Shown here in pieces: positions 1 through 64,000 of a stretch of DNA of 64,000 nt (positions are counted from its first letter, which is position 1; the number at the start of each line of letters is the position of its first letter). Location of the stretch: NCBI GenBank assembly GCA_013298715.1, contig JAAFIQ010000015.1, positions 1-64,000 on the forward strand, given 5' to 3'. A program made the translations under genes and the position numbers. The stretch is from Bacteroidota bacterium. Lineage in GTDB: Bacteria; Bacteroidota; Bacteroidia; B-17B0; Aurantibacillaceae. The notes below the pieces were generated by a model. It saw only the letters and a program-made list of their open reading frames with translations, ran no database searches and was not told the origin of the DNA.

Positions 1-381
1 AAAGTAATAGCAACAACGTTATTCGATACATAAAATCAGGGGGAGGTCTCCTTTAATTTTTTATTATAAATGCAATGGGAATAAGCCTCTTGAGCCTTTT
101 TAAATATTTACTCGGTTGATAGTGATAAAAAATAGTAATTTAAATCTTACCTTCATTTAGCTGTGTTGCCTGCTTGTACTTAGTTGGGAGTATTTCTAAT
201 CGGACCGAACTAATTAATACGTGTTTTTAAAATTGTTATATTAATTGGTTAGGTAAATAAATCCAAGCCTTTAAAATACTAAAAATGGTATTGCAAATGT
301 ATGTTTATTGAAATATTTTGGAATGATAAATAGCGTTTATCTAAAAGATTTAGACGAATTTAGATTTTTAGATGCTGAAAA
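1..381. other. intergenic, no gene recognised
   Basis: No convincing reading frame on either strand. A short GC-rich inverted repeat (GGAG, loop GT, CTCC at 42-51, extendable by G-U pairs) followed by a T-rich run at 54-62 could be a weak terminator for a plus-strand gene to the left of the window. The last 70 bases carry several TTTAGA copies without further structure. This stretch is the 3' flank of the putative anti-sigma gene. Confidence 0.5.
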
Positions 382-1626
382 TTATTTAATGCTAAGCCCT
401 AAAGAATTAAAAGACAAAGCATAGCCATTGGCTTCTTTGCCATTTATTGCAGTTAAGCCAAGCGAATTGGCGTTTTTAGCTAATTTAACTGCTTTTTTCC
501 AAAACGTTTTTTTGCCAGAATTAGGCGCTACTTTTACATCATTTTCATCATCATCGCGCTCCTCAGGCAGTACTTGTACTAAGTAGGTTTTTTCTTCAAC
601 AACAATGCTCGAATCTCCTTTAACAGGCTGAAATTCGTTAGATTGAGAATTATTTGAAGTAATTGTCTTTGAGGTAAGCGCTACAGAAAAGTTAGTTACA
701 GGGCTTAGCGTTTCGCTACTAGCTATTTGATTATTATTAGAACTTGGTGCAGTATACGTTTTTATAATTGAATTTGTTGGTGTTATGTTCGCCACAAATT
801 TATTCTTGTTCTGTGAAATATTATTGGATGAATTATTAAAGTAGGTGTTATACGAATCAAATTTTTTTGTTGAATTTGGCTCTTTAAAAATTATTTTATT
901 CGCCGCTAACCTTTCAAGGCTCGAGCCATTCTTTAAATCATTATTCCCTATTACCAAAACTCCTAAAACAAATATTAAAGCAATGCTAGCAGCAACAGAA
1001 AGAATTCTTGGCAAAGTAAACAAGGCGATAATTTTTGTTTCTTTTTTTAGTTCGTTTTTGTTTGCGTAAACGTTTCTGTAATCGGCTCTCTGCTTGGTTA
1101 ATTCAAACAATCGTAATTCTTTTTGCAGACTTAAATTTGAGTTTAATTCATCTTCAAAAGCAATTTTTTCTGTTTCGCTCAATTGATTTTCTATGTATGC
1201 AATACAGTTATTGCTTAAAACTAAGTCATCTTCTGTTTTATAAAGTATATTTTTAATTTCAAAATTATCTGATTCACCAATACCAAAATATGTTTTTTTG
1301 TAAGCTGCTATTTCTTTTGATAAATTTTTATCAACAAGCGCTTTCTCTTCAATGGCGTTGGTTTCAGCTTCAGAGAGTAAGCCTTCTGTGGATGAAATAA
1401 TGTGCTCTTCAGAAAAAATAATTTCTGTTTTTTTTAAATCTAAAATAAAATCGGCACTTGTTGTTTCTTCGGGCAAGTATGGTAATTCCAGTTCTGATAA
1501 ATCAACCTCAAGTTGAGGCCGTAGTACTAAAAATTGTTTCAGCTCTGCTAAATCATCTTTGCTAATAGTACCTTCAAAAAAATCGAGCAAGTAGGCTTCG
1601 TAATTATGTAAATTAATTTTTTTCAT
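382..1626 (-). CDS. putative anti-sigma factor-like membrane protein
   Basis: A 414-residue protein with an acidic, Glu-rich N-terminal half, one transmembrane segment near residues 208-228 (rich in Ile, Leu and Val) and a Ser/Asn-rich C-terminal half, presumably periplasmic. Its start codon shares one base with the stop of the ECF sigma gene (TAATG), so the two are translationally coupled. One membrane span, a cytosolic N-terminus and position directly behind a sigma factor are what Bacteroidota anti-sigma or sigma-associated proteins usually show. I see no zinc-binding HxxxCxxC motif and no FecR domain, so the role rests on context. Confidence 0.6.
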   Translation of the reverse strand: MKKINLHNYEAYLLDFFEGTISKDDLAELKQFLVLRPQLEVDLSELELPYLPEETTSADFILDLKKTEIIFSEEHIISSTEGLLSEAETNAIEEKALVDKNLSKEIAAYKKTYFGIGESDNFEIKNILYKTEDDLVLSNNCIAYIENQLSETEKIAFEDELNSNLSLQKELRLFELTKQRADYRNVYANKNELKKETKIIALFTLPRILSVAASIALIFVLGVLVIGNNDLKNGSSLERLAANKIIFKEPNSTKKFDSYNTYFNNSSNNISQNKNKFVANITPTNSIIKTYTAPSSNNNQIASSETLSPVTNFSVALTSKTITSNNSQSNEFQPVKGDSSIVVEEKTYLVQVLPEERDDDENDVKVAPNSGKKTFWKKAVKLAKNANSLGLTAINGKEANGYALSFNSLGLSIK

Positions 1627-2111
1627 TACACGAGCGCCTCCATCTTTCCAATATAATTTTTTAAAAACGTACGTGCCCTAAAAATATAAACCTTTACTTG
1701 GCTCTCACTTAAATCAGTAATTTTTCCAATTTCAGCGTAATCATAGCCTTCATAATCTCTTAGTAAAATTACACTCTTTTGTATTTCGGGCAATTGATCT
1801 AATGCCTGATTTAATACTTCTTTTAAATCGCTGTATTGTTTGTTGTGGCTGTGTTGGTTAAAATTTACTTCGCTAAAATCCGTTTGTTTTTTTTGTTTAC
1901 GCGTATAATCAATCATTGTGTGGTAGGCTGCCGTAAACAAATACGATTTTGCTTTTTCATTTTCAATGGTAGCCACTTTACGCCACATTTTTTCAAAGGT
2001 GTCTTGCACAATATCCTTTGCAGCATCTTTATCTTCTATTTGTTTTAAAATAAACCGATAAACGCCATCCGCATAGGTATCAACACATTTGTTATATTCT
2101 TGTAGGTTCAA
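1626..2111 (-). CDS. ECF-type RNA polymerase sigma factor
   Basis: 161 residues, the usual length for an ECF (sigma-70 group 4) factor. Region 2 lies at about residues 15-80, with the motif DIVQDTFEKMWRK for core binding and -10 recognition. Region 4 lies at about residues 105-158 with a helix-turn-helix (YAEIGKITDLSESQVKVYIF) for -35 recognition. There is no region 3 and no extra C-terminal domain. It is followed with a one-base overlap by a one-span membrane protein that is probably its regulator. A GTAAC/CGTCTTA promoter-like pair lies 43-70 bases upstream and suggests autoregulation. Confidence 0.92.
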   Translation of the reverse strand: MNLQEYNKCVDTYADGVYRFILKQIEDKDAAKDIVQDTFEKMWRKVATIENEKAKSYLFTAAYHTMIDYTRKQKKQTDFSEVNFNQHSHNKQYSDLKEVLNQALDQLPEIQKSVILLRDYEGYDYAEIGKITDLSESQVKVYIFRARTFLKNYIGKMEALV

Positions 2112-2153
2112 ATTTATTTTTAGTTAATAAATAGCTTTCGTTTCAACCAAGCA

Positions 2154-2181
2154 TAAGACGCTCAACTTAGATAGATGTTAC
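2154..2181 (-). promoter_or_regulatory. putative ECF-sigma-dependent promoter
   Basis: On the minus strand GTAAC (2181-2177) and CGTCTTA (2160-2154) are separated by 16 bases and lie just upstream of the sigma gene at 2111. This matches the GTAAC-type -35 and CGTC-type -10 seen before many ECF sigma genes. Self-recognition by this sigma factor is inferred. Confidence 0.5.
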
Positions 2182-2218
2182 AATTTATACTAAAAATAAT
2201 CAACTAATAATCAATTAG

Positions 2219-3565
2219 TTAAGAAATCATTTCGAGTATTTTGTTTTCAATCGTTTCACTTTCCCAATTTTTTTCAATTTCTGGTAAAGCCATAATTTCA
2301 TCCATTATTTTTTGTTGTTTGTTACCATCGCTGAGCGCCTTGCTGTACCTAATATGCGGACTGTAAGTAACCATGCTGTAGAGTGGAATCCACTTATCAG
2401 GATATTTTTCGGAAAACTTCGCTTCAATTTTTTTCTGTAGCAAAAATTTTGGGTCGGCTGTTTTATCGCGCATTTCAATAAAATTACCAATTGCTAAATC
2501 TGCAATTGCATCGCCATCCGGCTTACGCAGGGCTTCGTATTCTTTTAAAATCTCAACCCAATTTTCGTTATTTTTTTCAATTAATTCGTTTAATACAACA
2601 CAGTCTTCAAAACCGCAATTCATACCTTGCCCATAAAACGGAACAATGGCATGAGCCGCATCGCCTATCAAAGCAATGCTGTTATCAAACGTCCAAGGAA
2701 AACATTTTACAGTTACTAATGAGGAAGTAGGGTTGGTAAAAAAATCATGAATTAAAGTTGGCATTAATGGCACAGCACTTGCAAACTCTGCATCAAAAAA
2801 ATCTTTCACCTCTTTTTCTGTTGTCAATTTTTCAAAAGACTTTTCTCCTTTAAAGGGCATAAAAAGTGTACACGTAAAATTACCATCAGGGTTTGGCAAG
2901 GCAATCATCATAAAACTACCCCGTGGCCAAATGTGCAGCGCATTTTTTTCTAATAAAAATTCACCGTTTTTTCCTGGTGGAATAATTAATTCTTTGTAAC
3001 CGCAATCAATGTAATGTTGGTTATACTCAAACCTATCGTTGCTTAATTGCATGTTTAAACGACTTGCAGAAAAAGCCCCATCAGAACCGAACAACAAATC
3101 GTAGTTTTGATTTTCGTTTTGTTGTGAGTTATTATCTTCAAAAGAAGCGATTTTATCTTTTTTGTTAATTGATGTACAGCGCTTCTCAAAATGGATTTTT
3201 ACATTTTCTTGCTGCTCAGCCAAATCCATAAGCTTCATGTTAATCTCTGCTCTGCTAACCGAGTATATGGCTTGATTATCTTTACCATAGGGTTGATAAG
3301 CGTGTGAGCCATCTTTATTATGTATAAAACGGCCGTACATAGGTATAGCAATTTTTTTAATATCATCCGCAATTCCTACACCTTGTAGTCCACGCCATCC
3401 GCGGTCGCTAAGCGCTAGGTTGATTGAACGACCGGCACTCATGGCAATTTTTCGCATATCGGCACGGCGTTCGTAAACAGAAATTTTGTAACCTTTTTTT
3501 GCTAAATAAATTGAGAGAAGTGAGCCAACTAAACCGGCTCCAACAATAGTAACATTTTTACCCAT
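2219..3565 (-). CDS. kmo: kynurenine 3-monooxygenase
   Basis: FAD-dependent aromatic hydroxylase of 448 residues. The Rossmann motif GAGLVG is at residues 9-14, followed by an acidic/arginine strand end (YERR). The second FAD motif, GDAAHAIVPFYGQG, is at about residues 297-312. The C-terminal part is longer than in salicylate-type hydroxylases and contains a conserved-looking Tyr/Met-rich segment, as in the KMO family. The family converts L-kynurenine to 3-hydroxykynurenine with NADPH and O2, in tryptophan breakdown or in de novo NAD synthesis via quinolinate. No other kynurenine-pathway gene lies beside it; nadD is 46 kb away. It appears monocistronic. Confidence 0.88.
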   Translation of the reverse strand: MGKNVTIVGAGLVGSLLSIYLAKKGYKISVYERRADMRKIAMSAGRSINLALSDRGWRGLQGVGIADDIKKIAIPMYGRFIHNKDGSHAYQPYGKDNQAIYSVSRAEINMKLMDLAEQQENVKIHFEKRCTSINKKDKIASFEDNNSQQNENQNYDLLFGSDGAFSASRLNMQLSNDRFEYNQHYIDCGYKELIIPPGKNGEFLLEKNALHIWPRGSFMMIALPNPDGNFTCTLFMPFKGEKSFEKLTTEKEVKDFFDAEFASAVPLMPTLIHDFFTNPTSSLVTVKCFPWTFDNSIALIGDAAHAIVPFYGQGMNCGFEDCVVLNELIEKNNENWVEILKEYEALRKPDGDAIADLAIGNFIEMRDKTADPKFLLQKKIEAKFSEKYPDKWIPLYSMVTYSPHIRYSKALSDGNKQQKIMDEIMALPEIEKNWESETIENKILEMIS

Positions 3566-3666
3566 GTGTAAATTTAAAAAATTTTGAGTTGTGTTTTAAT
3601 ATCTTCATCAAAAAATAATTTTGTTTCATTGCTATTAATCACGAAATTTAGAAATCTAATTTTTTT

Positions 3667-5322
3667 ATGCTTAAACGTTTACATATAACTAACTTTGCAC
3701 TTATTCAAGAAATGGATGTTAATTTCCCTGGTGAGTTAACAGTAATAACCGGAGAAACGGGCGCAGGTAAGTCTATTTTTTTAGAAGCCTTGGCCCTAGC
3801 ACTTGGAAACAGAGCCGACGCAGCTGTTTTACAATCAAAAACACAAAAATGTGTAATTGAGGCAGAGTTTGAAGTATTTAAAAATACATTGCACGATTTT
3901 TTTAAAGAATACGATATTGATGAAGATGATACCATAATTTTACGAAGAGAAATTTATGCCGAAGGAAAATCACGTAGTTTTTTAAATGACACGCCAGTTA
4001 CTCAAGCCGCGCTTAAAAATTTATCTGCTTATTTAATTGATATTCATTCACAGCACCAAACCTTGCTTTTAAATAAAAGTAATTTTCAGCTAGAAATTAT
4101 TGATGCCTTTGCTGCTACTTTACAAGATTTTAAAAGCTATAAAACCGAATTTAATAAATTACAAAAATTAAAAAGCGAATTGATTGATTTGCAACATCAA
4201 GAAACAGCAGCAAAAAAAGAGCTGGATTATTTTGAGTTTTTGTTTAATGAATTACAAGAAGCAAAAATAGAAGTTGGCTCATTAAAAAAGTTAGAAGAAG
4301 AAAGTAAGTTGTTAGAAAATGCGGAGCAAATTAAAGGGACATTGCAAAGCGCATACACATTAATAAATTCGGGCGATGAAAACATGCTCTCAAGCTTAGG
4401 ACAAATTAAACAACAGTTAAACGGACTCACAAAGTTTGGAGAATCTTACAAGACTATTTTTGATAGATTGAGCAGTGCGTTGATTGAGTTAAAAGACATC
4501 TCAAACGAATTAGAGAATTTAGATGAGGCAATTTTGTTTGACACAAATAGATTAGAGATTATAAATGAAGCCTTGGATAAATTGAATCGTTTATTAAAAA
4601 AGCACAGTGTTAATTCGGAAGAAGAACTCTTACAAATTAAAAATGATATTGAAACGAAGCTAACACAATTTAGTTCGTTAGAAACAAAGATTGAAAAACT
4701 AAAAACGCGAATTGCAGCACAACAAAGTAATTGTGTAAAACTAGCTACAGCGCTTGATACGAATAGAAAAGGAGCGATTGCTTTGATTGAAAAAAATATT
4801 AAAGAAAAATTATTTTTATTAGCAATGCCGAACGCTAATTTTAAAATTGAAATAAAAACCAACAACGAATTAACTGTTAATGGATTTAATGAAGTAGAAT
4901 TTTTATTTTCGGCAAACAAAGGGATGGCTTTAAATGATATAAGCAAAGTAGCTAGTGGAGGAGAATTGAGCCGACTAATGTTAAGCCTAAAAGCCTTATT
5001 GGCAAGTAAAAAGCAATTACCAACAATAGTGTTTGATGAAATAGATACAGGAGTAAGTGGCGAAGTAGCTGATAAAATTGGCACTATACTGAATGAAATG
5101 GGAGCCACCATGCAAGTTATTGCCATAACGCATTTACCTCAATTGGCTAGCAAAGGCAAACACCATTTATTTGTTTATAAAAAGGATGGAAAAGAAAAAA
5201 CAAATTCGTTTATTAAAGATTTAACTGAAGCAGAACGGGTAGAGGAAATTGCAAAAATGTTAAGTACCGGGAAGCCAAGCGCCACAGCACTTTCAAACGC
5301 AAAAGAGTTATTAAATGCATAA
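3667..5322 (+). CDS. recN: DNA repair protein RecN
   Basis: SMC-like ATPase of 551 residues, normal for RecN. Walker A GETGAGKS is at residues 29-36 after an N-terminal ITNFALI strand; a long coiled-coil middle (about 155-365) is rich in Glu, Lys and Leu. The ABC signature ASGGELSR is near 428 and Walker B IVFDEIDTG near 452, followed by the ITHLPQLA switch region. The family promotes double-strand break repair with RecA. A TAATTTTG box at 3616-3623 fits the Bacteroidota -7 consensus, but I see no -33 TTG at the right distance. It is divergent from kmo. Confidence 0.96.
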   Translation: MLKRLHITNFALIQEMDVNFPGELTVITGETGAGKSIFLEALALALGNRADAAVLQSKTQKCVIEAEFEVFKNTLHDFFKEYDIDEDDTIILRREIYAEGKSRSFLNDTPVTQAALKNLSAYLIDIHSQHQTLLLNKSNFQLEIIDAFAATLQDFKSYKTEFNKLQKLKSELIDLQHQETAAKKELDYFEFLFNELQEAKIEVGSLKKLEEESKLLENAEQIKGTLQSAYTLINSGDENMLSSLGQIKQQLNGLTKFGESYKTIFDRLSSALIELKDISNELENLDEAILFDTNRLEIINEALDKLNRLLKKHSVNSEEELLQIKNDIETKLTQFSSLETKIEKLKTRIAAQQSNCVKLATALDTNRKGAIALIEKNIKEKLFLLAMPNANFKIEIKTNNELTVNGFNEVEFLFSANKGMALNDISKVASGGELSRLMLSLKALLASKKQLPTIVFDEIDTGVSGEVADKIGTILNEMGATMQVIAITHLPQLASKGKHHLFVYKKDGKEKTNSFIKDLTEAERVEEIAKMLSTGKPSATALSNAKELLNA

Positions 5323-5475
5323 TTTGTTATAAATTTTATAGTGTAACAATCAATTACTCTAAACTGGTTTAGCAACTCTTTCGACAAAATTTGAAAATTG
5401 TTAAAAATCTTAATTATGAAAATTACTTTTTACTTGTAATATTGCATTCATAATAATTTAAAATAAATATAAAAA

Positions 5476-5910
5476 ATGGGAATGTTAAAAGAATTTAAGG
5501 AATTTGCCATGAAGGGCAATTTGATCGACACGGCTATTGCTTTTGTTATGGGTGCTGCATTTGGAAAGGTAGTTACGGCTTTTGTTGAGAAGATGTTTTC
5601 TCCGCTTGTAGGTTTGTTAATGGGGGGATTGGATTTAACAAAAAAGATGTGGGTGGTGAAAAAAGGTGTTGCGGAAGTTAAAGATGCAGCTGGTAACATC
5701 GTTACACCTGCTGTTGCTGAGGTAGCCGTACAATGGGGATCGTTTATTACTGCTATAATTGATTTTACAGTAGTTGCCTTTGTTATGTTCATAATAATCA
5801 AAGCAATGAATGCTGCTAAGAAAAAAGAAGCAGAAGCTCCTGCTGCTGCGCCAGAGCCTACTGCACAAGAGAAATTATTAATGGAAATTAGAGATGCTTT
5901 AAAAAAGTAA
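5476..5910 (+). CDS. mscL: large-conductance mechanosensitive channel MscL
   Basis: 144 residues with the MscL N-terminal amphipathic helix (LKEFKEFAMKGN), a first transmembrane helix at about 17-45 containing AIAFVMGAAFGKVV, a periplasmic loop with an insertion rich in Val, Lys and Ala (about 52-85, common in Bacteroidota), and a second helix at about 90-112. The C-terminal helix is Ala/Glu/Pro-rich before a final amphipathic LLMEIRDALKK. It acts as a homopentameric inner-membrane release valve on hypo-osmotic shock. It is a single gene ended by a strong terminator. Confidence 0.96.
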   Translation: MGMLKEFKEFAMKGNLIDTAIAFVMGAAFGKVVTAFVEKMFSPLVGLLMGGLDLTKKMWVVKKGVAEVKDAAGNIVTPAVAEVAVQWGSFITAIIDFTVVAFVMFIIIKAMNAAKKKEAEAPAAAPEPTAQEKLLMEIRDALKK

Positions 5911-5930
5911 AATTTGATTTTAATAAAATT

Positions 5931-5957
5931 AAAGCCGACTATTAGTCGGCTTTTTTT
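5931..5957 (+). terminator. rho-independent terminator of mscL
   Basis: Perfect 10-base stem AAAGCCGACT / AGTCGGCTTT with a three-base loop ATT, running into seven T. It lies 20 bases after the mscL stop. The convergent peptidase gene ends 40 bases further, so weak bidirectional use is possible. Confidence 0.9.
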
Positions 5958-5995
5958 GTAAATTAATTTTTATTTCAATTTTGAAACGTACAAAA

Positions 5996-7378
5996 CTATT
6001 TCGGTACATAATAAAGATCTAACAAATGCAACAGGGCACCAATAGCGGCTGCTCCAAGTTCTAACTCGCGTTTGTTTATTTTATCAAAAGTATCTTGCGC
6101 CGTATGGTGTATATCAAAATAACGTTGCGTGTCTGGCTCAAAGCCAATGCAAGGAACGCCTAACTTTTCTAATGCTATTAAATCTGCACCGCCACCTTCT
6201 TTTGTAAAGCGTTCGCAATAATAAGGTTGCAATAATTTTTCCCATTTAATTACCGTGTTATACAAATTATTTGTAGTATCCACTCCAAAGCCACGTGGAG
6301 TATAGCCTCCAGCGTCTGTTTCTAAAGCAGCAATGTGTTTTTCATTATTTTCTTTTGCAAACTTTGCGTAAGCTTCGCCACCACGTAGGCCGTTCTCTTC
6401 ATTCATAAAAGCTATTGCCCGCACATTGTATTTTGGTTTTACACCAAGTAGTTTATACATTCTTAAAATTTCAATACATTGCACGACGCCTGCACCGTCA
6501 TCGTGCGCGCCTTGTCCATTATCCCATGCATCCAAATGTCCGCCAGCAACTAAGTATTTATTGGTTTTACTTGTTCCGTTAATTTGCCCAATAACATTAA
6601 AGGATGGCTCATCGGGCAAGGTTTTGCAATTTGTTTTTACAAAAACTTCCAAATTAGGATCTTTTATTAAACTTTCGCTTAGCACATCTGCCGCTTTATA
6701 ACTAATGGCAATGCTTGCAATTTTAGTTTTACAAATTGTGGTATCGTAATTCATGTTACCGGTGTGTGGCTCATCGTCTGCAACAGAAGTCATGCTTCTT
6801 ACAATACACGCCACAGCACCATATTTGGCGGCGTTACTAGCGCCTTTGCTTCTGTATTTTACAGTTTCGCCATAAGCGGTACCAGTTTTAATATGCGCTT
6901 GATTAAAAAACACATTAAAAAAAACTATTTTTCCTTTAATATTTTTTTCGCCTAAATCGCTTAAATCATCGTAACTTTTTACTTCAATAACCCTAGCTTT
7001 TACACCATTAGCGGGTGTTGCCACCGATGAACCTAAGGCTGTACAATTTAATTTGATGTTTAATTTTAATTTAGTTGAAGTTAAATTACAAACTTCTTTT
7101 GCACCACGCTCCCAATGCGGCACCATGCAAGGTTGCAAAATTACTGTATCAGCTCCAGCTTCGTACATGGCTTTTTTTGCCCAAATTACAGCCTCCGCAG
7201 CGCCTTTGCTTCCGCTTAAGCGTGGGCCAATTTTTGTAGTTAGGTATTCTAAATTACTATAACATTTACTTTGAGTAAGGTATATGTTGTATATTTTTTT
7301 CAAGAGAATTGAATCTTGATTTTGTGCCTTCAAAAAAAGTTGACTGCACGCTAAAAGCAGAGCTAATTTTAGTTTCAT
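5996..7378 (-). CDS. M28-family zinc peptidase (carboxypeptidase Q-like)
   Basis: 460-residue exported metallopeptidase. The signal peptide (residues 1-19) ends in KAQ. A protease-associated-type domain fits about residues 125-235. The catalytic core carries zinc ligands and catalytic acids in order: GGHLDAWDNGQGAHDDG (about 278-295), FMNEENGLRGGE (about 321-333), ETDAGGYTPRG (about 350-361) and IHHTAQDTFDKI (about 422-434). This arrangement fits the plasma glutamate carboxypeptidase branch of M28, which acts on peptides in the periplasm or outside. Its start overlaps the stop of the DUF721 gene by one base (TAATG), so it is the last gene of the purE operon. Confidence 0.9.
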   Translation of the reverse strand: MKLKLALLLACSQLFLKAQNQDSILLKKIYNIYLTQSKCYSNLEYLTTKIGPRLSGSKGAAEAVIWAKKAMYEAGADTVILQPCMVPHWERGAKEVCNLTSTKLKLNIKLNCTALGSSVATPANGVKARVIEVKSYDDLSDLGEKNIKGKIVFFNVFFNQAHIKTGTAYGETVKYRSKGASNAAKYGAVACIVRSMTSVADDEPHTGNMNYDTTICKTKIASIAISYKAADVLSESLIKDPNLEVFVKTNCKTLPDEPSFNVIGQINGTSKTNKYLVAGGHLDAWDNGQGAHDDGAGVVQCIEILRMYKLLGVKPKYNVRAIAFMNEENGLRGGEAYAKFAKENNEKHIAALETDAGGYTPRGFGVDTTNNLYNTVIKWEKLLQPYYCERFTKEGGGADLIALEKLGVPCIGFEPDTQRYFDIHHTAQDTFDKINKRELELGAAAIGALLHLLDLYYVPK

Positions 7379-7671
7379 TACCTAATTACAAGTGTGGTTA
7401 CTAATCGTGAGCTGCAAAATTTATTTATGCTCTCAACTATTTTTTCTTTTTGAAAAGACATTTCGTGTTTTACAACAGCAGAGTTTAAGGTTACAAATAC
7501 TATTTTTTCTTTAAAAAAAATTTCAGTTGTATGTTTGGCAACCATTTCACCCACTATATCTTTCCAACCATTTTTTACAGCGTGTTGCGCAATTTTTTCA
7601 TCCAACTTTTCTTTTTTAAAAAGTTCGGTGATTGCATCGCCTAATTTTATGAGATTAGAATTTTTCCTCAT
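7378..7671 (-). CDS. DUF721 (DciA-like) protein
   Basis: 97-residue protein of the DUF721 family. The N-terminal half has the alternating helix pattern LGDAITELFKKEKL and a W in KNGWKDIVGEMVAKHT; the C-terminal part gives the beta segment EKIVFVTLNSAVVKHEM. DUF721 proteins include DciA, the ancestral loader of replicative helicase DnaB. Bacteroidota copies are short, so DciA function is plausible but inferred. It lies two bases after purE and overlaps the peptidase start. Confidence 0.82.
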   Translation of the reverse strand: MRKNSNLIKLGDAITELFKKEKLDEKIAQHAVKNGWKDIVGEMVAKHTTEIFFKEKIVFVTLNSAVVKHEMSFQKEKIVESINKFCSSRLVTTLVIR

Positions 7672-7673
7672 TA

Positions 7674-8189
7674 CTATAAATATTTTTTAGGAGAGGTGCT
7701 TCGCATGTCGTCGCTGGCTTTAAGCACTTTTTCTTTTAAGTTTTCCTTAAATTCAATAAGTTTATTTAAAACTGCTTTATCGCTTGCGCCAATTATTTGT
7801 GCAGCTAAAATTCCGGCATTTTGCGCTGCATTTACAGCTACTGTGGCTACAGGAACACCGTTTGGCATTTGCACAATACTCAACAAACTATCCCAACCAT
7901 CTATACTATTACTACTTTTTACAGGAACACCAATTACTGGCAACGGTGTTAAACTTGCTACCATGCCTGGTAAATGTGCTGCGCCGCCTGCACCAGCAAT
8001 GATAACTTGTATACCTTTGGTATGGGCTGTTTTTGCATAATCTACCATTTTTTCAGGTGTGCGGTGTGCAGATACAACGTCGAGCTCGTAACTGATGCCA
8101 AAATCTTTTAAAATATCTGCAGCCGCTTGCATTATTGGCAAGTCACTATTGCTACCCATTATTATTCCTACTTGAAAACTTGTGCTCAT
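7674..8189 (-). CDS. purE: N5-carboxyaminoimidazole ribonucleotide mutase PurE
   Basis: 171 residues, typical of class I PurE. The N-terminal [12 protein letters not shown] binds the phosphoribosyl group, SAHRTPEKM carries the catalytic His, and [10 protein letters not shown] closes the active site. The family converts N5-CAIR to 4-carboxy-AIR in purine synthesis. It is the first gene of a tight operon with DUF721 and the M28 peptidase. No purK lies next to it. Confidence 0.96.
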
Positions 8190-8216
8190 AATAAAATCTT
8201 AAGAATTAAAGGTAAT

Positions 8217-8249
8217 AAAAAAAGATTGGTTGTTGCTACCAATCTTTTT
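8217..8249 (-). terminator. rho-independent terminator of queA
   Basis: Inverted repeat AAAGATTGGT (8221-8230) / ACCAATCTTT (8238-8247) with a seven-base loop. On the minus strand the stem is followed by a seven-base T run, 20 bases past the queA stop. It separates queA from purE. A shorter T run on the plus side could give weak bidirectional action. Confidence 0.85.
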
Positions 8250-8269
8250 CTATATCAAATAAATTATCG

Positions 8270-9319
8270 TTATAAAATCAACATGGCATCGCCATAGCTG
8301 TAAAAGCGGTATTTTTCTTTTATAGCTTCTTTGTAAGCTTTATTAATTAATTCGTAACCACCAAATGCGCTCACCATCATCAAAAGGGTGCTTTCAGGCA
8401 TGTGAAAATTAGTAATCATACAATTGGCAACACTAAAATCGTAAGGAGGGAAAATAAATTTATTTGTCCAACCTACATAAGGGTTTAAGTGGCCAGTAGT
8501 ACTTACCGATGATTCAATACCACGCATAACTGTTGTTCCAACGGCGCATACTTTTTTCTTTTTGTCTTTAGCTCCGTTAATTATTTTACAGGTATCGCTA
8601 CCAATTAAAACTTCTTCACTTTCCATTTTATGCTTGGTTAAATCTTCTACTTCAACCGTTCTAAATGTGCCTAAGCCTACATGTAAAGTTAATGGGGCAA
8701 ATTGTATTCCTTTAATTTCTAAACGTTTTAATAATTCACGGCTAAAATGTAAGCCAGCAGTAGGTGCGGCTACAGCTCCTTCATTTTTTGCAAATACTGT
8801 TTGGTAGCGCTCAGTGTCATCTGGTTCTACCTCGCGTTTAATGTATTTTGGTAGGGGTGTTTCACCTAAATCATAAAGTGCTTTTCTAAATTCTTCGTAG
8901 CTGCCATCGTATAAAAAACGAAGTGTGCGTCCGCGGCTAGTAGTGTTGTCAATTACCTCTGCTACTAAATTATCGTTTTCGCCAAAGTAAAGCTTGTTTC
9001 CAATACGAATTTTTCTTGCTGGGTCAACTAACACATCCCATAATCTGCTTTCTGCATTTAATTCGCGTAATAAAAATACTTCAATTTTTGCACCTGTTTT
9101 TTCTTTATTACCATACATACGTGCCGGAAAAACCTTGGTATCATTCAAAATCATTACATCGCCATCATCAAAATAATTAATAACATCTTTAAATTTTTTG
9201 TGCGATATTTTTCCTGTTGCTCTATCAACTACCATTAATCTTGAATCTTCGCGATTTTTAGAAGGATGCTCTGCCAACAACTCTTTAGGCAGATTAAATT
9301 TGAACATTGAAAGTTTCAT
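8270..9319 (-). CDS. queA: S-adenosylmethionine:tRNA ribosyltransferase-isomerase QueA
   Basis: 349 residues, full length. N-terminal [20 protein letters not shown] and the block [19 protein letters not shown]-like (here [14 protein letters not shown]) are family signatures, followed by [11 protein letters not shown] and the C-terminal [18 protein letters not shown]. The enzyme transfers the ribosyl part of SAM to preQ1 at tRNA position 34, giving epoxyqueuosine. It is transcribed alone, with a strong terminator behind it. In many Bacteroidota queA clusters with ftsX, uppP and truB; here ftsX is 4 kb away and the others are absent. Confidence 0.96.
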
Positions 9320-9530
9320 ATTCTTTTATAAAGTTTTGTAAGATAAATTGTTTGAAATTTAAGATTGAAGAACTCAACCTTTAAAACGACAAAAATAATC
9401 TTACGGGATTAATTTGTGCGCAAAAATACACTTTTTTCAATGCCATGAAAGTTTTTTTTCATTAAAATCAGTTAAAAATTATAAATGTTTTGCAATGCGT
9501 AAATTAATTTACTTAATTTTAAAATCCACA

Positions 9531-11228
9531 ATGTTTGCAAAAAAGTTTAATAAAAAAATAATCGCGGTTACAATTATAGTTGCCGCATTACTTGGGTTTT
9601 CATTCACACATGATTACTTTGAAGTTAGTAAAAATTTGGATATTTATAATGCCGTTTATCGTGAGTTAAATGCCGCTTATGTTGATGGCACTAAGCCAGG
9701 TCAACTTGTAAAAACAAGTATAGATGCTATGCTAGGCACTTTAGATCCTTATACAGTTTATTATCCTGAAAATGAAATAGAAGATTTTTTGTATTTAACC
9801 ACAGGTGAGTATGGTGGCATAGGCACTGAAGTTTACGATATTGACAATAAAATAATTGTAAAGGAACCAACTGAAGGTTTTGCGGCTTTTAAAGCTGGAT
9901 TAAGGGCTGGCGACCAAATTGTGGGGGTTAACGAAACTAATGTAGAAGGAAAAGCAAGCGATGAAATTTTAAATTTATTGCGCGGGCAAGCTGGAACTCC
10001 AGTTAAATTGAAGGTTTTAAAGGTTGGTGCTACAAAACCAGTTGAGGTTAATTTAACAAGAGAAGAAATTAAACCCAAAGTTGTTCCGTATTTTGGCATG
10101 ATTCCAAATTCTAAAACAGGTTACATAAAATTTATTGGATTTACTACAACCACCTGTAGTCAGGATGTAAAAAACGCATTAATTAAATTAAAAGAACAAG
10201 GCGCCACCTCTTTAATACTCGATATTCGGGGCAACTTAGGAGGCTTTTTAAACGAAGCTGTAAATATTGTAAATCTTTTTGTTGAGCGTGGGCAAGAAAT
10301 AGTTTTTACTAAGGGTAAAAGTAGCGACTGGGATAAATCCTATTTGTCAGTTAATGCTCCACTCGATACACAAATGCCTTTGGCGGTATTGGTAGATGAA
10401 AATTCAGCGTCGGCAAGTGAAATTGTGAGTGGCGCTTTGCAAGATTTGGATAGAGCGATAATCATTGGTAAGCGTACATTTGGTAAGGGTTTGGTGCAAG
10501 AAACGCGCAATTTGGTATACAATGCAAAAATAAAAATTACGGTTGCTAAATATTATATTCCAAGCGGAAGATGCGTTCAGGCGCTTGATTACTCAAATAA
10601 AGATGAAGATGGACGCGTTTTAAAAGTACCCGATAGCTTGATTACGGCGTTTAAAACTAAAGGCGGACGAATTGTATACGATGGTGCAGGAATTATGCCC
10701 GATATTAAAACTGGAAATTTAAAAGTACCAACAGTGGTTTCGGCTTTACTAAACCAATATCAAATTTTTAATTATGCTACCAAATACGTTACAGATCACC
10801 AAAACATAGGCGCTGCATCTGATTTTAATTTAAGCGATAAGGATTATGATGATTTTGTGGCATTTGTAAACTCTAAAAAGTTTGAATACAAAACAAGAAG
10901 CGAGTTAGTGCTCGAGGAAATGAAAAGAAGCTTAGGTGAGGAGAATGCTGTAACAGACAGCAAGGGGGAGTTAGAAGCACTATCAAACAAATTAAAAAGC
11001 ATAAAAAAAGATGAGTTGTATAAAAATAAAGCAGAAATAAAACGCTATTTAGAAGATGAAATTGTTTCGCGCTATTATTTCCAAGCAGGTAGAATAGAAT
11101 ATGGTATTAAAAACGACAAAGAAATTGAAGAAGCGACGCGGCTTTTAAAAGACGAATCTAAGATTAAAGCGCTTTTAAGTATTATTGAAAAACCTACCAA
11201 ACCATTTAATATAAAAAAGAAATTTTAA
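9531..11228 (+). CDS. S41-family C-terminal processing peptidase
   Basis: Tail-specific protease of about 565 residues. I take ATG at 9531 (MFAKKFNKK) because it gives a short basic end plus one membrane/signal segment (about residues 7-25); ATG 9495 and TTG 9414 are in frame but add an unlikely N-terminus. A PDZ domain covers about 85-165 (GEYGGIGTEV onwards). The S41 core has the catalytic Ser in ENSASASEI (about 289) and Lys in TFGKGLVQ (about 317). A C-terminal DUF3340-like helical tail follows. It acts in the periplasm on exported proteins. folA follows after two bases. Confidence 0.92.
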   Translation: MFAKKFNKKIIAVTIIVAALLGFSFTHDYFEVSKNLDIYNAVYRELNAAYVDGTKPGQLVKTSIDAMLGTLDPYTVYYPENEIEDFLYLTTGEYGGIGTEVYDIDNKIIVKEPTEGFAAFKAGLRAGDQIVGVNETNVEGKASDEILNLLRGQAGTPVKLKVLKVGATKPVEVNLTREEIKPKVVPYFGMIPNSKTGYIKFIGFTTTTCSQDVKNALIKLKEQGATSLILDIRGNLGGFLNEAVNIVNLFVERGQEIVFTKGKSSDWDKSYLSVNAPLDTQMPLAVLVDENSASASEIVSGALQDLDRAIIIGKRTFGKGLVQETRNLVYNAKIKITVAKYYIPSGRCVQALDYSNKDEDGRVLKVPDSLITAFKTKGGRIVYDGAGIMPDIKTGNLKVPTVVSALLNQYQIFNYATKYVTDHQNIGAASDFNLSDKDYDDFVAFVNSKKFEYKTRSELVLEEMKRSLGEENAVTDSKGELEALSNKLKSIKKDELYKNKAEIKRYLEDEIVSRYYFQAGRIEYGIKNDKEIEEATRLLKDESKIKALLSIIEKPTKPFNIKKKF

Positions 11229-11230
11229 TA

Positions 11231-11731
11231 ATGATTTTAGCAGCAATTGTAGCTATTGATTTGAACGGAGCTATTGGAAAAAACAATCAGTTGCTTTGGC
11301 ACCTACCAGCAGATTTAAAATTTTTTAAAGAAACAACCATGGGCTGTCCGATTATAATGGGACGTAAGACCTATCAAAGTATAGGGAGATTATTGCCAGG
11401 AAGAAAAAATATAATTATCAGTAGAAATAATATTAGTGTTGATGGCGCCGAATGTTTTTCTTCTATTAATGAGGCATTAGCGTATTGCAATCAATTTGAA
11501 AAAGTTTTTATAATTGGTGGAGCGCAAATTTATGAGCAAACACTTCCATTGTTAAACGAGTTATATATTACTCGTGTACATGCGTCATTTGAGGCAGATA
11601 CTTTTTTTCAAAAAATTACAACACCTCCCTTTACGTTAGTTTGGGAAGAAGCCCATCAAGCCGACGAAAAAAATAAATTTCCATTCACCTTTCAAAAGTG
11701 GGAACAACAAAACGTTGCAACAGTAAAATAG
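11231..11731 (+). CDS. folA: dihydrofolate reductase
   Basis: 166 residues. N-terminal IVAIDLNGAIGKNNQLLWHLPADLKFFK carries the substrate-binding Asp/Leu/Trp region (shown here for its position, residues 5-32), GRKTYQSIGRLLPGRKNI is the NADPH-binding segment, and IIGGAQIYEQTLP closes the cofactor site. It reduces dihydrofolate to tetrahydrofolate. It sits between the S41 protease and an Omp85-type gene with gaps of two and three bases, so it is co-transcribed with cell-envelope genes. Confidence 0.96.
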   Translation: MILAAIVAIDLNGAIGKNNQLLWHLPADLKFFKETTMGCPIIMGRKTYQSIGRLLPGRKNIIISRNNISVDGAECFSSINEALAYCNQFEKVFIIGGAQIYEQTLPLLNELYITRVHASFEADTFFQKITTPPFTLVWEEAHQADEKNKFPFTFQKWEQQNVATVK

Positions 11732-11734
11732 AAC

Positions 11735-12820
11735 ATGAAGTATATAGTTTTATTGTGGGCAATTTGTTTTTCAAGTTTTGCTTTTGCACAATCTCAAGAC
11801 TCTTTACTAATTAAAAAGAAAAATAGTAATTTTCTGCGAGGTTTACCAATTTTGTATTACTTACCCGAAACACGTTTTGTGTTTGGTGCTATAGGTTTGG
11901 CGAGTTTTAATTTTAAAAAAGATTCAATAAACGCGTTCAAATCTACCGTAAGTTTAGGTTTTATATACACTCAAAACAAACAAATAACAGCCTATTTACC
12001 GTATAACCTTTTTTTTAAGAATGGAAAATACAGGTTGTATGGCGATGCCTCGTATTACAAGTTTAATTATTTGTTTTATGGCATTGGCAACACCAATCCA
12101 ATCAATTATTCAGAGTTGTATGATATAGAGCATCCTAGGTTGCGGTTGACTTTTTTAATGCGAATTTTTTCAAATTTATACGGAGGATTGAAATATTCTT
12201 TTGATAATTATACTTTAGGGAATTTTAAAGAGGGTGGACAGTTGATGAGCGATACAATTTTTGGAAGTAGAGGAGGGGTTACATCAGGTGTTGCCGCTGT
12301 ATTTTTATATGATAGTAGAAATGATAATTTTTTTCCAACAAAAGGCTGGTTTAGTGAATTAATTTTTCATAGAGATGATAAACTATTTGGAAGCTCGTTC
12401 AATTTTAATAAATTGAGTATTGATGTAAGCAAGTATTTTAATTTTAAAAATAATATTTTTGCAATTAATTACCACGCAGTTTTTTCTGAAGATAGATTAC
12501 CGTTTTTTCAAATGGCTGCAATGGGCGGAATTCGCTATATGCGTGGTTTCTATGAGGCAAGGTACAGAGATAATAATTCACAAATTGCACAGTTAGAATT
12601 TAGACGCATGTTTAAAAACCGATTCGGATTTGTTGTATTTGGTGGTGTTGGGCAAGTAAATAGTTCTTTAAGCAAATTTAGTAAAGATAATTGGCGCTAC
12701 ACGTATGGCACGGGTTTGCGTTACAAATTCAGTAAAAACCAAAATGCAAATTTAAGGTTAGATTTTGCTATTGGGAATAACAAGCTATTAGCCTATTTTA
12801 CCATAGGTGAGGCGTTTTAA
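11735..12820 (+). CDS. Omp85/BamA-type outer membrane barrel protein
   Basis: 361 residues with a signal peptide (about 1-18, ending AFAQ). The rest reads as a 16-strand-type barrel: alternating aromatic strands, GGVTSGVAAVFLYDSRNDNFFPTKGWF-like motif near residues 180-205 and the conserved lid-lock region GGIRYMRGFYEARYRD near 262-277, both typical of the bacterial surface antigen (D15) domain. No POTRA domain precedes it, so it is the short BamA C-terminal form rather than BamA. It is the last gene of the ctp-folA operon. Substrate or partner unknown. Confidence 0.8.
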   Translation: MKYIVLLWAICFSSFAFAQSQDSLLIKKKNSNFLRGLPILYYLPETRFVFGAIGLASFNFKKDSINAFKSTVSLGFIYTQNKQITAYLPYNLFFKNGKYRLYGDASYYKFNYLFYGIGNTNPINYSELYDIEHPRLRLTFLMRIFSNLYGGLKYSFDNYTLGNFKEGGQLMSDTIFGSRGGVTSGVAAVFLYDSRNDNFFPTKGWFSELIFHRDDKLFGSSFNFNKLSIDVSKYFNFKNNIFAINYHAVFSEDRLPFFQMAAMGGIRYMRGFYEARYRDNNSQIAQLEFRRMFKNRFGFVVFGGVGQVNSSLSKFSKDNWRYTYGTGLRYKFSKNQNANLRLDFAIGNNKLLAYFTIGEAF

Positions 12821-12962
12821 CCGCAATTAGACAGTAAAAGTCGAGTTATCGACGAACTATCTGTCTTATTGCGGGTTATTCCCGACATAAAGTCGGGACA
12901 GGCTCCGATTTAGCAACTGTTAGAATTTCTGACAAAGGATTTTTTTGGAAATCCTTACAGTT
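12821..12962 (+). other. strongly structured non-coding stretch (candidate RNA or repeat)
   Basis: Starts at the base after the barrel gene's stop. Hairpin 1: CCGCAATTAGACAG (12821-12834) pairs with CTGTCTTATTGCGG (12861-12874) with one mismatch and encloses GTCGA-GTTA-TCGAC (12840-12853). Hairpin 2: CCCGAC (12881-12886) / GTCGGG (12892-12897). Hairpin 3: AAGGATTT (12935-12942) / AAATCCTT (12949-12956), itself enclosed by AACTGT (12915-12920) / ACAGTT (12957-12962). It is followed by a terminator. No reading frame is present. It may be a small RNA, a structured 3' UTR or a genomic repeat. Confidence 0.5.
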
Positions 12963-12971
12963 GATTAATCG

Positions 12972-13002
12972 AAGACAGTTCTTTTTTTGAACTGTCTTTT
13001 TG
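12972..13002 (+). terminator. rho-independent terminator
   Basis: Perfect 10-base stem AAGACAGTTC (12972-12981) / GAACTGTCTT (12989-12998) with a T7 loop and a trailing T run. It ends the ctp-folA-barrel transcript together with the structured stretch before it. Part of its 3' arm (CTGTCTT-like) repeats the 3' arm of hairpin 1 upstream. Confidence 0.85.
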
Positions 13003-13097
13003 GGTTTTAATCCTTAACAACGGCATGTTGATTATTAAAAACGAGTTCTTAAAATTGAGCACCTGCAATTCTTAAATTCGAGAAGCAAATTTTTACA

Positions 13098-13955
13098 ATG
13101 AAACAAAATAAATTTAAAGCTTCAGGTGTTACAGTAATTATTAGTTTGTCGCTGGTATTATTTATGTTAGGTGCTTTGGGTTTATTGGTAATTAACGCGA
13201 ACAAACTTTCTACACATTTTAAAGAAAACATTGGCTTCCAAATTTATTTAAAAGATACCGCCACATCAGCTCAAATTGATGCTTTAATACAAGAGCTTAA
13301 TAGTGCCCCATTTGCAAAAGGTACCACCTTATTAAATAAAGAACAAGCGGCAGAAAAATTGAAAAAAGATTTGGGTGAAGATTTTATTTCATTTCTTGGT
13401 GCCAATCCGCTTTTAAATTCGTTAGATGTAAAAATAAAAGCTGATTATGCGAATACTGATACATTGCAGATTGTAGAGAAACAACTCTTACAAAAATCGT
13501 ATGTTAAGGAGGTAGTTTACCAAAAAGACATGATTAATTCTTTAAATAAAAATACAAAAGCAATTGCCATTTTTATTTTAATTTTTTGTGGTGCTTTATT
13601 AATTGTGGCTATTGCGCTTATAAACAACACAATTCGCTTATCTATTTATTCACAACGCTTTTTAATTAGAACCATGTACCTTGTTGGTGCCACACGTTCG
13701 TTTATAAGCAAACCATTTATTTATAAAGGAATAAGGCAAGGTGTAATTGCAGGAATAATTGCTGGAGCATTGCTTGCCGGATTTATAGTATTAAGTGTAA
13801 AATTTATACCAGAATTATTACAGGTTCAAAACGAAAATGTACTATTGATTTTGTTTGTTGGCATTTTACTTTTAGGAATAATTATTTCTGCATTTAGCGC
13901 TTTATTATCTGTGTTGCGCTTTTTAAAATTAAAAACCAGCGATTTGTATTTTTAG
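13098..13955 (+). CDS. ftsX: cell division protein FtsX
   Basis: 285-residue membrane protein with FtsX topology: transmembrane helix 1 at about 12-34, a large periplasmic domain (about 36-155, with FQIYLKDTATSAQI and KSYVKEVVYQKDM), then three helices at about 157-178, 210-232 and 248-270. It pairs with the ATPase FtsE to couple divisome state to murein hydrolases; no ftsE is present here, which is normal in Bacteroidota. The genes that often follow ftsX in the phylum (DUF3098, uppP, truB) are missing; a convergent lipoprotein gene follows. Confidence 0.9.
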   Translation: MKQNKFKASGVTVIISLSLVLFMLGALGLLVINANKLSTHFKENIGFQIYLKDTATSAQIDALIQELNSAPFAKGTTLLNKEQAAEKLKKDLGEDFISFLGANPLLNSLDVKIKADYANTDTLQIVEKQLLQKSYVKEVVYQKDMINSLNKNTKAIAIFILIFCGALLIVAIALINNTIRLSIYSQRFLIRTMYLVGATRSFISKPFIYKGIRQGVIAGIIAGALLAGFIVLSVKFIPELLQVQNENVLLILFVGILLLGIIISAFSALLSVLRFLKLKTSDLYF

Positions 13956-13986
13956 TTCCTGGGTAAAACTCTGTCAAATTAATTTT

Positions 13987-14442
13987 TTATTCTTTCTTTT
14001 GGGTCTCTTCAAAATTATCAAAGTAGGTGAAATCTTTTGTAATTACACCATTCTCTATAGTCATGATGGTACAAATTGGCAATTCAAATTTGCTGCTATC
14101 TGGAGGAGTTCCGGTTGAAATAAATTCAACGATGACATGATTTGAGCCAGAGGAATACATTTGTATAACATTATCGTGTAAATTTGGAAACATTTTATTA
14201 AGCTCAGAATACTTGTCAATTATTTGTTGCCGTGTTTGCTTCACAATTCCTTGGCCTAGAGTAAGGTCTTTAAATTCAGAAATTTCGGCATACATGTTTG
14301 CCATTTTTTGCCATTCGTGCTTATTAAAATACTCAAAGTACTGCTTTACAAATTTTTCGTTGTCTGTAGTAGTTGAAGTTTTTTGATTATTACAAGAAAC
14401 TAAACCAACCACTATAAAAGATGCTAATACTAAATGTTTCAT
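13987..14442 (-). CDS. SnoaL/NTF2-like lipoprotein
   Basis: 151 residues. A lipoprotein signal (LASFIVVGLVSC, Cys about residue 17) precedes a single NTF2-fold domain of the SnoaL type: KFVKQYFEYFNKHEWQKMA, a central VKQTRQQIIDKYSELNKMFP, and C-terminal strands HVIVEFISTGTPPD and MTIENGVITKDFTYFD. Such domains bind small hydrophobic ligands or act as isomerase-like enzymes; no catalytic assignment can be made. It follows a 50-residue membrane protein gene by 12 bases and is probably co-transcribed with it. Confidence 0.7.
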   Translation of the reverse strand: MKHLVLASFIVVGLVSCNNQKTSTTTDNEKFVKQYFEYFNKHEWQKMANMYAEISEFKDLTLGQGIVKQTRQQIIDKYSELNKMFPNLHDNVIQMYSSGSNHVIVEFISTGTPPDSSKFELPICTIMTIENGVITKDFTYFDNFEETQKKE

Positions 14443-14454
14443 TTCTTCACAATT

Positions 14455-14607
14455 TTATTTTTTACTCAACATTATTTTTATCAGGATTCCACCAACTGCT
14501 GCTATAGCAAATATACAACCAGGTAAAATTTTTCCACCCATAAACATAACTACAGATGCTGCAAACATAAGTACAGAAGATAAATATCCTAACCAAGCGT
14601 TTTTCAT
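14455..14607 (-). CDS. 50-residue small membrane protein
   Basis: ATG to TAA frame of 50 codons reading MKNAWLGYLSSVLMFAASVV then a second hydrophobic segment (about residues 29-45), ending in a basic LSKK. Two predicted membrane helices with a Gly-Lys-rich turn (MGGKILPG) between them. It lies 12 bases upstream of the SnoaL-like lipoprotein gene on the same strand. No family recognised. The consistent hydrophobic profile and the tight spacing argue for a real gene. Confidence 0.6.
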   Translation of the reverse strand: MKNAWLGYLSSVLMFAASVVMFMGGKILPGCIFAIAAVGGILIKIMLSKK

Positions 14608-14755
14608 ATTAAAATATTAACCCAAAAATAGTTATAATAAGTGAACTACATTCAGAATATAAAATCAATTCTGGAGAAGCTACTTAAGATTTAGCATTTT
14701 AAAGGTTTTTTAAAATCTCCGCTTAAGAATTATCTGTATAAGTTAGTACAAATGC

Positions 14756-16207
14756 TCAAAACTTCACATATGGCATTAAGCCATGCAAGCCACCTTCGCG
14801 CCCAAAGCCACTTTCTTTGTAGCCACCAAAGGGCGAGGTAGGATCGAATTTATTATAGGTGTTAGCCCAAACAACACCTGCGCGCATTTTGCTTGTTAGG
14901 TTAAATATTTTTGAGCCTTTATCTGTCCATACACCAGCGCTTAAACCGTAAGGTATGTTGTTTGCTTTTTCAATAACTTCTTCAATAGTTCTAAATGTTT
15001 GGATGGTTAACACCGGGCCAAAAATTTCTTCTTGAACTACGCGATTGCTTTGCGCAGCGCCAATAAATAATGTTGGTTTGCAAAAGAATCCTTTTTTAGG
15101 AAGTGCGCACGCATCAGATTGGAAAATTTCTAAGCCTTCATTAACACCAATTTTTAAATAGGATTTTATTTTTTCTAATTGCTCTTTGCTGTTAATTGCG
15201 CCAATATCTGTGTTTTTATCTAAAGGGTCGCCAACAATTAAGGTATCCATGCGTGCTTTAAGTTTTGAAATAACTTCATCCGCCACGCCTTCCTGCACAA
15301 ATAAGCGTGAACCAGCGCAACACACATGCCCTTGATTAAAGAAGATTCCGTTTACAATTCCTTCAACTGCTTGATTAATTGGCGCATCTTCAAATACAAT
15401 GTTGGCGGCTTTTCCACCTAACTCAAGTGTTAATTTTTTATCAGTTCCTGCAATTGCTTTTTGAATTATTTTTCCAACATCGGTACTGCCAGTAAACGCA
15501 ATTTTATTTACTTGTGGGTGGTTAACCATTGCTGCGCCTGTGTTTCCAAAGCCAGTAATAATATTTACAACACCAGGTGGCAAATCACAATCTTGAATAA
15601 TTTCTGCTAATTTTAAAGCTGTTAAAGGCGTACTTTCAGCTGGTTTTAAAACAACGGTATTGCCAGTTGCCAAGGCTGGTGCTATTTTCCAAGCGGCCAT
15701 TAGTAAAGGGAAATTCCAAGGAATAATTTGTGCTGCAACACCAAGCGATTGTGGTGTGCGGTTAGGAAAAGCATATTCTAGTTTATCGGCCCAACCTGCA
15801 TAATAAAAGAAATGATTAGCGGCTGTTGGTATATCAAAATCTCGGCTCTCGCGGATGGCTTTACCTCCATTTAAACTTTCTATTACTGCTAACTCACGGC
15901 TACGTTCTTGAATAACACGTGCAATTCTAAAAATATATTTTGCTCTCTCGGCTCCACTTAGTTTTTTCCAATATTTATCATAGGCTGTTTTTGCAGCAGT
16001 TACAGCAGCGTTCACATCTTTTTCGTTTGCTTCGGCAACTTGGGCTAGCACTTCTTCGTTGGCTGGATTTATAGTTTCAAAATATTTTTTTGATTGCGGT
16101 TTTACAAATTGCCCATTAATAAACAAATCGTATTGTTTTTTAATTTTGGCATGGTCTTTTGCTTCTGGCGCTGGGGCGTATTCCCAGGTGAAATTGCTTG
16201 CTGTCAT
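14756..16207 (-). CDS. NAD(P)-dependent aldehyde dehydrogenase
   Basis: About 483 residues from ATG at 16207 (MTASNFTWEYAP). The frame is open to an ATG at 16228, but 16207 makes an ATGA overlap with the upstream gene. Family motifs: PWNFPLLMAAWKIAPALATG, the general-base Glu in LELGGKAANIVF, the catalytic Cys in NQGHVCCAGSR, and EEIFGPVLTIQTF. It is closest to betaine/retinal-type class I/II dehydrogenases. It oxidises an aldehyde to the acid; with deoC in the same operon, acetaldehyde from deoxyribose 5-phosphate is a likely substrate. Substrate is inferred. Confidence 0.9.
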   Translation of the reverse strand: MTASNFTWEYAPAPEAKDHAKIKKQYDLFINGQFVKPQSKKYFETINPANEEVLAQVAEANEKDVNAAVTAAKTAYDKYWKKLSGAERAKYIFRIARVIQERSRELAVIESLNGGKAIRESRDFDIPTAANHFFYYAGWADKLEYAFPNRTPQSLGVAAQIIPWNFPLLMAAWKIAPALATGNTVVLKPAESTPLTALKLAEIIQDCDLPPGVVNIITGFGNTGAAMVNHPQVNKIAFTGSTDVGKIIQKAIAGTDKKLTLELGGKAANIVFEDAPINQAVEGIVNGIFFNQGHVCCAGSRLFVQEGVADEVISKLKARMDTLIVGDPLDKNTDIGAINSKEQLEKIKSYLKIGVNEGLEIFQSDACALPKKGFFCKPTLFIGAAQSNRVVQEEIFGPVLTIQTFRTIEEVIEKANNIPYGLSAGVWTDKGSKIFNLTSKMRAGVVWANTYNKFDPTSPFGGYKESGFGREGGLHGLMPYVKF

Positions 16208-16920
16208 GATAATAAATTTTTTACCCAAATAGGTTGATATGTTTTATTTAAATAGATTGTTTTTTTTCCGTTTTCTAATTCGGCAACTAAAAGTGGTTGT
16301 GTATGCTGAGAATTATCAATTATAAATGTACGTTTTAAATAAGGGATTATTTTTTTTATATTATTCAAAGATTTATAATATCGCTCTTCAATCTTTTCCT
16401 CAGGAACAGAATGCCCTTTATTTTGCATTCTAAATTTAACCCTACTTTTATTTATCTCAGGATTTAAAGTGCAAACTACATAAACATAAATTTGATAGGA
16501 ACTATTTTTTAGTTTTTCAACAAAGTTAATTTTAGAAGGATCTGAAAAAACGGTTTCATAGGAAAAGCTAATTTTATTAATTACGCATTGTTCTCTAAAT
16601 AAATCTGCTATGGCAGAGGCTTCATAGGGATTTATAATGTAGTTAGACGTTTTAATTTTTTTATCAAAAATTAATTGTCTTGCTAGTTTATTTAGTTTGA
16701 AACGTTTATTTAGAGTGTGATTCTCGAAAAAATTAATTGCAGTTTGTTGTGATATATTTAAACTATTTTCGATTGATTTATTGTTGTTTAATTTTTTTTG
16801 AATGTCATCAGCATTAATAAAAGTCCCAAAATTCAATTTTAATTCATCTACTAAAATTTTTTTGATAGATGATTTTCCTGAACCATTAGGGCCCACTATA
16901 ATTCTTACTTTATTCTGCAC
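16204..16920 (-). CDS. zeta-toxin-like kinase (COG4185-type P-loop ATPase)
   Basis: 238 residues from a GTG start. Walker A GPNGSGKSS is at about residues 9-17, followed by FINADDIQKKL (the zeta-toxin NADE-like segment), SFSYETVFSDPSK (substrate loop), and the arginine-rich RVKFRMQNKGHSVPEEKIEERY typical of this group. Zeta toxins phosphorylate UDP-N-acetylglucosamine and block wall synthesis; the COG4185 branch is less well understood. Its 5' end overlaps a 50-residue basic ORF by 11 bases and its stop overlaps the aldehyde dehydrogenase start (ATGA), so all three are translationally linked. Confidence 0.82.
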   Translation of the reverse strand: MQNKVRIIVGPNGSGKSSIKKILVDELKLNFGTFINADDIQKKLNNNKSIENSLNISQQTAINFFENHTLNKRFKLNKLARQLIFDKKIKTSNYIINPYEASAIADLFREQCVINKISFSYETVFSDPSKINFVEKLKNSSYQIYVYVVCTLNPEINKSRVKFRMQNKGHSVPEEKIEERYYKSLNNIKKIIPYLKRTFIIDNSQHTQPLLVAELENGKKTIYLNKTYQPIWVKNLLS

Positions 16921-17062
16921 TACCCGAAGCGTTTTTTAAAATCATTTTCTTCATGTATCTAGCCATCAATTTATCAAAATTTTTAGCAAAATCTTTCCTG
17001 TCATCCAAATCTATTTTTGATTTGGCATTTTTTTTTGCAGTTGTTTTCTTTTTAACTTTCAT
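16910..17062 (-). CDS. 50-residue basic protein, possible antitoxin partner
   Basis: ATG-to-TAA frame reading MKVKKKTTAKKNAKSKIDLD, then DDRKDFAKNFDKLMARYMKK and MILKNASGSAE: a lysine-rich tail followed by an amphipathic helix. It overlaps the GTG start of the zeta-like kinase by 11 bases and begins 29 bases after the deoC stop. A small partner directly before a zeta-like kinase is the usual layout of a toxin-antitoxin pair, but it does not resemble epsilon antitoxin. The role is inferred from position. Confidence 0.6.
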   Translation of the reverse strand: MKVKKKTTAKKNAKSKIDLDDRKDFAKNFDKLMARYMKKMILKNASGSAE

Positions 17063-17091
17063 CGCATTCTAATTAGAATAAGTTATAAGAC

Positions 17092-17982
17092 TTAATCAAT
17101 ACTAATATAATCTTTGCTATAATAAACTCCTTTTTGTTCTTTAGCAAGTTGCAATATTAAATCATTAGCCAAACTACTTGCGCCAAACCTAAACCATTCG
17201 TTACTCATCCAGTTAGGACCTAATGTTTCGTAAAGCATTACTAAATACTGTAAAGCACCTTTGGCTGTTGAAATGCCACCTGCAGGTTTCATTCCTATTG
17301 TAATTCCTGTTTTATTATAATAATCTTTAATTGCTTCAAGCATTACAAGTGTTACAGGCATGGTTGCGGCTGGTTGTATTTTTCCTGTACTTGTTTTTAT
17401 AAAATCAGCTCCTGCATAAATTGCTATATCACTTGCTTTGCGAACATTATCTAAGGTACTTAATTCACCTGTCTCTAAAATAACTTTCAAACGAGCAGCA
17501 CCACAGGCTTGTTTAATTGCAGCAATTTCATCAAATACAAAATTGTAATTTCCTTTTAAAAATTCGCCACGGCTAATTACCATATCAATTTCATCAGCGC
17601 CATTGTCAACAGCAAATTTTGTATCGTTAATTTTTATTTCTCTGGTTGAATTACCACTTGGAAAAGCAGTTGATACCGAGGCAACTTTTACGCCACTATT
17701 ACCCAACGTTTTTTTTGCTAAACCCACATAGGTTGGGTAAACACAAACAGCTGCCACAGTTGGTAAGCCCGTGATGTCATCCGCAGGATGCATGGCTTTA
17801 TAACACATTTGCTTTATTTTACCTTCAGTGTCTTTCCCTTCCAGTGTTGTTAAATCAATAATATTTAGCGCCAATTTAAGGCAACTCACTTTAGTTTGTT
17901 TTTTTATACTTCTGGAGTTGAAACGGGCAACGCGTTCTTCAATTCCTACTTGATCTATAACCGGTGTAACTTTAAAATCCAT
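17092..17982 (-). CDS. deoC: deoxyribose-phosphate aldolase
   Basis: 296 residues, the longer DeoC form. Class I aldolase barrel with the Schiff-base Lys in ADFIKTSTGK, a second Lys in GITIGMKPAGGIST, and DEIDMVISRGEF near the active site. It cleaves 2-deoxyribose 5-phosphate to glyceraldehyde 3-phosphate and acetaldehyde in deoxynucleoside salvage. It is the first gene of the operon with the small ORF, zeta-like kinase and aldehyde dehydrogenase; the dehydrogenase would remove the acetaldehyde. Confidence 0.95.
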   Translation of the reverse strand: MDFKVTPVIDQVGIEERVARFNSRSIKKQTKVSCLKLALNIIDLTTLEGKDTEGKIKQMCYKAMHPADDITGLPTVAAVCVYPTYVGLAKKTLGNSGVKVASVSTAFPSGNSTREIKINDTKFAVDNGADEIDMVISRGEFLKGNYNFVFDEIAAIKQACGAARLKVILETGELSTLDNVRKASDIAIYAGADFIKTSTGKIQPAATMPVTLVMLEAIKDYYNKTGITIGMKPAGGISTAKGALQYLVMLYETLGPNWMSNEWFRFGASSLANDLILQLAKEQKGVYYSKDYISID

Positions 17983-18081
17983 TTTAATAAAAATTCACAT
18001 TAAAGGTAAGTATTATTTTTTATTTTTTTGTGTAATGAGCAATTGTTTAAAGCGCACTAATGTTTAAATTTAACGCAAATT

Positions 18082-19323
18082 ATGTTTTCATTTTGCAAGC
18101 CTATAAGTTCTAAAAAACGATTTATTCCTTTTAGAAAATTGAATGATAAATTCTCTTTTACCTTATACGACAAGTCAAGTGGTGTTGATAGAAATGAGTG
18201 GCAAAAAATTAGCAATGGAGGTGAATTATTTTTTAATATTGATTATTTAGCACTTTTAGAAAATTCGAGCGAAACTTTACTTCAATCGCGCTACATTAAA
18301 GTTTACTTTAATAATGAAATTGTTGGGATTATATATTGTCAAATTATAGATTTTAATGCCGGCGTATTTGAGGACTTGTTAGTTAATAAGGATGCACCAG
18401 AAAAATCAAATCGTTTAAAACTGTTTGAGAAATATATTAGTAACAACAAAAACGAAACATTACTACGCCTTTTTACCTGCGGAAATAATTTAATAAGCGG
18501 TGAGTATGGCTTTTTATTTAGTAATCAGGTAGATAAAAAAACGCAACATACTATTTTGCTTGAATTGATTGATTTAGTTGGCAAGGAGGAGAAACTAGGT
18601 GGAACAATTTCTGCAATTTTAATTAAAGATTTTTACAACCATTTAAGGCCAAAACAATTATTTACAAGCCGTGGTTTTGAATCGTTTGTTGTTGAGCCAA
18701 ATTTATTAGTAGATGTACCTGAAGGCATTTCTAATCTAGAGGAGTACATTCAATTATTTTCTAAAAAATACAGAAACAGAGCAAAATCTATTTTTAAAAA
18801 ATCATCAGTAATACAAATAAAAACATTGAAATTTGAAGATATAAAGCAACAAGAAGCTCAACTTTACGCTTTATATGAAAACATTTACAATAAGGCTAAA
18901 TTTAAACTAATTAAGTTACCAAAAAATTATTTTAGTTCAACAAAAAAATTGTTTGAGTGTGCTTTTAATGTAAATGGCTATTACCTTAATGATGAAATAG
19001 TAGCTTTTAGTTCTTCTTTTTTATTGGCTGATAATGTTTTAGAAGCACACTACATTGGCATTAATTATAATTTAAATAATGAATATGAGCTGTACCAAAC
19101 TATACTTTATAATATGATACAGAGTGGAATTGAAAATAATTGTAAAAAAATTAATTTGGGAAGAACTGCAGCAGAAATTAAAACAACAGTTGGCGCAAAA
19201 GCAAAAGATTTAATCTGTTACATAAAGCCTCAAAATACAGTTTCTAAATTTATTCAAAAGCCATTTATTAAATTTTTGCAACCAGAACAGTGGACGCCAA
19301 GAAATCCTTTCAAAGAAGAGTAA
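18082..19323 (+). CDS. GNAT-fold acyltransferase (Acetyltransf_6/FemAB-like)
   Basis: 413 residues without signal peptide. The C-terminal half (about 215-385) has the FemAB/BioF2-type pattern: FSKKYRNRAKSIFKKSS, NGYYLNDEIVAFSSSFLL, EAHYIGINYNLNNEYELYQT and INLGRTAAEIKTTVGAK, all features of the Acetyltransf_6 domain. The N-terminal half would be a second, diverged GNAT lobe. Relatives attach amino acids or acyl groups to cell-wall or lipid precursors; the substrate is unknown. It is divergent from deoC and appears to be a single gene. Confidence 0.72.
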   Translation: MFSFCKPISSKKRFIPFRKLNDKFSFTLYDKSSGVDRNEWQKISNGGELFFNIDYLALLENSSETLLQSRYIKVYFNNEIVGIIYCQIIDFNAGVFEDLLVNKDAPEKSNRLKLFEKYISNNKNETLLRLFTCGNNLISGEYGFLFSNQVDKKTQHTILLELIDLVGKEEKLGGTISAILIKDFYNHLRPKQLFTSRGFESFVVEPNLLVDVPEGISNLEEYIQLFSKKYRNRAKSIFKKSSVIQIKTLKFEDIKQQEAQLYALYENIYNKAKFKLIKLPKNYFSSTKKLFECAFNVNGYYLNDEIVAFSSSFLLADNVLEAHYIGINYNLNNEYELYQTILYNMIQSGIENNCKKINLGRTAAEIKTTVGAKAKDLICYIKPQNTVSKFIQKPFIKFLQPEQWTPRNPFKEE

Positions 19324-19450
19324 ATTTAGAGTTACTAAACTATTAACTTTTCAAAGAAATTAATAACCTTTTTCGCTCATTTCATAACCTTACCTTTAAA
19401 TTTAAAAAACGTTAAGTGTTTTTTCATGAACGTACTTTGCACAAAAAAAC

Positions 19451-22400
19451 ATGAAAAGACTATTTATTTTATTTTGCTTACAATTAGTGCTTTCTTTGGC
19501 TAAAGCACAAAATCCAGGACTTGCTATTAGCGAGGTTTTCGTAAATCCAGCTGGCACAGATAGTTGCAAAGAATATGTGGAATTAATTGCCACACAAAAC
19601 ATTAATTTTAATTCTACACCATACTCTGTTATTGTAAATAATAATGGTATTGCTACAACAAATGGTTGGATTTCAGGAGGGGCTTTAAGTTATGCCTTCC
19701 AAATCTCATCTGGTAGTGTTGTTGCTGGGCAAGTTGTTTATGTTGGGGGTAGTTGCATGACTCCTACTGCGAATCAATTAAGAGTTATAAATGTAAAAAA
19801 TGTAAATGGTGATGGTGGCATTGGTTCAGCCAACGTGAATGGTGTATTTGGTAATGGAGGCGCTAACGCTGATGGGGTTGCCGTATTTAATTTACCAGTT
19901 AATTTAATTACTTCTTCAACAGTTCCTACAGATGCTTTATTTTGGGGAACGGGAGTAGGAACAGCATTTGTTTCTGCAATTGATGGTTATCAATTACCAA
20001 CTAGCGATTTATATCCTGGTGGAAAACTTCTTGGAACATCTTTTATTACTGCCGATCCTGGTGCAGACATAATAACTGCTATTGGGGTTTATAACACAAC
20101 TTCAAACTCTTGGTCAACGCCAAGAACTTTTTCTGTAACAAACGCTGCAGGTTTAACAACAAGTTCAAGTGTATCGCTTACTAGTTCTGCTTCACCTGCA
20201 ACCATTTCGTTTTTTAGCAATGATACTACTGTTTCAGAGGCATCTCCTAATGCAACTGTTTACGCACGTTTAACTGCAACTAGCAGCGCTGCTTGCTCAA
20301 TGAACTTAGCACTTTCTTTATGGTCAAATGCTTCTGCTTCTGATTACACTCTAGCCACAACCACTGTTTCTTTTGCTGCTAATGCGCCTTTGAACTCTAC
20401 ATTCCCAATTGTATTTAATATCAACAACGATTTATTAATTGAAAGCGATGAATTTGTTTTGTTAAAATTTAATAACCCAGCAAATGCCGTAGTTGGTACT
20501 AATTCACTATGCGCTGTATATATTAAAGATAATGACAAAATTATTCCTAGTGCCACTAATGCATTAACTTTGAATTTATTATCGAGTTTTTCAAATTCAG
20601 TATCCGGCGCTAATTCAGCAGAAATTGTAACGCACGACCCTTCAACTCAACGTTTATATATTGCCAATTCTATAGGTGGAAAATTGGATATTATAAACTT
20701 TATGAATCCATCTGCGCCAACAATTATTGCCTCTATTCCAACATCTACTTATGGAGGGTTAAATTCAGTTGCGGTAAGAAATGGTACAGTTGCTTGTGCT
20801 TTTGAAAATGGCATTAATCCTCAAGATAGTGGCAAAATTGTTTTCTTTAATGCAAATGGTGGATTTTTAAAAGAACTTAAAGTAGGTGCAATGCCTGATA
20901 TGATAACTTTTAATAACGCAGGTACAAAAGTGCTTACTGCTAATGAAGGCGAGCCTAATGCAGCTTACACAAATGACCCGGATGGTAGTGTGAGTATTGT
21001 TGATATTTCTGGTGGTATAAGCGGATTAACTCAATCAAATGTAACAGCAATTACATTTACATCTTATAACGGAACAGAAGCTGCATTAAAAGCACAAGGA
21101 ATTAGAATTTTTGGTGTAAGTGGAATCGCTTCTAAAGATTTTGAGCCAGAGTATGTAAGCGTTTCAAAGGATGACACAAAGGCCTGGGTTACTTTGCAAG
21201 AGAATAATGCAATAGTAGAAATTAATTTGTTAACCAATACTATTACTGCAATTAGAGCAATGGGAGCAAAAGATTATACAGTTGTTGCAAACGCTATAGA
21301 TGCTTCGAACCTTACTAAAGGGATAAATTTGAGTAATTTCCCAGTTAAAGGATTTTATCAGCCAGATGCTATTGCGAGTTACACAGTTGGTGGCGTAAAC
21401 TATTACATAACTGCAAATGAGGGTGATGCAAGGGCTTATACAGGATTAAATGAAGAGAGTAGATTTTCAGCATTAAATTTAGATCCAACCAAATTTTTAT
21501 CGCAAGCTGATTTAAAAAACAACAGTGTTTTAGGCAGATTACAATGCACAAACAGAAATGGTGATACGGATAACGATGGTGATATTGATACAGTTTATTC
21601 TTACGGCTCTCGTTCATTTTCTATTTGGAATGGAGCTACCGGTGCTTTGGTATACGATAGTAAGCATGATTTAGAATTAATTACATCAACAAATTCTTTT
21701 TCAGTTATGTTTAATGCAAGTAACACATCTGCTACACCTAAAGATAGGAGTGATGATAAAGGCCCAGAACCAGAAGGTGTTGCCATTGGAACAATTAATG
21801 GAAATATTTATGCCTTTATTGCTCTTGAAAGAATTGGAGGTGTTATGGTTTATGATGTAACAAACCCAGTAGCACCAGTATTTGTAACGTATGTAAATAA
21901 CCGTATACTTTTAAGCAATGGTCCTGATAGAGGTGCAGAAGGAATTATTTTTATTCCACAATCACAAAGTCCAAACGGACAACACATTGTTATTGCCGCT
22001 AATGAGGTAAGCAGTACTTTAAGTATTTGGGGTATACCAGGTTGTTCAGCCCCAATCGCTGCGAGTGTTTCTGTTAACGGTAACTCAATTACTTGCTCTA
22101 ATCAACCGCCTACAATTTCGGTTGCTGCAGTTCCAGGTGCAACTTACCAATGGTTTAATGGAACTAATTCTATTCCTAGTGCAACATCAACTATATTTGC
22201 ACCTGCAACAACTGGTAATTTTTTCGTTACTGTTACAACTGGTACCAATTGTTTTGTAAATTCTCTAGCCCAAAACCTTACAGTTAATCCAAGTCCTACT
22301 GTAACTATTGTTCCTAACACACCTACATTTTGTACGGGTTCAACAGCAACACTTAATGTGAGTGGTGCTTCAACGTATACATGGAACACTAATAGCAATG

Positions 22401-23218
22401 CAAATGCCATAACTGTTAGCCCAACTGTTTCTACTTCTTACTCAGTTAGCGCTTCGGCAGTTAACGGTTGCACAGGAACAGCACTATTTAATTTGGTTGT
22501 AAATCCAAACCCAAGCATTTCAATTGCTGGAAATAATACTGTGTGTGCTGGATCACCAGCAAATTTGAGTGCATCAGGCGCTACAAGTTACAATTGGAGT
22601 AATGGTAGTTCAACTTCATCAATAGCTGTTTCGCCAACTGCTAATACGAATTATTCAGTTACTGGTACAAGTTCTTTAGGATGCACTGGAACTGCTACAC
22701 AACAGGTTATTGTTAATCCATTGCCTATTGTTACTGCAAGTGCAACCACAAATACAATTTGTGTTAATGGTACTACTGTTGCATTAAATGGTTCGCCATC
22801 TGGTGGAACGTTTACTGGCATTAATGTTTCAAATAATGTTTTTGGTTCAGCAACAACTGTTAGTGTTTATGTTCAAACGTATTCTTATACAAATCCTAGC
22901 ACAAATTGCGCCAATACTGCCACTACTAGCATTAATGTGTTAAGCTGTACAGGATTAAAAGATGACCTGAGCTTACTTGAAAGTAGTGTGAATATTTATC
23001 CTAATCCTTCAACTAGCGAATTTAAAATTAAGTTAGAAAATTATTCAGATACTAAAATCGTAATTTATAATTCACTAGGCCAAGAGATGTTAGCCATAAC
23101 ACCTGAAAAAAATATTACCGAAGTTGTTTGTGATAATTTAGCGAAAGGTATTTATTTTGTTAAAGTTATAAATACTTCAAGTAATTTAAAAGTTTGCAAA
23201 CATTTAATAATTGACTAA
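19451..23218 (+). CDS. T9SS-secreted choice-of-anchor I protein
   Basis: 1255 residues, multi-domain. Signal peptide 1-20; lamin-tail-like domain about 22-200; Calx-beta-like domain about 255-370 (EASPNATVYARL to LLIESDEFVLLKF); choice-of-anchor I beta-propeller about 380-890 with TANEGEPNAAYTNDPDGSV, TANEGDARAYTG and DDKGPEPEGVAIG; Ig/PKD-like repeats about 900-1165; a T9SS type A sorting domain in the last 80 residues (VNIYPNPSTSEFKI). Choice-of-anchor I proteins are often annotated as alkaline-phosphatase-like, but the activity is not settled. A terminator follows, so it is transcribed apart from the next operon. Confidence 0.88.
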   Translation: MKRLFILFCLQLVLSLAKAQNPGLAISEVFVNPAGTDSCKEYVELIATQNINFNSTPYSVIVNNNGIATTNGWISGGALSYAFQISSGSVVAGQVVYVGGSCMTPTANQLRVINVKNVNGDGGIGSANVNGVFGNGGANADGVAVFNLPVNLITSSTVPTDALFWGTGVGTAFVSAIDGYQLPTSDLYPGGKLLGTSFITADPGADIITAIGVYNTTSNSWSTPRTFSVTNAAGLTTSSSVSLTSSASPATISFFSNDTTVSEASPNATVYARLTATSSAACSMNLALSLWSNASASDYTLATTTVSFAANAPLNSTFPIVFNINNDLLIESDEFVLLKFNNPANAVVGTNSLCAVYIKDNDKIIPSATNALTLNLLSSFSNSVSGANSAEIVTHDPSTQRLYIANSIGGKLDIINFMNPSAPTIIASIPTSTYGGLNSVAVRNGTVACAFENGINPQDSGKIVFFNANGGFLKELKVGAMPDMITFNNAGTKVLTANEGEPNAAYTNDPDGSVSIVDISGGISGLTQSNVTAITFTSYNGTEAALKAQGIRIFGVSGIASKDFEPEYVSVSKDDTKAWVTLQENNAIVEINLLTNTITAIRAMGAKDYTVVANAIDASNLTKGINLSNFPVKGFYQPDAIASYTVGGVNYYITANEGDARAYTGLNEESRFSALNLDPTKFLSQADLKNNSVLGRLQCTNRNGDTDNDGDIDTVYSYGSRSFSIWNGATGALVYDSKHDLELITSTNSFSVMFNASNTSATPKDRSDDKGPEPEGVAIGTINGNIYAFIALERIGGVMVYDVTNPVAPVFVTYVNNRILLSNGPDRGAEGIIFIPQSQSPNGQHIVIAANEVSSTLSIWGIPGCSAPIAASVSVNGNSITCSNQPPTISVAAVPGATYQWFNGTNSIPSATSTIFAPATTGNFFVTVTTGTNCFVNSLAQNLTVNPSPTVTIVPNTPTFCTGSTATLNVSGASTYTWNTNSNANAITVSPTVSTSYSVSASAVNGCTGTALFNLVVNPNPSISIAGNNTVCAGSPANLSASGATSYNWSNGSSTSSIAVSPTANTNYSVTGTSSLGCTGTATQQVIVNPLPIVTASATTNTICVNGTTVALNGSPSGGTFTGINVSNNVFGSATTVSVYVQTYSYTNPSTNCANTATTSINVLSCTGLKDDLSLLESSVNIYPNPSTSEFKIKLENYSDTKIVIYNSLGQEMLAITPEKNITEVVCDNLAKGIYFVKVINTSSNLKVCKHLIID
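22286..22714 (+). repeat. two tandem Ig/PKD-like repeat units
   Basis: Two adjacent units (22286-22501 and 22502-22714, 216 and 213 bases) in the choice-of-anchor I gene, each starting with an AATCCA-type NPxP linker. Each unit has a C-x-G-S start, a GAS/TY-W core, an AITVSPT or SIAVSPT strand and a final GCTGTA motif. Similarity is at protein level with scattered base differences, so the duplication is old. Confidence 0.6.
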
Positions 23219-23241
23219 AAATTAGTTTAGAAATGGAATTT

Positions 23242-23272
23242 AAAAACGCCTTTTTCGAAAAAGGCGTTTTTT
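23242..23272 (+). terminator. rho-independent terminator
   Basis: Perfect inverted repeat AAAAACGCCTTTTT / AAAAAGGCGTTTTT around a TCGA centre, followed by further T. It lies 24 bases after the choice-of-anchor I stop and separates it from the phosphatase operon. The symmetry would let it work in both directions. Confidence 0.9.
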
Positions 23273-23382
23273 ATTTATTGTAAAATTTACATTAAGTAAA
23301 AACTAAGTTTTTTAAATTGATTATAGTCTAAAGATAATGCTTGCTTAACTTTAATCGAGTTGTTAGGCTGTATCTTTATTAC

Positions 23383-25713
23383 ATGAAAATTTGTAGTACA
23401 TTTTTATTTTTATGTTTATTTAATTCTCTAATTACTGCTCAAACCCCTCTTATCTCGGCAAATACAAGTTGGAAGTATTTAGATAACGGAACCAATCAGG
23501 GTACAGCATGGCGTCAGACTAATTTTAATGATAATGGTTGGGCGAGTGGGAACGCTGAACTAGGTTACGGAGATGGTGACGAAACAACTGTTGTTAGCTT
23601 TGGTCCAAATTCTTCGAGCAAATATACAACAACCTATTTTAGAAAAACGTTCAATGTTGCCAATTCTGGAGCGTTCAGCATATTGAATTTACAAGCTGTT
23701 AGAGACGATGGAATAGTAGTTTACATTAATGGCACAGAAGTTTGGCGTGATAATATGCCTTCAGGAAATATTTCCAGTTCTACATTTGCATCAAGTACAA
23801 TTGCTTTTGGTGCAGAAAGTGCCTGGAATACTGTAAACATAAGCCCTTTAGTTTTGAATACTGGTACGAATGTGATTGCGGTAGAAATTCATCAAGATAG
23901 TGGCAATAGCTCTGATATTAGTTTTAATTTAAAATTAGATGGTGTAACAACTCCTCAATCGCTTGTTATGGATAGAGGACCTTATCTGAATATAGGTACT
24001 TCTTCATCTATGATTGTGAAATGGAGAACTACCACAGCGTCTGATTCGAAAGTATTCTATGGAACTAGTGTAACAAGTTTAACAAACGTGGTAAACGATG
24101 CAGCTTTCACTACAAACCATGAAGTAAAAATTACAGGATTAAATCCTTCAACTATTTATTATTACTCCGTTGGTGCTTCAAACAGCACCTTATCTGTGCC
24201 AAGCTCGAGTGTTTATTTTAAAACGAGCCCAGTTACTGGCACAAAAGCAAATTATAAATTTTGGGTAGTTGGCGATGCAGGCACAGGTAATAGCAATCAA
24301 GCAAATGCCCGTAATGGTTTTTTAAATTATACAAACAATTCGCATATAGACGGATGGTTATGGTTAGGCGATAACGCTTATGATGGTGGTTTTGATAGCG
24401 AGTACCAAACAAATGTTTTTTCTCCTAATGGGTATATCAATGAGATGAAACGCATTGTAACTTGGCCTGCCCCAGGTAATCATGATTACAATAATAACAT
24501 CCCATTTTCGCCTGCGCCTGCGTACTTTAATATTTTTGCTTTACCAGCTGCTGCCGAAGCTGGTGGCGTGGCTTCTAATACAGAGGCATACTATTCTTTT
24601 AATTATGGTAATGTTCACTTTATTTCAATAGATTCTTACAATCAAGGTAGAAATAATAATGACCCAATGGCTACTTGGATTGCTGCTGATTTGGCAGCTA
24701 ACACCCTTCCGTGGGTTATTGCATATTGGCATCATCCTCCATACACAAAAGGAAGTCATAATTCTGATAACTCAAATTTCTTGGATGGCGAGTTGGTTGA
24801 TATGCGCCAAAATATACTTCCTATTTTAGAAAACGGCGGTGTTGATTTGGTATTAAACGGACACAGTCATTGTTATGAGCGGTCTTATTTATTAGACGGC
24901 CATTATGGAAATTCAGGTTCTTTACAAGCGTCTATGAAAAAAGATGCTGGTAGCGGAAGTTATCCAAACGCCTGCCCTTATCAAAAACAAACAACAGTGA
25001 GCAAAGCAAATAAAGGAGCAGTGTATACAGTTTGTGGCTGTTCTGGTAAATTAAGTGGTACCTCAAGTGGCTGGCCACATCCAGCAATGTATTACTCTAC
25101 TAACACTACCTTAGGAAGTATGTTGCTTGAGTTTAACGATAATCGATTGGATGCTAAATTCATTACCGCAAATGGCACTATTGGCGATAAATTTACGATT
25201 GTAAAAAATGCGGGAAAAAAATACACGTACACGATTTGCCCTAATCAATCTACAACGCTTACAGCATCATGGCCCGAGAACGTTCAATGGTTTCCTTTAG
25301 GAGTTACTCAAAATTCAGTTGTTGTAAATCCTGCTGTATCAACCGTATATTATGCCTACGATGCGCTAACTTGTATTAAAGATACATTCCAAATAAATAT
25401 GCTACCTCCTGCTAACTGCGCTATAACTGCAATTGATAAAGTTGAAGAAGAAGCAAGTTCAGTTTATGTTTATCCAACTGTGCTAAAAGATAACAATTAT
25501 AAAATTAATATAAGTTATTTACCAGAAACTGAAATTAATTCAGTTGAAATTTACAATGCCCTAGGTAAAAAAATTAATTGTGAATTAAGTCAAACAGGAA
25601 ATAATTTAAAAGAAGTAAGTATTCCTAATTCACTTTCTAATGGCACTTACGCCATTCTTATTAATTTGTCAAACAGAAAACGAATCTCTAAAAAAATAAT
25701 CATTCAAAACTAA
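23383..25713 (+). CDS. T9SS-secreted purple-acid-phosphatase-like metallophosphoesterase
   Basis: 776 residues from ATG at 23383 (MKICSTFLFLCLF), which gives a clean signal peptide ending ITAQ. A carbohydrate-binding-like beta domain (about 20-190) and a purple acid phosphatase N-terminal (FN3-like) domain (about 195-285) precede the calcineurin-like core. Metal ligands are visible as VVGDAGTG, LGDNAYDGG, APGNHDY, YWHHPPYTKGSH and NGHSHCYERSYLL. The last 80 residues are a diverged T9SS sorting domain (VYVYPTVLKDNNYKI). It is predicted to hydrolyse phosphate esters outside the cell. It leads an operon with the glycine-rich, PhoD and peroxidase-like genes. Confidence 0.9.
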   Translation: MKICSTFLFLCLFNSLITAQTPLISANTSWKYLDNGTNQGTAWRQTNFNDNGWASGNAELGYGDGDETTVVSFGPNSSSKYTTTYFRKTFNVANSGAFSILNLQAVRDDGIVVYINGTEVWRDNMPSGNISSSTFASSTIAFGAESAWNTVNISPLVLNTGTNVIAVEIHQDSGNSSDISFNLKLDGVTTPQSLVMDRGPYLNIGTSSSMIVKWRTTTASDSKVFYGTSVTSLTNVVNDAAFTTNHEVKITGLNPSTIYYYSVGASNSTLSVPSSSVYFKTSPVTGTKANYKFWVVGDAGTGNSNQANARNGFLNYTNNSHIDGWLWLGDNAYDGGFDSEYQTNVFSPNGYINEMKRIVTWPAPGNHDYNNNIPFSPAPAYFNIFALPAAAEAGGVASNTEAYYSFNYGNVHFISIDSYNQGRNNNDPMATWIAADLAANTLPWVIAYWHHPPYTKGSHNSDNSNFLDGELVDMRQNILPILENGGVDLVLNGHSHCYERSYLLDGHYGNSGSLQASMKKDAGSGSYPNACPYQKQTTVSKANKGAVYTVCGCSGKLSGTSSGWPHPAMYYSTNTTLGSMLLEFNDNRLDAKFITANGTIGDKFTIVKNAGKKYTYTICPNQSTTLTASWPENVQWFPLGVTQNSVVVNPAVSTVYYAYDALTCIKDTFQINMLPPANCAITAIDKVEEEASSVYVYPTVLKDNNYKINISYLPETEINSVEIYNALGKKINCELSQTGNNLKEVSIPNSLSNGTYAILINLSNRKRISKKIIIQN

Positions 25714-25719
25714 AGCACC

Positions 25720-27306
25720 ATGCGTAGATTTACTTTACTTTCAATTTTATTCTTTATCTTCAAGTCTGCCAACTCTCAATGCACCGTTACTACTATTAGC
25801 GGGGATTATACAGTTGCTTCAAGCATTATACTTTCAGGCACTTACAGTGTTACTGGGAAGTTTGTTATACCACAAGGTGTAACAGTTTTTGTAAATAAAT
25901 ATGCAACCAATTCTTGTGGTAAATTAGAAATTTACGCTAAGTCTGCAATTATAAATGGCGTAATAAATGCTGATGATGCAGGTTATACAGGTGGCTTAGG
26001 TGGAGTTGCTGGTACAAGTGTAACTAGTATTACTGGTGATGCCGTTGCTTTAACAGCTTGTAATAACAAAGATAATACAGGTCAAGTAACCGTAGAGGCT
26101 GGTAAAGGTGGTTCTGCGGGTAGTGGGCCAGGCGCAGGTTTGGGTGGTGCTAATGGTGTAAGTGGTTCTGGGCCTAAACAACAATGTTTAAATAATAATG
26201 ATGAGGCAGGTATGATTGGCTCTGGTGGTGGCGGCGGTGGCGGCGCTGGCGCAAGCTATGGCGGTGTTGGTTCAAGCGGAGGTAATGGAGGAAATGGTAC
26301 AAGTTCTTATACAGCAACTGGCGCAAACGTTTCAACCGGTTTTGCCGTTGTACAAGGTACTGGCGGATTAGGTGGCACTGCAGCTGCAATCTATGGCACT
26401 AGTGGCGGTACTGAAATTGATTTAGGTAGCGGTGGTGCAGGTGCCGGTGGTGGTGCTCGGTCGTTTGCGCTCGGTTTAAATGGAAACAAAGGCGGTAACG
26501 GTGGCGGTATGGTTAAAATTGTAGTACAAGATACTTTAATTTTAAATGGAACAATTTCGGCAAATGGCAGCAACGGACTAAATGGCGGTAATGGCGGTGA
26601 TGGCGGCGTTACAGCAAAATGCTGTACTGATGGATGCGATGACTGCGGAGAGGCTACTTTAGCTTGTGGAGCTGGTGGAGGTTCGGGCAGTGGCGCAGGC
26701 AGTGGTGGTGGAATTTTGTTACAATCAACTAATTATTTGAACATTGTAGGTACTTTAAATGCTAAAGGTGGTAATGGTGGCAATGGCGGAAATAAAGGGA
26801 ATGGTGTAAGTTGCAATTATAGTGCAACATTTTGTGGTACACAAGCGTTAATTAGCGGTAATGGTCAGTTAGGAAATTTAGGTGGTGCTGGCGGTGGCGG
26901 AAGAATTAAAATTTTCGCAACTAGTTGCCAAACAAATACAATAAACCCTGTGACATCTGTGTTAGGTGGAACGAGCGCTGTTAACGCGGCATCAGGTACA
27001 TATAGTGTTATTTGTAATTTGAATGTTTCTCTATCAGAGTATACAAAGTACCATGAATTAACTGTTTATCCTAATCCAGCAAAAGATAAATTAGTTGTAA
27101 AATTCAAATTTCCTCAATATTTAAAAGCAAGTGATGCTAAGATTTATGTATTCGATATAAACGGAAAACAAAGTCATGTTCAAGATTGTATTCTAAATAC
27201 TAACGAAGAAGAAACTATAAGCTTGGAAAGCTTATCAAAGGGCGTTTATTTTATAAAATTAATTTCAAGTGAAGTAACCGTGGTACAAAAGTTTATTAAA
27301 GAATAA
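25720..27306 (+). CDS. glycine-rich T9SS-secreted protein
   Basis: 528 residues. Signal peptide 1-19 (ending ANSQ), an N-terminal beta region (about 20-90), then some 330 residues rich in Gly, Ser, Asn and Ala with runs such as GSGGGGGGGAGASYGG and KGGNGGNGGNKGNG interrupted by hydrophobic strands (VVQDTLILNGTISANGS). A Cys-rich patch (CCTDGCDDCGEATLACG) lies near residues 302-318. The last 85 residues are a T9SS sorting domain (LTVYPNPAKDKLVVKFKF). It resembles glycine-rich parallel-beta surface proteins. It lies six bases after the phosphatase and four before phoD. Confidence 0.75.
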   Translation: MRRFTLLSILFFIFKSANSQCTVTTISGDYTVASSIILSGTYSVTGKFVIPQGVTVFVNKYATNSCGKLEIYAKSAIINGVINADDAGYTGGLGGVAGTSVTSITGDAVALTACNNKDNTGQVTVEAGKGGSAGSGPGAGLGGANGVSGSGPKQQCLNNNDEAGMIGSGGGGGGGAGASYGGVGSSGGNGGNGTSSYTATGANVSTGFAVVQGTGGLGGTAAAIYGTSGGTEIDLGSGGAGAGGGARSFALGLNGNKGGNGGGMVKIVVQDTLILNGTISANGSNGLNGGNGGDGGVTAKCCTDGCDDCGEATLACGAGGGSGSGAGSGGGILLQSTNYLNIVGTLNAKGGNGGNGGNKGNGVSCNYSATFCGTQALISGNGQLGNLGGAGGGGRIKIFATSCQTNTINPVTSVLGGTSAVNAASGTYSVICNLNVSLSEYTKYHELTVYPNPAKDKLVVKFKFPQYLKASDAKIYVFDINGKQSHVQDCILNTNEEETISLESLSKGVYFIKLISSEVTVVQKFIKE

Positions 27307-27310
27307 TAAA

Positions 27311-29173
27311 ATGAAAAAAATAATTTATCCCCTTTTATTAAGCCTTATATTATCAATTTCGGCTAAAGCACAGTTTAATCATCGTATTAATACACAGAGC
27401 TGCTTAAAACCTTTCTACCATGGTGTAGCCTCTGGCGATCCACAAAGTGATAGAGTAATTATTTGGACAAGGGTTACACCAGATACAAACCAAGTTAACC
27501 AGCCTATTGTAGTGAATTGGAAAGTTGCTACTGATACATCAATGACTAACGTTGTGCAGAGTGGCGCAGCAGTAACCGACTCAAGCTTTGATTATACAGT
27601 TAAAATTGATGTTACAGGTTTAACACCAAATAAATTTTATTTTTATGAATTTCAGGTTGGTAATAAATATTCACCACGCGGTAGAACAAAAACAAATCCT
27701 TTAAACAATTGCGATAGCTTAAGGTTTGCCATTGTTTCATGTGCAAACTTTGAAGCAGGTTGGTTTAATGTGTATGCAAGTTTATTACAACGTGCAGATT
27801 TTGATGCCGTTTTATCCTTAGGAGATTATATTTACGAATACAACACCGGGGGATATTCGCCCAACGCTAATGTAAATCGTCAATGGTCGCCTGCTAATGA
27901 AATTGTTTCTTTAGGGGATTATAGAATGCGTTATTCTTCTTATAAATTAGATGTTGATTTGCAACGATTACATCAGCAGTTTCCATTTATTTGTGTATAC
28001 GATGATCATGAGTTTACAAATGATGCGTGGATGAACGGTGCACAGAATCATCAACCAAATGAGGGTTTATGGAGTGCTAGAAAAGCTATGGCTCAGAAAG
28101 CATTTTTTGAATGGTTGCCTGTGAGAGTTACCGGTACAACTAATCCAAATCAAATTTACAGAAGTATAAAATACGGAAACTTAGTAGAACTAATGATGCT
28201 TGATACACGCGTTGAAGGGCGTGATGTGCAAGCTGGAACAACTGGCGCTACTGTTAACAGCCCTTCAAGACAATTATTAGGAACAACTCAGTTTAGTTGG
28301 TTAAGTAATAAGCTAAGTACATCAACCAGTAAATGGAAAGTGTTAGGGCAACAAGTAATGATGGCGCCACTTAAGGTATTTGGAGTTGCTGTAAATGGTG
28401 ATCAATGGGATGGTTATCCAGCTGAAAGAGATCGTGTTTACAATCACATCTTAAACAATAATATATCTAATATGGTTGTTGTTACGGGTGATATTCACAC
28501 AGCATGGGCTAACGATTTACCTTTATCTACCTATAATAGCAATACCGGCGCTGGTTCTGCTGGAGTAGAATTTGTTTGCTCAAGTGTTACCTCACCAGGT
28601 AGTTCTTTACCAATTGGTGGTGCGGCAATACAAGCCGCTAATAGCCACATTAAATATGTAGATTTAACAGAGCATGGTTATATTATTATGGATGTGAACC
28701 AAAACAGAACCCAAGCTGATTGGTTTAATGTTAACACAATTGATACCAAATCGCCTGCATTTTCGTACGCAAAATCATTTTATGTAAATAATTTGCAACG
28801 CTTTTTAAATCCAATAAATGCAGCGGCAGTTCCAAGACCAAGTGTTTATTTCACAAAAGCGCCATTATGTCCAAGAACACTTTCTCCAACACAGGTGGAT
28901 GAGTTAACCGACAATTCACCAACGGTATTATCTATTTTTCCTAATCCTACCAATAAAATTGTTACCCTCCAAATTCAACACTATATTAGTGGTAAATTAA
29001 CTTTTAATGTTTTTTCTATGAACGGCGTTTTGGTTCATACGCAATCTTCAGAGAACAACGAAAGTGGTGTTAGTAAGCACATGTTAGATGTTAGCAATTT
29101 AACGAGTGGAGTTTATAATTTGCAAATAGTAAATGGTTCTTATTCAAAAAATATTAAGTTCGTTAAAAACTAA
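27311..29173 (+). CDS. T9SS-secreted PhoD-like alkaline phosphatase
   Basis: 620 residues. Signal peptide 1-20, PhoD N-terminal domain (FYHGVASGDPQSDRVIIWTR, about 36-55) and PhoD catalytic domain with SCANFEAGWFNVYA, LSLGDYIYEYN, CVYDDHEFTNDAW and TGDIHTAWAND as metal and substrate ligands. The last 80 residues are a T9SS sorting domain (LSIFPNPTNKIVTLQIQ). PhoD enzymes are Ca/Fe-dependent phosphomono- and diesterases released outside under phosphate limitation. The downstream gene starts inside its last 41 bases in another frame. Confidence 0.92.
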   Translation: MKKIIYPLLLSLILSISAKAQFNHRINTQSCLKPFYHGVASGDPQSDRVIIWTRVTPDTNQVNQPIVVNWKVATDTSMTNVVQSGAAVTDSSFDYTVKIDVTGLTPNKFYFYEFQVGNKYSPRGRTKTNPLNNCDSLRFAIVSCANFEAGWFNVYASLLQRADFDAVLSLGDYIYEYNTGGYSPNANVNRQWSPANEIVSLGDYRMRYSSYKLDVDLQRLHQQFPFICVYDDHEFTNDAWMNGAQNHQPNEGLWSARKAMAQKAFFEWLPVRVTGTTNPNQIYRSIKYGNLVELMMLDTRVEGRDVQAGTTGATVNSPSRQLLGTTQFSWLSNKLSTSTSKWKVLGQQVMMAPLKVFGVAVNGDQWDGYPAERDRVYNHILNNNISNMVVVTGDIHTAWANDLPLSTYNSNTGAGSAGVEFVCSSVTSPGSSLPIGGAAIQAANSHIKYVDLTEHGYIIMDVNQNRTQADWFNVNTIDTKSPAFSYAKSFYVNNLQRFLNPINAAAVPRPSVYFTKAPLCPRTLSPTQVDELTDNSPTVLSIFPNPTNKIVTLQIQHYISGKLTFNVFSMNGVLVHTQSSENNESGVSKHMLDVSNLTSGVYNLQIVNGSYSKNIKFVKN

Positions 29174-31031
29174 CAAGTTATCCAGTTTTAGCCTCTCAGC
29201 ACTACTTTTTGCATTTCTTTTTATTTCGTTTAGGGAAGACGAATTATCTACTAATGATAAGGTTATCTCTTATGTTGAATCAGCCATAGATTATCAAATT
29301 AGTTTATTGAAAAAGCTCAAAGAAACTAATGTATTAGAAAAAAAAGATTCAGCTATAAAAATTTATAAAGAAGCAAGATGCTTCTACAAAAACAGTGAAT
29401 TTTATTTAGAGTATCATTTTCCATTTTATAGTAAATATTTTATAAATGGTGCTTTGGTTAACAAGGCAGATTATGAATACGGCTTTAAAACGTTTGTACC
29501 GCATGGATATCAAGTGATAGAGAGCTATATTTTTGATACTGATGAATTTAATAGTGCAAACTTTAAGTATGAAATTGATTTATTGATTGAGACGTTAAAC
29601 TCAATAAAACTGAGGTTAAAGAATAGAATCAATTCTAATTCAGCAATAATAGATATGCTGAGATTTGAAGTTGTTAGAATTACTTCATTATATCTTAATG
29701 GATATGATTCTACAATTGAAAAAAACAATTTGAATGAAACAATAATAATTTTAAAATCATTAAGTGCAATATGTCATCTTTTAGATGATGCAAGGGCGAA
29801 CAATACCGATAATTTAATCAACGTTTGCAAAGATTACATCCAAAAAAATAACGATTACGATAAGTTTAATAGGTTAGTTTTTATCAGAAATTATTTAAAA
29901 CCGCTCTATAGTAATTTGCATGAATATTATACTTTTTCAGAAAGAAATGAATTAACACAATATGCCATAAATATTCGTTCAAAACATCTTTTTGACAAAG
30001 ATTGGATTAATCAAACTTTTTTTAGGAATGATAAAGTAGATTCAAGTAAAGTTAAAGTTCAAATTGAGTTAGGGAAGCTATTATTTTTTGATCCAATTCT
30101 ATCAGGCAATAACAAAAGGGCTTGCGCCTCTTGTCATCAAGTAGATAAAAGTTTTGCTTCAAACGAACGCTTTAACAAACAGTTTAATTTTGCAGGAAGT
30201 TTAAATCTGAACACACCTAGTTTGATAAACGTTGCTTTGCAAAAACTTTTTTTTCATGATGGAAAAAGTAGGCAGCTCGAAGAGCAAGTGCATACAGTGT
30301 TAAATAATCATTCTGAAATGAACACTACACCACAAGAAATTATTTCTAAATTAAAAATGAGCACAGACTATAAACTGTTGTTTAATAAAGCATTTGCAAA
30401 TACAGAGGATTCTGCTATTACTTATTTTGGCGTAATAAAGTCTTTAACGGAATTTGAAAGAACGCTTATTGATTTGGATTTACCAATTGATAATTATTTA
30501 GCTGGCGATAGTAAGGCCTTAAATAAAAATCAAATCGAAGGTTATACTTTATTTTCAGGAAAAGCGTTATGTGGCAGTTGTCATTTTTTTCCTTTGTTTA
30601 ATGGATTAGTGCCACCTTTTTACAGCGATAACGAATTTGAAGTAATTGGCACTGCTAAAGAAAAAGATAATACTACTTTGGCGTTAGACTCTGGTAGATT
30701 TTTAATTTCAAAAAATCCAATTCATTTGCATGCTATTAAAACGCCTGGTATTCGCAATTTTAAATATACAGCGCCATACATGCACAATGGTGCTTATAAA
30801 ACAATTGATGAAGTAATAGATTTTTACATAAAAGGTGGTGGAGCTGGATTCAAATTAGATGTGCCAAACCAAACCTTACCTTTTGATTCTTTAAAACTTT
30901 CAAAAATGGAAAAGAAACAATTGAAATCTTTTTTATTGTCGCTCAATAAGCCATTTAAAAAAATAAATGCTCCAAAAAAATTACCATTTATTAAAGAGTA
31001 TAATAATAGAAAAGTTGGGGGAGTATATTAA
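29133..31031 (+). CDS. di-heme cytochrome c peroxidase-like protein with N-terminal extension
   Basis: 632 residues from ATG 29133, which lies inside the phoD-like gene; no other start gives the N-terminal hydrophobic anchor (about 15-33). Residues about 40-290 are helical, without a recognised domain. From about 290 on it is a MauG/CcpA-type di-heme protein with heme motifs CASCHQ (about 331) and CGSCHF (about 480) and the C-terminal TPGIRNFKYTAPYMHNGAYKT. The family reduces H2O2 or oxidises other targets in the periplasm. There is no T9SS sorting domain. It is the last gene of the phosphatase operon. Confidence 0.85.
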   Translation: MVLIQKILSSLKTNKLSSFSLSALLFAFLFISFREDELSTNDKVISYVESAIDYQISLLKKLKETNVLEKKDSAIKIYKEARCFYKNSEFYLEYHFPFYSKYFINGALVNKADYEYGFKTFVPHGYQVIESYIFDTDEFNSANFKYEIDLLIETLNSIKLRLKNRINSNSAIIDMLRFEVVRITSLYLNGYDSTIEKNNLNETIIILKSLSAICHLLDDARANNTDNLINVCKDYIQKNNDYDKFNRLVFIRNYLKPLYSNLHEYYTFSERNELTQYAINIRSKHLFDKDWINQTFFRNDKVDSSKVKVQIELGKLLFFDPILSGNNKRACASCHQVDKSFASNERFNKQFNFAGSLNLNTPSLINVALQKLFFHDGKSRQLEEQVHTVLNNHSEMNTTPQEIISKLKMSTDYKLLFNKAFANTEDSAITYFGVIKSLTEFERTLIDLDLPIDNYLAGDSKALNKNQIEGYTLFSGKALCGSCHFFPLFNGLVPPFYSDNEFEVIGTAKEKDNTTLALDSGRFLISKNPIHLHAIKTPGIRNFKYTAPYMHNGAYKTIDEVIDFYIKGGGAGFKLDVPNQTLPFDSLKLSKMEKKQLKSFLLSLNKPFKKINAPKKLPFIKEYNNRKVGGVY

Positions 31032-31049
31032 CATTAACTAGTTAATATA
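31024..31049 (+). terminator. AT-rich hairpin at operon end, weak terminator candidate
   Basis: TATATTAAC (31024-31032) / GTTAATATA (31041-31049), a nine-base perfect stem that overlaps the stop codon of the peroxidase-like gene; the loop and inner arms also form the palindrome ATTAACTAGTTAAT. There is no T run after it, so termination is uncertain; a binding site for a dimeric regulator is another reading. Confidence 0.3.
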
Positions 31050-31181
31050 ACTTTTAGCTAACATTTAGCGAAGACCTTGGTAATATTTCATGCAAATTAC
31101 AACCATGTATTTAATCTTAATTTAAATTTCTCATAATCGTTTTCAGTTTAATAAGAGTCATATTTGTAAAACCGCTGTTTG

Positions 31182-32015
31182 ATGAAAACATTTTACAAAA
31201 CCATTGTACTTTCTGATATTCACCTTGGAATTAAAGCCAGCAAAGCCAAAGAGGTGTTACATTTTTTAAAACACCACAAATGCGAATCGTTAATTTTAAA
31301 TGGTGATATTATTGATGGATGGCAGTTGCGAAAAAATGGAAAATGGAAAAAGCAACACAGTAATTTTTTCAAACACATCATCAACCTTATTTCAAAAGCT
31401 AAGTGCGATGAAATTATTTATTTACGTGGGAATCATGATGATTTTTTAGATGAGATTTTACCTTTTAGTTTGGGTAATTTTAAAATTAAAAAACACCATA
31501 TTCATATAGGAGTAAATAAAAAATATTTTGTTACACATGGCGATATTTTTGATAATGTTACAACTAAACTAAAATGGATTGCAAAGCTTGGTGATGTTGG
31601 TTATACATTTTTATTATGGCTAAATAGGCACTATAATAATTACAGAGAAAAGCGTGGATTGCCTTATTACTCGCTATCGCAAGTAGTTAAAGCAAAAGTT
31701 AAATCGGCAGTGTCTTTTATTTCTGATTATGAAAATGAACTGGTAAAAGTTGCAAAGGCTCGTAAATGTGCAGGAATTATTTGCGGGCACATTCATCAAC
31801 CGGCAATAAAAACTATTAATGGAATAGAGTATTTGAACAGTGGCGACTGGGTTGAAAGTTTAACGGCTTTGGTAGAGGATGTTGAAGGAAATTGGAAAAT
31901 AATTTATTACCAAGAATGGTTACAACAATTTCAAAAAACGCAACTTGAAAAACTTGAAAAATTAGAATCTATAAAAAGTATAATCCCTAAAGGTGTAGTA
32001 ATTGATGGAGAATAA
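31182..32015 (+). CDS. UDP-2,3-diacylglucosamine pyrophosphatase-like metallophosphoesterase
   Basis: 277 residues from ATG 31182 (a TTG lies just before). Calcineurin-like ligands are all present: LSDIHLG, LNGDIIDGW, LRGNHDDF, VTHGDIFD and CGHIHQP. Length and motif spacing match the LpxH-like family (PF00149, cytosolic) that splits UDP-2,3-diacylglucosamine to lipid X. Bacteroidota often carry paralogues, so the true substrate may be another lipid or nucleotide pyrophosphate. Its stop overlaps the following glycosyltransferase by 11 bases. Confidence 0.75.
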   Translation: MKTFYKTIVLSDIHLGIKASKAKEVLHFLKHHKCESLILNGDIIDGWQLRKNGKWKKQHSNFFKHIINLISKAKCDEIIYLRGNHDDFLDEILPFSLGNFKIKKHHIHIGVNKKYFVTHGDIFDNVTTKLKWIAKLGDVGYTFLLWLNRHYNNYREKRGLPYYSLSQVVKAKVKSAVSFISDYENELVKVAKARKCAGIICGHIHQPAIKTINGIEYLNSGDWVESLTALVEDVEGNWKIIYYQEWLQQFQKTQLEKLEKLESIKSIIPKGVVIDGE

Positions 32016-33105
32016 TTCTGCAAAAAAATATTTACTTGTTGTACAAGGCGAGGGCAGAGGCCACATGACGCAAGCAATGACCATGTACGAAATGCTACTT
32101 GAGCAAGGGCACACAGTTTGTGCTGTAATATTGGGTTCAAGTGGAAAGAGAGATATTCCTGAGTTTTTTTTCAAAAAAATTGATTCACCAATTTTTCAAT
32201 TACAGAGCCCTAATTTTATTTCTGATAAAAAAAATAAATCTATAAACATAACCAAATCTGTTTTACATAACCTTGCACATTTAAAAACATTCCGTCAATC
32301 ATTAAAAAAGATTGATGAAATTGTTACAGAACATCAGCCTGATATTGTAATTAACTTTTTTGATTTGTTAATTGGGTTGTATTATAGGTTTTATAAACCT
32401 AAAGCTAAAATGGTTTGTATCGCGCATCAATACATATATTTTCACCCTGAGTTTGAATTCCCTAAAGGATATTTTTTTGATAAGCTAGCAATTAAATTTT
32501 ATACTAAATTAACCTCTCGTGGTAGCAGTAAAAATTTAGCCTTGTCGTTTTATAAAATTTATACGCATAACGATGAGGTTACTGTTGTTCCACCATTATT
32601 GAGAAAAGAAATTTTTGATTTGCCCGTTGCAAATAGCAATTATTATTTGGTGTATTTAGTAAACAATGGTTATTACGAGGAGATAATTGCTTGGCATAAA
32701 TTAAACCCAAGTGTAGAATTGCATTGCTTTACAGATTCACCACAAAAATTATTAGGCGAATACAATTATGTTCACGAGAATTTACACTTGCATGCCATTA
32801 ACGATAAATTGTTTTTAGAAAAAATGAGTCAAGCTAAAGGTTTGGCTAGTACAGCTGGTTTTGAAAGTGTGTGTGAGGCAATGTATTTAAGGAAACCTGT
32901 TTTAATGGTGCCAATTGAAGGACATTTTGAACAGTTTTGTAATTCGCGCGATGCAGCAAAAGCTGGCGCTGGGATTTACGATTCTAAATTCGATTTAACA
33001 CGTTTAGTTGATTATACAACTGAATCGCAACAAAAATATAACGAGTACAAAAATTGGATTACAACTGCTAGAGATAGGATTTATAAAGAAATTTCATTGG
33101 TTTAA
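32005..33105 (+). CDS. glycosyltransferase, GT28/MurG-like fold
   Basis: 366 residues from ATG 32005. GT-B fold signs: N-terminal VVQGEGRGHMTQAMTMYEML glycine loop, central FFDLLIGLYYRF, and in the second half a nucleotide-sugar region GLASTAGFESVCEAMYLRKPV with MVPIEGHFEQFCNS, the same layout as in MurG and monogalactosyldiacylglycerol synthases. Acceptor unknown. It is translationally coupled to the LpxH-like phosphatase and followed after 117 bases by a lipid kinase, so a glycolipid role is likely but inferred. Confidence 0.75.
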   Translation: MENNSAKKYLLVVQGEGRGHMTQAMTMYEMLLEQGHTVCAVILGSSGKRDIPEFFFKKIDSPIFQLQSPNFISDKKNKSINITKSVLHNLAHLKTFRQSLKKIDEIVTEHQPDIVINFFDLLIGLYYRFYKPKAKMVCIAHQYIYFHPEFEFPKGYFFDKLAIKFYTKLTSRGSSKNLALSFYKIYTHNDEVTVVPPLLRKEIFDLPVANSNYYLVYLVNNGYYEEIIAWHKLNPSVELHCFTDSPQKLLGEYNYVHENLHLHAINDKLFLEKMSQAKGLASTAGFESVCEAMYLRKPVLMVPIEGHFEQFCNSRDAAKAGAGIYDSKFDLTRLVDYTTESQQKYNEYKNWITTARDRIYKEISLV

Positions 33106-33222
33106 GTATATGATAAAAAAATACAGAATATCACTTTTAAAGTTATTGCTTATCTGTTTAAGGCTTAATTATTAATTAATAAAAACCTTAATTTCGGTAA
33201 TTAAACAGTAAGATAATTTCTT

Positions 33223-34116
33223 ATGAGAAACCTTTTATTCATTATCAATCCTAAAGCTGGGAAACGGCTGAAGTTTGATATTACTATTGCAATTACAAAT
33301 TTTTTTGAACATAAAATAAAATTTAAAATTTCTGTTTGGAAAAATGTAAATGAATTTGACTTCATTCATGAGGAATTAAAGTCTGGACTTTACACAGATG
33401 CTATTGCTGTTGGTGGCGATGGCACTGTAAACCAAGTTGCCAAAAGTATTGTAGGAACTTCAATTCGATTAGGGGTTGTACCGCTTGGCTCTGGAAATGG
33501 CTTGGGACGAAGCCTTGGCTTATCTATGAAATTAGAGCAAGTGTTTGAACAAATTTTAAAAGGGAAGACAGAAAAAATTGATGTTGGAAATGTAAACAAC
33601 ATTCCATTCTTCTGTACAAGTGGCGTTGGTTTTGATGCACACATTGGAAATTTATTTGCTACATCGACTAAACGTGGTTTGGCAACGTATGTAAAAATTA
33701 CAATTAGAGAACTTATTGGCTATAAATCAAAGGAATATTCTGTTTCGTTTGATGGTAAAACTATTACACGAAAAGCATATTTAATAACGGTTGCAAATGC
33801 GGGGCAGTACGGCAATAATTTTTACATTGCTCCACAAGCCAGTTTGCAAGATGGAAAATTTAGATTAGTAATTGTAAAACCAACAGGCTTTTTTGGCGTA
33901 TTTGAATTGCTTTTTAAAATACTTGGAAACAAAGCCTATAAAAGTAAATATGCCGAAACGTTTCATACAGATAAAATTACTATTACACGAAAAGCAAGTG
34001 GACCAATTCACTTTGATGGGGAGCCTGAGAACACTGGGGAAATTTTAACTTATGGTATTACACCGCTTTCTTTAAATGTGATTGTTGGAGAAAAATTTAA
34101 ACCAAGTTTGATTTAA
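33223..34116 (+). CDS. diacylglycerol kinase-family lipid kinase (YegS/LCB5-like)
   Basis: 297 residues. The N-terminal FIINPKAGKR, the nucleotide-binding VGGDGTVNQVAKSI (about residues 64-77), GVVPLGSGNGLGRSLG (about 84-99) and the C-terminal PIHFDGEPENTG are the conserved blocks of the DAGK catalytic family. Members phosphorylate diacylglycerol, sphingoid bases or undecaprenol-like lipids with ATP. It is a single gene near two lipid/sugar genes. Its 3' end overlaps the convergent DUF4286 gene by four bases. Confidence 0.88.
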   Translation: MRNLLFIINPKAGKRLKFDITIAITNFFEHKIKFKISVWKNVNEFDFIHEELKSGLYTDAIAVGGDGTVNQVAKSIVGTSIRLGVVPLGSGNGLGRSLGLSMKLEQVFEQILKGKTEKIDVGNVNNIPFFCTSGVGFDAHIGNLFATSTKRGLATYVKITIRELIGYKSKEYSVSFDGKTITRKAYLITVANAGQYGNNFYIAPQASLQDGKFRLVIVKPTGFFGVFELLFKILGNKAYKSKYAETFHTDKITITRKASGPIHFDGEPENTGEILTYGITPLSLNVIVGEKFKPSLI

Positions 34117-34415
34117 TCTACAATTTGCAGCAAGGTTCTAAAAGCTGCGTATTTATTAATAAATTTTGCACTATGTTCTGCTTGTAATTTTGGCGCAAAT
34201 TCTTTGTTGTATTTTTCAATATCTATCATTTCTAAAAATTTGTATTGAATAGAGTAGGTGTGTCCTTCATCTTCCACATACAAAACTTTTACCATTTGTT
34301 TATCAATAAAACAGCCTGTTTTCATTACATCGGGTATATGCGTTTCTTTCATCCAAGTTACCCATTCGTTGTGCACATCATCAGCAATATTAACAGTTAC
34401 ATTGTATATATACAT
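34113..34415 (-). CDS. DUF4286 family protein
   Basis: 100 residues, matching DUF4286: IYNVTVNIADDVHNEWVTWM, a central HIPDVMKTGCFIDKQM and YSIQYKFLEMIDIEKYN. The ferredoxin-like fold resembles dimeric alpha-beta barrel proteins. Function unknown. It lies one base downstream of the KdnB-like dehydrogenase and shares its transcript. Confidence 0.82.
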   Translation of the reverse strand: MYIYNVTVNIADDVHNEWVTWMKETHIPDVMKTGCFIDKQMVKVLYVEDEGHTYSIQYKFLEMIDIEKYNKEFAPKLQAEHSAKFINKYAAFRTLLQIVD

Positions 34416-34416
34416 A

Positions 34417-35499
34417 TTACAAACGTTTAAATAAATTTTTAATATAATCTAAAGTAGCTATCTCTTTATAATTCTCGCCAAATGCGTGATTCCACATAAA
34501 AGGTAAATTGTAACTTACGGTTGCCATTTTGGTTAATTTTTCATCATCCCAATCTTTACTCAAATTTTTTGGTAATGTAATTTTATGTTTCTCAATCATC
34601 TGCATAAACTCATTGTGTCCTTGTGGGTAAATATCTTGCAAATGCTGAAAAATAATACAATTCGCATAACAATGACGTGTGCCGTGTATCTTACTCAAAC
34701 CATAGCTTAATGCGTGGCACACACCAACTTCGCTATAAGTTAAACTTAAACCACCCATTAATGATGCCACCATCAATTTATCATCATTCTCTTTGGTCTG
34801 TCCAGCTTTGTCGTACAAATAAACTTCTCTACACAAATGCAAGGCTTGGTCGCCATAAGCTAAACTAAAGGCATTGTTGCGAATACCGTTATGCGATTCG
34901 ATACAATGAATATAAGTATCCATGCCAGTATAAAACCACCAATCAGTTGGTACACTTGCAATTAATTCTGGATCTAATATTACTTGATTAAAAACCGTCC
35001 AATCACATTTTAATCCTAATTTTTTTTCAGGACCTGTAAGTACCGCTGTCATGCTAACTTCAGCACCTGTGCCAGAAATTGTTGGTACACCTAAATGGTA
35101 AATGCCAGGTTTCTTAATTAAATTTAGTCCTTGATACAGAGTAGAAGAACCTTCATTGGTTAACATTAAAGATAATGCTTTTGCAATATCCATAATGCTA
35201 CCACCGCCAATACCTATTACGCCGCTTGGTAATCCTTTTTTACTTAAAATTTCATCACGCAACGAATCAATTTCTTCTGTTGTGGGCTCGTAAGGGTCTA
35301 CATCGATAAAATAAATTAAATCTTCGGGTAAGTTTTGAAGTTTAGTGCTTAATTCTTTTCCTTTAAAATAATTGTCTACTACATAAACAAAATACTTGTT
35401 GTTTTCTTTTCTAATAGGAGCAATGGTTTCAGCTAATTGTGCAAAAGAACCACGTCCGTAGGTTAATTTATCTATGTTTTTAAAATTTTTGTGTTGCAT
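34417..35499 (-). CDS. iron-containing alcohol dehydrogenase, KdnB-like
   Basis: 360 residues. Nucleotide site GIGGGSIMDIAKALSLML (about residues 97-114), PTISGTGAEVS, and metal-site HCIESHNG with a downstream His in GVCHALSYGLSKIHGTRH. N-terminal LTYGRGSFAQL and YQGLNLIKKPGIYHLGVPT closely resemble what I recall of Shewanella KdnB (3-deoxy-D-manno-octulosonate 8-oxidase), which with aminotransferase KdnA makes 8-amino-Kdo for LPS. No kdnA-like gene is adjacent. KdnB assignment is from remembered sequence similarity. Confidence 0.75.
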   Translation of the reverse strand: MQHKNFKNIDKLTYGRGSFAQLAETIAPIRKENNKYFVYVVDNYFKGKELSTKLQNLPEDLIYFIDVDPYEPTTEEIDSLRDEILSKKGLPSGVIGIGGGSIMDIAKALSLMLTNEGSSTLYQGLNLIKKPGIYHLGVPTISGTGAEVSMTAVLTGPEKKLGLKCDWTVFNQVILDPELIASVPTDWWFYTGMDTYIHCIESHNGIRNNAFSLAYGDQALHLCREVYLYDKAGQTKENDDKLMVASLMGGLSLTYSEVGVCHALSYGLSKIHGTRHCYANCIIFQHLQDIYPQGHNEFMQMIEKHKITLPKNLSKDWDDEKLTKMATVSYNLPFMWNHAFGENYKEIATLDYIKNLFKRL

Positions 35500-35542
35500 G
35501 TATGTTGAACTTTTATTTGTTATGTTTTTGTTACTGTAAATT

Positions 35543-36373
35543 TTATTTGAGTTTCTTTTTTATATTCTTTTCTATAATTTGTTTAGCATTACTTTGGCTA
35601 ATAATTTTCTTACCTGTTTTTTCTTCGATTTGTTTTCTTGTATTGCCAGCTATTGTGCCACCTTGTTTTGCAATAACTTTGTTTTCTTCTAACGTTTTAG
35701 GATTTTTTTCTTTTGAAATTTCTTTGGTAGTAGCTTCCGCTAGCATATTTAAAACCAACTCTAAATTGGTCATATGATCGCGAAGATTTTCTTTTTTCAG
35801 CCCTTTATGCTTTTTGTATTCTTTTACTGTTTTTTCGCTCCAAGCCTTTGTTATAATGTCGGTTAAAACAGCAAATTCTTGGCCGCGTTTTACACCTCTT
35901 TTTTCCCATTCATCAGTTAATTCTTTTCTTACCTCAATACTTTTTAAGCGTTGGTTTATCCACTCTTTGCTATAACCTTTTTGCAAGTAGGTTTGCATGG
36001 CCCTGTCAAAGCTCAATTCAGGGTTTTCAGTTTCTTCAATTCTTTCATATCCTACTTTAGCCAACCATTGTTTAAAAGGCTCTGCTTTGGGCGAAGGAAT
36101 GGATTGTATTAATCTAAATAATTGTTCCGTGTTTGCTACATCTGTATTATAAAACTTACCGTCTGAAGACTGCATTTTCAGTTGTCCGATTTTTTCGGAC
36201 AACTCACTTCCTTCTGCTTTTAACTTATTTTTAAGATCGCTCCAATATTTACGAGGTCTGTCTGTTGCTGCTAATACCTCAATAACATCAATAATAGAAA
36301 AATACCACATTTCTTCTGCTTCATTCCAAGCTGAGCGAATATGTTTTTGTTCAAATAATTTTACTCTATCCAT
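35543..36373 (-). CDS. Bro-N / DinD-like protein
   Basis: 276 residues. The N-terminal domain (about 1-115) has the Bro-N pattern: IRSAWNEAEEMWYFSIIDVI, DRPRKYWSDLKNKL, and TEQLFRLIQSIPSPKAEPFK. The C-terminal half has the DinD-like core EKRGVKRGQEFAVLTDIITK, KGLKKENLRDHMTNLELV and a closing GNTRKQIEEKTGKKII. Bro-N proteins are phage antirepressors or host DNA-damage proteins. There are no other phage genes nearby. It lies between hutU and the KdnB-like gene with short gaps (33 and 43 bases). Confidence 0.8.
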   Translation of the reverse strand: MDRVKLFEQKHIRSAWNEAEEMWYFSIIDVIEVLAATDRPRKYWSDLKNKLKAEGSELSEKIGQLKMQSSDGKFYNTDVANTEQLFRLIQSIPSPKAEPFKQWLAKVGYERIEETENPELSFDRAMQTYLQKGYSKEWINQRLKSIEVRKELTDEWEKRGVKRGQEFAVLTDIITKAWSEKTVKEYKKHKGLKKENLRDHMTNLELVLNMLAEATTKEISKEKNPKTLEENKVIAKQGGTIAGNTRKQIEEKTGKKIISQSNAKQIIEKNIKKKLK

Positions 36374-36406
36374 TCTTCCTTACTTGAAATATATGTTGAA
36401 CTAAGA

Positions 36407-38419
36407 TCACATTAAATTATTTAAGAGTGTTTCATTTACTAAATTGGGCAATGTAACCTTTAAGTTTGGTGTACGTTCCATTTCGCGTTTAATAGCGAAT
36501 AAAGCTTCATCGTTTCGTGCCCAGGCTCTGCGGCTTATGCCGTTGTTCACATCCCAAAATAACATTTGCTGCAATCTTCGTTCTGCATCATCGCTTCCGT
36601 CTAATACCAAACCAAAACCCCCATTAATAACTTCGCCCCAGCCAACGCCACCACCATTGTGCAAGCTTATCCACGTTGCTCCTCTAAAGGCATCTCCAAC
36701 AAAATTTTGCACAGCCATATCTGCTGTAAACTTACTGCCATCATAAATGTTTGATGTTTCGCGGTAAGGTGAGTCTGTGCCACTTACATCGTGGTGATCT
36801 CTGCCTAAAACTACAGGCGCTGAAATTTTTCCTTCTTTAATTGCTTTATTGATGGCGCTCGCAATTTTTATTCTTCCTTCGCTATCGGCATATAAAATAC
36901 GTGCTTGAGAACCAACTACCAAATTATTTTTCATAGCATCTCGTATCCAAACAATGTTGTCTTGTAATTGCGGTTTAATTTCTTGTGGTGCGGTTTTATA
37001 AATTTCTTCCAATACATGCAAAGCTAGTTCATCAGTGGTTTGTAAATCTTTTGCATCAGCGCTTGTACACACCCATCTAAACGGACCAAAGCCATAATCA
37101 AAGCACATTGGACCTAAAATATCTTGTACGTAGGAGTTATATTTAAAGTCGTTGCTATTATCCTTCTTAATGATATCTCCACCAGCCCTTGATACTTCTA
37201 ATAAAAACGCATTGCCGTAATCAAAAAAATACATGCCTTGGTTAGTTAGTGTATTAACAGCGTTAATATGATTAACTAACGTTCTCTGAACTTCCGCTTT
37301 AAATTGGACTGGGTTTTCAGCCATCATTTTATTACTTTCCTCTAAAGAAAACCCTTGTGGGTAGTAGCCTCCAGCCCATGGGTTGTGTAGGGAGGATTGA
37401 TCGGAACCAATGTCTACTTTTATGTTTTCTTTTACCAATCGTTCCCATAAGTCAACAACATTGCCTTGATATGCTAAAGATATAGCCTCTTTTTTCTGTT
37501 GTGCGTTTTTTGTTCGTGTAATTAATTCATCTAAATTTACGAATACTTCATCTACCCAGCCTTGGCTATGGCGTGTTTGCACGGCTTTTGGATTAATTTC
37601 GGCAGTGATTGAAACTAAGCCCGCAATTTTAGCGGCTTTAGGTTGCGCGCCACTCATGCCCCCTAAACCACAGGTTACAAATAATTTCCCTTTTCTATCT
37701 TCTTCCGATTTAAAAACTTTACGAGCTGCATTCATAACAGTGATGGTAGTTCCGTGCACAATACCTTGCGGACCAATGTACATAAAGCTTCCGGCAGTCA
37801 TTTGTCCGTATTGTGTTACACCAAGTGCATTAAATTTTTCCCAATCATCGGGTTTGCTATAATTTGGAATCATCATTCCGTTTGTAACAACCACACGTGG
37901 AGCATCTTTGTGTGATGGATACAAGCCCATAGGGTGTCCGCTGTACAAAACTAGCGTTTGCTCATCTGTCATAGTTGCTAAATACTGCATCGTTAGCAAG
38001 TATTGGGCCCAATTTTGAAACACCGCTCCGTTCCCACCATAAGTAATTAATTCGTTTGGGTGCTGCGCAACAGCATAATCTAAATTATTACTAAGCATGT
38101 GCATAATAGCAGCCGCTTGTACTGATTTATGAGGATACTCAAGAATTGGGCGCGCATAAATTTTATAATCAGGGCGAAAACGATACATGTAAATACGACC
38201 ATAAGTGTCTAATTCGTGCAAAAATTCTTTTGCTAAAAGAGCATGATGTTCAACTGAAAAGTAGCGTAAGGCGTTTTTAATTGCTAATTTTTTTTCATCT
38301 GCATTTAAAATGGCTTTGCGTTTAGGTGCGTGATTTATGTTACTTTCTAAAGGTTTATTGTTTGGTAAAACATTAGGAATACCTTGTAGGATTTGATTTT
38401 TAAACTCGTTTGCTGTCAT
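36407..38419 (-). CDS. hutU: urocanate hydratase
   Basis: 670 residues, the long form common in Bacteroidota. Visible blocks: YRFRPDYKIYARPILEYPHK, YGGNGAVFQNWAQYLL, LYSGHPMGLYPSH, the NAD-binding VTCGLGGMSGAQPKAAKIAG, and VLGRDHHDVSGTDSPYRETS near the C-terminus. It converts urocanate to imidazolone propionate in histidine breakdown. No other hut genes lie in the window. The upstream neighbour is a propeller sensor gene, with no sign of HutC control. Confidence 0.94.
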   Translation of the reverse strand: MTANEFKNQILQGIPNVLPNNKPLESNINHAPKRKAILNADEKKLAIKNALRYFSVEHHALLAKEFLHELDTYGRIYMYRFRPDYKIYARPILEYPHKSVQAAAIMHMLSNNLDYAVAQHPNELITYGGNGAVFQNWAQYLLTMQYLATMTDEQTLVLYSGHPMGLYPSHKDAPRVVVTNGMMIPNYSKPDDWEKFNALGVTQYGQMTAGSFMYIGPQGIVHGTTITVMNAARKVFKSEEDRKGKLFVTCGLGGMSGAQPKAAKIAGLVSITAEINPKAVQTRHSQGWVDEVFVNLDELITRTKNAQQKKEAISLAYQGNVVDLWERLVKENIKVDIGSDQSSLHNPWAGGYYPQGFSLEESNKMMAENPVQFKAEVQRTLVNHINAVNTLTNQGMYFFDYGNAFLLEVSRAGGDIIKKDNSNDFKYNSYVQDILGPMCFDYGFGPFRWVCTSADAKDLQTTDELALHVLEEIYKTAPQEIKPQLQDNIVWIRDAMKNNLVVGSQARILYADSEGRIKIASAINKAIKEGKISAPVVLGRDHHDVSGTDSPYRETSNIYDGSKFTADMAVQNFVGDAFRGATWISLHNGGGVGWGEVINGGFGLVLDGSDDAERRLQQMLFWDVNNGISRRAWARNDEALFAIKREMERTPNLKVTLPNLVNETLLNNLM

Positions 38420-38493
38420 AATTAATGGAGTTTAAAGTTAACAAAAAACTGGTTGTAATTGAAACAGATTGAAGTCGAAATAATAAAGATTGA

Positions 38494-41022
38494 TTAAATT
38501 TTATTTTTTTTCAACATTTGTTTTTCGATGTATTTTACGGTTGGAAGTAAAGCCGATTGTATGCGCTTGGCATAGTTAATAGAATCTATAATTGCTTTTT
38601 GTTTTTCTTCAATTAATTGTTTTTGTGCAATTACTTCTTTATTTATTTCTTCTACTTTTTCTTTTTCTTTGCGGAGTTCGTTGGTTCTAATAGTTACAAC
38701 TTGTTCTAATCGTGCTCTATCTGCAACTAATTTTTTCACGCGGTACTTATTATAAAAAATAACGGACAAGATTAAAAAAACTAAACTTAATGTATAAAAC
38801 CACCATGTTTTATACCAAGGCGGACTTATTGCAAAAACGTAGGTTGTAGGTGTTTCATTCCACACGCCATCATTATTGCATGCTTTTACTGCAAAGGTGT
38901 ATGTTCCAGGAGGAATTGAAGGATAAGTAATTTCGTATTTATTAGTTATAGGCGACCAGTTTTCATCTAACCCTACTAATTGGTATTGGTATCTTACTTT
39001 TTCAGGAAATGAGAAACTAATCCCAACAAAACCAAAGGTTAAATTGTTTTTGTTATAAGGTAGAAGTAAATTTTCGGGCAGGATGCTACTTGTATCTCCT
39101 GAACTATATTTATTAATGTTTTCAGTGCCTAAAAACAATTTTACAGAGTTTAGTTTTGTAGTTGGTTTTAAGTTATTGTAAACTTCTCCATCAGGTGAAT
39201 ATATTTCTAGACCTTTAACCGTGCCTACAAAGAGTTTATTTTCGTTGTTTATGAATGCTGCGTTTACATTAGATTCTAGGGAGAGCAAACCATCTTCGCC
39301 AGAGTAATGTTTTAAATAAGGTTTGTTATTGTAATAATTGTTTACATCAATTTTGAACAAGCCATTATTTGTGCCTACATAAAGAGTCTTTGAATCTTTT
39401 GTTATAACGAAGTTAACGTATCCTAATTTTTTTTTCTCAAATAGGATAGGCGTAAGTTTTGAATTGCTTAAAACATACAAACCTGACTCTGTACCAGCCC
39501 AGTAACTGTTTCTATTATCTAAGCAAACACTATTAACGTCGCTATCATCAACTTTGGAGATTAATTCTGCCTTATTATTTTTTAGACGAATAAGGCCTAG
39601 GTTGGTTGCAATTATTATGTTTTTAGAGTTGTCTTCAATAATTTTGTAAATTATAAATTCTCCATTATTACTAAATTGATTTACCTCATTAACTTGTGAA
39701 ACCTTACCGTTATTAAGTTGGTATAAACCTTCTACAGTGCCAACAAAGAGTACATTGTTATTGGATTTGTAAAGTGAAAGAATAAATTTCTCTTTAAATT
39801 CGCCTTGCTCGAACTTAAAAAACTCTTCATTTTTTAAATAACATAAGCCGCTGTTTGTTCCAAAGTAGAGTTTATCTTCTAATCTAATAATGGCGTTAAC
39901 ATCTCTATCAATTAATTGATTTTTTTTCTTGGCGTCTGGTAAATAATTTGTAATATTTCCACCAGTGTATTTTACTAAACCATTTGATTTGATTCCCAAC
40001 CATACAGTTTTATCTTCCTCGAATACGCAGTTAATATATTCTTCGGGCAATTGCTGATTTTTATTAATAAATGTAAAACTTTCTGAGTTTTTTTTGAAAA
40101 GTCCGTTGCCATCAGTGCCAACCCAAAGATTTTTTTCAGCGTCTATTAAAATCGGACGAACTGCGTTTTTTGAGATGCCGTTTTTATAATTGTATATTTT
40201 TTTTATGATACCATCTTGTATTTTAAAGACACCAAAATCAAATGCTCCAGCATAAATGGTTTTTCCGTCTACATTCAAATCACTAATAGAAATTATTGTA
40301 TTTGTTGATTTATTCAAAACATCAACAATTTTTTGTTTTTTTATTACGTAGTACAATCCAAATCTTGCAGCTAAAATCATTGTATCATTTGAAAATTGCT
40401 TTATAGAAAAAACGAGATTATTCGTGATGCCATCTTTTTCTGTAATCCATTTTTTGGTTTTAGTTTTTATATTATAGATGAATAATCCGTTTTCATAGGT
40501 ACCGCACCATAAATTATTATCATTATCAATTAAAAGACTTTGAATATTACTTGTTGAAAGAAGACTATCTATCGTTACTTCTTTAACTTTGTTGTTATGA
40601 AGACAATATAATCCTTTTTGAGTGCCTATAAATAGGCTGTCGTTGTTTGCTAATAACTTAAAAATAATTGTATTCTTTAAACCATTTTTTTCGTTATAGT
40701 GTAAAAATTTATTCTCCTTTAAAATATCCACACCTGAGTAAGTACCAAAGGCAATACCTTGTTTATAGCTGGTAATGGTATTAATTGTATTATTACTTAA
40801 TCCATTTTCTTGATTATAGGTTACAAATTTTTGTCCATCAAACGAAGCTGCTCCGCCTGAATTTGTACCGATCCAAATAACATTTTGTGCATCTTGGTGA
40901 AGCGCTAATACTTGAGATTGCGGCAAGCCTAAATCTGTAGAATAATTTTTAAAATTAATTGTTTGAGCATTAATTTTAAAACCTAACAGGCAAAACAAAA
41001 ATAATATTAGTTTACAATTCAA
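38494..41022 (-). CDS. two-component-regulator propeller sensor, output domain missing
   Basis: 842 residues. Signal peptide 1-19; Reg_prop-type beta-propeller repeats about 20-625 (many WIGTNSGG, LFIGTQKG, LYVGTNNG units); Y_Y_Y domain about 655-733; one transmembrane helix about 740-757; coiled coil about 765-815; then SINYAKRIQSALLPTVKYIE and an abrupt end in KKNKI. In Bacteroidota that motif normally leads directly into a SpoIIE-type PP2C phosphatase domain, which is absent here. It lies 21 bases after a T9SS protein gene and 74 before hutU. Without an output domain, signalling would need a partner. Confidence 0.85.
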   Translation of the reverse strand: MNCKLILFLFCLLGFKINAQTINFKNYSTDLGLPQSQVLALHQDAQNVIWIGTNSGGAASFDGQKFVTYNQENGLSNNTINTITSYKQGIAFGTYSGVDILKENKFLHYNEKNGLKNTIIFKLLANNDSLFIGTQKGLYCLHNNKVKEVTIDSLLSTSNIQSLLIDNDNNLWCGTYENGLFIYNIKTKTKKWITEKDGITNNLVFSIKQFSNDTMILAARFGLYYVIKKQKIVDVLNKSTNTIISISDLNVDGKTIYAGAFDFGVFKIQDGIIKKIYNYKNGISKNAVRPILIDAEKNLWVGTDGNGLFKKNSESFTFINKNQQLPEEYINCVFEEDKTVWLGIKSNGLVKYTGGNITNYLPDAKKKNQLIDRDVNAIIRLEDKLYFGTNSGLCYLKNEEFFKFEQGEFKEKFILSLYKSNNNVLFVGTVEGLYQLNNGKVSQVNEVNQFSNNGEFIIYKIIEDNSKNIIIATNLGLIRLKNNKAELISKVDDSDVNSVCLDNRNSYWAGTESGLYVLSNSKLTPILFEKKKLGYVNFVITKDSKTLYVGTNNGLFKIDVNNYYNNKPYLKHYSGEDGLLSLESNVNAAFINNENKLFVGTVKGLEIYSPDGEVYNNLKPTTKLNSVKLFLGTENINKYSSGDTSSILPENLLLPYNKNNLTFGFVGISFSFPEKVRYQYQLVGLDENWSPITNKYEITYPSIPPGTYTFAVKACNNDGVWNETPTTYVFAISPPWYKTWWFYTLSLVFLILSVIFYNKYRVKKLVADRARLEQVVTIRTNELRKEKEKVEEINKEVIAQKQLIEEKQKAIIDSINYAKRIQSALLPTVKYIEKQMLKKNKI

Positions 41023-41043
41023 CTAAGCTCAAAATTTATAAAA

Positions 41044-43647
41044 CTAATGTTGAATAATCACCTTAAATGTACTCGATTGATTTTCAACATTCACATTTAA
41101 AAAATAAACGCCATTTATTAAACCTGACACATCAATTTTGTAATCGTTCTTTCCTTCTTTAAGGGTAAAACTATTGGTTTGTGGATTTTGTAGCCTTCCT
41201 AAAACATCAATCATTTCAATTTTTACAACTGCGATATTCATGAATTCGAACTTAAGATTTAAAGTCGTATTCACAGGGTTTGGATACAGAGTTAATTTCC
41301 CTAGTTTTTCTAATTCTTTTTTAATTCCTACATAGTTAGTTGTATTGATTCTTGTAGAATCAACCACAAAGTCTAGGTTCGAGAAAATTGTACTTGAACT
41401 TAAAATGGTTCGTATATATGTGCCATTTGTATCCAATCCGGGGATATCGGGAATTACACGATAACTTTCGCCAGGGTTATTCAATGGTAAATTAGCGAAA
41501 CTGTATGTTCCATTTGGCAAGGTTCTTCCTTGCGCAACAATATCTCCGCCTGGCTCTCTTCCAACCTTAATCAAGGTGCCTCTAATTGGTCCGCCTGGCA
41601 CAAAACTACTACTTTTGCTACCATAGCCTATCCCTTCAATAACTGTACCCGTTAATACGCCTGGTCCTGTTCCAATATTGGTGATTGATAAAACATTTAT
41701 TGTGTTTGATGAAGCGGTTAAACACCCATGCTGAAACACATTGGCCAAAAACCAAGTATTAGCGTTTGTGCCATACGTAACCTGCATATCTGTAGCAGTA
41801 GGTATAGCCATTGCAATATAACTGTTAGATGGAGTTGCTGTAAAACTCGCCACTCCTGCGGTTATAATTTTCGTATCAACAGAATCAAATTTTGTGAAGC
41901 CTTGTTCGTATCTATACAAGGTAACGCTACCATTAACTGCGGCAAGTGTTGAAGTAACGTTAACGTTGATTACTTGAGATGGTAAAACATTTACGCTAAA
42001 CGAAGAAACAACGCCTGAGCATCCATTAGCATCTTTAACCACAAAACTATAGTTACGTATACCAGACGGAACGTTAAAAGCTGTATAGCTACTGCTATTA
42101 GAAACAACTGTATTAGATGGCACAACCTGTGTTAACGTGTATGTTAGTGGAGCTACACCATTATTTACAGTTGAATTTATAGTAATACTTGAATTAGCAC
42201 AAGCATTGTTATTAAGTAAACTTAAACTAGCCGATACAGAGTAAGTATTAAATGTTTTTAATAAAGTATCTTTTAAAGTTCCAATGATAGCAATTAAACC
42301 TATGGTGTGTGAGCCAACTGTAGAAAAACTTGTGCTGTAAGTATTGTTTGTTGAAGCATAAAAATTATTGTCTCTTATCCATCTCACCGAATCAGCGTTT
42401 AATGAAGTGTTTGTGAATGATAAAATGGAGTTAATACATGTTTGTGGAATATTGCTAGGAGTAAAATTTGCTAAGGGTGCTTTTATTCTATATACAAAAA
42501 TTCCTGCGTTAGCAAGGTTAGACTCGTTGTTATTACCGCCGATTGCATACATATTGTTGTTACTTACTGCCAACCTAAAGTAATCCCCATTGTTAGATGG
42601 TCTTCCTAAAGTGTCAGTTGAAACGATAGAAGTTGTTGAAGTGTTAGACTCAATACATTCAATACTTGGTCTTCCAACGCATTCACCGCAATTTCCTGAA
42701 GATCCATTAGTATAAATAAACCATAATTTATTTTTAAAGACTTGAAAATCATAAATTATTCCACCAAAATTTATAGTACTTACGGATGTAAAATTGATAA
42801 GATCGTTTGTTTTAATGATAGAAAAATAGCCATCACTAAGATATAAAGCAAAGTATAAAGTTCCATTAAAAACTTCCATATCGGTAATTTTTGTACCGCC
42901 TGTTAAAAAACTTGCTATAGAAGAATTAAATGTGAAGTTAATTCCATCGGTGCTTTCGTAAAGTTCGCCATCTCCAATCGATGTTGCGCTTTTGGCTGCA
43001 ACTAAAAGCCTGTTGTTATAAACAATGCTTTTTTCAACATTATTTACATTGATACTTTGATTGGATAATATGGTTCCAATTTGATTAAATTTTTTACGCC
43101 TGATTTTAATAACACCTGCATCTTTTTCAAAAACTGTTATACTATCGTTGTTGGTAAGTGGGCTAAAAGCCGCTGTTGCGTGCGTGTATCCAAATTGATT
43201 GGCAGGAACGGTAGTACTTGTTTCTTTACTAACAACACCTGTTTGGGAATTTTGCCTGTAAAGCGTTACTTCAGTTGTAATTGAGGTTGGGTCGTTTTGG
43301 GTAGTAAAATAATTATACTTTAAATTTGGTGAGTTTGTGTTAACACTTGTAACAGAGGTAAAACCACCATCAAAAATACTTTTTGAATAGTGCGAATTGG
43401 TTATGGTATTTGTAATGGTGTTGTAAATTTTTGCGTTTGTGATTATAGTGTTTGTGCTTGTTGGGTCAAAAACGCTATCGCCAAATAGCATTATGTTATT
43501 GCTGGAGGTAACCAATGCCTTTAACCTAAATTCAACATTATTAGGATTTGGAAACACCTTAAAAACAGTATCCCACTTATCTTGAATTTGGGCTTCTAAT
43601 CTTAATAAACTAATTGTGAGTAAGACAAATAAATACAGTTTTTTCAT
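41044..43647 (-). CDS. T9SS-secreted PKD-like repeat protein
   Basis: 867 residues. Signal peptide 1-19 (ending LEAQ). The N-terminal 380 residues form repeated beta strands without a clear family. About 385-465 is PKD-like (PQTCINSILSFTNTSLNADS); about 465-560 has a SprB-like repeat (VKDANGCSGVVSSFSV); about 650-770 is a carboxypeptidase-regulatory-like module (GREPGGDIVAQGRTLPNGTY). The last 80 residues are a T9SS type A sorting domain (LTLYPNPVNTTLNLKFEF). Predicted cell-surface or released protein. It is the first gene of the minus-strand run into the sensor. Confidence 0.85.
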   Translation of the reverse strand: MKKLYLFVLLTISLLRLEAQIQDKWDTVFKVFPNPNNVEFRLKALVTSSNNIMLFGDSVFDPTSTNTIITNAKIYNTITNTITNSHYSKSIFDGGFTSVTSVNTNSPNLKYNYFTTQNDPTSITTEVTLYRQNSQTGVVSKETSTTVPANQFGYTHATAAFSPLTNNDSITVFEKDAGVIKIRRKKFNQIGTILSNQSINVNNVEKSIVYNNRLLVAAKSATSIGDGELYESTDGINFTFNSSIASFLTGGTKITDMEVFNGTLYFALYLSDGYFSIIKTNDLINFTSVSTINFGGIIYDFQVFKNKLWFIYTNGSSGNCGECVGRPSIECIESNTSTTSIVSTDTLGRPSNNGDYFRLAVSNNNMYAIGGNNNESNLANAGIFVYRIKAPLANFTPSNIPQTCINSILSFTNTSLNADSVRWIRDNNFYASTNNTYSTSFSTVGSHTIGLIAIIGTLKDTLLKTFNTYSVSASLSLLNNNACANSSITINSTVNNGVAPLTYTLTQVVPSNTVVSNSSSYTAFNVPSGIRNYSFVVKDANGCSGVVSSFSVNVLPSQVINVNVTSTLAAVNGSVTLYRYEQGFTKFDSVDTKIITAGVASFTATPSNSYIAMAIPTATDMQVTYGTNANTWFLANVFQHGCLTASSNTINVLSITNIGTGPGVLTGTVIEGIGYGSKSSSFVPGGPIRGTLIKVGREPGGDIVAQGRTLPNGTYSFANLPLNNPGESYRVIPDIPGLDTNGTYIRTILSSSTIFSNLDFVVDSTRINTTNYVGIKKELEKLGKLTLYPNPVNTTLNLKFEFMNIAVVKIEMIDVLGRLQNPQTNSFTLKEGKNDYKIDVSGLINGVYFLNVNVENQSSTFKVIIQH

Positions 43648-43895
43648 TCTTAAAAATTTTACCTAAAAATATGTAAATTTTTGTATTCCGGCTTAATAAG
43701 TTTGTGAAATGCTAGTTTAATTTTACGAACAGTACTATTTACCAGAAAAACCTACAATTACACAAAGACTTTATAATTGATTTGCCAAATATTTTATTTA
43801 AAAAATTCTATATGCCTTGCTTGAGAAGGATAAATTTTAGCCGACTATTTTGTAATTTCTTTAAAATTGTATTCAAAAATTACTTAATTTTAAGT

Positions 43896-44498
43896 GTGAA
43901 TTTTGCAAAACTAATTTTTTTTAGTATTATTTTTTCGTTAATTTCTTCAGCTTGTAGCGATAAATTCATTAATGGCTCTATTACCAAAAGAAGGTATACA
44001 AAAGGCTATTATTTTTCGAGCAATAAAAAAAAGAATTTTAACTTGAATTTAAGAACTAATTCTAAAATAGTATCTGATAAGGAAAATGTAACGTTAGAGA
44101 CTCAAAATAAAAACCTATCAATAAATCTTAAAACAAGTACCATAATTGATTCTGTTGAATTAATAAAAAATAGTGGTGTTGAAAATTTAGTTCTTAATGA
44201 AATTACCAAGGAGCAATCTACTTCTTTTTTTTCTTCAAAAAAATCAATCGCCAGAGATATTTCTTTTGCTATAAATCCAAAACGATCAGCTTTCATTGGT
44301 TTAGCTAATAACGAGGATTGGAATGCAACTATGGATGCAGTTCAATTTTTTTTCATGGCTTTATTGTTTCTGCTTTTTACTGTTATCTATACAGTTGGTA
44401 TTCTAAGCTCATCACCTGGTTTCCCAATTGTTTTTGCTGTTCCATTAGCAATGGTAATGGCTTTAATTAGCGTTGTTACAGGCATATATTTTTATTAG
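43896..44498 (+). CDS. lipoprotein with two C-terminal membrane helices
   Basis: I place the start at GTG 43896: it gives MNFAKLIFFSIIFSLISSAC, a compact lipoprotein signal with lipobox SSAC. ATG 43812 would leave some 48 residues before the lipobox. Two-hundred residues: polar Lys/Asn-rich linker (about 20-130), a RDISFAINPKRSAFIGLAN segment, then two hydrophobic helices (about 148-170 and 175-198). No family recognised. A lipid anchor plus two membrane helices is an unusual topology. It is nine bases before the holin-like gene and probably co-transcribed. Confidence 0.65.
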   Translation: MNFAKLIFFSIIFSLISSACSDKFINGSITKRRYTKGYYFSSNKKKNFNLNLRTNSKIVSDKENVTLETQNKNLSINLKTSTIIDSVELIKNSGVENLVLNEITKEQSTSFFSSKKSIARDISFAINPKRSAFIGLANNEDWNATMDAVQFFFMALLFLLFTVIYTVGILSSSPGFPIVFAVPLAMVMALISVVTGIYFY

Positions 44499-44507
44499 TT
44501 TTACCAA

Positions 44508-44858
44508 ATGAAATTTATTTTAAAATTAATAATCTCGGCTGTAGGAGTAATTCTTGTTGCCAAATTATTACCAGGCGTTACTTTAAATACATATTTGGCA
44601 GGCCTATTGGTAGCAATAGTTTTGGCATTTTTAAATAACGTTGTTAAACCAATTCTTACAGTGCTAACCATCCCTATAACCATTGTTACTTTAGGTTTGT
44701 TTTTAATAGTATTGAATGGTATAATAATTTTATTTGCTGATAAATTAGTTGATGATTTTAAAGTAAACGGATTTTTCACCGCATTAATTTTCAGCTTTAT
44801 TTTATCAATTGTAACCGGGATTTTAAATTTTATTTTTAAGGTGAATAAAGAGGATTAA
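44508..44858 (+). CDS. phage-holin-family (PF04020-like) small membrane protein
   Basis: 116 residues with four hydrophobic helices (about 3-22, 28-48, 52-80, 88-110), short loops and motif LAFLNNVVKPILTVLTIPIT with TLGLFLIVLNGIIIL, which identifies the PF04020 group. These are widespread chromosomal membrane proteins despite the holin name; function unknown. There is no lysis or phage gene nearby. It is convergent with the MORN-VWA gene, with only two bases between stops. Confidence 0.85.
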   Translation: MKFILKLIISAVGVILVAKLLPGVTLNTYLAGLLVAIVLAFLNNVVKPILTVLTIPITIVTLGLFLIVLNGIIILFADKLVDDFKVNGFFTALIFSFILSIVTGILNFIFKVNKED

Positions 44859-44860
44859 AA

Positions 44861-45967
44861 TCAATCCGCCCTTATACTTCCGTTTTTAATAATGTACTCA
44901 AAGCCATTAATATTAAAGCGTTTGTTAGTTCCTTTGTTTAGTAACTCGTAAATATCTTCTTCAATGGTATGAATGCTTCCTTTCGTTTTATAAGCAATGT
45001 TCAAATAGTCTGTATTAATTTCCATTCCTTCAAAAACCCCGCACAATATAACTCTCACCGGAATTTTCACACGCGTTATCAAATTTAAATCGCGTACTTT
45101 AGCCCAATTATCTGCTATTAAAATAATATTATCTGGCTTACGTACTTTTTTTAGTCCGGTTAAAATAGCCTCTACAACATTCTCTGGCGAATCGCCTCCT
45201 TCGCCTTTTTTAATCGTAAGCTTCATTGTGTTCACTAAATCTTCACAATTTTTGGCTCTACAAGTATAAATTCCCCCTGTTACTCCAATTTTTTTATCCA
45301 CATCTTTTTTATTATCTCCATCATTTAAAAACACAAAAAACTGTTGGGCTGTATCTTTAAGAAAAAACAAATTTAACCACGTATTAATTTGTTTAGCGTA
45401 TGGGTACATACTCGATGTTAAATCGGTTACAATAATGTTTTTTCTCCATTTCGGATTCCGTTTCATTACTTTATAAAACGCATTATTAACCGTATCTTCC
45501 ACAACAGGTTCAAACTCAACAGGGCCAGTAGTTGTTCTACTTTCAAAATTAAATTTTCCTGATTTTGTGTACACTTTATAAACCCCATCCAAGTTTCCTT
45601 TTTTAAATCGCCCTTCAGATTTTATTTGACCATTGCTATGGTAACTAATTTCTAGGCCTTCTTTAACACCATTATTGTAGTTTTCTATTTGTTCTTTTTT
45701 ACAACTTCTGCTGTAATAAGTTACTGGGCCCTCCAAAACTCCATTATGGTAAAAAGATTCTTGCTTAACGCAACCGCTGGCGTACCAACTTACTTCAATG
45801 CCTTGCTTTTTATTATCTTTATAAACGGTTTCGTTTTTTAATTTACCTGATGGGAAAAATTCGCGCCACAAGCCTTGTCGCATACTGTCTGCGTCCACAA
45901 CGTTTATTGTATCACCTTCATGTATTAAAAATTTTTTATGTTGCGCATAAAAGCGTACACCATACAA
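44861..45967 (-). CDS. MORN-repeat and VWA-domain protein, start uncertain
   Basis: 368 residues from TTG 45967. Six or so MORN_2-type repeats (about 25-155: GLWREFFPSGKLKNETVY, GPVTYYSRSCKKEQIENY, GLEISYHSNGQIKSEGRF) precede a VWA-like domain (about 173-350) with MIDAS-type TDLTSSMYPY, GGDSPENVVEAI and a final strand/helix pair. Upstream of the TTG the frame stays open to a TAA at 46045-46043 and encodes a likely signal peptide (LIVAFLFLYGVRFYAQ), but offers no ATG, GTG or TTG. The real start may be a rare ATT codon. It is divergent from pheS by under 80 bases. Confidence 0.72.
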   Translation of the reverse strand: MYGVRFYAQHKKFLIHEGDTINVVDADSMRQGLWREFFPSGKLKNETVYKDNKKQGIEVSWYASGCVKQESFYHNGVLEGPVTYYSRSCKKEQIENYNNGVKEGLEISYHSNGQIKSEGRFKKGNLDGVYKVYTKSGKFNFESRTTTGPVEFEPVVEDTVNNAFYKVMKRNPKWRKNIIVTDLTSSMYPYAKQINTWLNLFFLKDTAQQFFVFLNDGDNKKDVDKKIGVTGGIYTCRAKNCEDLVNTMKLTIKKGEGGDSPENVVEAILTGLKKVRKPDNIILIADNWAKVRDLNLITRVKIPVRVILCGVFEGMEINTDYLNIAYKTKGSIHTIEEDIYELLNKGTNKRFNINGFEYIIKNGSIRAD

Positions 45968-46044
45968 AAATAAAAAGGCAACTATTAGTCTTCTACAAAT
46001 AATACCATAAATTTGATTAATTTTACTAACTCTATCAAATTTTT

Positions 46045-47070
46045 ATGATTGAAAAAATAAACAATCTGTTACTAGAAATAGAAAATGTTGAAGCTGCCAA
46101 CAAACAGCAAGTTGAAGAATTGCGTATTAAATGGCTTAGTAAGAAAGGCGAGGTTAGTACGCTGTTTGATGATTTTAAAAATGTACCCAACGAGCAAAAA
46201 AAAGAAGTAGGTCAAAAATTAAATGAGTTAAAGAATAAGGCTCAAGACAAAGTAAATACGTTAAAGGAGAAGTTTGAATTTGAGGCAGAAGCAAGCGCCA
46301 ATCAACAGATTGATCTTACTTTGCCAGTGTTACCACTTTTTCAAAATGGGAGTAAGCACCCTTTAACTTTGGTTAAAAATCAAATTATCGAAATTTTTAG
46401 CCGTATTGGTTTTACTGTTAGCGAGGGGCGAGAGATTGAAGATGATTGGCATAATTTTACAGCGTTAAATACACCAGAAAATCATCCAGCGCGTGATATG
46501 CAAGATACATTTTATGTGAATCTAAATCCTGAAATGGTTTTAAGAACACAAACATCAAGTGCACAAGTGCATATTATGGAAAGACAACAACCGCCTATTC
46601 GCACAATTAGTCCTGGCCGTGTTTACCGTAACGAGGCTATTAGCGCAAGAGCACATTGCCAATTTCATCAAGTGGAAGGTTTGTACATTGATGAAGATGT
46701 TTCATTTGCCGATTTAAAACAAACCTTATTATATTTTGCCAAGGAGATGTTTGGAAACGAAACTAAAATTCGTTTACGCCCAAGCTATTTCCCTTTTACT
46801 GAGCCAAGTGCCGAAATGGACATTAGTTGTAGTATTTGCAAAGGCAATGGTTGCAATGTTTGTAAACATACTGGTTGGGTTGAAATTTTAGGTTGCGGCA
46901 TGGTAGATCCACAAGTATTAATTAATTGTGGCATTGAAGAAAAAAAATACCGTGGCTTTGCTTTTGGTATGGGCATTGAAAGAATAACCATGCTAAAATA
47001 TCAAGTAAAAGATTTACGTTTATTTTTTGAAAACGATGTACGTTTTTTAAAACAATTTGTAAATGCCTAA
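46045..47070 (+). CDS. pheS: phenylalanine--tRNA ligase alpha subunit
   Basis: 341 residues, full length. N-terminal coiled coil about 1-85; class II core with motif 2 SPGRVYRNEAISARAHCQFH and motif 3 GFAFGMGIERITMLKY. A Cys-rich insertion CSICKGNGCNVCKHTGW lies near residue 262 and is common in Bacteroidota PheS. It charges tRNA-Phe with PheT, which is not in the window. It leads an operon with a TPR protein and glutaminyl cyclase. Confidence 0.97.
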   Translation: MIEKINNLLLEIENVEAANKQQVEELRIKWLSKKGEVSTLFDDFKNVPNEQKKEVGQKLNELKNKAQDKVNTLKEKFEFEAEASANQQIDLTLPVLPLFQNGSKHPLTLVKNQIIEIFSRIGFTVSEGREIEDDWHNFTALNTPENHPARDMQDTFYVNLNPEMVLRTQTSSAQVHIMERQQPPIRTISPGRVYRNEAISARAHCQFHQVEGLYIDEDVSFADLKQTLLYFAKEMFGNETKIRLRPSYFPFTEPSAEMDISCSICKGNGCNVCKHTGWVEILGCGMVDPQVLINCGIEEKKYRGFAFGMGIERITMLKYQVKDLRLFFENDVRFLKQFVNA

Positions 47071-47076
47071 CATACA

Positions 47077-47397
47077 ATGACTGCCGAAGTACGCATACAA
47101 AGCCTTACAGAGATGTTAAAACTTGAACCAAATGATGTATTTTTAAATTATAGTTTGGGTATAGAATATATGGCTTTAAATAAGCTAAACGAAGCCGAAG
47201 CTCAATTTAAAAACGTTTTAAGTATTAATGCTGATTACATTGCAGTTTATTATCAATTAGGAAAATTATATGAAGCTTTGGCTATTAATAGCGAGGCTTT
47301 GAAAAGTTATAAATTAGGCTTAGAAAAAGCAAAATCACAAAAAAACAACAAAGCAATAAACGAAATAAACGAAGCTATTTTTTTAATAGAAGATTAA
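47077..47397 (+). CDS. small TPR protein
   Basis: 106 residues made of about three tetratricopeptide repeats: NYSLGIEYMALNKLNEAEAQ, IAVYYQLGKLYEALAINSEA and a final helix pair. It has no signal peptide, so it is presumed cytosolic and used for protein contacts. It lies six bases after pheS and its stop is directly followed by the next ATG (TAAATG). Confidence 0.8.
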   Translation: MTAEVRIQSLTEMLKLEPNDVFLNYSLGIEYMALNKLNEAEAQFKNVLSINADYIAVYYQLGKLYEALAINSEALKSYKLGLEKAKSQKNNKAINEINEAIFLIED

Positions 47398-48231
47398 ATG
47401 AAAACAAAAAAAATATTACTACTAATTTTACCAATTATACTTTTAGGTTGTGGAGGCTGCGAAGACCCTAAACCAAAACCCGAGGACCCAAAGCCTGAAG
47501 TTGTGAAGCCCGCTAACACTGCGCCAATAATTAATTACAGTATAGTAAAAGTGTTAAAGCACGATTCGTTAGCCTTTACAGAAGGGTTGCTTTTTTATAA
47601 TGGTGATTTATACGAAAGTACAGGTTCTCCTGACAATTTACCTCAAACAAAATCATTTTTTGGGAAGGTAGATATGGCAACTGGTAAAATTGATGTGAAA
47701 GCTGAAATAGATAGAAACCTTTTTGGGGAAGGAATTTGTTTCTTGAACGATAAGGTTTTTCAACTCACTTACAAAAGCCAAAAAGGATTTATTTACAACG
47801 CTAAAACATTTAAGCCTGCTGGGCAATTTACTTATGCAAATAAAGAGGGCTGGGGATTTACTACAAATGGAAAGGAATTAATAATGAGCGATGGCACAAA
47901 CATGCTAACTTTCCTTAATCCTGATAATTTTTCGATTGTAAAAACGATTGATGTAAACGAAAATAATGTAGCAGTAGATTTTGTAAACGAGTTAGAGTAT
48001 GTTGATGGTTTTATTTATGCAAATATTTACACAACTAATACCATCGTTAAAATTGATGCAGAAACAGGAAAAGTTGTAGGTAAATTTGACATTGGTTATT
48101 TATTGGAAGAAGCGCAGAAGCGTTACCCATACGCCTTAGAAACTAATGGTATTGCTTATAATCCAGCCACTAAAACATTTTTAGTAACAGGTAAAATGTG
48201 GCCTTGCTACTTTGAAATTAAACTTAGCTGA
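47398..48231 (+). CDS. glutaminyl-peptide cyclotransferase lipoprotein
   Basis: 277 residues. Lipoprotein signal with LLGC (Cys about 18), a short Pro/Lys/Glu linker (about 22-38), then a five-bladed propeller of the bacterial/plant glutaminyl cyclase family: KHDSLAFTEGLLFYNGDLYE, STGSPDNLPQTKSFFG, GWGFTTNGKELIMSDGT and NGIAYNPATKTFLVTGKMWP. Members convert N-terminal Gln of exported proteins to pyroglutamate; many T9SS-exported proteins in the phylum begin with Gln after signal cleavage. It is the third gene of the pheS operon. Confidence 0.9.
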   Translation: MKTKKILLLILPIILLGCGGCEDPKPKPEDPKPEVVKPANTAPIINYSIVKVLKHDSLAFTEGLLFYNGDLYESTGSPDNLPQTKSFFGKVDMATGKIDVKAEIDRNLFGEGICFLNDKVFQLTYKSQKGFIYNAKTFKPAGQFTYANKEGWGFTTNGKELIMSDGTNMLTFLNPDNFSIVKTIDVNENNVAVDFVNELEYVDGFIYANIYTTNTIVKIDAETGKVVGKFDIGYLLEEAQKRYPYALETNGIAYNPATKTFLVTGKMWPCYFEIKLS

Positions 48232-48234
48232 TTT

Positions 48235-48258
48235 TTTGCTTGAAAAAAGCAAATTTTT
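48235..48258 (+). terminator. terminator of pheS operon
   Basis: Stem TTTGCTT (48235-48241) / AAGCAAA (48247-48253) with a five-base A-rich loop, then five T. It lies four bases after the glutaminyl cyclase stop. The stem is short. Confidence 0.55.
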
Positions 48259-48264
48259 GAAAAA

Positions 48265-48292
48265 TTGTATAAAGTTTTTTTAAATGTATTTG
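48265..48292 (+). promoter_or_regulatory. candidate trxB promoter
   Basis: TTG at 48265-48267 and TGTATTTG at 48285-48292, separated by 17 bases, resemble the Bacteroidota vegetative promoter TTTG-N17-19-TANNTTTG with one mismatch in the -7 box. It would give a leader of about 30 bases before the trxB start. The position, just after a terminator, fits. Confidence 0.35.
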
Positions 48293-48327
48293 CCATTGTG
48301 CTAACTTTAACTTCTAAAAATTAATTT

Positions 48328-49272
48328 ATGTCAACTCAACCAGAACATATACATTGCCTAATTATTGGCTCAGGACCCGCAGGATACACCGCCGCAATTT
48401 ACGCAGCACGCGCAGATTTAAAACCAATTTTATATACAGGCTTAACCCCTGGTGGTCAATTAACTGAAACAACAGAAGTAGATAATTTTCCAGGCTATCC
48501 AAAAGGAATAACTGGCCCAGAATTAATGGAAGATTTAAAGGCGCAAGCAGAACGTTTTGGCACGGAAGTAAGATTTGGTATGGTTACTAAAGCTGATTTA
48601 ACAAGCACGCCTAAACGTTTTTGGATAGATGAAACAATTGAAATTACGGCAGATACTGCTATTATTAGTACTGGTGCAAGCGCAAAATGGTTAGGCTTAG
48701 AAAACGAAACTCGCTTGCGCATGAATGCGGGCGGCGTAAGTGCTTGTGCTGTTTGCGACGGTTTCTTTTTTAAAGGGCAAGAGGTTGCGATTATAGGAGC
48801 TGGCGATACTGCAGCGGAAGAAGCAACGTACCTTTCTAAACTTTGTAAAAAAGTGTACATGATTGTAAGACGTGGCGAAATGCGCGCTAGTAAAGCTATG
48901 CAGCATAGAGTTGAAAACACAGCCAATATTGAGATTTTATGGCATAGCGAAACCGCTGATATTCTTGGGCAAAATACAGTTGAAGGTGTAATCGTAAAAA
49001 ATGCACAAACAAACGAATTAAGAACCCTAAACGTAACCGGATTCTTTGTTGCTATTGGACATAAACCAAACACAGATATTTTTAAAAATCAGCTTACAAT
49101 GGATGAATTGGGCTACATACAAGTGATACCAGGTACAACCAAAACTAACATAGAAGGCGTATTTGCAGTTGGCGATTGTGCCGATAAAAATTACCGTCAG
49201 GCTGTAACAGCTGCTGGTAGTGGTTGTATGGGTGCTTTAGATGCCGAAAGGTATTTGGCCGCCAAGCATTAA
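48328..49272 (+). CDS. trxB: thioredoxin-disulfide reductase
   Basis: 314 residues. FAD motif GSGPAGYTAAIYAARA (about 12-27), GLTPGGQLTETTEVDNFPG, redox-active CAVC (about 139-142), NADPH motif GAGDTAAEEATYL, and the final FAD region FAVGDCADKNYRQAVTAAGSG (listed for position). It passes electrons from NADPH to thioredoxin. It is a single gene with its own promoter candidate. Confidence 0.97.
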   Translation: MSTQPEHIHCLIIGSGPAGYTAAIYAARADLKPILYTGLTPGGQLTETTEVDNFPGYPKGITGPELMEDLKAQAERFGTEVRFGMVTKADLTSTPKRFWIDETIEITADTAIISTGASAKWLGLENETRLRMNAGGVSACAVCDGFFFKGQEVAIIGAGDTAAEEATYLSKLCKKVYMIVRRGEMRASKAMQHRVENTANIEILWHSETADILGQNTVEGVIVKNAQTNELRTLNVTGFFVAIGHKPNTDIFKNQLTMDELGYIQVIPGTTKTNIEGVFAVGDCADKNYRQAVTAAGSGCMGALDAERYLAAKH

Positions 49273-49310
49273 TTGGATCGGAGTTTTTAGCTAGAAATAG
49301 TTTTTAAAAT

Positions 49311-49883
49311 TTATTTATAAAAATTCATTTCGTCAATGTACTTCCAAACTTTTTCGGGTAAAAAGTAACGTATATCTTTTTTATTCTTTATGGCATTCCT
49401 TATAAAGGTTGATGAAACCTCCATTAAAGGAGCTTCTGTTAATAATACATTGGGGTGCTTATCAAATTCGCTCGTTAAGCAGTTAGGGCGTGGGTAAACA
49501 AGCAATTTATATTTTTCTAAAATCACCTCGTAGTTTTTCCATTTAGCAAATGATTGTAAATTATCTTGCCCAATAATTAAGCTAAATGTATGTTCCGGAA
49601 ATTTTTCTTTTAAGTGTGTTAATGTATTAATTGTGTAGGATGGCTGTGGTAAATAAAATTCAATAGTACTACTTCTCATTTTTTCGTGCCCATCAATTGC
49701 TAACTCAACTAATTCTAGTCGCTGATTTTGATTGAGTAATTGTTTTTTATCTTTTAAAGGATTATGCGGACTAACAACAAACCAAACCTGTTGAATGTCT
49801 GTAAAACTGAGCATGTAATTTGCCAATGCTAAATGCCCAATATGTATGGGATTAAAAGAGCCAAAAAATAATCCAATTTTCAT
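49311..49883 (-). CDS. nadD: nicotinate-nucleotide adenylyltransferase
   Basis: 190 residues. GLFFGSFNPIHIGHLALANY carries the nucleotidyltransferase HxGH-type motif (HIGH near residues 16-19); VVSPHNPLKDKKQL and the closing EVSSTFIRNAIKNKK match NadD. It makes deamido-NAD from nicotinate mononucleotide and ATP. It appears single; the kynurenine monooxygenase elsewhere in the window could feed the same pathway. Confidence 0.95.
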   Translation of the reverse strand: MKIGLFFGSFNPIHIGHLALANYMLSFTDIQQVWFVVSPHNPLKDKKQLLNQNQRLELVELAIDGHEKMRSSTIEFYLPQPSYTINTLTHLKEKFPEHTFSLIIGQDNLQSFAKWKNYEVILEKYKLLVYPRPNCLTSEFDKHPNVLLTEAPLMEVSSTFIRNAIKNKKDIRYFLPEKVWKYIDEMNFYK

Positions 49884-49975
49884 TTACTAATAGTGAAGTA
49901 TAAAATTACACTTAAAATTGGCTAAATATCTAATTAAAGAAGAGGTTTTATATTGTTAAGCCGTTAAGGGGTTAT

Positions 49976-50002
49976 TAAAAGTGTTAGCTATTTTATAACA
50001 CT
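49976..50002 (-). terminator. weak terminator of cytochrome-like gene
   Basis: AGTGTTA (49980-49986) / TAACACT (49996-50002) with a nine-base loop, overlapping the TAG stop of the gene at 50001; on the minus strand a TTTT follows. Short T run, so strength is uncertain. Confidence 0.4.
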
Positions 50003-50387
50003 ACTGTTTATACCCATTATTCAACCAACAGGTTATTAAATCTAACTGAGCTTGTGGCAACTTTCCTATTGCAGGCATAATCGAAGGGTTTCCATCTATT
50101 GCTCTAGCTTTAATTCTACCAGTTTCGCCTTTTAATTTAACCTCGGCATAATTGGTTAGTTTTGGCATTGGGCTACCCGCTCCGTGGCAACCACTGCTAC
50201 CACTTCCGCAACCACTCGCCATTATTGGTGCAATATGTTTTGTGTAGGTTATAGTATCGCAAGCACCAGGCGGAGGAGGGGGAACGTTAGTAAGAGCAAC
50301 TGTCCCTACCTTTTTATCACAGTTTGTAAAAAATAAAGCAAAACTAAAAATCACAACAAGTATTCCAAACAAATAAATTTTTTTCAT
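50001..50387 (-). CDS. cytochrome c-like lipoprotein
   Basis: 128 residues. A hydrophobic N-terminus (about 4-21) ends in TNC, giving a probable lipoprotein. A Pro-rich linker follows, then ITYTKHIAPIMASGCGSGSS and GCHGAGSPMPKLTNY, the layout of small Bacteroidota cytochrome c domains with a distal Met in NPSIMPAIGKLPQ. The heme-binding pair is C-x6-CH instead of CxxCH, so heme attachment is not certain. Probably a periplasmic or outer-membrane electron carrier. Confidence 0.65.
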   Translation of the reverse strand: MKKIYLFGILVVIFSFALFFTNCDKKVGTVALTNVPPPPPGACDTITYTKHIAPIMASGCGSGSSGCHGAGSPMPKLTNYAEVKLKGETGRIKARAIDGNPSIMPAIGKLPQAQLDLITCWLNNGYKQ

Positions 50388-50467
50388 AAACGAGATTGAT
50401 GTATAAAGATAAATAAATTTTTTTAAGTATTAATAAATCTGTAAATTAGTTTCTGAATAATTTAGGT

Positions 50468-52105
50468 ATGAAAAAAATAGTAGTGATGAGTTTGGTTTTA
50501 AGTATTTCTTCACTTAATGCACAAACCGAAGAGACAAAAAAGGATTCTAAAAAGAATATTTTTAAAGATGCTGGCGATGCTGCAAAAATGGTTCTTGGTA
50601 AACAAAAATTGTATGGTGGCCAAGTTACTTCCGCATTAAATACCTTTAAAGAAGTTGAGAGAAACTCACCAGATAATGGCGTAGTATTATATTACATAGG
50701 TTATTGTCAATTAGAATTAAAACAAATTGATAAGGCGAAGCAAACCCTGATAAAATCAATTGGAACAACAAATAATTTTAAACCAGAAAGTAATGTTTTG
50801 TTAGGAAAAATTTATATGATGGAAGAAAATTATGACAAAGCAATTGATTTGTTTAAAACTTACACTAGTTCTGTAAATTTTGAAAAAGAAGTAAAAGAAG
50901 AAGCAGAATTATTTTTGCAACAGTGCAATAACGCTGTAATACTAAAAGCTTCGGCGGTTAATGTAGAAGTTTTAAATTTAGGAGTTGGTATAAATAGTAT
51001 TTACGATGATAAAAATCCGTGTATTACTGCTGATGGTAGCAAATTAGTGTTTACCAGTCGCCGCCCAGAATCTACAAATTCTGAAGTGGATGTAGAAGGT
51101 GACCAAAAATATTTTGAAGATATTTATTTGGCTCAAATGGATTCTGCAACAAAATCCTTTTTAAAAGCAGGAGCTGTTTCAGGAGCAATAAACACCAAAG
51201 CGCACGATGCTTGCACTAGTATATCGGCTGATGGCAAACAAATTTTTATTTATAAAAATGATTTGAAGGATAAGGAGAGTAGAGGAGGGGATGTTTTTGT
51301 AAGTAAAATAAGCAATGGAAAATGGCGTACACCAGATCCTATAGGCAAACCAATTTCTTCAAGCTATTGGGAAGGAGGAGCATGTATCTCTCCTGACGGA
51401 AAAAAATACTTTTTTACAAGCGAACGTCCAGGTGGCGCTGGCCGAAGTGATATTTGGATGGTGGAAAGAAAAAATAAAAAAGAATGGGGCAAGCCAATTA
51501 ATCTCAGTGAAATAAATACCCCATACGATGAAGCAGGTATGTTTTTAGCGCCTGATGGTAAAACCTTATTCTTTTGTAGTAATGGACCAAGAAGTATGGG
51601 TAGTTACGACGTGTTTAAATCCGTTTACGAAAATAATAAATGGAGTGAGCCTATAAACCTGGGTTTCCCGATAAACTCGAGTGCGAAGGAAGGACAGTTG
51701 ACTATTAGTGCCGATGCAAAAACCGCTTACATTAGTAGCGATAGAAAAGGATCTATAGGAGAAAATGATATTTACAAAATTGATTTGAAAGATTACGCTA
51801 TTTTGGAAAAAGATGGAAAGAAAAAAGTGAGCAATGGTTTAAGTATTTTAAAAGGCACCGTGCGCGATGGTTACGAAGGTTATGGTTTGCCAGAAATTGA
51901 AATTCTTTTAACCGACGCGAGTGGTGCAAATTTAGGCAGTACTATGACCAACGAAAATGGAGAATATTTTTTCACCTTAAAGGGTGGAAAATATACCATC
52001 TCAATAAAGAAAAAAGGTTTTAAAGATATTAGCGAAACAATTGATTTAAAAGCTAGTACGGATGACACTGTAACTTTAGAGAAAGGTTTCTTACTTAAAA
52101 AATAA
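50468..52105 (+). CDS. TPR / PD40 exported protein without OmpA domain
   Basis: 545 residues. Signal peptide 1-19; TPR region about 45-145; WD40-like PD40 repeats about 175-430 (ADGSKLVFTSRRP, PDGKKYFFTSERPGGAGRSD, PDGKTLFFCSNGPRSMGSYD, KTAYISSDRKGSIGENDIYK); a carboxypeptidase-regulatory-like domain about 460-540 (LKGTVRDGYEGYGLPEIEI). Many Bacteroidota proteins of this order, including PorE-type T9SS parts, end with an OmpA peptidoglycan-binding domain; here none follows. It opens a six-gene run to 57483. Confidence 0.82.
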   Translation: MKKIVVMSLVLSISSLNAQTEETKKDSKKNIFKDAGDAAKMVLGKQKLYGGQVTSALNTFKEVERNSPDNGVVLYYIGYCQLELKQIDKAKQTLIKSIGTTNNFKPESNVLLGKIYMMEENYDKAIDLFKTYTSSVNFEKEVKEEAELFLQQCNNAVILKASAVNVEVLNLGVGINSIYDDKNPCITADGSKLVFTSRRPESTNSEVDVEGDQKYFEDIYLAQMDSATKSFLKAGAVSGAINTKAHDACTSISADGKQIFIYKNDLKDKESRGGDVFVSKISNGKWRTPDPIGKPISSSYWEGGACISPDGKKYFFTSERPGGAGRSDIWMVERKNKKEWGKPINLSEINTPYDEAGMFLAPDGKTLFFCSNGPRSMGSYDVFKSVYENNKWSEPINLGFPINSSAKEGQLTISADAKTAYISSDRKGSIGENDIYKIDLKDYAILEKDGKKKVSNGLSILKGTVRDGYEGYGLPEIEILLTDASGANLGSTMTNENGEYFFTLKGGKYTISIKKKGFKDISETIDLKASTDDTVTLEKGFLLKK

Positions 52106-52107
52106 GT

Positions 52108-52671
52108 GTGCAAAATTATTTAGATAGTGTTACCAAACAATTTTTGTATTACAAAAGTTTAGGCGATAAAACCATAGAAAATTTATCTGAACACCAATTT
52201 TATTTTAAAACAAATCCTGAAGCAAATAACATTGCTAATTTAATTTGCCATTTATATGGCAATATGAAAAGTAGGTGGACTGATTTTTTAACTACTGATG
52301 GAGAGAAACCGGATAGAAACCGTGACGAGGAGTTTGAGGAAAATAAATTTACAAAAGAAGAATTACTGAACAGTTGGCAAAGTGGTTGGCAAATTTTGTT
52401 TGATGCTTTAAAACAATTAACAGAAAATGATTTACAAAAAATAATTTACATTCGTAATCAAGGGCACACAGTTATGGAAGCCATCAATCGCCAGTTAGCG
52501 CATTATCCTTATCACGTTGGACAAATAGTTTTTATTGGAAAAGAAATTCAAAAAAGTAATTGGAAAAGTTTATCTATTCCAAAAGGACAGTCGCAGGCCT
52601 ATAATTCAGAAAAATTTGGTAAAGAAAAATCTAACACACATTTTACCGACGAATATTTAAAAAAAGAATAA
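52108..52671 (+). CDS. DUF1572 / DinB-like protein
   Basis: 187 residues from a GTG, two bases after the preceding stop. DinB-like four-helix bundle with probable metal ligands His in LICHLYGNMKSRW and the pair in LAHYPYHVGQIVFIGKE. The family has a metal-dependent fold shared with thiol transferases such as BshC partners and mycothiol S-transferases; activity unknown. Second gene of the run. Confidence 0.8.
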   Translation: MQNYLDSVTKQFLYYKSLGDKTIENLSEHQFYFKTNPEANNIANLICHLYGNMKSRWTDFLTTDGEKPDRNRDEEFEENKFTKEELLNSWQSGWQILFDALKQLTENDLQKIIYIRNQGHTVMEAINRQLAHYPYHVGQIVFIGKEIQKSNWKSLSIPKGQSQAYNSEKFGKEKSNTHFTDEYLKKE

Positions 52672-52681
52672 GTTATTACGA

Positions 52682-54703
52682 GTGAAAAATCCTTTTGTAA
52701 ACATACCGTTTTTTAGGATTATCATTCCTTTTGTATTAGGAATAATTCTTGCATCGAGCTTCACTAACTTAACAATTAAATTTAGCCTTGTAATTTTTGT
52801 ATGCGCTTTAGTGGTTACAGTTTGGTTAATTCAATCAAAATATGGAAAAGTAAAATCTTTATTCTTGGTAATTGCCGATATTTTGCTATTACTTTTTGGC
52901 GTAGTGTTGACTCAAGAAAATCAAGAATTTAAACAAACTAATTACTTTGCGAACCAATATAATTTAGACACTGTAAGGTATTATGTTGCCGAAGCAAACG
53001 ATTTGCCAACAAGAAAGAATAATTTTTATAAAGTGCCTGTAAAATTAATTGCACTTAAAACAGATTCAGGTTTTAATTCAATTGATGCTTCAAGTTTTTG
53101 TTACATTAAAACGAACAGTATACATTTGCTTCCCTCACAACAATTTATTTTTAAAGCACAGGCTTTAGAAGTATTGCCCCCACTAAACCCCAACGAGTTT
53201 GATTACAAGACTTATTTACAAAACAGAAATATTACGCATACGTTTTTTTTGGATAGTAATTGTTATAAATCACTTCCAACTTTTTCTTCTAACAAATTAT
53301 GGACACTGGGTCTAACTTTAAAACAATCTATCTTAAACACTTTAAAAGCAAGCGGACTAACAAGCGAGGCTTACGCGATTTGCGCCGCTTTAATTACAGG
53401 CTATGATGATGAAATAGATAGAACAACTATTTCAGCATTTAGCAAAACGGGTACTTTACACGTGTTATCTGTAAGCGGTTTGCACACAGGATTAATTTTT
53501 GTTGTACTTAATTTTTTAGCAGATATTTTTGATAGACACAAACGTTACAAAATTTCTCGTTTTATTTTTCTTACCATTTTACTTTGGTTGTTTGCACTTA
53601 TAACTGGCTTTAGCGCTCCAGTATTGAGGGCTGTAATTATGTTGAATCTTATTGGTATAGGGCAATTATTTTTTAGGCATACAACAAAAAATCAATTAAA
53701 CGTATTAGCTTTTTCTGCATTTATACTTTTAGTTTATAATCCATTGTATTTAATGGATATCGGTTTTTTATTAAGTTACTTTGCATTATTCGGTTTAATT
53801 TATTTTCAACAACCTATTCAATCTATTTACGAACCAACATCAAAATTTTTACAAATTATTTGGACAAACTTTGCCTCGTCATTAGCCGCAACATTAAGCA
53901 CCTTGCCAATTACCTTGTATTATTTTCATCAATTTCCTATTTGGTTTGTGTTATGTAATTTAATCATTGTTCCTGCAACTTTTATTCTATTAATGTTAGC
54001 TTTTTTGTTGTTGGTAAAACTAAATTGGGTTGCTGTTATAATTAATAAGTTAATTAGTTTTCTTTTATGGTTCATCCAATTATTTAACAATGGAAGTATA
54101 GAATTAATTGCTTTTACAAAAACAGATTTTATTTTTTTAAGTGTAGTTTTAATCCTATTTACACTTTTTATACAAACACGAAGTTATAAATTGGCGCTCG
54201 CCAGTTGTTTATGCGTTATAGCTTGGCAAGTTGTATCGCTAACCGAAGTGCACTCTCAAAAACAATCAGCATTTTTAATAAATTATCATTGCAAAAAAAG
54301 TAACACCATTGCAATAAAATCAGGCAATCAATTAATTTATAATGCGCTTGATTCCTTAGAGTTTGATTATAGGATAAAACCGCACTTAACGGCGCTCTGT
54401 TATGCAGATACAAGTATTTCGAACTTTAATCATGTTGTAGTTAATAATCAGCACATCTTAATTTTAAATAAACAAAACTTTAAACCTTATGTTAATCCAA
54501 AGCTTATAAACAAATTAATTGTTGCTAATAATTATAAACTTAAAAATACTGAGATTGAAGAATACTCAAATTTAAGGGAGATTATTGTGGATGGAAGCAA
54601 CAGTTATTACAACATAAATAAAATTGAGAAATTAAGTCGTAAATTTGGAATTGCGCTCTATAAAACCAAAGAGATAGGCGCATACATTCACTACATAAAA
54701 TGA
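52682..54703 (+). CDS. ComEC/Rec2 family membrane protein
   Basis: 673 residues from GTG 52682. Three N-terminal helices, then the DUF4131-type region (about 90-190) and the Competence domain (about 210-480) with ICAALITGYDDEIDRTTISA and LHVLSVSGLHTGLIF plus about seven membrane helices. ComEC forms the inner-membrane channel for incoming single-stranded DNA. The C-terminal 150 residues do not show metallo-beta-lactamase HxHxDH motifs; short ComEC forms lacking that nuclease domain are common in Bacteroidota. Its stop overlaps the next start by four bases. Confidence 0.9.
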   Translation: MKNPFVNIPFFRIIIPFVLGIILASSFTNLTIKFSLVIFVCALVVTVWLIQSKYGKVKSLFLVIADILLLLFGVVLTQENQEFKQTNYFANQYNLDTVRYYVAEANDLPTRKNNFYKVPVKLIALKTDSGFNSIDASSFCYIKTNSIHLLPSQQFIFKAQALEVLPPLNPNEFDYKTYLQNRNITHTFFLDSNCYKSLPTFSSNKLWTLGLTLKQSILNTLKASGLTSEAYAICAALITGYDDEIDRTTISAFSKTGTLHVLSVSGLHTGLIFVVLNFLADIFDRHKRYKISRFIFLTILLWLFALITGFSAPVLRAVIMLNLIGIGQLFFRHTTKNQLNVLAFSAFILLVYNPLYLMDIGFLLSYFALFGLIYFQQPIQSIYEPTSKFLQIIWTNFASSLAATLSTLPITLYYFHQFPIWFVLCNLIIVPATFILLMLAFLLLVKLNWVAVIINKLISFLLWFIQLFNNGSIELIAFTKTDFIFLSVVLILFTLFIQTRSYKLALASCLCVIAWQVVSLTEVHSQKQSAFLINYHCKKSNTIAIKSGNQLIYNALDSLEFDYRIKPHLTALCYADTSISNFNHVVVNNQHILILNKQNFKPYVNPKLINKLIVANNYKLKNTEIEEYSNLREIIVDGSNSYYNINKIEKLSRKFGIALYKTKEIGAYIHYIK

Positions 54704-55692
54704 AATTAAGAATAGGAGATAAAGTTCGATTTTTGAACGAAGTTGGCGAAGGAAAAGTATCTCAAATAAAAGATAAAAACACTGTTTTTGTTGAGATGCA
54801 AGATGGCTTTGAAATTCCATTTTTGGTGAACCAATTAGTTCCAATTCACACCGAACTAATAATTGATAAAGATAGAGAAAATATTGAGTTAAACCATGAT
54901 GCTTCTATTGCAGATGCAGTTTATTTTGTAATAGAACCCGATCATGATTTACCAACACTTGTAAACGATTATAAGATTTATTTATTTAATGCGTCATCGT
55001 TTAACTTGTTGTATTCATATTCCATTAAAGATGAAGCGCACTTTCAAACTCTAAAACATGGTGAGGTTGGTGCTTATCAAAAAATATTATTAAAGCAAGT
55101 AAAATTAAATTTCTTTACCGAATATAATTATCAAAAAATTGAATGTTTACTTTTTAAAAATTCACATTTTAAGGCGCAATTGCCAATTGCTGAGGTTATA
55201 AATGTTTCACCTAAAGTGTTAGCAGAAGCAAAATTAATTAAGCACGATGAATTTAAGTTTTCGGTTTACGGATTTTTACTAAAGGATGATTTTATAAGCA
55301 ATAATCAAGTAGTGCAAGAATTAAGTTTAATTGATATTGCACGATTAAAATCAATTAAAGAATTCAAATCATCTTCAAAAATTTCAAAATCAAATAAAGA
55401 ATTTTTAAAATCGCTCGAAAAAGAAATTGATTTACATATTGAAGAATTAATCGAGAACCCAAAAAACCTAAGTAATTTTGAAATGTTAAATATACAACTC
55501 GAACGATTTGATAAAGAGTTGGATGATGCCTTTGAAAAACACATTAAGAAGATCGTATTTATTCACGGCGTTGGAAATGGCAGATTAAAACAAGAAATAA
55601 TAAATAGACTAAAACACATCAAAGGCATAACCTTTCACGATGCTTCGCACAAGCAATACGGATATGGTGCTACACAAATAAATATTTTATAA
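54700..55692 (+). CDS. DUF2027 and Smr-domain protein
   Basis: 330 residues. DUF2027 domain about 1-230 (LRIGDKVRFLNEVGEGKV, AEVINVSPKVLAEAKLIK); Lys-rich linker; Smr domain about 250-330 with DLHIEEL, IVFIHGVGNGRLKQEII and the closing YGYGATQINIL. Smr domains nick or bind branched DNA, or cleave RNA in ribosome-collision rescue. It overlaps comEC by ATGA, so the pair is coupled; involvement with incoming DNA is inferred. Confidence 0.85.
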   Translation: MKLRIGDKVRFLNEVGEGKVSQIKDKNTVFVEMQDGFEIPFLVNQLVPIHTELIIDKDRENIELNHDASIADAVYFVIEPDHDLPTLVNDYKIYLFNASSFNLLYSYSIKDEAHFQTLKHGEVGAYQKILLKQVKLNFFTEYNYQKIECLLFKNSHFKAQLPIAEVINVSPKVLAEAKLIKHDEFKFSVYGFLLKDDFISNNQVVQELSLIDIARLKSIKEFKSSSKISKSNKEFLKSLEKEIDLHIEELIENPKNLSNFEMLNIQLERFDKELDDAFEKHIKKIVFIHGVGNGRLKQEIINRLKHIKGITFHDASHKQYGYGATQINIL

Positions 55693-55693
55693 C

Positions 55694-56899
55694 ATGATAC
55701 CTTTTTCTCCGCCACGTATTGATGACAAAATTTGTAACGAAGTTATTGCTACTTTAAAAAGCGGTTGGATTACTACAGGACCGCGCACCAAATTGTTTGA
55801 GAAAAAAATTACAGAATATTGTGGCAATAAAAATACACTCTGCTTAAATTCTGCAACCGCAGGGCTTGAGATTATGTTACGCTGGTTTGGAGTTGGCTCA
55901 GGCGACGAAGTTATTTTACCTGCCTATACTTACTCTGCAACAGCAAACGTAGTGATTCACTGTGGTGCAACTCCGGTTTTTGTTGATGTAAATTTAGATG
56001 ATTTTAATATTAATACTCGTTGTATTGAAAATGCAATCACTAAAAATACAAAAGTAATTATGCCAGTTGATTTTGCTGGTTTCCCTTGTGATTACAATGA
56101 GATAAATGCATTGGTTAAAAAACATAAGGAGACATTTATTGCAACAAACGAAATTCAAAAAACCTTGGGTCGCATTTTAGTATTAAGCGATTCTGCGCAT
56201 TCGTTTGGCGCAACTTATAACTCAAAGAAAGCTGGCAGTTTAACAGATGTGAGTGTATTTTCATTTCATGCAGTAAAAAACTTAACTACGGCTGAAGGTG
56301 GAGCCGTTGCTTTAAATTTGCCGGAGCCATTTAATAACGAAGAGGTTTATAAATATTTGTGTGTAAAAACGTTGCACGGGCAAAATAAAGATGCACTTGC
56401 GAAAACACAAAAAGGAAATTGGAAATACGATATTGTGGAGGCGGGTTATAAATGTAATATGACTGATTTAAGCGCAGCCATTGGTTTAATTGAACTGGAG
56501 CGTTACGATAATGATACACTTGTAAAGCGCAAACAAATTGTAGAGAGTTACAACGCTCTTTTGTCAAAAGATGTAAGAATTGAATTACCAATTTTTAAAA
56601 CAGAAAATAAAACCAGTTGTTACCACTTATACCCTGTTAGGATTAAAGGAATATCGGAAGCGCAACGCGATGAAATTATGCAACATGTTTTTGATCAAGA
56701 TGTAAGTGTAAATGTTCATTTCATTCCAGTTCCTGCCATGTCTTACTACAAAAATTTGGGATATTCTATTCAAAATTATCCTGTAACATATTACAATTTT
56801 AGCAGAGAAATTACTTTACCTGTTTTTTATGATTTAACGAATGAACAAATTGCAACAGTTTGCAATGCTCTAATTAATGCGCTAAACAAAGTATGCTAA
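55694..56899 (+). CDS. DegT/DnrJ/EryC1/StrS-family sugar aminotransferase
   Basis: 401 residues. PLP enzyme of the sugar aminotransferase family: SGWITTGPRTKLFEKKI, LPAYTYSATANVVIH, VLSDSAHSFGATYN (Asp for the pyridine nitrogen) and catalytic Lys in FSFHAVKNLTTAEGG; substrate end HFIPVPAMSYYKNLGY. It transfers an amino group to a keto-sugar nucleotide, such as in bacillosamine-type synthesis. It overlaps the start of the sugar transferase by seven bases, so both serve a surface glycan. Confidence 0.9.
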   Translation: MIPFSPPRIDDKICNEVIATLKSGWITTGPRTKLFEKKITEYCGNKNTLCLNSATAGLEIMLRWFGVGSGDEVILPAYTYSATANVVIHCGATPVFVDVNLDDFNINTRCIENAITKNTKVIMPVDFAGFPCDYNEINALVKKHKETFIATNEIQKTLGRILVLSDSAHSFGATYNSKKAGSLTDVSVFSFHAVKNLTTAEGGAVALNLPEPFNNEEVYKYLCVKTLHGQNKDALAKTQKGNWKYDIVEAGYKCNMTDLSAAIGLIELERYDNDTLVKRKQIVESYNALLSKDVRIELPIFKTENKTSCYHLYPVRIKGISEAQRDEIMQHVFDQDVSVNVHFIPVPAMSYYKNLGYSIQNYPVTYYNFSREITLPVFYDLTNEQIATVCNALINALNKVC

Positions 56900-57483
56900 A
56901 ACGTTTGTTCGATATTGTTTTTTCGTTTGTTGGTCTAGTAATTTTATTTCCCTTCTTTATTTTAATAGCTATTGTAATTCTTGTTTCATCTAAAGGAGGA
57001 ATTTTTTATTTACAAACACGGGTTGGCTTGAATAATAAAGATTTTAAATTATTCAAGTTCAGAACAATGAAAACCAATGCTGATAAAGCTGGTTTACTTA
57101 CTGTTGGCGGCAGAGACCCACGCATAACAGCCGTTGGGTATTATTTACGAAGATATAAACTAGATGAATTACCACAACTATTAAATGTTTTTTTGGGAAG
57201 TATGAGTTTAGTTGGCCCACGCCCTGAGGTAAGAAAATATGTAGAGATGTATAACGCTGAGCAGCTTGCCGTTTTGTCTGTAAAGCCTGGAATAACGGAT
57301 TATGCCAGCTTAGAGTACTTTAGTGAGAACGAATTATTGGCAAAATCAAGTGAGCCAGAAATGACTTATATTAATGTAGTTATGCCAGCAAAATTGGCTT
57401 TAAACAAAAAATATATTGAGGATTCTAGTTTTATAACTGATATAAAAATAATTTTTAGAACAATTGCTAAAATAGTTAGATGA
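56893..57483 (+). CDS. undecaprenyl-phosphate sugar-1-phosphate transferase
   Basis: 196 residues. One N-terminal membrane re-entrant helix (about 8-30), then the bacterial sugar transferase core: [39 protein letters not shown] and [12 protein letters not shown]. This is the short PglC-type form that puts the first phospho-sugar on the lipid carrier. Together with the DegT enzyme it resembles the PglE/PglC pair. It is the last gene of the run. Confidence 0.92.
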
Positions 57484-57505
57484 TATTTTTTCTTTAGGGT
57501 TTGTA

Positions 57506-57964
57506 TTATTTTTTTGAATTTTGAAAGTTATAAGTGAAATGTATAGCACTCATTTCATTACTAAATTTAGTTTTTCTATAAAAATTAACGGCATAAATAT
57601 CATCACCTTCAGCTTCTACATAAGCATCTTCAAATCCATTGTTTTTACAGTAATTACATACTTCCGAGATCAAAGCACTTCCTAAACCTTGTCCTTGATG
57701 AGCTGGTGTTATACCTACATCGTGAATATAAGCCACTGGTTTGCTAGCGTAATATCTTTGTAAAACGTAGATTGTTAACCCACCGACTAGTCTGCCGTTT
57801 AATTTTACAACAAATACCAAAAAATCTATGTTATTAAGCAAGTTACTTAAATGCTCATCGCTGGCTATAAGCTCATCATTTTCAAATACATCTTTAAAAA
57901 TTTCGATTAAGCTTTTAAAATCTAAAATTTCGGTTTTATCAAGTTTCTTAATTTCTGTATTCAT
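57506..57964 (-). CDS. GNAT acetyltransferase, AAC(3)-I-like
   Basis: 152 residues from ATG 57964; an in-frame ATG at 57982 adds six residues and cannot be excluded. GNAT motif A is at VAYIHDVGITPAHQGQGLGS (acetyl-CoA P-loop QGQGLG). The overall pattern, with SNLLNNIDFLVFVVKLNGR, GGLTIYVLQRYYASKPVAYI and the C-terminal AEGDDIYAVNFYRKTKFS, matches what I recall of AAC(3)-I aminoglycoside 3-N-acetyltransferases. Actual resistance activity is not implied. It lies 25 bases after ssb on the same strand. Confidence 0.7.
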   Translation of the reverse strand: MNTEIKKLDKTEILDFKSLIEIFKDVFENDELIASDEHLSNLLNNIDFLVFVVKLNGRLVGGLTIYVLQRYYASKPVAYIHDVGITPAHQGQGLGSALISEVCNYCKNNGFEDAYVEAEGDDIYAVNFYRKTKFSNEMSAIHFTYNFQNSKK

Positions 57965-57989
57965 TTTGGGAGTGCATAACATTTTCTAT

Positions 57990-58379
57990 TTAATAATTCA
58001 CATCCCCACTCCCCAAACCATCGTAATTATTGCTTGCACTCGTGTTTTCTCTTTTTTGAAGAAGAATAAAATTTTCAGCAACAACTTCGGTAATATTTTT
58101 TTTATTGCCTTCTTTATCGTTCCATTGGCGGCTTTGCAGTTTACCTTCTAAATAAATTTGCATTCCTTTTTTTAAAATTTTTTCTGCATTTTCAGCTGTT
58201 GTGCGCCACATAACAATGTTGTGCCATTCCGTTTGCTCTATACGGTTACCGTTTTTATCCTTATAATAATCACTTGTGGCTAAGCTAAAACTAACTTTAG
58301 CAATGTTGCCTTCAAAATATTTTAACTCAGGGTCTTTGCCTAAATTACCTACTAATATTACTTTATTTACTCCTGCCAT
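57990..58379 (-). CDS. ssb: single-stranded DNA-binding protein, short tail
   Basis: 129 residues. OB-fold domain about 1-105 with MAGVNKVILVGNLGKDPELK, TEWHNIVMWRTTAENAEKIL and GMQIYLEGKLQSRQW. The C-terminal linker is short and ends GLGSGDVNY, without the acidic DDDIPF-type tip that recruits repair and replication partners. It may be a secondary, paralogous SSB. Its products would share a transcript with the GNAT gene. Confidence 0.92.
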   Translation of the reverse strand: MAGVNKVILVGNLGKDPELKYFEGNIAKVSFSLATSDYYKDKNGNRIEQTEWHNIVMWRTTAENAEKILKKGMQIYLEGKLQSRQWNDKEGNKKNITEVVAENFILLQKRENTSASNNYDGLGSGDVNY

Positions 58380-58553
58380 TGTTTTGATTTATTTTTCTAG
58401 CACAAGTTACGTATTTGGCTGCAAATAAAAAATTGTTATTGACTAGGCTTCGTATTAAACAATAGCAAACTTTGATTGTCAACTTATACTGCATTTGTCA
58501 ATCTATCTTTTTAATATGTTACTAGTTAAATTAGTATATTTAATAACATAAAA

Positions 58554-59099
58554 CTAATTAGCTGAATATTCGACATTCAGATTTTTATCTAAACTGAAAA
58601 TTAATTGAAGTTTAGAAATAATATCTCGGCAATCAGATTCGCTTATATAAGCGCTAGTTTGAAAGAGATGAAATGGCTGATTGTTTTTATCGAAACTATA
58701 AAAGTGAATAAAGCCAACTTTAACGCCTTCTTCCTCTCTTATTACTTCGAATTGAAATTTTATTCGGCTGTTGTGCTCATATGTTTTTAGAGCAGGTTTA
58801 AAAAAGCCAAAGCTTAATTGTTGGGCAATAGATTTAGTACTAAATGAAATATATTCTTCTCCATACAAATTCCAAAGCAGTGTTCGAAGCATCGGCAAAA
58901 TCATTAGAATTCCACTTGGAAATAAAAAAAGACCAAAATAGTAAGCGGTTGAATTTTCTTTTGAAAAACTCAATAGAATTATTCTGGTTATTAAAGCCAA
59001 GAAAGCAACCCTTATAAATATTTTTAGCGATTTACGTGAATCAATTTTTGAAGAAATATAAACGCAAATTCCTTCAGTTGAAATATCTATTTTATTCAT
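58554..59099 (-). CDS. unknown two-helix membrane protein, PH-like C-terminus
   Basis: 181 residues. Two membrane helices close together (about 28-45 and 53-72) and a cytosolic tail whose strand pattern (GEEYISFSTKSIAQQLSFG, IKFQFEVIREEEGVKVGFIH) resembles bacterial PH-like domains. No family assigned. Its start overlaps the stop of the 75-residue gene upstream by four bases (ATGA). Confidence 0.55.
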   Translation of the reverse strand: MNKIDISTEGICVYISSKIDSRKSLKIFIRVAFLALITRIILLSFSKENSTAYYFGLFLFPSGILMILPMLRTLLWNLYGEEYISFSTKSIAQQLSFGFFKPALKTYEHNSRIKFQFEVIREEEGVKVGFIHFYSFDKNNQPFHLFQTSAYISESDCRDIISKLQLIFSLDKNLNVEYSAN

Positions 59100-59323
59100 T
59101 TTTTTAAACTTTTTAAGTGCAATTCAAGCTCGTTAAATTTAAAGGCTTCTATATCATCCTCACTAATGTTTATTTTCCCAAATATTGGATGAAAAAGTTG
59201 GATAGTTTTATGTTTTTTAGAGTTCTTTCCAGGCCATTCATCCAAATAGTATGTCAGTTCACGTAAACTGACGATTAAGTGTTTTGGTTCGTTTTTGAAT
59301 CGATCTATAAATGTTACTTCCAT
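59096..59323 (-). CDS. 75-residue protein of unknown function
   Basis: Small, mostly polar protein with MEVTFIDRFKNEPKHLIVSL and HPIFGKINISEDDIEAFKFN. No membrane segment. It is coupled by ATGA to the membrane protein gene that follows, so the two probably act together. I do not recognise a family. Confidence 0.5.
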   Translation of the reverse strand: MEVTFIDRFKNEPKHLIVSLRELTYYLDEWPGKNSKKHKTIQLFHPIFGKINISEDDIEAFKFNELELHLKSLKK

Positions 59324-59615
59324 GCATTTTGTCTGTTCGTCAAATACAAGTTTTAACGGTATTCTTTTATAAAATGAGACAAATATAAATATAATGATTG
59401 TGGATAGCGTTAGTATTGAGTAAGTTGAAGCTGTAATATATCTTTTGTGCGAGGGATATTTATAACTATGGGTTTCTTAGTCCGTTGGAGTCAAAAGAAA
59501 ATTAATAGTCAAAAGAACCAAAATAAGCAAGAGGAAATAACTTAACTGAGCAATAAAATTTTTTCTCCGAGGTTTATGCTTCGTAATGAATTCCAAACGC
59601 AACAAAAATTCAAAC
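59324..59615. other. intergenic, no gene recognised
   Basis: 292 bases between the TonB-C gene and the 75-residue gene, both on the minus strand. A 25-codon plus-strand frame at 59468 (MGFLVRWSQKK) is too short and lacks context. No tRNA, terminator or clear repeat was seen. The promoter of the TonB-C gene is not here, as that gene starts at 60752. Confidence 0.5.
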
Positions 59616-60752
59616 CTAATCTACCAAATCGCCTTCAGTTATACACTTGCATTTTGGGTTAGGGCGAGGGTTTATTATGGTTTCAAAAGGTTTTATGCCT
59701 TTAAAATCGCTATCGTATTTTAAAGTCATCTTTACTTCACTCTTCACTGTTACACCGTTTCTAATTGCTGGGTTCCAGCTATTCATGGCTTTTAAGGCAT
59801 TCGTTACCATTTCGTTAAAATCAGGATTTGTACCAGTTACAAATGCTTTTTTTACCGAACCATCAATATTTAATTGCAACCGTAATTGACATACTAAATT
59901 TTTACTTTTTCTGCGTTGCTTTTTGGTTAGCGTGATATTATCTTTAAAGAATAAATTCAGCTCCTCATCTGAGGTTCCATAACAAGGTGGCGCACAAGCC
60001 TTAGGGTCTTTCGTTTTTTTTGGTTTTGTAAAGCCTACTTTTTTCTTGTTTGCTGATAAGTCTACACTTGTTGTTTGCTCAGGCCCTTCAGGTTGATCGG
60101 GTGTGTTATCTACTTCTTCTTTTTCTTTCTCTTTTGGATTTTCTTTTTTATTAGCCGCAACGCTTTCCTTTTTTGGAGTTTCTTTTACTTCTTCCTTGGC
60201 TTTAGTTTCAGTTTTTGTTGCAACTTCTTTTTTCTCATTTTTTTCAACCTTTTTTTCTTCTACTTTTTTAGTTTCTGTTTTTGCCACTTCTTTTACAGGC
60301 TCTGCAACCACTGCTTTTTTAGGTGGTTCGGGTGCAGCGTAATAAACATAAAAACCTTGCGCTTTTTTAAATGCAGCACTATCGCCATTTATTTTGCACT
60401 GACAATGATTTTTGTAAAGTGTACTAAATTGAAAAAATTCAGGATAAGTTTTTAATAAATTTTCCCAGCGTTCGCGGTTTGCATTTTCGCGTTCTTCAAT
60501 TGCACCTGCATTTAATTCAGAAAATACGAGCACAATATCTGTTATTTGAAAATTCTTAATACTATCACCTGTACTTGTTTTTGGCATACCATTATTACCT
60601 TTTTTTGATTTTATAAAAGCAAAATATTTACCATTGCTTTTATATGCAGATGTTGATGAATCTGCTTCAAACTCCATTTCTTCAAATGCGGGTGCTTGTG
60701 CGCTCAGTGATAAGCCAATTAAAAATAGAAAACCTAACAAAAGTTTTTTCAT
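59616..60752 (-). CDS. exported protein with TonB-C-terminal-like domain
   Basis: 378 residues. Signal peptide 1-19 (ending LSAQ); a globular region about 25-145; a Lys/Glu/Pro/Thr low-complexity linker about 148-250; and a C-terminal domain about 275-360 resembling TonB_C (LRLQLNIDGSVKKAFVTGT, MNSWNPAIRNGVTVKSEVK). A normal TonB has an N-terminal membrane anchor; this one is exported with a cleaved signal, so energy transduction is unlikely in the classic way. The Cys pairs CAPPC and KCKC may form disulfides. It is transcribed alone, 42 bases past ligA. Confidence 0.75.
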   Translation of the reverse strand: MKKLLLGFLFLIGLSLSAQAPAFEEMEFEADSSTSAYKSNGKYFAFIKSKKGNNGMPKTSTGDSIKNFQITDIVLVFSELNAGAIEERENANRERWENLLKTYPEFFQFSTLYKNHCQCKINGDSAAFKKAQGFYVYYAAPEPPKKAVVAEPVKEVAKTETKKVEEKKVEKNEKKEVATKTETKAKEEVKETPKKESVAANKKENPKEKEKEEVDNTPDQPEGPEQTTSVDLSANKKKVGFTKPKKTKDPKACAPPCYGTSDEELNLFFKDNITLTKKQRRKSKNLVCQLRLQLNIDGSVKKAFVTGTNPDFNEMVTNALKAMNSWNPAIRNGVTVKSEVKMTLKYDSDFKGIKPFETIINPRPNPKCKCITEGDLVD

Positions 60753-60794
60753 AATACTAAAATTTATATTGTAATTATATTAAAAAAAATTGAG

Positions 60795-62840
<2,046 letters not shown>

Positions 62841-63061
62841 TTACTTCTTAAAATACGAATTGCTTAATAATGTGTTATCAAATTTAGTTAAAACAGGTAC
62901 TAAGTACAAAAATTATTTTTTAAGATTGGGTTAATGTTTTGAAATACAAAATAATTGTAAATATTTAGTTTAATTGAAGAAGAAACATCTGAAATAATTT
63001 ATTGAAGAAACTTTCAAAAACAAATAAATATCCTTATTTTTAACTATGTATGGCATCGGTT

Positions 63062-64000
63062 ATGACTAGGTTAATTACATTTATTTTTTTCATTTATTCA
63101 TTCACTAGTTAGGCACAGTTGGGTAGGTTGACCTTGGAAATTCAAACAGATACAAGACAGGATAGCATTTGTAGGAATCTATTTATCACCTATTCATCAG
63201 ATACTATTTTTCTCGAAAGAATTAGGCTAGAGGCTTATTTAGGTTACACAAAAGTTTTAGATAGTTTGAATCCTGGCGAATACAAAATTTATCTTTATGG
63301 TTCTCCTGATTCTGCTGAGCTATACACGTTACGAAAATTTAAAATTTATCCAGATAAAAATACCCGACTCAATATTGAAAGTTTTGTAAATGAAGAAAGT
63401 TTTGAGATTGATAAAAAAACGCAATTAGATATTTCTAAGGAGGTTGGGCTTATGGAGTATTATGGCTCATATAGTAATTCTAGTTACTTAATTTCAAGTT
63501 CTCCTATTAAGGATAATTATGGGATTGGTTTTAATGCTGGATTATGGTCAAAATTTGGAAAAAATTGTGGGGCTATAATTGGAAATGGATTTGGATTGAA
63601 TTATTATAGATTTTCAAAAGATACAACCTTAATTGCCTTACCACAACTGAAAAAAATATCTGAAAGCTATCTCAACTTAAATTGGAATTCCAATCTAAGA
63701 CTCCGTTTCACAATTAAAAATCAGCTCTTAGTAAACTTGCATAATTATAAGATAGCTTATTTTGACCTAGGAGTAAATTATGCACTTCCAATTGTTTTTA
63801 ATCACATTTAAGTTATCAAGATTCTAAAAGACTTATAAACAAAAGAATACACCAATTTACTGATTTTAGACCTTTTTTAGGGCTTGGTTATAGAGGAATT
63901 CAAATTTTTGCTGAATACCGTATTTTTGATTACCTTTTAGGATATTACACCGAAGTACCAAAATTAAATGTTGGTTTAAAGATTAGTTTAATAAGTGAGT
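63062..64000 (+). pseudogene. broken outer-membrane-type protein gene, running off the window
   Basis: From ATG 63062 (or 63050) the frame reads MTRLITFIFFIYSFTS, then a TAG at 63110-63112, then AQLGRLTLEIQTDTRQDSIC: a signal peptide interrupted by a stop just before its A-Q cleavage site. The remaining frame runs to a TAA at 63809-63811. Directly after, another frame continues without a stop to the window edge with barrel-like strands (FLGLGYRGIQIFAEYRIFDY). So at least one nonsense change and one frameshift are present. It looks like a decayed beta-barrel protein; sequencing error is the alternative. Confidence 0.65.

Follow-up and report, generated by a model that had tools for sequence, protein, structure and literature searches.

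An intergenic chain of hairpins downstream of an Omp85-like gene in a Bacteroidota genome is very probably a non-autonomous DNA transposon (MITE) spread by an IS1380-family transposase

The stretch of DNA analysed here (the window) comprises positions 1 to 64,000 of the forward strand of contig JAAFIQ010000015.1 from a Bacteroidota bacterium, and within it an Omp85-superfamily gene (the 'barrel gene' of the initial annotation) is followed by ftsX, with a hairpin-rich segment between the two (Table 1). From its letters alone the initial annotation had described this segment, at 12821-13002, as a chain of four hairpins ending in a textbook terminator and had proposed a small RNA or a mobile intergenic repeat. 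Alignment of 29 copies of the segment with their flanks, which gives sharp boundaries of the form CC...GGG, keeps the start at 12821 but moves the end, the unit reaching 13004 and lying between two copies of TTTTAA (12815-12820 and 13005-13010); a covariance model of the family matches 12821-13005. At the family boundary the duplication of the window copy matches at four of five letters and is perfect only as a hexamer, because the right end of this copy has lost one base. The initial annotation had also noted the lack of a reading frame, and the window copy has no long ORF. A comparison for an empty orthologous site covered the Omp85-like/ftsX site with flanks of up to about 1.5 kb and revealed none; by tblastn the Omp85-like gene adjoins ftsX at one of 30 loci, that of the window's own genome.

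Table 1. Features of the hairpin-rich segment and its neighbours in the window
Feature	Position	Strand	Basis or remark
Omp85-superfamily gene, outside the element	11735-12820	+	PF01103, E 1.9e-11
Left target-site duplicate TTTTAA	12815-12820	.	Sequence; ends with the stop codon of the Omp85-like gene
Whole element (very probably a MITE), 184 bp	12821-13004	+ (arbitrary: orientation of the family alignment)	Ends set by alignment of 29 copies
Left terminal repeat CCGCAATTAGACAGT	12821-12835	+	13 of 15 bases identical to the end of the IS1380-family IS in G082
HP1	12821-12874	+	Fold; formed by the left terminal repeat and an inverted copy of it
HP1 inner stem	12840-12844/12849-12853	+	Covaries between lineages
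HP2	12875-12903	+	Optional hairpin, in 11 of 40 aligned copies
HP3	12906-12971	+	Long central hairpin; 8 of 17 pairs of the main helix with two-sided changes among copies
HP4	12972-12998	+	Right-end hairpin AAGACAGTTC/GAACTGTCTT; 3' arm belongs to the right terminal repeat
Right terminal repeat	12991-13004	-	Family consensus CCCTAAACAGACAGT on the - strand; window copy has one base fewer
Right target-site duplicate TTTTAA	13005-13010	.	Sequence; same hexamer as at 12815-12820
FtsX gene, outside the element	13098-13955	+	PF18075, E 4e-16

The segment 12821-13002 has a folding energy of -74.6 kcal/mol (z -9.2), a value that none of 200 dinucleotide shuffles reached (mean -37.0, sd 4.1), and not one of 2128 sliding windows of 182 nt, taken along the + strand of the 64 kb at a step of 30, was as stable, which bears out both the hairpin chain and the earlier statement that pairing here is denser than in the rest of the window. 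The reverse strand is equally foldable (z -9.9); since both strands fold about equally, as inverted DNA repeats do, no single strand or transcript is pointed to. HP2 was considered as an independent repeat and rejected, all seven matches to its sequence in the window's genome (at most three mismatches) being inside copies of the same family. A terminator-like site is indeed predicted, at 12971-12999, but the 'textbook' quality given to it rests on a T-run directly after HP4 that is found in two of the 40 aligned copies, the window copy included, where it coincides with the right terminal repeat that is one base short. By chance this predicted site may end transcripts of the Omp85-like gene. 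Elsewhere in the window, the gene for a glycine-rich 528-aa protein at 25720-27306 reaches a G+C content of about 0.50, compared with 0.29-0.40 in its surroundings, and also hosts several of the window's next most stable predicted folds.

The BLASTN comparison that the initial annotation had proposed gave 36 rows in the window's own genome (G000), which were merged by hand to 33 loci by removal of two opposite-strand echoes and one split copy (two of the 33 lie at contig ends and are possibly halves of one copy), and matches in 7 of 40 genomes of the genus. Of 87 genomes from the taxonomic family, 14, in three of ten genera, were matched by a covariance model built from 40 copies, with 31 rows each in G000 and G007, 29 in G019, 18 each in G001 and G029 and fewer in the others; these counts include some opposite-strand echoes and split copies, and the search filters were strict, so weak copies may escape. 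No match to the element was found in a plasmid collection or a phage collection, and an exact 20-base scan of a collection of named genomes hit two uncultured Bacteroidetes MAGs, in four stretches. A typical copy is about 160-190 bp long. Divergence from the consensus runs from 2% to 22% over 18 aligned G000 copies (5.6% for the window copy), which gives them the look of many ages. None of 33 copies (24 of the 33 G000 loci and nine from G007) is inside an ORF of 90 aa or more.

Several copies carry, by eye, nested insertions of other inverted-repeat elements. Within or beside copies of the family lies one such element, about 240-270 bp long and with ends TAGGGTTCACTCAAAA (L048 2516-2952, L052 2537-2955 and the flanks of L037 and L032), which probably represents a second MITE family. 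Other inverted-repeat insertions, with ends like TATACCAAAT and TAATACCAAATATACATA, likewise seen by eye, interrupt copies at L056 2560-3050, L045, L051 and L049, and one insertion of this group may join the ends of contigs C24 and C10. In G007, L058, L059 and L061 have in common an alternative 3' continuation of more than 40 bases that replaces the usual GGG end.

The terminal repeats follow the pattern CC..AA..AGACAGT, and the CTGTCTT-type sequence that had been noticed in arms of the first and last hairpins is real, being the inner part of both repeats. The consensus ends CCGCAATTAGACAGT and CCCTAAACAGACAGT are alike at 11 of 15 positions, and end-to-end pairing over the 40 copies (407 of 582 cells) is imperfect, with fixed mismatches. 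For a target duplication of 5 bp, 109 of 120 letters match in 24 copies where 93.1 are expected, with none of 20000 shuffles as high, and in 14 of the 24 the duplication is perfect; this set excludes five of the 29 copies that have replaced ends, and with all 29 the match (121 of 145 letters against 105.8) is still above every shuffle. Lengths 2-4 and 7-9 give no signal and length 6 gives a weaker one (p 0.0015). The right boundary was set by hand, and when it is placed one base earlier in most copies the signal moves from length 5 to length 6. The target is AT-rich, TTTAA, TTAAA or a near variant. Two further sets show duplications as well: copies from other species (15 copies, 65 of 75 letters against 58.0, p 0.0012) and the sister subfamily described below (16 copies, 74 of 80 against 67.3, p 0.0013). 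The pattern by which this subfamily and some of the other-species copies were located contains TTWAA, so the target preference is partly selected, while the comparison of left with right duplicate is less affected. The AGACAGT motif is absent from the right end of eight copies, seven in G029 (L187, L188, two in L189, L018, L025 and L013) and one in G031 (L014), and five of these eight have a perfect 5-bp duplication. AGACAGT thus seems dispensable at the right end of these copies, and the 15-bp end match discussed below is not the whole recognition rule.

The sister subfamily comprises 16 elements (L133-L148) of 184-270 bp, duplicates included, from G003, G007, G020, G025 and G030, with symmetrical ends CCGTAAATAGACAGT; most fold as one long imperfect hairpin, with energies as low as -106 kcal/mol. 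Matches to the end pattern occur in at least 22 of the 40 genomes of the genus, many as pairs about 165-270 bp apart. The perfect end CCGTAAATAGACAGT, sought in 87 genomes, is present in seven, and on contig C44 of one of them (G082, position 1634) it lies 62 bp from the PF13701 match of an independently found IS1380-family transposase. This contig carries an IS of 1433 bp with CCGTAAATAGACAGT at both ends and one open frame of 438 aa, which scores 256 bits against the NCBIfam model NF033539 (IS1380 family; cut-off 180) and also matches PF13701. The IS end, which like those of the MITE starts with CC, is identical to the sister MITE end at 15 of 15 bases and to each consensus end of the 12821-13004 family at 13 of 15. 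Among the 454,012 15-mers of the window and 31 loci of its own genome, nine match the IS end at 13 or more positions; all nine are ends of copies of the 12821-13004 family and seven adjoin TTTAA or TTAAA. That level is not reached by many other ends in resident copies, for example the right end of the window copy. By BLAST, similarity between the IS and the MITEs is confined to the ends. Pieces of related IS ends are located at the edges of contigs in G048 and G080, and G086 has a stretch of a related transposase. The G082 contig stops two bases beyond the right end of the IS, so the target duplication of that IS is unreadable; 5-bp duplications like those seen here are published for the IS1380-family elements ISEcp1 and IS1247 (PMC2887853, PMC3281130).

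There are no PF13701 matches in G000, a 46-contig assembly that may lack repeated IS copies, and the matching IS is therefore known only from other genera of the taxonomic family. Another IS1380 element from the genus (G019, L193) has different ends and a 5-bp duplication TTCAA, and when IS1380 loci were scanned for CC ends with near-equal pentamers the clear cases had other ends, such as CCCARATTATGCAT in G019; the G082 IS escapes such a scan, as its contig stops at the right end. Pair scans around forty unpaired end matches, up to about 4 kb each, gave no convincing end pair around a transposase, and Pfam identified no transposase among 10 ORFs from nine of these 40 loci. Three DDE_Tnp_1 loci in G000 were considered as partners and rejected, two having other inverted repeats and one no clear repeats. 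The 17-base IS end also occurs exactly in two viral contigs (L223 4403 and L224 604); with no partner end and unrelated sequence, these matches were put down to chance. In one cyanobacterium IS1380 elements and MITEs have both been catalogued, with no link drawn between them in the part of the account available to us (PMC3542288), and a literature search, outside which most subscription journals lay, showed no IS1380-linked MITE in Bacteroidota among the matches listed.

From the dispersed copies, the terminal inverted repeats, the 5-bp target duplications and the IS with matching ends we consider it very probable that 12821-13004 is a non-autonomous DNA transposon (MITE) spread in trans by an IS1380-family DDE transposase. 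The same four observations support the mobile intergenic repeat offered in the initial annotation. The transposase would recognize CC..AA..AGACAGT ends and insert the element into AT-rich intergenic TTTAA or TTAAA sites, leaving a 5-bp duplication; in the window the insertion would have hit the stop codon of the Omp85-like gene, which the duplicated TTTTAA would have preserved.

The conservation of the hairpins was analysed in an alignment of 40 of the 45 copies with both ends located, from six genomes (18 from G000, eight from G007, three from G001, two from G019, seven from G029 and two from G031), L035, L037, L065, the first copy in L189 and L017 being excluded because of insertions, replaced ends or a position at the edge of a contig. 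The RNAalifold consensus has 26 pairs, of which 16 show two-sided changes. For the full named structure 89.2% of cells are paired, against 83.3 in shuffles and 32.5-40.3 in slid versions, with 148 double-change cells (50.5 shuffled, 27-48 slid) and a covariation score of 0.196 (0.110 shuffled, with none of 500 as high; 0.041-0.063 slid); pairs that have a double change number 26 of 59, more than in shuffles (17.4) but not more than in slid versions (18-27), and the shuffle statistics ignore the relatedness of the copies. In the inner stem of HP1 one pair is C-G in 17 copies and U-A in 17 and another is A-U in 13, G-C in 11 and U-A in eight, and the outer part of HP3 also covaries. Compensatory changes, whose absence from homologues the initial annotation had named as evidence against a structured RNA, are thus plentiful between lineages; within single copies no constraint is visible. 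Private changes, those confined to one copy, are equally frequent in stems and loops, both in G000 (74/1872 against 37/1019, p 0.76) and in G007 (16/797 against 12/497, p 0.7), and only these rates were used, as the outcome of a one-sided keep/break control is fixed by the base change and the control is uninformative. Shared changes are rarer in stems (130/1872 against 120/1019 in G000; 20/797 against 44/497 in G007), but they are not independent and their p values were not relied on.

Changes common to several copies are taken as inherited from source copies. On our reading, either these source copies were under a need to fold or template switching kept the arms of their inverted repeats matched, while inserted copies decay freely; as the stems covary between lineages, yet private mutations are equal in stems and loops, it seems to be the moving lineage, and not the resident copies, for which the fold mattered. 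In a stronger version the element could move only with its hairpins at and between the ends folded, be it as DNA or as RNA, and structure would be what an IS1380-type system selects. This version is suggested by the two-sided stem changes between species and by the replacement hairpin in several of the copies that lack AGACAGT. When the last 42 bases of these eight divergent right ends, for which HP4 is poorly aligned, were folded alone, two gave a strong hairpin of other sequence (-11.4 and -11.5 kcal/mol) and six a weak one (-2.5 to -7.4), and the six weak hairpins lower the odds of this stronger version, which we regard as rather unlikely.

The same fold and covariation could be those of a structured small RNA or regulatory 3' element, transcribed by upstream read-through or from its own promoter. 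The stability of the fold, the proportion of paired cells, the covariation score above all 500 shuffles and the terminator-like site speak for such an RNA. Set against them, the orientation of the 33 copies relative to neighbouring ORFs of at least 90 aa (same 24 G000 loci and nine G007 copies as above) is mixed, 11 lying in the same sense as both neighbours, nine against both, 10 between convergent and three between divergent genes; private mutations are equal in stems and loops; the T-run is confined to two of 40 copies; and no Rfam family matches at its gathering score (one match below threshold, mir-786 at 26 bits against 93, is taken as chance). No sigma-70-like site was found on the + strand from 11700 to the element, although Bacteroidota promoters use another consensus. 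With no fixed sense, no difference between stems and loops and so rare a tail, the RNA reading was set aside as very unlikely.

Movement of the MITE by another transposase family that leaves 5-bp AT-rich duplications deserves mention, as Tn3-derived miniature elements (TIME elements) are described as giving them (PMC4133298). We give this little credence, the ends here beginning with CC and the sister subfamily having 15 of 15 bases in common with an IS1380-family IS. Tn3 ends begin GGGG. Least credible of all is that these are REP/REPIN-type palindromes moved by a Y1 (RAYT) transposase, for although the element is palindromic, intergenic and multi-copy and the genome has three Y1 transposase matches, it has terminal repeats with 5-bp target duplications, which REPs are not known to have, its ends match those of an IS1380-family IS, and no copy was found by BLAST in the Y1 loci (L067-L069, up to about 1.5 kb on each side).

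The proposed assignment to an IS1380-mobilized MITE places the family among known elements. Like the bacterial MITEs QMITE2, Chunjie (PMC10969869) and MITEAba12, it is short, non-coding and mostly intergenic, with terminal repeats, target duplications and stable stem-loops in a predicted transcript; it differs from what is described for them in that each end is an arm of its own hairpin, with a separate central hairpin and stems that covary between species. From the IS in G082 it differs in having no transposase gene, in its length of 184 bp compared with 1433 bp, in left and right ends that have diverged differently and in a similarity to the IS that is restricted to the ends. With REP/REPIN and BOX sequences it shares the character of dispersed intergenic palindromes; it is distinguished from them by its terminal repeats with target duplications, its IS1380 counterpart and the absence of copies beside Y1 genes. 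The family is ordinary in kind and well anchored, its unusual side being the covarying multi-hairpin interior.

We infer that an IS1380-type transposase moved the 12821-13004 subfamily, that its resident copies do nothing for the host, and that the persistence of the hairpins reflects either a benefit to the moving lineage or mutual correction of the inverted repeats at replication. One transposon family, tied to a named transposase family, then accounts for about thirty structured intergenic sites in this genome, and these should not be mistaken for small-RNA genes. Strong covariation and a very stable fold are the usual marks of a functional RNA, and the family cautions that a transposable element can show both although nothing keeps its resident copies from decaying. 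Covariation among species also raises a testable question, namely whether folded ends are needed by a DDE transposase system.
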